Both the position numbers and the translations under genes were made by a program. DNA of 25,763 nt from a virus. Positions 1 through 25,763 of the stretch are shown one piece after another (the first letter of the stretch is position 1; each line of letters starts with the position of its first letter). The notes beneath the pieces are model-generated. The model had not been told where the DNA came from and did no database searches. It was given only the letters and a program-made list of their open reading frames with translations. The stretch covers positions 1 to 25,763 of the IMG/VR virus record IMGVR_UViG_3300036770_002615; one strand, given 5' to 3'.

Positions 1-1
1 C

Positions 2-223
2 AACCTGACCGCTGCTGGTACGGGCACCGTCAAGGTCAACAGCGTGGCTGAAGTCGCTGTATCCAGCACCGTTGCTGGTCTGCCCGCTACCCCGGCTGTC
101 GGGATGCTTACCCGCGTCACTGACGCATCTGCCCCCGCCGTGGGCTCCACTGTTGCCGGTGGTGGCGCTGCCGCTGCCCTGGTGTGGTGGAACGGCAGCA
201 ACTGGACCGTCATCGGAGTTTGA
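2..223 (+). CDS. C-terminal end of a fibre-like structural protein (partial)
   Basis: The window opens inside a reading frame that runs 73 codons to a TGA at 221-223. The visible part is rich in Gly, Ala, Thr and Val and ends in a small aromatic module reading ALVWWNGSNWTVIGV. Similar endings are common at the C-termini of phage fibre and virion-surface proteins, so a structural role is an inference from composition and that ending. The N-terminus lies outside the window, so neither the full length nor the domain that anchors it to the virion can be judged. It lies 5 bp upstream of the next gene, consistent with one operon. Confidence 0.7.
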   Translation, partial: NLTAAGTGTVKVNSVAEVAVSSTVAGLPATPAVGMLTRVTDASAPAVGSTVAGGGAAAALVWWNGSNWTVIGV

Positions 224-228
224 TCATC

Positions 229-633
229 ATGACCCTTGATTCTTTGACCATCACGCTGACCGACACCCGCCTGATCGACGGCTGGGTCGCTGCAGCAAAC
301 GCCAATGGCCTCAGCCCTGAAGCCTTGGCCCTTGACTTTCTGACCACCCAAGGCCGCACTTACGCCGATCTGAACAAGGTTGGCATCATCACGGGTGCAG
401 CGTTCGTGGCACGCTTCACCCCCACCGAGTACGGCGCGATCCTGGCCGCTGCCGAGCAGAACGCTGAAGTTGCTGCCCTGCTGCAGCAGCTGTTTGATTC
501 GCCCCAGGTGGCGCTTGATGATCCCCGGCTGGCTCCAGGTCTTGAGCTATTGGTGCAAGCAGGGTTGCTCGATGCTGGCCGTCCGGCGGAACTGGTGAGC
601 TACACCCGCCCCGAGCCCGAGGTAACGGAATGA
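229..633 (+). CDS. hypothetical phage protein, 134 aa
   Basis: The reading frame is open from a GTG at 184, but I choose ATG 229 because it has a GGAG ribosome site at 215-218 and avoids overlapping the upstream gene. The protein starts MTLDSLTITLTD and looks mainly helical and acidic. Its central part, roughly residues 35-65, contains LDFLTTQGRTYADLNKVG and then FVARFTPTEY, a conserved-looking core that I do not recognise as an enzyme. There is no signal peptide or membrane segment. It sits between fibre-like genes and its stop overlaps an ATG (ATGA at 630-633), so it is probably co-translated with them. A helper or adaptor role for the neighbouring surface proteins is only a guess from position. 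Confidence 0.75.
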   Translation: MTLDSLTITLTDTRLIDGWVAAANANGLSPEALALDFLTTQGRTYADLNKVGIITGAAFVARFTPTEYGAILAAAEQNAEVAALLQQLFDSPQVALDDPRLAPGLELLVQAGLLDAGRPAELVSYTRPEPEVTE

Positions 634-677
634 CAGCCCTCCTAGACAACGACACTAATCGGGAGGCCACACCATGA
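630..677 (+). CDS. 15-codon bridging mini-ORF
   Basis: This frame encodes MTALLDNDTNREATP. Its ATG overlaps the stop of the upstream gene (ATGA 630-633) and its stop overlaps the ATG of the next gene (ATGA 674-677). The strong ribosome site of the next gene, GGGAGG at 661-666, lies inside it. It may serve only to keep ribosomes moving between the two genes (translational coupling). It could also be chance, because it is very short. Confidence 0.3.
   Translation: MTALLDNDTNREATP
661..666 (+). promoter_or_regulatory. ribosome binding site for the gene at 674
   Basis: GGGAGG ends 7 bases before ATG 674 and fixes that start. It lies within the bridging mini-ORF. Confidence 0.75.
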
Positions 678-1459
678 CTCTGGTCTGGCGGCCTGGTTTC
701 ATGTTCGACGCGGACGCCTCCACCTACATCGAGGCAGTAGAAGCCGCTGATGAGGCAGCCTCCCCTGGCATTGGTGCGCTTGAAACCAACACCCGCTACG
801 CCATCAACAACTTCGTGATCGGCTGCAAGCAGGACGGAATCTGGGGTGCCATCAAGGCGAGTTGTATTTTGGCTGGGGCCAGGACCAGGATTGGTGCATT
901 GACGCCACTTGCAGGTGCTACCGGACCGGATTCCTACGGCTTTGTTGATGGCGACTATGATCGTAAGACGGGACTGAAAGGAAACAGGAGTACAAAATAT
1001 TTAGATACAAGGCGCGCTGGAAACGCTGATCCCCAGAATAATGCCCACGCCGCAGCTTATGCAACTTCGGCGGATACGGGAGCGGGAGCTATTTATATCG
1101 GTACCAGGGCCGGGGTAAATGGGGCAACAAATTTCGGTAAAAATACCGTCTCAGAAGTATTCTTCAGGTCTCAATCAAGTACTGCTGCCATCGTAGCCTC
1201 ACCCGGTGTTGGGTTTATTGGGGTTTCAAGGTCGCAATCCGCCTCTTACGAGTACAGGCTAGATAAAAAACTTGGATCAGCCCTTGCGGCAAGCCAGACC
1301 CCTGATTCCAATAACTTTGCCGTGTTTGCCTTTAGTAATCCTGTCGCATTTACTGACGCCCGCCTCTCCTTCTACTCCATCGGCGAAGCCCTAGACCTCG
1401 CCGCCCTCGATGGTCGCGTGACCGACCTGATGACCGCTATCGGAGCAGCAATACCATGA
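674..1459 (+). CDS. putative receptor-binding/virion surface protein, paralogue A (261 aa)
   Basis: The protein has a conserved N-terminal part of about 100 residues: DADASTYIEAVEAADEAASPGIG, then INNFVIGCKQDGIWGAIKASC, then ILAGARTRIGAL and DYDRKTGLKG (quoted here in pieces). The gene at 1506 shares all of these blocks. The C-terminal half, about residues 110-235, is different in the two copies, Ser/Thr/Gly-rich and probably beta-rich. It ends with the tag GRVTDLMTAIGAAIP. I know this layout from uncharacterised proteins encoded near phage fibre genes; I cannot name a function. A conserved mounting part with a variable distal part fits a receptor-binding or decoration protein. Bases 980-1350, coding the variable half, look more AT-rich than the flanks. 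Confidence 0.75.
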   Translation: MTLVWRPGFMFDADASTYIEAVEAADEAASPGIGALETNTRYAINNFVIGCKQDGIWGAIKASCILAGARTRIGALTPLAGATGPDSYGFVDGDYDRKTGLKGNRSTKYLDTRRAGNADPQNNAHAAAYATSADTGAGAIYIGTRAGVNGATNFGKNTVSEVFFRSQSSTAAIVASPGVGFIGVSRSQSASYEYRLDKKLGSALAASQTPDSNNFAVFAFSNPVAFTDARLSFYSIGEALDLAALDGRVTDLMTAIGAAIP

Positions 1460-1509
1460 CCCAGCCACAATTCTGTAACTCTTCTAGTGCTGCGGAGGTG
1501 ATGCGATGA
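1456..1509 (+). CDS. 17-codon bridging mini-ORF
   Basis: This frame encodes MTQPQFCNSSSAAEVMR. It begins in an ATGA overlap with the upstream stop (1456-1459) and ends in an ATGA overlap with the next start (1506-1509). This is the same arrangement as at 630-677. The downstream ribosome site lies inside it. It may be a coupling device rather than a functional peptide, or chance. Confidence 0.28.
   Translation: MTQPQFCNSSSAAEVMR
1494..1502 (+). promoter_or_regulatory. strong Shine-Dalgarno for the gene at 1506
   Basis: GGAGGTGAT is nearly a full complement of the 16S rRNA 3' end and lies directly before ATG 1506. It overlaps another ATG at 1501, which is in a different frame and not used. 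Confidence 0.75.
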
Positions 1510-2315
1510 CGATCTATGTGCCGGGGAAGTTGACGCTGCGGCAGACCTACATCGGCGTGGATGATCCCGATGCAGCGGACTACATCGCTGCGGTTGAGGC
1601 TGCTGATGAGATCGCGTCCCCTGGTATCGGCGGCCTGGAGACTGCCACCAAGGTCGCTATCCACAGCTTCGTCAAAGGCTGCAAGGCTGATGGGATTTGG
1701 CCTGCGATTAAGGCGAGTTGTATTTTGGCTGGTGCTAAGACACTGGCTGGTGCGCTGGTGCCGTTGGCAGGGACTGCACCGACTAACTACAACTTCGTTG
1801 CCGGGGATTACAACCGAAGGACAGGATTAAAGGGCGGCTCGGGACCAAAGTATTTAAGAGTTACTGGTGTGCATGCTGCTTCTAATCCGAGTCGTCACGG
1901 ATATATCAGATGTACTGAAGCTACCTCGGCAGGTGCAAACTATAGTGCGTTGATGGGAGACGACGGGAATGGCCCCGGCGAGATACTGCGCAATGCTTCT
2001 TCTACTTCTTTCTTAATTCGCCCATGGGGAGGCAGCTCTGCGCGGTCACTCACAAACGGACTGGGCGGATTAGGCATTGCACGAGCAACCAGTCCTGAGG
2101 GAGTTCAGTTTACAACGACTACTGGTCTAAATACAATTTCTGCCACCTATGTTAGCGCAGGTACTGGTATGACCATCTTTGCGAGAAATTCTTCGGGCGC
2201 TGAAAATACCGATCCGCGCATTGCTTTTTTCTCGGCCGGTCAGTTTCTTAATTTAATCATCCTTGACTCTCGCGTAACCGACCTGATCAACGCCTTTGGA
2301 GCAGCAATCTCATGA
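1506..2315 (+). CDS. putative receptor-binding/virion surface protein, paralogue B (269 aa)
   Basis: This is a tandem paralogue of the gene at 674. The shared blocks are DAADYIAAVEAADEIASPGIG, HSFVKGCKADGIWPAIKASC, ILAGAKTLAGALVPLAG and DYNRRTGLKG (given in pieces). A 23-bp stretch is identical between the copies (854-876 and 1710-1732). From about residue 115 on the two proteins diverge, then converge again at the very end, here SRVTDLINAFGAAIS. The divergent half is Ser/Gly/Thr-rich and its DNA (about 1830-2250) is visibly AT-richer. No signal peptide or catalytic motif is seen. Two copies with different distal halves suggest alternative or additive binding specificities. That is an inference; the family itself is uncharacterised as far as I know. 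Confidence 0.78.
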   Translation: MTIYVPGKLTLRQTYIGVDDPDAADYIAAVEAADEIASPGIGGLETATKVAIHSFVKGCKADGIWPAIKASCILAGAKTLAGALVPLAGTAPTNYNFVAGDYNRRTGLKGGSGPKYLRVTGVHAASNPSRHGYIRCTEATSAGANYSALMGDDGNGPGEILRNASSTSFLIRPWGGSSARSLTNGLGGLGIARATSPEGVQFTTTTGLNTISATYVSAGTGMTIFARNSSGAENTDPRIAFFSAGQFLNLIILDSRVTDLINAFGAAIS

Positions 2316-2399
2316 CCTGGACCATCACCCCCACGAACCTGCTGCCGGATGACGCGGATGCCGTGGCCTACATCGCGGCCGACCTGATCAACGCCTTTG
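2278..2399 (+). repeat. 21-bp direct repeat flanking the deletion-derivative gene
   Basis: Positions 2278-2298 and 2379-2399 are identical over 21 bp, beginning CCGACCTGATCAACG and ending CCTTTG. Both encode the DLINAF part of the C-terminal tag. The copies are 101 bp apart, a plausible substrate for recombination between cassettes. Confidence 0.85.
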
Positions 2400-2416
2400 A
2401 AGCTGCTATCCCATGA
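2312..2416 (+). CDS. 34-codon internal-deletion derivative of the paralogue family
   Basis: The frame starts MTWTITPTNLLPDDADAVAY, matching the N-terminal pattern (DDPDAADYIA in paralogue B), then passes directly to ADLINAFEAAIP, matching the C-terminal tag. The roughly 220 residues between are missing and the reading frame stays intact. It begins and ends in ATGA overlaps (2312-2315 and 2413-2416), exactly like its full-length relatives. It may be a relic of cassette deletion, a landing site for new cassettes, or a real micro-protein made of anchor plus tag. I favour a relic that is still translated for coupling. Confidence 0.55.
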   Translation: MTWTITPTNLLPDDADAVAYIAADLINAFEAAIP

Positions 2417-2652
2417 CACAAGAAGACACTGCCAAGGCCCTGAAACTTCTCACGGACACCGAGGCGCTCACTGGCACAGACCTCTCGACCATTCGATGGG
2501 CCGTTCAGCGTCACGCTGACGTGATGGCCGCTGGACAGGACGCGCACACTACGAGAGCTGAGCAACGCTTAGTTCCTGGCACTACTGGTCCTAAGGAAGC
2601 CCCAAACACCGTAGACACCCACATTACTAATCCTTGGAGGATCGAACGATGA
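2413..2652 (+). CDS. hypothetical small hydrophilic protein, 79 aa
   Basis: The protein starts MTQEDTAKALKLLTDTEALT. It appears helical and charged for about 45 residues, then ends in a low-complexity, polar, proline-containing tail. No domain is recognised. It is linked by ATGA overlaps to the mini-gene before it and to the LamG gene after it. Its 3' end carries the ribosome site of the LamG gene. It is probably a small partner of the surface proteins; there is no direct evidence of function. Confidence 0.55.
   Translation: MTQEDTAKALKLLTDTEALTGTDLSTIRWAVQRHADVMAAGQDAHTTRAEQRLVPGTTGPKEAPNTVDTHITNPWRIER
2636..2640 (+). promoter_or_regulatory. ribosome binding site deciding the LamG start
   Basis: GGAGG lies 8 bases before ATG 2649. 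An earlier in-frame TTG at 2634 overlaps this site and so is not a sensible start. Confidence 0.75.
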
Positions 2653-3314
2653 GTTGGAGAATTAGCGGCAAAGAGCGTGATCACGACTTCACTAGCGTGT
2701 CCCTGCTGCTTCACGGCAACGGGACTAACGGCAGCACCACGATCACCGATAGCAGCCCTACACCTAAGACGGTGACGGCGGTGGGTAACGCGCAGATCAG
2801 CACGGCGCAAAGCAAGTTTGGTGGTGGCAGTATTGCGTTTGATGGAACCGGTGATTATCTAAGCCTTCCCGAAAGCAATGGGTTTACTTTTGGCACGGGG
2901 GACTTTACGATTGAGCTTTTTTTTAGAGCGTCTTCGATCCGCACACAGGCTCTATATCATTCGGGATTGGTAGCCGGGCCGATATTGTACTTGACAAACG
3001 ATGTGAAAGCCGCTTGGTTCTTTAGTGGTACCAACAGGGTAATTAGCGGACCTGGTTCTTATGCAATAAACACTTGGCACCACGCAGCGCTTACAAGAAG
3101 TGGGTCAAGCACTCGTTTGTTCATTGATGGAAGCCAAGTTGGCAGTGTATTTGTTGATAGCAGCAATTACACGTCTTCCATGCCAAGGGTCGGAGCCAGC
3201 TATGACTCCGCTCTGCCGTTTGATGGCTACATCGACGAATTCCGCATCACCAAAGGCATCGCCCGCTACACCGCCAACTTCACCCCACCCACCGCACCGT
3301 TCCCGGACATCTGA
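2649..3314 (+). CDS. LamG/concanavalin-A-like lectin-fold protein (221 aa)
   Basis: The start is ATG 2649, set by GGAGG at 2636-2640. After about 20 residues the protein is a single LamG-like jellyroll domain: SLLLHGNGTNGST near residue 20, FGGGSIAFDGTGDYL near 60, FTFGTGDFTIELFFR near 80, WHHAALTRSGSSTRLFIDG near 145, and the typical ending DGYIDEFRITKGIARY. This family binds glycans or proteins and is common in phage fibre and surface proteins. It has no signal peptide and no catalytic site. It follows the paralogue pair in the same ATGA chain, so it probably contributes to host-surface recognition. Its middle DNA is AT-richer than the flanks, suggesting recent exchange. Confidence 0.85.
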   Translation: MSWRISGKERDHDFTSVSLLLHGNGTNGSTTITDSSPTPKTVTAVGNAQISTAQSKFGGGSIAFDGTGDYLSLPESNGFTFGTGDFTIELFFRASSIRTQALYHSGLVAGPILYLTNDVKAAWFFSGTNRVISGPGSYAINTWHHAALTRSGSSTRLFIDGSQVGSVFVDSSNYTSSMPRVGASYDSALPFDGYIDEFRITKGIARYTANFTPPTAPFPDI

Positions 3315-3376
3315 GCTTGTGCCCAGTAGTTGCAGTGACTTTGACGGTTGACCACCACTCGTAGACACGGCCTCTA

Positions 3377-3445
3377 ATGATCGCATTGCCCATGGATACC
3401 CGCGTCACGGCCCTAGTGAACGCCCTGGCGGCTGCTATCCCATAA
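3377..3445 (+). pseudogene. 22-codon remnant carrying the conserved C-terminal tag
   Basis: A short frame (stop upstream at 3362-3364) encodes MIALP followed by MDTRVTALVNALAAAIP. This aligns without gaps to the last 20 residues of paralogue B (LIILDSRVTDLINAFGAAIS). No good ribosome site precedes it. It is most simply the 3' end of another, lost member of the family; a translated micro-peptide cannot be excluded. It lies in the otherwise empty 3315-3449 gap. Confidence 0.55.
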
Positions 3446-3449
3446 CACC

Positions 3450-4022
3450 ATGATTGCCAAATCCGTCTTAGCCCTACTCCTAGCGTTCACCAACTGGGAC
3501 GCCATCACAACCACCGGCACCTCAGCTCGCATTGATCGCACCGATGGCGTAGTGCTGCAGATTCGCACCAGCAACCCTGGTGATCACCTCAGCGGGCTGA
3601 AGATGACAACCGCTAGCCCACGCAAGCGCGAGCAGGATCCACGCAAGGCGGTGACGGGCTACTACCTGGATCGGGGCATCTTCACCCGGTGGCGGTTCAT
3701 CGGCAGCAAAGGGTCCGACACGCTGGAGTTCGGCCCGCAGGGACACATCATCAGCAAGCAATCTGGTGGGGTGGTGGACTTCAAGCGGGACACCGCCCCG
3801 GATCGCTTCACGTTCACCAACCGGATTGACGTGGCCAAGTGCTCCGAGAAGCACGGCTTCCAGTGCCACCCCCTCAACCACCTGCAGCGGGTGGTGATCC
3901 GCAACTTCGGGCGAGAGGACGTGATCGACCTGCAGGGCAAGCTCTACCGCTACGCCGACGCGAAGAGTGGCGTGCTGCCCGGTGTGCCGGTGGATCGGCT
4001 GCGGGTGGAGCTAATGCCGTGA
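3450..4022 (+). CDS. hypothetical protein with hydrophobic N-terminus (190 aa)
   Basis: The first residues are MIAKSVLALLLAF followed by a polar stretch, which looks like a short signal peptide or membrane anchor. The remainder is soluble, with many charged residues and possible beta strands, for example GIFTRWRFIGSKGSDTLEFG near residue 75. Two cysteines lie at KCSEKHGFQCHP near residue 130. I do not recognise the family. A secreted or membrane-inserted phage protein near receptor-binding genes could alter the host surface (for example superinfection exclusion), but nothing shows that here. Its stop overlaps a GTG start (GTGA 4019-4022). Confidence 0.7.
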   Translation: MIAKSVLALLLAFTNWDAITTTGTSARIDRTDGVVLQIRTSNPGDHLSGLKMTTASPRKREQDPRKAVTGYYLDRGIFTRWRFIGSKGSDTLEFGPQGHIISKQSGGVVDFKRDTAPDRFTFTNRIDVAKCSEKHGFQCHPLNHLQRVVIRNFGREDVIDLQGKLYRYADAKSGVLPGVPVDRLRVELMP

Positions 4023-4138
4023 TTCTCCCGGCTGCCGTCTTCGACGCCCTGCTGGTGCGTCTGTGCCGCCCCGGCCGGTACTGCCCCCGCGTGGCCCGCG
4101 TGCTCAGCAAGCCTGCGCCATGGGAGCGCAGCGCCTAA
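4019..4138 (+). CDS. small hypothetical protein, 39 aa
   Basis: A GTG at 4019 overlaps the upstream stop (GTGA) and opens a 39-codon frame. It starts MILPAAVFDALLVRLCRPGR and is followed by a basic, proline-containing tail. The Arg- and Cys-containing composition is unusual. The evidence is only the coupled start and the fact that the frame ends 11 bp before a strong hairpin. It could be chance coding. Confidence 0.4.
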   Translation: MILPAAVFDALLVRLCRPGRYCPRVARVLSKPAPWERSA

Positions 4139-4149
4139 CATGACTCCAG

Positions 4150-4169
4150 CCCGGCAGCCTGCTGTCGGG
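4150..4169 (+). terminator. 8-bp hairpin after the small ORF, possible terminator
   Basis: CCCGGCAG (4150-4157) pairs with CTGTCGGG (4162-4169) across a CCTG loop, with one G-U pair. There is no U-tract after it, so it may be an RNA structural element or a 3'-end protector rather than an intrinsic terminator. Confidence 0.45.
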
Positions 4170-4249
4170 TCTCGATGCATGGACCGGAAACTTCCAGTCG
4201 CCGCGTCGAGCTAAGTCCTGGGTTTCCAGGCCGGGGGATTGATCACCCT

Positions 4250-4269
4250 CGCCAGTTGATCCACTGGTG
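4250..4269 (+). other. 7-bp hairpin in the structured interval
   Basis: CGCCAGT (4250-4256) pairs with ACTGGTG (4263-4269) around a six-base loop, with one G-U pair. It lies inside a possible long-range GGGGG/CCCCC stem (4233-4237 with 4310-4314). Confidence 0.45.
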
Positions 4270-4351
4270 CGCCCTCGACCCATTCGGCAAGCGCGACGGA
4301 TCAGCAACACCCCCTAAGCCTCTCCACGGAAGCTCAAACCTGGGGGTCGCT

Positions 4352-4423
4352 GGGTCGGTAGCCCAATGCAGAGGCAGCCGAGACAATCGGAACTCAGTGC
4401 TGGTTCAAGCCCAGCCCGGCCCC
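4352..4423 (+). tRNA. tRNA-like element, probably degenerate
   Basis: The acceptor arms GGGTCGG (4352-4358) and CCGGCCC (4416-4422) pair over all 7 positions with one G-U. TA follows the 5' arm, as in tRNAs. A D-like arm has GCC (4361-4363) paired with GGC (4373-4375). The T arm is canonical: GCTGG (4399-4403), loop TTCAAGC, CCAGC (4411-4415). The anticodon arm is aberrant: CCGA (4378-4381) pairs with TCGG (4387-4390) around only five bases, GACAA, with no U33 and no seven-base loop. The D loop lacks the GG pair. CCA is not encoded. I read it as a decayed tRNA or a tRNA-mimicking RNA, not a normal decoder. Confidence 0.5.
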
Positions 4424-4468
4424 TTGAAGAGTCAGCCTGCGTATGTTGAGGCCTTACACTCCGGCTAA

Positions 4469-4490
4469 CCTAGAATCGGACTAGGTGGAG
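4469..4490 (+). promoter_or_regulatory. hairpin abutting the Shine-Dalgarno of the gene at 4501
   Basis: CCTAG (4469-4473) and CTAGG (4481-4485) can pair around seven bases. The GGTGGAG ribosome site (4484-4490) overlaps the 3' arm and lies 10 bases before TTG 4501. Folding could limit initiation; this is an inference. Confidence 0.4.
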
Positions 4491-4500
4491 CGCGCTTACC

Positions 4501-5103
4501 TTGATTTACCCAGCTAGTTACGACATTACGCTTTTACAGAACGCGACGTGGAGCACCTCCCTGCGCGTGACGGAAGAGCGCCAAACGCTTGAATCTGTAG
4601 TCGTAGCTGCGGGAGCAGTGACGTTTACTGCGGATTGCCATGGCCTCGTCGTCGGTGATGCAGTTGTCATCACAGCTGCTGCGGTTGAGGGGCAGGAGCT
4701 GGAAGTGCCCTGCGGTATGGCGCTGAATACGGTGTACTACGTCATTGCATCCGGATTAACCGCAAGTGCGTTCAAGCTCTCCGCAACGAGTGGTGGGTCC
4801 GAACTGACTGTGACGGGTAGTGCTGTGGGGCAGTTTTACGTTGCAAAACCCACAGATTTAACGGGCTATAGCGTAGACGCAGACATCTACGGCTTGGTTA
4901 CTAACCAAGAAGAAGCAACTATGGTATGCACAATCGAGGATGCCACAGCCGGTGTTGTATCTCTTGAAGTACCGCCCGCGACGTCTGCATCGTTGGAGCC
5001 CGGCCGGTATGGCTACGACGTTAGTTTTACCGCCGCAGGCGGCACCCGCTACTATTTTTTGAAAGGCGTCGCCACGGTTGAGCGCACCTACTCTCGGAGC
5101 TGA
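4501..5103 (+). CDS. beta-sandwich (BppU/Ig-like) phage structural protein with inserted domain (200 aa)
   Basis: The start is a TTG, chosen because GGTGGAG lies 10 bases upstream and no ATG or GTG fits better. The frame around the insert reads YPASYDITLLQNATWSTSLRV (in pieces YPASYDIT, WSTSLRV), then KPTDLTGYSVDADIYG, EATMVCTIED, GRYGYDVSFTAAGG and FLKGVATVERTYS. This is the pattern of the small beta-sandwich phage proteins related to baseplate/fibre adaptors. Between residues about 30 and 118 an extra module is inserted, with HGLVVGDAVVITAA and NTVYYVIASGLTASAFKLSA, a motif seen in other phage structural proteins. It precedes a fibre gene by 2 bp, so it may connect that fibre to the virion. 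Confidence 0.7.
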   Translation: MIYPASYDITLLQNATWSTSLRVTEERQTLESVVVAAGAVTFTADCHGLVVGDAVVITAAAVEGQELEVPCGMALNTVYYVIASGLTASAFKLSATSGGSELTVTGSAVGQFYVAKPTDLTGYSVDADIYGLVTNQEEATMVCTIEDATAGVVSLEVPPATSASLEPGRYGYDVSFTAAGGTRYYFLKGVATVERTYSRS

Positions 5104-5105
5104 TC

Positions 5106-6050
5106 ATGACTAATAGCGGCGTTGTTCAACTCGCACTGGCTCCTGAGTCCACCGTTCAGCTGGCGGTAGCTGTACCGGGCGTCCAAGGTCCAGCATCCAT
5201 CCCAGCAGCAGGTGGCGCAAATACCCAGGTTCAGTACAACAATGCCGGCGGCCTTGTAGGTAGCGCGGACTTCACCTGGAACAACGGCACTAAGGTATTA
5301 ACAGTTGCAGGTACTGTTGCTGGGCCAGCCCTAGAGCTAGGCACGGGTGCTACGGGTGATCAGACCGTACTGATCGACATGGTGGGCGACACCACCTATA
5401 CAGATTATGGCCTGCGGTTGCAGCGCGCTGGTGGAGCCAATGGCGGTAGCTATATCGTAAACAGAGGAACTGGAGCGTTAACTCTGCGAAATGTTGATGC
5501 CGCCCCAGTTACGATCCAAACAAGCAATACCGAACGCCTGCGCATCGACAGCTCCGGTAGGCTGCTAGTCGGCGCAACAGCAATCCCAGCCGGAAACATC
5601 GGTGGATTTGGAAACCAATATGTCCAAGTTCTAAATCAGTCGGCTATTGCAGGGATAGCTGCACTAAGCACTGACAATTCAATATTCGGCGCACAGCTTT
5701 TTCTTGGCAAATCCAGAGGCGGCACAACAACGATTGTTCAAAATGGAGACACGCTTGGACAAGTCGTTTTCGCCGGAGCCGATGGTGTAGACATCGCGTC
5801 TGCTGGCGCCACGATCGCAGCTCGCGTCGCTGGCACCCCTGGCGCTGATGATCTGCCTTGTCGCCTGGTTTTCTCGACCACGGCAGATGGCGCCGCAACG
5901 CCAACTGAGCGGATGCGGATCGATTCCACTGGTGTCATCAACTTTGCATCCTGTCCTACCTACGCCAACGATTCCGCTGCAGGTACAGGCGGCCTGGTTG
6001 CTGGTGATATCTACAAAACCTCAACTGGTGAGTTGAGAATCAAGCTCTAA
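5106..6050 (+). CDS. virion/tail fibre protein (314 aa)
   Basis: The N-terminal 35 residues (VQLALAPESTVQLAVAVPGVQGP in pieces) are probably the attachment part. Next comes a fibre-like shaft with AGGANTQVQYNNAGGLVG, DFTWNNGTKVLTVAG and repeated beta blocks. NTERLRIDSSGRLLVG near residue 145 and ERMRIDSTGVINF near residue 270 are the usual fibre elements before a tip. It ends SAAGTGGLVAGDIYKTSTGE then LRIKL, without a chaperone (S74-type) domain. The middle (about 5590-5760) is AT-richer than the ends, as is common for exchanged receptor-binding segments. It probably binds host surface structures. Confidence 0.8.
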   Translation: MTNSGVVQLALAPESTVQLAVAVPGVQGPASIPAAGGANTQVQYNNAGGLVGSADFTWNNGTKVLTVAGTVAGPALELGTGATGDQTVLIDMVGDTTYTDYGLRLQRAGGANGGSYIVNRGTGALTLRNVDAAPVTIQTSNTERLRIDSSGRLLVGATAIPAGNIGGFGNQYVQVLNQSAIAGIAALSTDNSIFGAQLFLGKSRGGTTTIVQNGDTLGQVVFAGADGVDIASAGATIAARVAGTPGADDLPCRLVFSTTADGAATPTERMRIDSTGVINFASCPTYANDSAAGTGGLVAGDIYKTSTGELRIKL

Positions 6051-6122
6051 TCCCCCTAGGCGGACAGCCGGCCTTCAGCAGGTTGCGATCTCTCTACACT
6101 TCCATCAGTCCCTTTGACTTCC

Positions 6123-6434
6123 ATGGCCATCAACATCACCTGGAATATCGCCAACCTGGAGCGCCACACCGCTGACGGCATCGTCTACACGGTGCATTAC
6201 ACGGTGGCAGCCACCAATGGCACGTACCAATCGTCGGCCTATGGCTCGATCGGCCTGGAAGCACCGGCAGAAGGTGATGACGTGATTCCCTACAGCCAGC
6301 TCACCCCTGAGGTGGTCATCGGCTGGGTGAAGGACAAGCTCGGCGAGGAGAAGGTGGTTGAGATCTCGGCTGCTCTGACGCAGCAAATCAAGGAGCAGCA
6401 GGCTCCCACCAAAGCGGCCGGTGTGCCGTGGTGA
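6123..6434 (+). CDS. conserved small phage protein, 103 aa
   Basis: I choose ATG 6123 (MAINITWNIANLERHTADG) over an in-frame TTG at 6114. The protein has a recognisable build: TWNIANLER, then DGIVYTVHYTVAATNGTYQS, a YGSIGL turn, VIPYSQLTPEVVIGWVKDKL, and the ending APTKAAGVPW. I have seen this pattern in short uncharacterised proteins of many phages, including cyanophages; no biochemical function is known to me. No ribosome site of note precedes it. It lies between a fibre gene and the connector gene, so it is likely structural or an assembly factor. Confidence 0.75.
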   Translation: MAINITWNIANLERHTADGIVYTVHYTVAATNGTYQSSAYGSIGLEAPAEGDDVIPYSQLTPEVVIGWVKDKLGEEKVVEISAALTQQIKEQQAPTKAAGVPW

Positions 6435-6495
6435 GCTGTGTCCCATGAGTTTTTTGCTGTTTCCTGCCAGGCCCTACACCCCCTAGCCTTGTTGC

Positions 6496-6927
6496 ATGGC
6501 ATTCACCGAAGACATAGATCTATTCCTGGCTGACTTTGGCGTCCAGGTCACAGCTGGCACCACCTCGGGTCTGGGTATTTTGGACATGCCCAGTGAAATC
6601 GTGGCGGATGGGGTAGTACTAACCACTGACTACAAGTTGACCTGTAAAACGACGTTGTTTGGCGGCTTGGTCTATGGCGACACCGTTACTGTAGACGGAG
6701 TGAACTACACCGTGCGCGAAGTAATGCGCCTAGATGATGGTGCTTTCTGCGATTTGATGCTGATGCGCATCCCACCGGACGGCACGGTCGTAGGCCGCAA
6801 CCCCAGGGATTTTGAGCTGCAAGATCTCACTGATGTTTCGCTTACATCTCCTGCCCAGGGCGATCTGCTAATCAACGACGGCACCGACTGGGTGAATACG
6901 CCGAACATCGACGGGGGTACGCCGTGA
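6496..6927 (+). CDS. gpFII-like head-tail joining protein with C-terminal bead extension (143 aa)
   Basis: Residues 1-95 resemble the lambda gpFII/stopper family that seals the head-tail interface: MAFTEDIDLFLADFGVQVTA, GLGILDMPSEI, GDTVTVDGVNYTVREVMRLDD and a final strand FCDLMLMRIPPDG. A C-terminal tail from about residue 105 reads ELQDLTDVSLTSPAQGDLL then INDGTDWVN. This is a motif normally found in fibre proteins and is not part of the usual connector. The next gene carries a related motif at its own C-terminus. Its stop overlaps the next start (GTGA 6924-6927). The connector role is inferred from fold-like motifs and from its position before the terminator and tail tube genes. Confidence 0.7.
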   Translation: MAFTEDIDLFLADFGVQVTAGTTSGLGILDMPSEIVADGVVLTTDYKLTCKTTLFGGLVYGDTVTVDGVNYTVREVMRLDDGAFCDLMLMRIPPDGTVVGRNPRDFELQDLTDVSLTSPAQGDLLINDGTDWVNTPNIDGGTP

Positions 6928-7766
6928 GCACGAAACCGCAGCGCATCCACCTGCGTGCCGGCACCCAGGCTGAGTGGGCTGCCACCAATCCTGTCCTAGA
7001 GGCAAACGAGCCTGGATACGAGACCGACACCAAGCGCATCAAGCTGGGCGACGGCGTAACAGCCTGGTCCTCCCTGCCCTATGGGCACCTTAATTCCGAC
7101 CCGAGGTCATTCAACAGCCTAGGGTTCGCCCTAGACGCCGCAGCTGCAGCGGGCCAGGGGGTGCTGACTTGGAATCAGGATGAGCAGACCCTAGATCTGG
7201 GCAAGGGTGGTGGCGTGACGCTGCAGATTGGCCAGGAGCAGCTGTCACTGTGCCGCAACAGCACTGCCAGCACGCTTTCCAATGGTACTGCGGTCATGTT
7301 TGCCGGCACCTTGGGAAATAGTGGTCGCCTTTTGGTTGCACCTATGGTTGCCGATGGCACCTACCCGGGTTACGTCTTCTTTGGCATCACCACCCAGGCG
7401 ATTGCCCCTGGTGCGGATGGTTTTGTTACCACATTCGGCAAGATCCGTGGTGTAGACACCAGGCCCTATAGCGAAGGCGATGTGCTCTGGTGCAACCCTG
7501 CAGTACCAGGCGGCCTCACCGCCACTGAACCCCAAGCACCAAACCTCAAGCTCCCCGTGGCTGCCGTGATCTCCAGCGCCACCCAGGGGATTCTCATGGT
7601 GCGGTCTGACACAGGTCGCCGTCTTGCTGATCTTCACGATGTCGAGGCCAATGGCAGCACCCAGGACGGCGACGTACTCACGTGGAGTGACGCTAACAAC
7701 AGGTGGCAAGTTTCCTCGCGCCTTACAGACTTGGAGCAACGTGTAGCCGCTCTGGAGGCGTTGTAG
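6924..7766 (+). CDS. fibre-like protein with Mtd-type N-terminal domain (280 aa)
   Basis: The GTG start overlaps the upstream stop. Residues 5-55 match the small N-terminal domain shared with the major tropism determinant and many phage fibres: RIHLRAGTQAEWAATNPVLE, EPGYETDTKRIKLGDGVTAW and SSLPYG. Residues about 105-225 form a beta-rich domain with NGTAVMFAGTLGNSGRLLVA, YVFFGITTQAI and YSEGDVLWCNPAVPGGLT, known from fibre/knob proteins. A bead motif DLHDV...GDVLTW follows, and a short coiled coil SSRLTDLEQRVAALEAL closes the protein and could trimerise it. It lies between connector and terminator genes, which suggests a fibre mounted at the neck or head. No reverse transcriptase or variable repeat is nearby. 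Confidence 0.78.
   Translation: MSTKPQRIHLRAGTQAEWAATNPVLEANEPGYETDTKRIKLGDGVTAWSSLPYGHLNSDPRSFNSLGFALDAAAAAGQGVLTWNQDEQTLDLGKGGGVTLQIGQEQLSLCRNSTASTLSNGTAVMFAGTLGNSGRLLVAPMVADGTYPGYVFFGITTQAIAPGADGFVTTFGKIRGVDTRPYSEGDVLWCNPAVPGGLTATEPQAPNLKLPVAAVISSATQGILMVRSDTGRRLADLHDVEANGSTQDGDVLTWSDANNRWQVSSRLTDLEQRVAALEAL
7754..7758 (+). promoter_or_regulatory. ribosome binding site for the 48-aa gene
   Basis: GGAGG at the end of the preceding gene lies 10 bases before GTG 7769 and supports that start rather than the longer upstream frame. Confidence 0.6.
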
Positions 7767-7768
7767 GT

Positions 7769-7915
7769 GTGGTCGATGCACAAACCAGGGAGAAGTGGCT
7801 AAGGGTTAAGCAAGCCTTGGAGAGTGCAGGCAAGACCGATACGCATTATTACCGCCGCGCCCTGGTTATCCTCTCCGGCAAGGCAGACCCTGGCCCCTGG
7901 TCCGATCTACGCTAG
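7769..7915 (+). CDS. conserved small basic phage protein, 48 aa
   Basis: The frame is open further upstream inside the previous gene, but GTG 7769 has GGAGG at 7754-7758. The protein is MVDAQTREKWLRVKQALESA, then GKTDTHYYRRALVILSGKAD, and PGPWSDLR. The core AGKTDxxYYRRAxxIxxGKxDP is a pattern I remember from small uncharacterised phage proteins. It is helical and basic with no membrane segment. It lies between neck genes, so a role in assembly is plausible but unproven. Confidence 0.7.
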   Translation: MVDAQTREKWLRVKQALESAGKTDTHYYRRALVILSGKADPGPWSDLR

Positions 7916-7935
7916 ATCCAGGCAGCGCATAGGTC

Positions 7936-8367
7936 GTGGCAAGTAAGAACGAACAAATCCTGGCCCAGGTTGCCTCGACCTTGGCTGGTACGGCAGGTGT
8001 GAGTACACGCATCTGGCGCTCTCGGGTGGAGGCGATGGGGCGCAGCGAAACTCCTGCTTTGGTGATTGAGCCTTTAAGTATCACCTACACGCAGCAGACG
8101 AGTCTGCCCACCCTGGATGCGCTGCTGAGGATCCGCGTGACCATCATCGTGCGTGGGACAGTGCCCGACAGCCTAGCTGACCCCACGATGGTGTCGCTGC
8201 ACAGCAAGTTGATGGCTGACCTCACCCTGGGGGGTTTGGCGATTGATATTCAGCCATCACAGACGACGTTTAACCTGATTGAAGCCGATCAACCTGCCGG
8301 TCTGATCTCCTGCGAGTACGACATTAAGTACCGCACCCAAGTCGCTGCCCTGGATGCCACCCCATGA
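7936..8367 (+). CDS. tail terminator/tail completion protein (143 aa)
   Basis: The GTG start gives MASKNEQILAQVASTLAGTA. The alpha-beta pattern then follows that of siphovirus tail terminators: an N-terminal helix, RSRVEAMGRSETPALVIEPL, a strand pair ALLRIRVTIIVRG, a helix SLHSKLMADLTLG and a final strand SCEYDIKYRTQV. Terminators form a ring that caps the tail tube and joins it to the head. Position directly before the major tail protein, with only one small gene between, supports the call. The family match is by pattern, so another neck role (completion or adaptor protein) remains possible. It ends in an ATGA overlap. Confidence 0.68.
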   Translation: MASKNEQILAQVASTLAGTAGVSTRIWRSRVEAMGRSETPALVIEPLSITYTQQTSLPTLDALLRIRVTIIVRGTVPDSLADPTMVSLHSKLMADLTLGGLAIDIQPSQTTFNLIEADQPAGLISCEYDIKYRTQVAALDATP

Positions 8368-8576
8368 GTCGCCGTCGTTCTGTGTATCAACCTCCTGCAC
8401 CTATGGTTAAAGACGTGTACCAGGGGCAGGGTGGTTCCTACCTCCTGGATCCTGAGACCGGCCTTCGGACGCTGGTTTTTCGCACGTCCCCTGCGGAAGA
8501 AGTCCGCCCCACCCCAGAGAATCCCGAGGTAACCACAGATGCCGCTCCTGACACGGAAGCGTCTCATCCTGATTGA
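8364..8576 (+). CDS. small hypothetical protein, 70 aa
   Basis: It starts in an ATGA overlap with the terminator gene and its last 38 bases overlap the major tail gene in another frame. The protein is MSRRRSVYQPPAPMVKDVYQ followed by GQGGSYLLDPETGLRTLVFR and an acidic, proline-rich tail. No known domain is seen. Tight coupling on both sides makes it likely to be real, and it is probably an accessory of tail assembly. Confidence 0.6.
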   Translation: MSRRRSVYQPPAPMVKDVYQGQGGSYLLDPETGLRTLVFRTSPAEEVRPTPENPEVTTDAAPDTEASHPD

Positions 8577-9474
8577 GACGGAAGGCACCTACGGCACTGA
8601 TCCCACCCCCACGGGGAGCGATGCCGTGCTGGTGCGCGATCTGAACATTGTGCCCCTGCAGAGCGACGTTGTTAGTCGCGATCTGGTGCGCCCCTACCTG
8701 GGCGCATCGGAGCAACTCTTGGCTAACACCAGGGTGGAGTGTACGTTCAGCGTCGAACTCGCCGGTAGCGGTACTGCTGGCACTGCCCCCCAGTACGGCA
8801 AGGCCCTCCAAGCGTGTGGGCTGAGCGAGACCGTGGTTGCTAGTACATCGGTGACCTACGCCCCCGTCTCCTCTGCGTTTTCCAGCGTCACTATCTACTA
8901 CAACATTGATGGTGTGCTGCACAAGGTCACTGGCGCCAGGGGCACCTTTACCCTCAGTGGTGCTGTGGGCGAGATCCCCCAAATCAACTTCACCTTTACC
9001 GGGATCTACAACGCGCCGACCGACACGGCGCTGCCGTCTGTGACCTACGCCAACCAGGCCACCCCTAGGGTGTTCAAGAATGGCAACACCACGGACTTCC
9101 AGCTGTTGTCCTATGTGGGTTGTCTCCAGTCCGTGGAGTTTGACCTGGGCAACACCCTTGTCTACCGCGAGTTGATCTCCTGCAACAAGGAGGTGCTCAT
9201 CACCGATCGTGCCAGCACTGGTACGGTGGTCATTGAGGCCCCCACCATCGCCGCCAAGGACTACTTCACCGCAGCCCTGAGCGATGGCACCCTGGGCAAT
9301 CTGCTGTTCCAGCACGGGCAGACCGCAGGTAACATCGTGGACTTCGCTTCCACCAGGGTGGATATTGGCGACCCCTCGTACACCGATCAGGACGGAATCC
9401 ACATGCTGAGTGTTCCCGTCACTTTCGTACCTAGCACCGCTGGTAACAACGAGTTCAGCTTGGTTTACACCTGA
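8539..9474 (+). CDS. major tail (tube) protein (311 aa)
   Basis: The protein starts MPLLTRKRLILIETEGTYGT, the usual N-terminal arm of siphovirus tube proteins. It continues with VLVRDLNIVPLQSDVVSRDL, AGTAPQYGKALQACGLSE, GARGTFTLSGAVGEIPQINF and the C-terminal HMLSVPVTFVPSTAGNNEF. These beta-barrel features recur in major tail proteins, which stack as hexamer rings to form the tube. It is followed at once by a strong terminator and then by the tail chaperone pair and tape measure gene, the standard order. The start at 8539 has GAGG at 8526-8529. No Ig-like extra domain is apparent. Confidence 0.88.
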   Translation: MPLLTRKRLILIETEGTYGTDPTPTGSDAVLVRDLNIVPLQSDVVSRDLVRPYLGASEQLLANTRVECTFSVELAGSGTAGTAPQYGKALQACGLSETVVASTSVTYAPVSSAFSSVTIYYNIDGVLHKVTGARGTFTLSGAVGEIPQINFTFTGIYNAPTDTALPSVTYANQATPRVFKNGNTTDFQLLSYVGCLQSVEFDLGNTLVYRELISCNKEVLITDRASTGTVVIEAPTIAAKDYFTAALSDGTLGNLLFQHGQTAGNIVDFASTRVDIGDPSYTDQDGIHMLSVPVTFVPSTAGNNEFSLVYT

Positions 9475-9485
9475 TCCTAGGGGTA

Positions 9486-9540
9486 GGTTGTAGTACAAAG
9501 CCCAGGTGTAAAAACCTGGGCTATATTTTGCTGTACAACC
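9486..9540 (+). terminator. nested-palindrome terminator after the major tail gene
   Basis: The inner stem AGCCCAGGT (9499-9507) and ACCTGGGCT (9514-9522) is a perfect 9 bp around GTAAAA, followed by ATATTTTG. Outer arms GGTTGTA (9486-9492) and TACAACC (9534-9540) also match. A partial terminator here would make far more tube protein than chaperone or tape measure. Confidence 0.8.
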
Positions 9541-9557
9541 AAGCTATCCCCAGGTAT

Positions 9558-9884
9558 ATGGCGTTCGTCCGCAAGAAGGTTAAAACCTTCAAATGGCCTG
9601 TCACGATCGAGGAGCCCAGTGATGGCGGCACTTTTGACTCCTCCTCGTTTGATGCAGTGTTCAAGCGTGTGGGCCGCAAGGAATTCAGCAAGCTGAGTGA
9701 AAAGGGCGATACCCAGCTGCTGCAAACCATCATGGTGGACTGGGAAGGCATCACCGACGAAGACGGCCAACCTATCCCCTTCTCCCTGGCGACCTTGAAG
9801 GAGTTCGTAGACGATCCCTACTGGATTCGCGGCGTGCTCAAGGCGTACACCGAAACCTTTGAGGGAGCCAGGGCGGGAAACTAA
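9558..9884 (+). CDS. tail assembly chaperone, gpG-like (108 aa)
   Basis: ATG 9558 is preferred over TTG 9528, which lies in the terminator. The protein starts MAFVRKKVKTFKWPVTIEEP and continues with FDAVFKRVGRKEFSKLSEKG, DWEGITDEDGQPIPFSLATL and WIRGVLKAYTETFEGARAGN. This resembles the short chaperones that coat the tape measure protein during tail assembly. Identity rests on position (between the tube and tape measure genes), size and the frameshift site at its 3' end. It is not part of the finished virion in studied phages. Confidence 0.82.
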   Translation: MAFVRKKVKTFKWPVTIEEPSDGGTFDSSSFDAVFKRVGRKEFSKLSEKGDTQLLQTIMVDWEGITDEDGQPIPFSLATLKEFVDDPYWIRGVLKAYTETFEGARAGN

Positions 9885-10240
9885 AGGAGGTTGCTAGGTA
9901 CTGGGCGTCTGGCAGCAAGAAAATCGAAGATAAGTCCCAGGACGACGCCAAGGCGTTCGGCATTTCTATCCCCGCCTCCTCTGAGCCCCAGGAGGAGCAT
10001 TGCGTGGTGTGGGATGAGAACTGGGAGGCGGTGTCAATGTTCCTGCGTATGCAGACCCAGTGGACCGTTTCCATGGCGGGCTACACGGGTCTGCGATACG
10101 AGGTTTTGGTGTGTTCCGGCGGACTATTTGACCTCTATGATGTTGAGGACCGCCGTACCATGCTGGACGACATCCAGGTCATGGAAATCGCGGCGCTAAA
10201 CGAGCTTCACAAGGACCAGGGGGGCAAACGGGGTGGCTAG
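9558..10240 (+). CDS. gpGT-like frameshift fusion chaperone (227 aa)
   Basis: A -1 slip at GGGAAAC (9875-9881) joins the 108 codons of the G-like gene to a frame open from 9863 to the TAG at 10238-10240, adding 119 residues. The extension begins LKEVARYWASGSKKIEDKSQ and contains VWDENWEAVSMFLRMQTQW, then GLRYEVL and DDIQVMEIAALNEL. This matches the T domain that recruits tail tube subunits to the tape measure. The T frame has no ATG/GTG/TTG with a suitable ribosome site near its beginning; the first candidate is GTG 10004, in mid-domain. Frameshifting is therefore the natural way to make it. The stop overlaps the tape measure start. Confidence 0.85.
9875..9916 (+). promoter_or_regulatory. programmed -1 ribosomal frameshift signal
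   Basis: The heptamer G GGA AAC is in the X XXY YYZ register of the upstream frame and is followed immediately by the zero-frame TAA (9882-9884). Eight bases later GTTGCTA (9890-9896) can pair with TGGCAGC (9910-9916) as a 7-bp stem with two wobble pairs, a possible stimulator. Confidence 0.85.
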
Positions 10241-13200
10241 TCAAGTACAACCCATCCTTGTCAAGCTGGGGATTGAGGGCTATGAGGAGCTTGCCAAGCT
10301 AAAAAGCGCATTCCGTGGCCTAGATGCAACGGTTAATCAAAGTGATGCAGTCCTAGAGAAAGCCAGGAAGGCGATCCTAGACTATGGCAAGCAGGCGCAA
10401 AATAGCGAAGCGACGCTAAAGGGGCTGGAAACTGCGCTTAAAGGGGTAAGAGAGCAAGCTCAGCTGCACTCTCCTCTATACACGCAGCTTACCCAGGATC
10501 TCAAAGAAGTAGGTAAAGCGCAGCGTGATTACATTGCTGACTTAAATAGCACTGTATCTGCCTATAAAAAGCTGGAGCAAGTAGAGCAAGGCGCGATGCG
10601 TCGTGCTCAGAAAGTTGCCAGCATTCAAGAGCTAGCTACCACTGCCAATCCCCTAGAAGTTGCAGGGCGGCGTACTACAGAGTTTGGTGCCGTTCCCCAA
10701 GCAGGGCGTGGACCGGGTGGTGTATTCATCGCTCCACCGTTTCGCTCTACGCCCTATAGCCCTGGGACACAATATGATCGCCCGATTGGCCCCCAGCCCG
10801 TTTCTGCCCAAGTAAAAGCGGCAGAGCAGGGTGTTGAACGGGCCATGCAAGGCATCAACGATGCCATGGAGCGTGGATTAAACGAGCGTGCCAAGTTACA
10901 GGAGAAGTACAGACAGCACGAATATGACAAGCTCCTAGAGGGTTTGGATCTAGAGGGGCAAGCACGTAAACGCGCCTTTGACGCAGAACTGGCTGATTTT
11001 GATCGGCGCCTTGACATTGCAGATCGGAAACGTAACAGCCAGCGCCGCATCACTGCCCAGGGTGTAACCCAAATCGCAGGTGCAGCCATCTCGGGTGGCA
11101 TCTTCGGCGGCCCTGAGGGCTTCCTAGGTGGCGTTGCGGGTGGCGCCCTTGGTGGTGTTGGTGGTGCGTTCGCTGGGGCCGCAATTGGCGCCCAGGTTGC
11201 GATGTTACGCCAGGCTGCTGGTGCTGCTGCCGAGTACGCCGCCGCCATCAATCAACAACGCCGCGCCTTGAGCGGTGTGGTTGAGGACAGCGCCGCCTAT
11301 CAGCAGAGCCTCGCCTTCATTGACCAGACCTCCAGGGCACTTGCAATACCCCAGGAGCAGGTCACTAGGAACTTCACCAAGCTTTCCGCCTCGGTCCTGG
11401 GTGCTGGGGGTGATGTTGCGGCTGCCCAGGAGGCGTTCCTTGGTGTTTCCAGTGCCATCCTAGGTACAGGCGGAACTTTGGCTGACCTTGATGCAGCGCT
11501 GCTGGCCACAGCTCAGGTCTTCTCCAAGGGCAAGGTAAGCGCCGAAGAACTCCGAGGCCAGATAGGCGAACGTCTCCCAGGTGCATTTACCTTGTTTGCC
11601 GAATCCATCGGCAAAACTCCAGCAGAACTGGACAAGATGCTTGAGAAGGGTCAGGTGACCCTTAATGACTTCATGAAGTTCGTGCGTCTTGCCAATACGG
11701 AGTATGGCAAAAACGTGATTGCTATGTCACAAAGCGGTGAGGTCGCCGGTCGCCGCCTTGCCACAGCCTGGGGGCGCACACAGGAAGCAATAGGCAAAGA
11801 ATTGCAACCCTTGGGTGCTGCTTTTCAGACTGTATTTGCAGACTTTTTTGAGGACAACGAAGGTACTATTGTTGCTTTTGTACGCGGTGTTGTTGCAGGC
11901 TTCAATGCCATTGGCGATGTTATTAGAGGGCTAGGCGCATATATAGCTGAGATGCGTCGCCAGTTTGACGATATAGTTAGTGCGTGGACAAGCCGCTGGA
12001 CGACGTTCACGTCTTTCTTTTCCTCTGCGTTTAACGGTGCAGGAAATATCATTTTCAATCGTCTCGGCTTCCTGAGTACGGCTTTCCGGGCTGTTGCTGA
12101 TTTTATACAAAACGTATTTACACAGGCGTTTGGGGCGATATCCGACAGATGGAAAGCGACTGTACGAAATATCGTTAATAATTCAACCCCTATTGGTTGG
12201 GTTGCTCAGATGCTTGGCCTAGATCCGGGCAAAGCAGTTGTTGCCGGCTTAGAAGGTATGGCGTCGCCGCCTACACCAAGACCACGGCAGCCCAATGCGC
12301 TACCTGCACCACAATCCAATGTAGTGTTTCCCGCAGGTCTAGACGCAGCTGCAGCGGAGGCACGGAAGGGTAAGCAAGGCCCCAAACCTCCTGAGGATCG
12401 CACCCTTCAGTATCAGCAGGAGCTTGTTTACCTCAAAAAGCTAAACGAACAAGAGCTTGGGCGCGAGGTACTTATAAGGCAGGGGCGCGATCTAGAGGCT
12501 GCACGGGCTGACATGACCCGCAGGCAGGTTGAGATAGAGTACGAACGTGAGCGAGCTCTCGCTGCAGCCAATTACCAAAGTGAACGCGACGTTATTAGGG
12601 CTATTGCTGACGAAAAACTGCGTAGGTCTGAGCTGCAGTACATGCTGGACAGGCAAAAAATCGAAAAAGATACCTTCGATAAACGCATTGAGGCCAACAA
12701 ATCTGTACAGGACGCAGCCAAACCTATACGCGACGCCTTGGATGCGCGTATGCGAGAACTAAGTAGTACCAAGGAGTACGCACGTCTTATTCAAGAAGGG
12801 GTGTTGCCGGCTGAAGCGAAACGTCTTATTGCATACAAGGAACTCGTACAATCAGCTATCAAGCAACAAGATGAAGAACTTAAGCTCCTGGAGATTAAGC
12901 TAGAGCAGCTCAAGGCATCTAACCTTTCCGCTGATATAGCGGAGGGGGAGCGGAAGCGCATAGAAGAGCAGATTGATCTAATCAAGCGTAAGAAGGAGGC
13001 TATAGAAGGCGCTGCAGCATCTGGTCCTGGTCCTGCAGAGACTGACATTGACCGCATCAACGCTGGTATTACGGCAGCACAAGAGAAGCTGAATGAGTTG
13101 ACGAATGTCGGCAACATCGTCGTCACTGCTGCCAACAACATCGGCAATGCCTTCGGCGAAGCCTTTAACAAGCTCGTCACAGGCGCCGGCTCTGCCCGCC

Positions 13201-13871
13201 AAGTGCTGTCTCAATTCTTCCAAGACGTTGCTAACGGCTTCTTCAAAATGGCGCAGGAGATCATTGCCCAGACCTTGATCATGATCACCCTCCAAGCGAT
13301 CCTGAAGGCCCTGGGGGGTGCCAGCACCAGCGGAAGTACAAATACGCCAAATCTCTCTGACGTGCAGTCTGGTGCTGATTTCAAACTCGGCGAGCGAATA
13401 ACTACAAGCACTCGCGCTGCCGCCAAGGGTGATGCCTTCACTCCCCAAGGCCCTGTGGAGCGTTACGCCAAGGGTGGCATCGTCAATGCACCCACGCTGT
13501 TCCGCTACGCCAAGGGTGGCACGTTTGCGCCGGGGCTTATGGGTGAAGCCGGTCCAGAGGCGATCCTGCCGCTGCGTCGCACGCCTGATGGCCGCCTTGG
13601 CGTCACTCAAGTGCGCAGCCCCCAGGGGGGCGATCGGATGCGGGAGATGCTGGGGCGCTCCCCAGCTCAACAACAGGCGCCCACGCTGAATCTCAAGTTT
13701 GAGACCACCACTATCAACGGCGTGGAATATGTCAGCCGTGAGCAGCTTGAGGTCGCCATGGCTGAAACCCGCAAACGCGCCAGCAAAGAGGGCGCTGAAC
13801 GTGGCATGTCCATGACGCTCGATAAGATGCGTAATAGCCCACGCACCAGAACACAGGTCGGTATGCGCTGA
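10233..13871 (+). CDS. tail length tape measure protein (1212 aa)
   Basis: The GTG start overlaps the chaperone stop. Residues 1-270 are coiled-coil rich. Residues about 276-335 form a hydrophobic Gly/Ala segment (GGVAGGALGGVGGAFAGAAI) that could insert in the host membrane. Residues about 345-480 match the conserved tape measure domain: LAIPQEQVTRNFTKLSASVL, FSKGKVSAEELRGQIGERLP and LNDFMKFV. More hydrophobic segments lie near 540-570, then long helices to about 930. The C-terminal part has the usual RYAKGG motif, present twice, followed by LMGEAGPEAILPL. The protein sets tail length and is ejected with the DNA. At about 1.5 angstrom per residue in studied phages, a tail of about 180 nm would be expected. 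Confidence 0.93.
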   Translation: MASQVQPILVKLGIEGYEELAKLKSAFRGLDATVNQSDAVLEKARKAILDYGKQAQNSEATLKGLETALKGVREQAQLHSPLYTQLTQDLKEVGKAQRDYIADLNSTVSAYKKLEQVEQGAMRRAQKVASIQELATTANPLEVAGRRTTEFGAVPQAGRGPGGVFIAPPFRSTPYSPGTQYDRPIGPQPVSAQVKAAEQGVERAMQGINDAMERGLNERAKLQEKYRQHEYDKLLEGLDLEGQARKRAFDAELADFDRRLDIADRKRNSQRRITAQGVTQIAGAAISGGIFGGPEGFLGGVAGGALGGVGGAFAGAAIGAQVAMLRQAAGAAAEYAAAINQQRRALSGVVEDSAAYQQSLAFIDQTSRALAIPQEQVTRNFTKLSASVLGAGGDVAAAQEAFLGVSSAILGTGGTLADLDAALLATAQVFSKGKVSAEELRGQIGERLPGAFTLFAESIGKTPAELDKMLEKGQVTLNDFMKFVRLANTEYGKNVIAMSQSGEVAGRRLATAWGRTQEAIGKELQPLGAAFQTVFADFFEDNEGTIVAFVRGVVAGFNAIGDVIRGLGAYIAEMRRQFDDIVSAWTSRWTTFTSFFSSAFNGAGNIIFNRLGFLSTAFRAVADFIQNVFTQAFGAISDRWKATVRNIVNNSTPIGWVAQMLGLDPGKAVVAGLEGMASPPTPRPRQPNALPAPQSNVVFPAGLDAAAAEARKGKQGPKPPEDRTLQYQQELVYLKKLNEQELGREVLIRQGRDLEAARADMTRRQVEIEYERERALAAANYQSERDVIRAIADEKLRRSELQYMLDRQKIEKDTFDKRIEANKSVQDAAKPIRDALDARMRELSSTKEYARLIQEGVLPAEAKRLIAYKELVQSAIKQQDEELKLLEIKLEQLKASNLSADIAEGERKRIEEQIDLIKRKKEAIEGAAASGPGPAETDIDRINAGITAAQEKLNELTNVGNIVVTAANNIGNAFGEAFNKLVTGAGSARQVLSQFFQDVANGFFKMAQEIIAQTLIMITLQAILKALGGASTSGSTNTPNLSDVQSGADFKLGERITTSTRAAAKGDAFTPQGPVERYAKGGIVNAPTLFRYAKGGTFAPGLMGEAGPEAILPLRRTPDGRLGVTQVRSPQGGDRMREMLGRSPAQQQAPTLNLKFETTTINGVEYVSREQLEVAMAETRKRASKEGAERGMSMTLDKMRNSPRTRTQVGMR

Positions 13872-14260
13872 TGGCCCAGATTTTCCCATCCTTAAAACCC
13901 AGCTCACGCGAGTTCCGCATGGGCACCTATCCGACCAAGGTGTATCGCGCACTGTCTGGTGCGACAGTAAAGCGCAGCTTTGGTAACCGCCCATACGGAT
14001 ACCAGCTAGACCTGGCATTTGTGAACATCACAGATTCCGTTGTTACGCAAATCCTGGATCACTACAACACTACTTATGGGGGTTTTCGTCGGTTTCCCCT
14101 GCCGGATAGTTTGTTTGCTGGCATGACTGCTGACCTAAAAGCACGGATTCAATCACCTAACAGTATTGAATGGGAATACGTTGAACCGCCTAGCGTTACG
14201 TCTGTGTACCCAGGTATTAGCTCGGTATCGGTGTCCTTCACCGGGGAGATGAACGTCTAG
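13871..14260 (+). CDS. minor tail protein, gpM-like (129 aa)
   Basis: The start overlaps the tape measure stop by one base (TGATG). The sequence contains EFRMGTYPTKVYRALSGATV, KRSFGNRPYGYQLDLAFVN, YGGFRRFPLPDSLF and a C-terminal SVSVSFTGEMNV. Phages with the lambda-type tip order have a small beta-rich protein (gpM) in this position that starts the tip complex between tape measure and tube. I assign it mainly from position, size and beta character. It has no signal peptide or membrane segment. It ends in a one-base overlap with the next gene (TAGTG). Confidence 0.68.
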   Translation: MAQIFPSLKPSSREFRMGTYPTKVYRALSGATVKRSFGNRPYGYQLDLAFVNITDSVVTQILDHYNTTYGGFRRFPLPDSLFAGMTADLKARIQSPNSIEWEYVEPPSVTSVYPGISSVSVSFTGEMNV

Positions 14261-14727
14261 TGAGTCGCCAACTGCGTGTATGTCAATTTTTCAAGCTCAC
14301 CACTAGCGGTGGCACGGTACATCGCTACCAGAATTACTTCATAGGTTCCACCAAAACATTGCTTGGTCGCATCTACGAGTTTCTACCATTCCAAGCTGAG
14401 GGCGCTCTCTCTTCACTAAATGGTGAAAACTCGCAGTTAAGCCTGCTTCTGCCTAGTGATCCCGTCATCATCCGTCTTGTTGAGGAGGGTGACGGCAACC
14501 GCTTAAGTATTTTGGAGCTTACAACTGCGTGGCTTGATGGAGCGGAAAACATCATCACGCACTTCACCGACTACTTCCTTGGTACCGGCGCAGCATTCAG
14601 CGAAGACACCGTAGAGCTGCGGTTCCGCTCCTCGATGGACAGCGTGGGTTCTGCTTTCCCCGCCAGAACGCTGACGAGCGAGAACGTCGGCGTGCTACCG
14701 CTCAACGCTGACCTCTACCTCCGCTGA
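14260..14727 (+). CDS. minor tail tip protein, gpL-like (155 aa)
   Basis: The GTG start overlaps the upstream stop by one base. The protein begins MSRQLRVCQFFKLTTSGGTV and has RIYEFLPFQAEGALSSLNGE, LSLLLPSDPVIIRLVEEG and VELRFRSSMDSVG. The strand pattern resembles the beta domain of lambda gpL-type tip proteins; lambda gpL also carries a Cys-rich iron-sulfur domain, and only one Cys is visible here, so that domain seems absent. It sits in the L position between M-like and K-like genes. It probably forms part of the ring that closes the tube. Confidence 0.6.
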   Translation: MSRQLRVCQFFKLTTSGGTVHRYQNYFIGSTKTLLGRIYEFLPFQAEGALSSLNGENSQLSLLLPSDPVIIRLVEEGDGNRLSILELTTAWLDGAENIITHFTDYFLGTGAAFSEDTVELRFRSSMDSVGSAFPARTLTSENVGVLPLNADLYLR

Positions 14728-14728
14728 G

Positions 14729-15109
14729 ATGTTCAACGATCTCATCGGCCTGCGATACGCCTGGGGGCACAATCCAAGAGATGGAAGTGGCTGCACCGAC
14801 TGCTTCCAGCTGCTATGCGAAGCGCACCGTCGTTTAGAGATGCGTGACTACAGCCAAGACTACGCCTGGGTATATGACGCATATACAGAAGGCACGCTCC
14901 CCAGCGCGAGGGTATTGCGATGGCTTCTTACGCATGGCACTAGGGTGGCGCAGCATCGCCTGGGTGCTGTTGTGGTGCTGCCTGGCCGCAGTGGGTATGC
15001 TTTGGGTACTGCCACCGACACAGGTGTTCTGTGCCTAAGCCCTGGTGGCACGGTCGCACATCCCCCCGCCTATGCGGGTAGGCTTCGGTACATCTGGCTG
15101 CACCAATGA
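14729..15109 (+). CDS. NlpC/P60-like tail tip protein, gpK-like (126 aa)
   Basis: The N-terminal part, LIGLRYAWGHNPRDGSGCTD then CFQLLCEAHRRL, has the layout of an NlpC/P60 peptidase: an RYxWG entry followed by a DCxxL helix with the expected catalytic Cys (about residue 25). Such domains in K-like proteins cut peptidoglycan during DNA entry. The later segment LGAVVVLPGRSGYALGTATD then TGVLCLSPG should hold the catalytic His in an HVG-type motif, but none is there. The first later His is in VAHPP. The enzyme may be inactive or rearranged. It is short, lacking the JAB domain of lambda gpK. It overlaps the J-like gene by ATGA. Confidence 0.62.
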   Translation: MFNDLIGLRYAWGHNPRDGSGCTDCFQLLCEAHRRLEMRDYSQDYAWVYDAYTEGTLPSARVLRWLLTHGTRVAQHRLGAVVVLPGRSGYALGTATDTGVLCLSPGGTVAHPPAYAGRLRYIWLHQ

Positions 15110-18100
15110 GCGACACACCTAAGCTGCTGCCATACGAACACGACCTAGTCAAGGCGCTGGATGTCACGCCTGAGGAGTACCTGGCGTTTCTTACGGTGCA
15201 GCGAGACTACACGATTTCACCTGAGGAGAGGGATAGCGTTATACGGGCAGAGGCTGCCACAGCCTATGCAGTCACAGCACTGGTACTAACAATCATCGGC
15301 GCAATCTTTCAGGTTGCAGCCGTTCTACTTGCTCCTCGCCCCGACACAAATCGCGATCGTCAAAGGCAGCGCCGCGAGGAACGCTTCAGCCCTCGTTATG
15401 GCTTCAACTCTTCTCAGGAGCTTGCGACATACGGCGACACCGTAAACCTCGTCTATTGCAACACCAGCCAAAACCCTAGGGGTGCCGTTCGCCTTGCCAC
15501 CTCTTTGGTGTGGTCATCGGTAGAGAGCTTTGGCAGCTCGCAGTTCATGCAACTGCTTGTTGTGCTGGGTGCCAGCCGGATTAAACGTATTGCCTTCAAC
15601 AAAAGCGCCTTTGGCCAGCTCCCCTTGGGGGAGTTTAACGATGCAAACTTTTGGCTGTACTACTCCCTGAATGGGCGCCCTAGTTACTCCGACAAGGTAC
15701 TTGGCGGCAGCAAGGATCCATCGCGGGATGGCGCACCAGGCGCAGATCCGGTATGCAAGATCATTGATGGTGGGCGCCGCCTGGATGGATACAGCCAGGC
15801 GTTCTCCCCCACGTCACTCACCACTATCGGTGTTTACGATCCGATCCCCATCAACGTCGAGATCCAAGAGCGCCGCACATCTGGCCGCCCTAGGTGGGCG
15901 CCGAACCGTGTCACTATCGCCGGAGGCGGATGGCAGGCAGGCGGCGATAGGCGGTGGAACGTTGGCAAGCAGCTGCGCATTGTCTTTGACAAGGCTGGAC
16001 AAAAACAGGACAACGTTGCCCAAGAGGCGGCAAAGGAACTGCGCTATCAATACATCTCCGCCTTGGACTTTGGCAGTACATACATGCTTGGCACGGCCAA
16101 GTTCAAACTAATCAATATCAACGACAACATTGACCTAGACGACGGCAACGTATCGGCCACGTTTGAGTGTGTAGAAGATGGCAACCGGCCGCATACGGAC
16201 TACGACCGGCAGAAAGCCAAGATCTGGTCTGAGAATGACAGAGAGGAGCTTGAGGACGCAGAAGACATATTGGATAGTCCCTACGAGGAAGACACAACCT
16301 CGGGCTACAACACTATGCGCACCAAGAACTCCGTGTATATCGGGGCCGAGCTTCGTGGTGTAACAAGCATCGAAGAATACCGCGCTGAGCAGGTGCAGGT
16401 TGATCCTGTGCGTATAAAGTTCGGCGGAGTTAGCTACGAGTTCGCTGGGCGTCAGGTCATCCGCTGGCGTAATGAGCTTGATAAGCGCGACAGCTATGAA
16501 ATACCGCGTGGTGGCTCCATCGCCTACACCAAGAAGCTCCTAGAGGCATACCTGAACAACAAGATCAAGCTATCAACCAAGGAGCTGCGGGATGAGCTGA
16601 CCGACGATCTAGAGAAGATCAGGCAACTGCGTGACGACGTGCTTGCAGGTAAATACGACGAGGAGCTTAGCCTGGGAGCTAAGAAAAACCCCAAGGTCAA
16701 GCAATACCGCAAGCAGATCGATGATTTGCAAAAGCAGCTCAAGTATGGCCTGAATAAGGTCATCAAAGATGGCTACCTAGCCAAAGCGACGGACCTGTTC
16801 AGTAAAAGCGACGGAAACCAAGACATCGACAAACAGATCGAAGCCATCCGCGAAGAAAAGGATGCTTTCTTGGCGGCAGACCTAAACGGTAGGCGTCAGA
16901 TTTATGTATCGGATCTTCGCAACGATAAGACTGCCTTTCGTGGCATTGACGGCAACCGTTACGCGGGTGGCATCGTCTATCTCAAGAGACGCATCAACTC
17001 CATCAAGGGTGAGTTTACAACGGATCAGATAGGCTCGGACGCTATCCGCGATTATTTCCGTGTTCTCATCGCGGAGAAGGAAGAAGCTCTCAAGGTGGTC
17101 CGGTATATCAACAAAAACTGGGAGGAGCTTGTCCAGGGCCTTGACGACCATTTCTATACCAAATGCCTCGTTAAAGCAGACTCTGCGGCCTATCAGACAA
17201 TTACGTCTTGCGACTACGTAAAGTTTTCAATGCGTGCGCGTGTATTCCGCCGCATCTCCGGGCGTCAGAAGCAGTACGGACGCAAAGACGCCCCTGAGGG
17301 GTACAAACTCAGCGACAACGGTGTAAAGGGTCGTATGGCCTTTTTTAAGGTGTCGTACCGGGCGTCATCCGGAGGTCCATACGCTTCGCCGCCTGTGATC
17401 TTTGCAGTGCGTCGTTCCAGCGAGCAAGACAATTTCATCCAGCTCAACTTCCGTGGAGCTGGTAAAACCAAACGCGAGTTTAAGTTTGATCCCATTGGCG
17501 ACGTAGCAGCCGAGATTGAACGCAATGGCCAAAACAACTTCGCTTTTATCGAAAACAGCGGAAAGCGAACCCGGTTTGCCCATGGCAGCAATGAGTTTTG
17601 GTGGACGGGCTCCCTGGTGAGTGTGCGTGGATCGTTGAAGCCCGCATTGCAAGAGCGTGGGCCGTGGTACACCAATGAATGGGATCTGTTCTCCGCTAGA
17701 TCCGATACCCAGACTCAGTTCTCCTTTGAAAGCGGTCCCGAGTTTGCAATCACCGCTGTAACAGAGCAGCAGCTTGGATCTGTCACTGGCAAGTACAACG
17801 ATATGAGCACGCTGGCGTTCAGCGTCTATTCAGGTCGGGGTATCCAGGATCTTCGCTCCCTCACCGCCTATGTGCGCGAAGGGAAGAACAGTTATGTCGT
17901 CAATGAAAATACAGGCGCCTACAGCCTTAGTCCCGACAGCACCAGTTACGCCCCAGACATCTTTGCCGATACCATCCTGGACACCAACGACGGCATCGGC
18001 AAATACGCCAAGCCTGAGGGTGTGGACTGGGACACCCTGGCTTTGGCAAAACGTTTCTGTAAAAACAACGGTCTAGGGTGCTCTCTGTTTATGGATGGCG

Positions 18101-18975
18101 TCATTGCAGAACCCACATCCTGGCGTGAGTTCTGGTCCCAGGTAGCGCCGTACTCACTGCTGGAGTTTGCCCGGATTGGGGGCAGGGAGACACTGATTCC
18201 AGCCATCCCTACTAGGCCCAACGGCTCCGCAACCAGCAGGGAGGTCACTGTCGTCGCCCTATTCAATCAAGGCAACATTCTGGAGGGCAGCTACAAGGAG
18301 GAGTTCATCGATTACGGCGACTCGTCCCAGGACTTGATCGCTAGTGTGATTTACCGCGAGTCCGAAGTCGAGGACGTATTCACTAGGAATGCCAGCGTGG
18401 AGGTGATGCTACGCAGCACGACGGAAGCCACGGCGATTCGACAGACATTTGATCTGAGCCAGTTCGTCTCTCAGCGTGAGCAGGCTGTCCTCTACGCCAA
18501 GCTGCTCTGCAACCAGCGCCGCCTAGTGCGACGCGCCTTGGAGTTCAAAACATTCCCAACGGAGTCGCCCATCTACCCAGGTGCTTACATCTTCGTGGAC
18601 ATCGGCCTCAACACTTGGGACCGGATCAGCTCAGGCTTGATCATGGATGGTGGAGCGCTGAACAGCCCCCTGCGCGGCAACGTGGCAGACGGCACCTACA
18701 ACGTGCTGGTGTATCGCAGCGGCAGCAAAACCACTGCACTGTCGGGCATTGAAGTTGCCGGCAACAGCGCAGCTGCATTGGCGCCCTACGCCGGTCACCT
18801 GTACGTGCTCGGCGCGAACCCTACACGCAAACGGGTGTTCCGCGTAACAGAAGTGCAGATGGACGAGGAAGGTGAGGTTACGGTGCGAGCTACGGAATAC
18901 CCCTGTGAGCAAGATGGGGGCGTCCTTCGCAGCCGAATCGCCGATTTTTCTGATGCCCTGTTCCGCGTTCGCTAA
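15106..18975 (+). CDS. central tail tip/host-specificity protein, gpJ-like (1289 aa)
   Basis: The large size and position after M-, L- and K-like genes indicate the central tip protein. Residues about 50-77 (TALVLTIIGAIFQVAAVLLA) form a membrane-type helix, often seen in the I/J region of related phages. The next part has ATYGDTVNLVYCNTSQNPRG and QLLVVLGASRIKRIAFN, typical of the tip hub. Residues about 480-595 are a charged coiled-coil stretch (LRDELTDDLEKIRQLRDDV, KQIDDLQKQL), which looks like an insertion. The C-terminal third is beta-rich, with YPGAYIFVDIGLNTWDR and FRVTEVQMDEEGEVTVRATE. No separate I-like gene is present, so its job may be fused into this protein. It probably contacts the primary receptor. 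Confidence 0.82.
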   Translation: MSDTPKLLPYEHDLVKALDVTPEEYLAFLTVQRDYTISPEERDSVIRAEAATAYAVTALVLTIIGAIFQVAAVLLAPRPDTNRDRQRQRREERFSPRYGFNSSQELATYGDTVNLVYCNTSQNPRGAVRLATSLVWSSVESFGSSQFMQLLVVLGASRIKRIAFNKSAFGQLPLGEFNDANFWLYYSLNGRPSYSDKVLGGSKDPSRDGAPGADPVCKIIDGGRRLDGYSQAFSPTSLTTIGVYDPIPINVEIQERRTSGRPRWAPNRVTIAGGGWQAGGDRRWNVGKQLRIVFDKAGQKQDNVAQEAAKELRYQYISALDFGSTYMLGTAKFKLININDNIDLDDGNVSATFECVEDGNRPHTDYDRQKAKIWSENDREELEDAEDILDSPYEEDTTSGYNTMRTKNSVYIGAELRGVTSIEEYRAEQVQVDPVRIKFGGVSYEFAGRQVIRWRNELDKRDSYEIPRGGSIAYTKKLLEAYLNNKIKLSTKELRDELTDDLEKIRQLRDDVLAGKYDEELSLGAKKNPKVKQYRKQIDDLQKQLKYGLNKVIKDGYLAKATDLFSKSDGNQDIDKQIEAIREEKDAFLAADLNGRRQIYVSDLRNDKTAFRGIDGNRYAGGIVYLKRRINSIKGEFTTDQIGSDAIRDYFRVLIAEKEEALKVVRYINKNWEELVQGLDDHFYTKCLVKADSAAYQTITSCDYVKFSMRARVFRRISGRQKQYGRKDAPEGYKLSDNGVKGRMAFFKVSYRASSGGPYASPPVIFAVRRSSEQDNFIQLNFRGAGKTKREFKFDPIGDVAAEIERNGQNNFAFIENSGKRTRFAHGSNEFWWTGSLVSVRGSLKPALQERGPWYTNEWDLFSARSDTQTQFSFESGPEFAITAVTEQQLGSVTGKYNDMSTLAFSVYSGRGIQDLRSLTAYVREGKNSYVVNENTGAYSLSPDSTSYAPDIFADTILDTNDGIGKYAKPEGVDWDTLALAKRFCKNNGLGCSLFMDGVIAEPTSWREFWSQVAPYSLLEFARIGGRETLIPAIPTRPNGSATSREVTVVALFNQGNILEGSYKEEFIDYGDSSQDLIASVIYRESEVEDVFTRNASVEVMLRSTTEATAIRQTFDLSQFVSQREQAVLYAKLLCNQRRLVRRALEFKTFPTESPIYPGAYIFVDIGLNTWDRISSGLIMDGGALNSPLRGNVADGTYNVLVYRSGSKTTALSGIEVAGNSAAALAPYAGHLYVLGANPTRKRVFRVTEVQMDEEGEVTVRATEYPCEQDGGVLRSRIADFSDALFRVR

Positions 18976-19002
18976 GCTAAGGGCCACAAGGCGGGTTTTG
19001 TA

Positions 19003-19434
19003 ATGGCGTTCTACACGGGCCGCACAGGCTCCTTGATCTACGGAGGGAAGCCTGTAGCCAAAATCCGCGACTGGTCCCTAGATACAAGCGTAGAGCTGCT
19101 CAGCACGAATAGCATCGACAGCGTTGTCAATACCTACACCCCTGGAGTCAAGTCTGCTTCGGGTAGCGCTACACTCATCTACTACAGGCTGGAAGAAGGC
19201 GAGAACATCACAAAAACACAATTCACCGATCTCCTCTCCCGCATCATGAAGATCGGCGCAGTGGAAACCACGGATCGCGTTCTTCTTCAGTGCAATGTCG
19301 GCGGCAACGGCGCTGACGATATCCAGTTCTATGCGTACATCACATCCGCCAGCGTATCTGCCAGCACAGGTGAATTGAGCGTTGTACCAATCCAGTTCAC
19401 GATGGATGGTGATTTCCTGGATGTGGTTGTATGA
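19003..19434 (+). CDS. tail-tube-like structural protein (143 aa)
   Basis: The protein starts MAFYTGRTGSLIYGGKPVAK and contains IRDWSLDTSVELLSTNSIDS, TPGVKSASGSATLIYYRLEE and SASTGELSVVPIQFTMDGDF. The pattern of an N-terminal hook, a long beta hairpin and a GDF-type end resembles siphovirus tail tube proteins. A tube gene is already present at 8539, so this may be a distal tube or baseplate ring component. It is joined by ATGA overlap to the next gene, and I have the impression that the two travel as a pair in related phages. No enzyme motif is visible. Confidence 0.65.
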   Translation: MAFYTGRTGSLIYGGKPVAKIRDWSLDTSVELLSTNSIDSVVNTYTPGVKSASGSATLIYYRLEEGENITKTQFTDLLSRIMKIGAVETTDRVLLQCNVGGNGADDIQFYAYITSASVSASTGELSVVPIQFTMDGDFLDVVV

Positions 19435-20306
19435 CGTTCTTCCTAGGTACAAAGGGCAACGTTAAATTACGGCGAGGCAGCGCTAACCCTATTGGCGTAC
19501 TTGCTGATACCATTGCGCCTGACGATGTAAACACAATCCTAAATCGCCTCAGCTTTGACTCTGCATTAGACAATCTCCTAATTGGTGACAGAGTAGACTT
19601 ATTCACAAGCGACCCCAGGGGGTTGGTTTGCTTTGGCCCAGGGGCGTGGCTTAATGGCCAGGTGAATACAGCTATATCTGCATACGTCCACGTCAATGCA
19701 GCAGGTGGCCTACGCTTTTTCAACTCATTTCAGGATGCTGTAAACAATAACCGCGCAGCTGAGCTTCCTCTCGCCGCCTTTGCTGGTGATCCACTGTCTA
19801 TTGATCTACGCATCCGAGATGCCAGCTACAACATCCTCGGTTGCGTGAGCAGTTATGAGTTCAGTACAGACCGTTCAGCCATTGACACCACTGCACTAGA
19901 CGACAAGTTCCGGCAGCAGTATTCAGCGGGGCTACTTAGCGGATCAGGTCGCATTGACTGCGCCTTCAACTACCAGACCACCGGGCTAAAGGAATCGCCA
20001 TTGCTGATGCTGCAGCTCATCCAGCGAGTGGACATTGGCAGCGGCTTTGACCTGGCGTTGTACCTGACAGATCAGGAGGTAGATCCAAATGTTGAAAGCG
20101 TTTTCTACCAGATGCAAGCAATGGTGGTCCGGGCCGGTGTGCAGGTGCGTGCCGGCGACATTATCGACTGCACCATTGACTTTGTTACCACAGGCGACAT
20201 TCAACTTCTGCTGGGCCGTCCTGCTGACTACATCCTCAAGGATGACACCGACCGCATTGAGCTTGAGCAGACGGTTGACTTCCTGATCCAAGAAGAGCGG
20301 GACTAA
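19431..20306 (+). CDS. tail structural protein, partner of the 19003 gene (291 aa)
   Basis: Start MTFFLGTKGNVKLRRGSANP, in an ATGA overlap. The protein is beta-rich and appears to have an N-terminal half (to about residue 130) and a tube-like C-terminal half: YNILGCVSSYEFSTDRSAID, GLLSGSGRIDCAFNYQTTG, LALYLTDQEVDPNVESVFYQ and VRAGDIIDCTIDFVTTGDIQ. The C-terminal part repeats the strand pattern of the upstream protein and has a similar GDI-type end. I think it is a second ring-forming tail component, but the family is not one I can name. It lies between the J-like gene and fibre genes. Confidence 0.62.
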   Translation: MTFFLGTKGNVKLRRGSANPIGVLADTIAPDDVNTILNRLSFDSALDNLLIGDRVDLFTSDPRGLVCFGPGAWLNGQVNTAISAYVHVNAAGGLRFFNSFQDAVNNNRAAELPLAAFAGDPLSIDLRIRDASYNILGCVSSYEFSTDRSAIDTTALDDKFRQQYSAGLLSGSGRIDCAFNYQTTGLKESPLLMLQLIQRVDIGSGFDLALYLTDQEVDPNVESVFYQMQAMVVRAGVQVRAGDIIDCTIDFVTTGDIQLLLGRPADYILKDDTDRIELEQTVDFLIQEERD

Positions 20307-20316
20307 GATAGCCCAT

Positions 20317-20343
20317 GTAGCCGTGTAGCAGGACGTAGCCGTG
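20317..20343 (+). repeat. 9-bp direct repeat spanning a start codon
   Basis: GTAGCCGTG occurs at 20317-20325 and 20335-20343; the second copy ends in the GTG start of the fibre gene. AGGA at 20330-20333, between the copies, is the likely ribosome site. Confidence 0.6.
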
Positions 20344-22995
20344 GCAGACCAGCGTATCAGTCAACTGACATCGCTACCCGTCGGGGCAGTGTCCTCGGCA
20401 GATGTGCTGCCTATCACGGATGTCTCCGCATCGGAAACCAAGAAGATCACCGTAGGCGATCTTGCCTACTCCGGTATTGAGCTACTGGATGCAAGCACCA
20501 TTGACCTGATCAAACTCAACCAATCCAGTGTTGCCAAGCTAGGCAGCACCTCCCTGGCTGATGGCGCCATCACCGCAGCCAAGCTGGCTGGCAATAGCGC
20601 TACGTCTGTTGGCACGTCCGCTCCAGAAACCGACAATCACCAGGGCCGTGGATTCTTTGATGCCGGCACCAACAATCTGCAGATCTACGACGGCGCAGCA
20701 TTTCAACAGGTTGTCCTGCCCACTGCTGGTATTGCTGACGGCGCCGTAACGAACGCAAAACTAGGCGCTGGTGCGGTAACAACCGACAAAGTCGCGGCAT
20801 TAGGCACAGCAGCATTGGCAGATGAGGCAGTCACAACGGCCAAAGTTGCCGATGCAGCCATCACAGCCGCCAAGCTCGGAGCAGGCGCCGTAAATGCAAC
20901 CTCCATCAGCACTGGTGGAGTGTCTACAGCAAACCTTGCTGACGACGCCGTTACCTATGCCAAGCTCCAAAATACCGCGACCTCCGATGTAATTCTTGGC
21001 AGACAATCAGCCGGATCTGGCGTTGTTGAGGAGATCTCCTGTACTGCCGCCGGACGCGCTCTGCTGGATGACGCGGATGCAGCGGCGCAGCGCACCACTC
21101 TTGGGCTTGGCGATATAGCCACTGCCACTGGAACGTGGGTTGATGGTTCCTCGTTCTCCGGCACCAGCAGCGGCACTAACACCGGCGATCAGACCATTAC
21201 CCTCACCGGGGATGTAACGGGTTCCGGTACAGGGTCATTTGCAGCAACGATCGCAGACAACACAATCACCGCGGCAAAGCTGCAAACCGACGCTGTTACT
21301 AATAACAAAATCCAAGCAAATGCCGTCACGGCAGATAAAATTGCCGACAACGCGCCGGTTATCGTAAGCACGGTAGCACCCAGTGGTACAGGGGACTTTA
21401 TCGGCCAGGGTTGGTTGAGTACGACAACCAACATCGCCTATCGGTGGACCGGCACCGCCTGGGTGCAGGAAGCCGGCATTGGCACCATAACCGTCACCGA
21501 GTCCACGCCACTCTCTATTGCGGTTGACTACCCAGACGCCTACAGCGCCAACCTAACAATCACAGGCGATGTGCAGCCTGTTAACACTGTGTGGGCTGGT
21601 CCGCTAACGGGCGATGATGCTAGTCCCACTTTCCGCCCCCTCGACGGGAGCGATCTCCCCGACGCAACCACTACAACCAAAGGCGGCGTAATCCCTGGTA
21701 CGGGCCTGGCTGTTGATGGCTCCACGATCAACCACAGCAATGCCGTAACAGGCACCACGGTGAGCGGCATCACCTTTGATAACCAGGGCCACATCACTGC
21801 CGCAGTGGTGTTACAGCAGGCGGATATCCCAAGCCTGGATGCCAGCAAGATCACCACAGGGACGTTCTCCACTGACTTCGTGGCAGACGATGCGGTGACT
21901 GCCGACAAGCTGGCGGACTACAGCACCGCTCAGATCGGCGAAACACTGCCTGTTGCTGACTACACAGGTCAGATCTTTTTCAACCCGCTGGACAAGGCTT
22001 TTTTCCTCTGGGACGGCAACGTTTGGCAGCCAATTGGTATCAGTCAGGGCTCCATTATTTTTGCTGGTACCTATAACGCCTCCACAAACCTTGTTGCCTC
22101 AGTGACGACTGAGGGTACAGCGATCGGCTTGACAGTTGGATCTGCACTGCCTAGTGCAAGCTCCGCAAACAACAGCTACTACCTCGTCGTGGCAACTGGA
22201 GGCACCGGCACTGCCCCCGCACCAACGGTCACATTGGCTCCTCCTGACCTCCTGCTGAGCAATGGAACTGCCTGGTACGAGATTGACGTTTCCAGCACCT
22301 ATGCCTCGCAGACGGCATCCAATATCGGCTTCACCCCGGCAGGCGCAGTCGGTAGCACCACTGTCCAAGCCGCTATTGAGGAGGTGTCGTCGGAGTGCCG
22401 CAACGCCGACAACATCACAAACGGCACCCTGGTTGCTGCCAGGGGAGGCACAGGCCAGTCCAGCTACACCAAAGGCGACATCCTGGCTGCTTCTGGCGCC
22501 ACGGCACTGAGCAAGCTCGGTGTCGGCACCAACGGGCAGGTGCTTCGCGCCAACAGCGCCACAGCGACGGGACTGGAGTGGGGCGCCGACTACCTAGGCA
22601 CGGTGACCAGTGTCAGCAGCGCCACCGCAGCGCTGATCGTGGCCACGGGCACAACCACCCCAGCGCTGACTCTCCGCTCCGCCTCAACGGCAGTCAATGG
22701 CATCGTCCAGCTGACGGACTCCACCGCAACCACCAGCTCAACGCTGGCGGCAACTGCGACAGCGGTGAAGAGCGCCTACGACCTTGCAGCGGCGGCACTG
22801 CCCAAAGCGGGCGGGGTGATGACCGGAGAGCTGCAGCTAGGCGCCACCATCGGCGTTACTTTTGAGGGCTCCACGACCGATGCGTTCCAGACCCGCCTCT
22901 ACGTGGTTGATCCCACCGCAGATCGTTCCATCTCTTTGCCGGATTCAGATGGCACAGTTGCGTTGACTTCGCAACTTGATGACGGTGCGTACTAA
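20341..22995 (+). CDS. long tail fibre with AVTxAKL repeat array (884 aa)
   Basis: The GTG start has AGGA 7 bases upstream. Residues 1-45 (ADQRISQLTSLPVGAVSSAD, VLPITDVSASETKKITVGDL) are the common fibre attachment motif. Residues about 72-82, 132-210, 304-336 and near 515 carry about a dozen units of the type A(V/I)TxxKL, as in ADGAVTNAKL and ADEAVTTAKV, expected to form a repetitive trimeric shaft. Small knob-like modules lie between them (GFFDAGTNNLQIYDGAAF; GQIFFNPLDKAFFLWDGNVW). Near the end, VQLTDSTATTSSTLAATATA and AVKSAYDLAAAALPKAGGVM are typical fibre repeats before the tip. There is no chaperone domain. It probably trimerises and positions the receptor-binding end. Confidence 0.87.
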   Translation: MADQRISQLTSLPVGAVSSADVLPITDVSASETKKITVGDLAYSGIELLDASTIDLIKLNQSSVAKLGSTSLADGAITAAKLAGNSATSVGTSAPETDNHQGRGFFDAGTNNLQIYDGAAFQQVVLPTAGIADGAVTNAKLGAGAVTTDKVAALGTAALADEAVTTAKVADAAITAAKLGAGAVNATSISTGGVSTANLADDAVTYAKLQNTATSDVILGRQSAGSGVVEEISCTAAGRALLDDADAAAQRTTLGLGDIATATGTWVDGSSFSGTSSGTNTGDQTITLTGDVTGSGTGSFAATIADNTITAAKLQTDAVTNNKIQANAVTADKIADNAPVIVSTVAPSGTGDFIGQGWLSTTTNIAYRWTGTAWVQEAGIGTITVTESTPLSIAVDYPDAYSANLTITGDVQPVNTVWAGPLTGDDASPTFRPLDGSDLPDATTTTKGGVIPGTGLAVDGSTINHSNAVTGTTVSGITFDNQGHITAAVVLQQADIPSLDASKITTGTFSTDFVADDAVTADKLADYSTAQIGETLPVADYTGQIFFNPLDKAFFLWDGNVWQPIGISQGSIIFAGTYNASTNLVASVTTEGTAIGLTVGSALPSASSANNSYYLVVATGGTGTAPAPTVTLAPPDLLLSNGTAWYEIDVSSTYASQTASNIGFTPAGAVGSTTVQAAIEEVSSECRNADNITNGTLVAARGGTGQSSYTKGDILAASGATALSKLGVGTNGQVLRANSATATGLEWGADYLGTVTSVSSATAALIVATGTTTPALTLRSASTAVNGIVQLTDSTATTSSTLAATATAVKSAYDLAAAALPKAGGVMTGELQLGATIGVTFEGSTTDAFQTRLYVVDPTADRSISLPDSDGTVALTSQLDDGAY

Positions 22996-23032
22996 GTACC
23001 CGGCATCGCTCACCGTTCATCAGTAATTAGCC

Positions 23033-24220
23033 ATGGCTCTGCAGCACATCCGTTCCTCCACCGCTGACAAACGCCCCACTGCTGCACAGCTGGCGGATGG
23101 GCAGCTAAGTCTTTGCACCAACGCCACGACGCCCGGCCTGTTCTTTGAGGATGCGGCTACGGGCATCGTTAAAGTTGGCCCCGTTCACGTCGGCGCCACA
23201 GCTCCAAACGCAACCCCTGCCGGCTCTGCTGGCAATAGCTTGGGCGAAGGGTGGCTCGACACCTCAGGTGCCAATCCTGTACTGAAGCTGTGGAACGGCA
23301 GCGCTTGGGTGGTGCCGTCTGCGGCGGCAGGTGGCACAGTCGTCACCACCGGGGATACGGGCACCGTCACCAGCACCATGCTGCTGGACGGCACCATTGT
23401 TGATGCCGACATCAACGCAGCGGCGGCGATCACCGGCACCAAGGTGACGCCGAACTTTGGCTCCCAGGCGGTGACCACTACAGGCGTCATCACTGGTGGC
23501 ACCTTGGTGCCAACAAGCGCCACCCCGCCAAGTGACGGCGTATATCTACCGGCGGCAGGAACCCTAGGTATCGCTGCTGGTGGCGTGGAGCGATTGCGCA
23601 TGGCTGCCTCCGCCATCACGGTGGCTGCGGGCAACGCCCTAGTCTTGGCGCAGGATCCCACAGCAGCGCTGCACTGCGCCACCAAGCAGTACGTGGACGC
23701 AGCCACGTCATTCCCCTCGGGAACGGTGATGCTGTTTGCCCAAACAGCTGCGCCTACCGGGTGGACAAAGCTCACCACCCACAATGACAAAGCTCTGCGT
23801 GTGGTGAGCGGCACCGCCAGCAGTGGAGGCACCACGGCCTTCACTTCGGTGTTCGCCTCTCGTACACCAGCAGGTACGGTGTCCGGTACCAACACAGCGG
23901 GTGCGGTGGGTAACACCACGCTGACTCTGGCCCAGATCCCAGCACACAACCACGGCGTCAACGACCCCGGCCACTCTCACACCTACCAGGGTCGGTTTAG
24001 CAGTGACACAGTGGCGTCCGGTGCGCGAGCAGTCACTGATACGACAACCGAAACCCGCACTACAAGTGCAGTCTCCACTGGAATCAGTATCCAAAACAGC
24101 GGTGGCGGTGGCGCTCACAACCACCCGTTCACGAACCCAACGTGGTCTGGCACATTCAGCGGCACGGCCATGGACTTCGCCGTGCAGTATGTAGACGTGA
24201 TCCTCGCCTCTAAGGACTGA
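23033..24220 (+). CDS. tail fibre with HxH-type tip domain (395 aa)
   Basis: Residues 1-50 have the short fibre start (LQHIRSSTADKRPTAAQLAD, GQLSLCTNATTPGLFF). A small knob LGEGWLDTSGANPVLKLWNG follows, then an A-rich shaft with IVDADINAAAAITGTKV. From about residue 227 the tip begins with FPSGTVMLFAQTAAPTGWTK. LTLAQIPAHNHGVNDPGHSH near residue 305 and GGGGAHNHPF near 360 hold three HxH motifs, which in T4 gp37-type tips coordinate iron along the fibre axis. It ends with AVQYVDVILASKD. It probably binds the host receptor. The stop overlaps the next start (TGATG). Confidence 0.85.
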   Translation: MALQHIRSSTADKRPTAAQLADGQLSLCTNATTPGLFFEDAATGIVKVGPVHVGATAPNATPAGSAGNSLGEGWLDTSGANPVLKLWNGSAWVVPSAAAGGTVVTTGDTGTVTSTMLLDGTIVDADINAAAAITGTKVTPNFGSQAVTTTGVITGGTLVPTSATPPSDGVYLPAAGTLGIAAGGVERLRMAASAITVAAGNALVLAQDPTAALHCATKQYVDAATSFPSGTVMLFAQTAAPTGWTKLTTHNDKALRVVSGTASSGGTTAFTSVFASRTPAGTVSGTNTAGAVGNTTLTLAQIPAHNHGVNDPGHSHTYQGRFSSDTVASGARAVTDTTTETRTTSAVSTGISIQNSGGGGAHNHPFTNPTWSGTFSGTAMDFAVQYVDVILASKD

Positions 24221-24519
24221 TGCAGCTCAAGCCAGGTAACTTCTGCCCACTCATCGGCGCCGATTGCAAAGGCATCGAGTGCAGCTGGTTCACCCAGATG
24301 CGCGGCGTCAATCCGAATACAGGTAAGGACGTGGATGAGTGGGGCTGTGCCGTTACCTGGCTACCCGTGCTTTTGGTGGAGAATGCGCAACAAAGCCGCC
24401 AGACGGGTGCTGCTGTGGAATCCTTCCGCAATGAAGTGCAACGGGCCAATGTGGCTAGCCTCACTGCTGCACTACAAGCCAAGGGCGCGATCATGACCCT
24501 CCCGACCGAGGCATCATGA
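24220..24519 (+). CDS. Cys-containing conserved small phage protein (99 aa)
   Basis: The N-terminal 50 residues read LKPGNFCPLIGADCKGIECS, WFTQMRGVNPNTGKDVDEWG and CAVTWLPVL. Four cysteines (about residues 9, 15, 21 and 43) could bind zinc or an iron-sulfur cluster. The rest is a long helix, VENAQQSRQTGAAVESFRNE then VQRANVASLTAALQAKG. I remember this small protein as widespread and uncharacterised in phages, often next to fibre genes. AAGGA before the ATG supports the start. It is joined by ATGA overlap to the hydrolase-like gene, suggesting a linked role. Confidence 0.78.
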   Translation: MQLKPGNFCPLIGADCKGIECSWFTQMRGVNPNTGKDVDEWGCAVTWLPVLLVENAQQSRQTGAAVESFRNEVQRANVASLTAALQAKGAIMTLPTEAS

Positions 24520-25388
24520 CCACCGCAAAAGGTCTGTGGAGCGGACGCGCCGGCAACCACACTTGGGATGTCGTTGCCAGCTTTGACGGCAGAAACACGC
24601 GCCTTGATCAACTCACCGGCAATGCCACACGCCTGTGGACCGTAGAAACCCGTGGCGCCGTATTCCAGGGATCAGCCTGGGGGTCCAACTCCCAGGGATT
24701 GGTGCGCATCGGTAATGTGCCTTGGCGACAGGATGGCGACCTTAACGGAAAGTTCTACAAGCGCCTAGAGGAGGTTGTTAAGCGTGCAGAAAAGCGCGAC
24801 GTATTAACGGCCGTCGTCCTTTTTGATGGAGCGTTCCCGTCTTACTTCCCCCAGGGATGGGAGAATCACCCCCTCAACGGGCTTGGTCCCAAGGGGCATG
24901 AATACATCCATTCTCGTGGCCCATGGAATGTGTATCAGCGTGATCACGTAAAACGGGTTGTCAAAACCTTGGAGCCCTATGGAAATGTTGTGTACGAGGT
25001 TGGCAATGAGCTGCACCGTAACAGCGTCTCCTCGGGCTTCCAAGAAATGGTGGTGCGTTGGGTGAAGCGCTGGAGCGACAAGCCAGTTGGTGTCAGTTAC
25101 GCCAGGGGGTTGTACCAAGATCAAAGCTGGATGACTCGCGTTGGCGCAGACTGGATCGTGCCGAATGTCAGCCCTAGGGCGGGTGGTGTTCGCAAGGTGT
25201 CAGATTTTCGCGGCCCCCAGGTTCTTGATACCGACCACGGCTGGGCGCTCCGCAGCAATGTTGCCGGACTAAAACGAGGTCACAGCCTAGGGATGCCGAT
25301 ATTGCTTATGGACGGCATGGACGGCTACATCCTCCGCAACCAAGGCAGCCTTTCCTTGGATCGCGCTTGGATCAATCAGGTAACCTAG
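24516..25388 (+). CDS. putative glycoside-hydrolase-fold (TIM-barrel) protein (290 aa)
   Basis: The sequence alternates strands and helices as in clan GH-A glycoside hydrolases: GLVRIGNVPWRQDGDL near residue 61, DVLTAVVLFDGAFPSYFPQG near 95, GNVVYEVGNELHRN near 156 and GPQVLDTDHGWALRS near 233. NE at residues 164-165 is in the place of the family's acid/base Glu after strand 4. The strand-7 position that should carry the nucleophile Glu has Asp (D238 or D240). An internal PILLMDGMDGYI would be strand 8. There is no signal peptide. The location between fibres and a membrane protein fits either a polysaccharide depolymerase on the tail or a lysis enzyme. The fold call is moderate, the substrate unknown. 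Confidence 0.6.
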   Translation: MTTAKGLWSGRAGNHTWDVVASFDGRNTRLDQLTGNATRLWTVETRGAVFQGSAWGSNSQGLVRIGNVPWRQDGDLNGKFYKRLEEVVKRAEKRDVLTAVVLFDGAFPSYFPQGWENHPLNGLGPKGHEYIHSRGPWNVYQRDHVKRVVKTLEPYGNVVYEVGNELHRNSVSSGFQEMVVRWVKRWSDKPVGVSYARGLYQDQSWMTRVGADWIVPNVSPRAGGVRKVSDFRGPQVLDTDHGWALRSNVAGLKRGHSLGMPILLMDGMDGYILRNQGSLSLDRAWINQVT

Positions 25389-25407
25389 TCGTACCAAAGC
25401 ACAGCAC

Positions 25408-25542
25408 ATGGTCGCAAAGTCAAAGACCGCCCTGGGGCGTATTGAGCACACTCCGGGCAAACCAAAGCGCACTAAGCAAGGGCAAGGTCGCAATAGCAAG
25501 CCCAACCACAATCGCAAGAAAATGCGTGGTCAGGGTCGATAG
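25408..25542 (+). CDS. very basic 44-aa phage protein
   Basis: The protein reads MVAKSKTALGRIEHTPGKPK, RTKQGQGRNSKPNHNRKKMR, then GQGR. About one third of residues are Lys, Arg or His, with many Gly, Gln and Pro and no hydrophobic core, so it is probably disordered and binds nucleic acid. I recall very similar short basic proteins, with the same TALGRIEH..GxPKxTxQGxGxxSKP layout, in cyanobacterial phages; their role is unknown to me. It follows the hydrolase gene by 19 bp without a strong ribosome site. Confidence 0.75.
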   Translation: MVAKSKTALGRIEHTPGKPKRTKQGQGRNSKPNHNRKKMRGQGR

Positions 25543-25572
25543 CTAATCTGTTAGTGCAATGCCACGGTCGCT

Positions 25573-25763
25573 GTGCCACAAGAACGCGATGTGTCGCACA
25601 GCGACATCTACCACAAACTCGGCTCCCTAGAGGGAAAAGTCGAGACGCTGATTTTGCAGATCGCTGAAAGGCGCGATGAAATCACCGGCCTCTTCGGACG
25701 TCTACGCACCGTCGAGATGCGTCTCGCTTGGGCTGTTGGCGTCATCGCCTTTCTCGCCTTCTT
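25573..25763 (+). CDS. small membrane protein with coiled coil, holin-accessory-like (partial)
   Basis: A stop at 25552-25554 leaves GTG 25573 as the first good start. The visible 63 residues have an acidic start (MPQERDVSHSDIYHKL), a helix GSLEGKVETLILQIAERRDE predicted to coil, and a hydrophobic segment (MRLAWAVGVIAFLAFF) that runs to the window edge and is likely a membrane helix. This layout is shared with XhlA-type and other small phage membrane proteins coded near lysis genes. The call is tentative because the C-terminus is outside the window and no partner holin is seen. Confidence 0.6.
   Translation, partial: MPQERDVSHSDIYHKLGSLEGKVETLILQIAERRDEITGLFGRLRTVEMRLAWAVGVIAFLAF

Follow-up and report, generated by a model that had tools for sequence, protein, structure and literature searches.

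A known antitoxin RNA, the abiF RNA (RF03085), lies in what is most likely a cyanosiphophage genome, where it is found in an unusual setting: it is an orphan, it is joined to a tRNA-like RNA, and it is flanked by two RNA classes that we have not found described. The abiF RNA is the RNA antitoxin of AbiF, a HEPN toxin through which bacteria commit suicide. We propose, with a probability of about one half, that the interval is an RNA cassette whose orphan abiF RNA would act as a decoy antitoxin against a host AbiF, with its 3' end set by RNase P at the tRNA-like RNA. The interval (4139-4500) contains three conserved modules, A, B and C, all on the + strand of a 25.8-kb IMG/VR record (25,763 nucleotides, taken whole and referred to below as the window). 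Its features are as follows.

4149-4170, + strand: GC-rich hairpin of 9 bp, perhaps an additional module 5' of the others
4171-4210, + strand: long stem CTCGATGC..GCGTCGAG enclosing GAC(C)GGAAACTTCC(A)GTC, predicted by folding
4213-4302, + strand: module A, RNA with a pseudoknot and no Rfam family (covariation, covariance model)
4217-4221/4226-4230, + strand: module A P1
4232-4237/4246-4251, + strand: module A P2
4252-4255/4264-4267, + strand: module A P3
4268-4272/4291-4295, + strand: module A P4
4258-4262/4298-4302, + strand: module A pseudoknot
4310-4347, + strand: module B, abiF RNA (RF03085; cmscan 40.9 bits, gathering score 37)
4310-4314/4342-4346, + strand: abiF RNA P1, with a U-U at its base
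within 4310-4347, + strand: abiF RNA P2 (AGC/GCU), loop CUCUCCACGGAA, conserved CAAA
4348-4351, + strand: linker from abiF RNA to tRNA-like RNA (UCGCU including 4347; TCACT/TCGCT in most cyanophage copies)
4352-4422, + strand: module C, tRNA-like RNA (covariation), starting five bases 3' of the abiF RNA; acceptor GGGTCGG/CCGGCCC, mini anticodon hairpin CCGA-GACAA-TCGG, T-arm GCTGG-TTCAAGC-CCAGC
4469-4485, + strand: inverted repeat CCTAG-AATCGGA-CTAGG, 5' of a TTG start at 4501, probably incidental

Genomic context and folding of the interval

The window carries tail, baseplate, fibre and tape-measure genes. Matches to its protein 674-1459 are restricted to Synechococcus phages (KBS-S-2A on top at 53%, S-CBS4 and S-CBWM1 at about 45%), and the window is therefore most likely a relative of the cyanosiphophages KBS-S-2A and S-CBS4, and itself a cyanosiphophage. 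The same gene and the adjoining 1506-2315 are twin copies of phrog_17104, a family without an assigned function, near an ORF (2634-3314) with a LamG-like lectin domain. A reading made from the sequence only had seen no credible gene in 4139-4500, and this holds: the 97-aa ORF at 4175-4468 matches nothing in Pfam or PHROG and its frame is not preserved among homologues, so that it was ruled out as a protein gene. Module A ranges from 87 to 91 nt in homologues, and thus no reading frame is maintained there. No Rho-independent terminator (GC hairpin with T-run) was found within 3900-4700. Across the whole window Rfam identifies a single family, the abiF RNA, and a search with Rfam 15 over 4020-4620 at E up to 10 returned nothing besides abiF and a weak tRNA-Sec.

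The sequence-only reading had described the interval as densely folded and as possibly one undescribed phage RNA. The folding claim fails: the + strand, at z = -1.0, is matched in stability by 14 of 100 shuffles, and the minus strand folds better (z = -2.4). By part, z is +0.35 for module A, -0.5 for the abiF RNA, -1.4 for the tRNA-like RNA and 0.0 for the 4469-4485 hairpin. Folding energy, which is not significant for the interval, the abiF RNA or module A, was dropped as evidence for an RNA. With no exceptional stability over its full length, the interval owes its case for an RNA function to comparison: by conservation and covariation across phages, rather than by folding energy, the interval is a genuine noncoding RNA. 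The covariation which that reading had proposed to look for among homologous phage intervals is strong, takes the form of compensatory pair changes in both module A and module C, and supports the RNA role, while the idea of one undescribed RNA gives way to three modules of which the middle one is a known family. Most of the stems it had listed are present, including the hairpin near 4150-4169 (at 4149-4170), the CCTGG/CCAGG stem (module A P1), the tRNA-like fold placed at 4352-4423 (exact bounds 4352-4422) and the inverted repeat at 4469-4485, though the last has no excess stability. Its pairing of GGGGG (4233-4237) with CCCCC (4310-4314) is wrong; homologues pair 4233-4237 with 4246-4250 and 4310-4314 with 4342-4346. 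The reading was right about an RNA locus, on partly wrong grounds.

The sole segment of exceptional stability is 4149-4212 (z = -3.5, 0 of 200 shuffles as stable), which contains the two stems upstream of module A. A similar-looking stem with altered pairs, noted by eye, stands 5' of module A in two other loci (L204 and L208), and blastn matches starting at 4176 occur in three more (L138, L130 and L127).

The abiF RNA is an orphan in phages

Sequence and structure identify module B as the abiF RNA. The cmscan E value is 2e-4 over the window and 4.7e-6 over the interval, and in the Rfam alignment the window copy retains all bases of the family core, AAGCCUCUC and GCUCAAA. Its relatives have compensatory changes in P1 and P2, with AU, UA and GC alternatives in the three-pair P2; the parse that collected these copies demanded pairing, so that its figure of 92% paired is partly by construction. 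A pattern scan for the abiF RNA matched more than 100 viral stretches; judged by stem and core, many of these matches are real, and others are due to chance. Of the CCCC..GGGG form there are examples in 44 viral stretches versus 2 of 84,980 species genomes of bacteria and archaea (both Bacteroidales loci), with slightly different patterns used in the two scans. S-CBS4, a cultivated relative of the window, carries a variant scoring 34.3 bits whose P2 is GGC/GCC rather than AGC/GCU. Directly 5' of abiF in S-SZBM1 (L001) and in L132 and L109, there is an extra conserved module, GATAGAGG..CAAG..CTTGCTCCATC, which has no Rfam match in S-SZBM1 and which in S-SRM01 (L190) stands 3' of the unit of abiF and tRNA-Arg.

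In bacteria the abiF RNA usually lies 5' of an Abi_2/AbiF gene, a position that is outside the Rfam model; in five of six Bacteroidia genomes it is about 120 nt upstream of the Abi_2 domain, and the AbiF of one of these loci (L124) matches 8VZ6 with E = 1.6e-128. The window copy has no such neighbour, and the window as a whole has no Abi_2 gene. Nor was Abi_2 found in any of about 76 viral records with abiF RNA (50 records with none, and 33 with none of which about 26 carry the RNA), many of which are fragments. Twelve named phages with an above-cut-off abiF RNA are complete isolate genomes free of Abi_2: S-SZBM1, S-CREM1, S-SRM01, LittleE, Baka, MrMagoo, Lolly9, T7-Ah, PZL-Ah8, Acj61, CGphi29 and CRP-143. 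One Bacteroidales locus (L125:4198-5421) has an abiF RNA without an adjoining Abi_2 and a gene for a HEPN-domain protein about 0.8 kb upstream of the RNA.

The structure of PbAbiF (8VZ6, an AbiF-RNA complex) has one RNA per monomer (PMC12737573), and the AbiF of C. difficile is neutralised in trans by an RNA that carries the abiF motif twice (PMC12373285). As cited in PMC12737573, a region of lactococcal phage sk1 is reported to protect phage 712 from AbiF; we found no abiF RNA in sk1 or 712.

Coupling to tRNAs and to a tRNA-like RNA

In cyanophages and some mycobacteriophages 4-9 nt separate the abiF RNA from a tRNA or tRNA-like RNA on its 3' side, whereas elsewhere a T-run often follows. We examined 93 nonredundant copies, including a few from bacteria, with ARAGORN at a relaxed threshold. 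In 28 a tRNA starts at most 10 nt downstream, and these tRNAs are diverse (Ala, Gly, Leu, Ile, Met, Val, Phe, Asn, Arg, Gln, Tyr and others); another 11 are followed by a tRNA-like RNA with acceptor and T-arm (0.3% in shuffles), and in 16 a T-run comes next. Named examples with a tRNA are the cyanophages S-SZBM1 (Ala), S-CREM1 (Gly), S-SRM01 (Arg) and S-CBS4 (degenerate), and the mycobacteriophages MrMagoo (Val) and Lolly9 (Asn). Since the linkers of these two mycobacteriophages differ from those of cyanophages, the arrangement probably arose more than once. The cyanophage linker TCACT/TCGCT is retained in several copies without a tRNA (L008, L017, L057, L135, L139, L140, L141, L144 and L150), and processing therefore does not explain it. 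Other degenerate tRNA-like RNAs 3' of abiF were seen in L003, L026, L048, L116 and others, among which one group has the T-loop TGCAATT rather than TTCRANY and an unclear D-arm.

In module C the acceptor and T-arm are good, but a 4-bp mini-hairpin with a GACAA pentaloop replaces the anticodon arm; there is no anticodon loop of 7 nt, and the GG of the D-loop is absent. With no tRNA called by ARAGORN, a sub-threshold Rfam score (tRNA-Sec, 17.6 bits) and a loop of 5 rather than 7 nt, a functional tRNA was rejected. Rfam names no family for this tRNA-like class. Comparison with the Ro-associated tRNA-OTHER of Rhodococcus phage Trina gave E of about 1. A pattern scan found the class in at least 120 viral stretches, and in cyanophages it occurs with or without abiF. 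By blastn it is present, unannotated, in S-SZBM1 and in the following phages.

S-PM2, AJ630128 164652-164729: unannotated tRNA-like RNA
S-RIM8, KX349286 19279-19350: unannotated tRNA-like RNA
S-RIM32, KU594606 19493-19559: unannotated tRNA-like RNA
DSL-LC03, OR003938 41389-41462: unannotated tRNA-like RNA
S-CREM1, 9962-10041: unannotated tRNA-like RNA

The loop is GACAA in five of these six phages and GATAA in one; most rows of our alignment were picked by GACAA, so that loop invariance rests on this blastn set. In the alignment of 20 sequences, 96.3% of pairs hold, versus 30-49% when partners are slid. The three pairs of the mini-hairpin are intact in every sequence (100% paired) and all three have compensatory changes; for this reason the tRNA-like RNA is probably a maintained RNA rather than a decayed tRNA.

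A pseudoknotted RNA upstream of abiF

Module A ends seven bases 5' of the abiF RNA and occurs in about 40 IMG/VR contigs. Its loop sequence CTCGACCCATTYGGCAAGC is present in 38 IMG/VR stretches, a few of which are unrelated coding matches, and a covariance model built on 14 copies detects 49 loci (38 + 11), the weakest being doubtful. The matches in L026, L127 and L011 (24-29 bits) are probably spurious, as those in L026 and L127 overlap abiF. Rfam has no match at copies of the module in other phages, and a search for the module among named phages and among plasmids gave no match.

Standard pairs fill 98.4% of the 322 pair cells, versus 28-47% with partners slid, and ten pairs have double-sided (compensatory) changes; RNAalifold independently recovers P1, P2, the outer stem and P4. 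P3 varies in sequence while remaining paired (CCAG/CTGG, CCGT/ACGG, ACTG/CAGT, CAGT/ACTG), at 99% versus a shuffled maximum of 77%, a figure that is partly by construction, as the arms were located through pairing. Five bases of the P3 loop pair with the 3' end of the module (GATCC/GGATC, GGTCC/GGACY, GATTC/GAATC), and module A therefore contains a pseudoknot, which is 99% paired versus a shuffled maximum of 95%. The 3' neighbour is the abiF RNA in most copies, and otherwise an intrinsic-terminator-like hairpin or further hairpins. Judging from these arrangements, the region around module A and abiF is a mosaic of RNA modules exchanged between phages.

AbiF in cyanobacteria

AbiF proteins are encoded on plasmids of Picosynechococcus PCC 7002 (pAQ3) and Synechocystis PCC 6714 (pSYLA). 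Rfam found no abiF RNA in the leaders of either gene. A structural scan (P1-A-P2-loop-P2'-CAAA-P1'), with the pattern widened after these sequences had been seen, found divergent abiF-like RNAs: two copies 5' of the PCC 7002 gene (L238:1268-1306 and 1442-1477) and one 5' of the PCC 6714 gene (L239:1432 onward), with nothing elsewhere in these loci and 0.002 per kb in shuffles. One of the PCC 7002 loops, CUCUCACGGAA, is almost identical to that of the window, CUCUCCACGGAA. Because cyanobacterial AbiF genes carry such RNAs, a viral decoy is plausible, although both AbiFs come from genera other than the picocyanobacteria.

Possible function of the cassette

We infer that the cassette would be made as part of the tail-gene transcript and processed into noncoding RNA. 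The tRNA-like RNA occupies the place where bacterial and other phage copies often carry a terminator; cleavage by RNase P immediately before it would fix the 3' end of the abiF RNA while transcription continued into the fibre genes. For the tRNA-coupled copies in general, too, the simplest interpretation is that RNase P cleavage at the tRNA would supply the 3' end, where a terminator would halt the operon. The phage abiF RNA would then fill the RNA-binding groove of the host AbiF HEPN ribonuclease dimer and prevent the shutdown of infection. Module A is a second structured RNA, which may serve either as a 5' end-protecting or processing element or as a decoy for another RNA-binding defence protein.

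These observations could be read in other ways. The abiF-like hairpin might be a stability or 3'-end element of phage transcripts, terminator-like or tRNA-coupled depending on the phage, with no role towards AbiF. Such an element would fit the orphan state in every phage tested, the T-run that ends 16 of 93 copies and the location between late structural genes in T7-like Aeromonas phages and CRP-143. However, mere stability needs neither the almost unchanging unpaired core (AAGCCUCUC..GCUCAAA) by which the antitoxin family is recognised nor a three-pair P2 with compensatory AU/UA/GC changes, and the T-run is missing from most tRNA-coupled copies, so that we regard this reading as unlikely. We are similarly doubtful that the locus is a modular counter-defence array, in which module A and the upstream modules would be decoys for other RNA-binding toxins and the tRNA-like RNAs baits for anticodon nucleases. 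The exchange of modules around abiF between phages, the membership of one module in an antitoxin family, the pseudoknot of module A, as in ToxI antitoxins (PMC3475682), and the lost anticodon loop of the tRNA-like class speak for it; yet modules A and C have no known toxin partner, and there are copies of module A with a terminator, without abiF and with no known target. The wider conjecture, that cyanophages carry RNase P-cut arrays of orphan AbiF antitoxin, pseudoknotted toxin decoys and anticodon-less tRNA mimics, shuffled like anti-CRISPR genes, seems to us equally hard to favour.

Far less probable than any of these is a functionless, degenerate remnant of a tRNA cluster and a captured AbiF locus. 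The window's tRNA-like and abiF RNAs are among the weaker members of their classes (no ARAGORN call; 40.9 bits), but both the GACAA loop, which hardly varies, and the double-sided pair changes of modules A and C show present-day selection; covariation contradicts a remnant, and decay is conceivable for this particular copy only. A small RNA joined to a tRNA or tRNA-like RNA would offer a simple way both to recognise such RNAs within phage operons and to mature them. The GACAA class, unannotated in well-studied phages such as S-PM2, is testable immediately.

Comparison with known systems

Cas13 is proposed to descend from AbiF, whose antitoxin RNA now has a known structure. Module B resembles the RF03085 RNAs of AbiF-AbiFr systems (RCd22 of C. 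difficile; PbAbiF-RNA, 8VZ6) in core sequence, in P1 and P2 and in a score above the cut-off; it differs from them in that there is no AbiF gene, in that there is a single copy versus the two of RCd22, and in that a tRNA-like RNA rather than a terminator follows. An abiF sRNA in cyanophage S-CREM1, of the same family and likewise directly 5' of a tRNA, has already been published, and the passages of that account on abiF, Rfam and sRNA do not discuss its orphan state, the tRNA adjacency or the neighbouring RNA modules (PMC9964418). The orphan status at scale, the tRNA coupling and modules A and C appear to be new.

The closest parallels in principle are phage RNAs that imitate host defence RNAs. 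The pseudo-ToxI of phage PhiTE is, like the abiF RNA of the window, a phage antitoxin-like RNA without its toxin, resembles a type III antitoxin and suppresses abortive infection (PMC3475682); its toxin is ToxN rather than a HEPN AbiF, it consists of tandem repeats and it is not coupled to a tRNA. Racrs, the RNA anti-CRISPRs, are also solitary phage RNAs that copy a host defence RNA, although they mimic CRISPR repeats and not an antitoxin (PMC10651486). If our proposal is true, the viral antitoxin copy would be, to our knowledge, the first RNA-only counter to AbiF, and would carry the principle of pseudo-ToxI and the Racrs to the HEPN branch.
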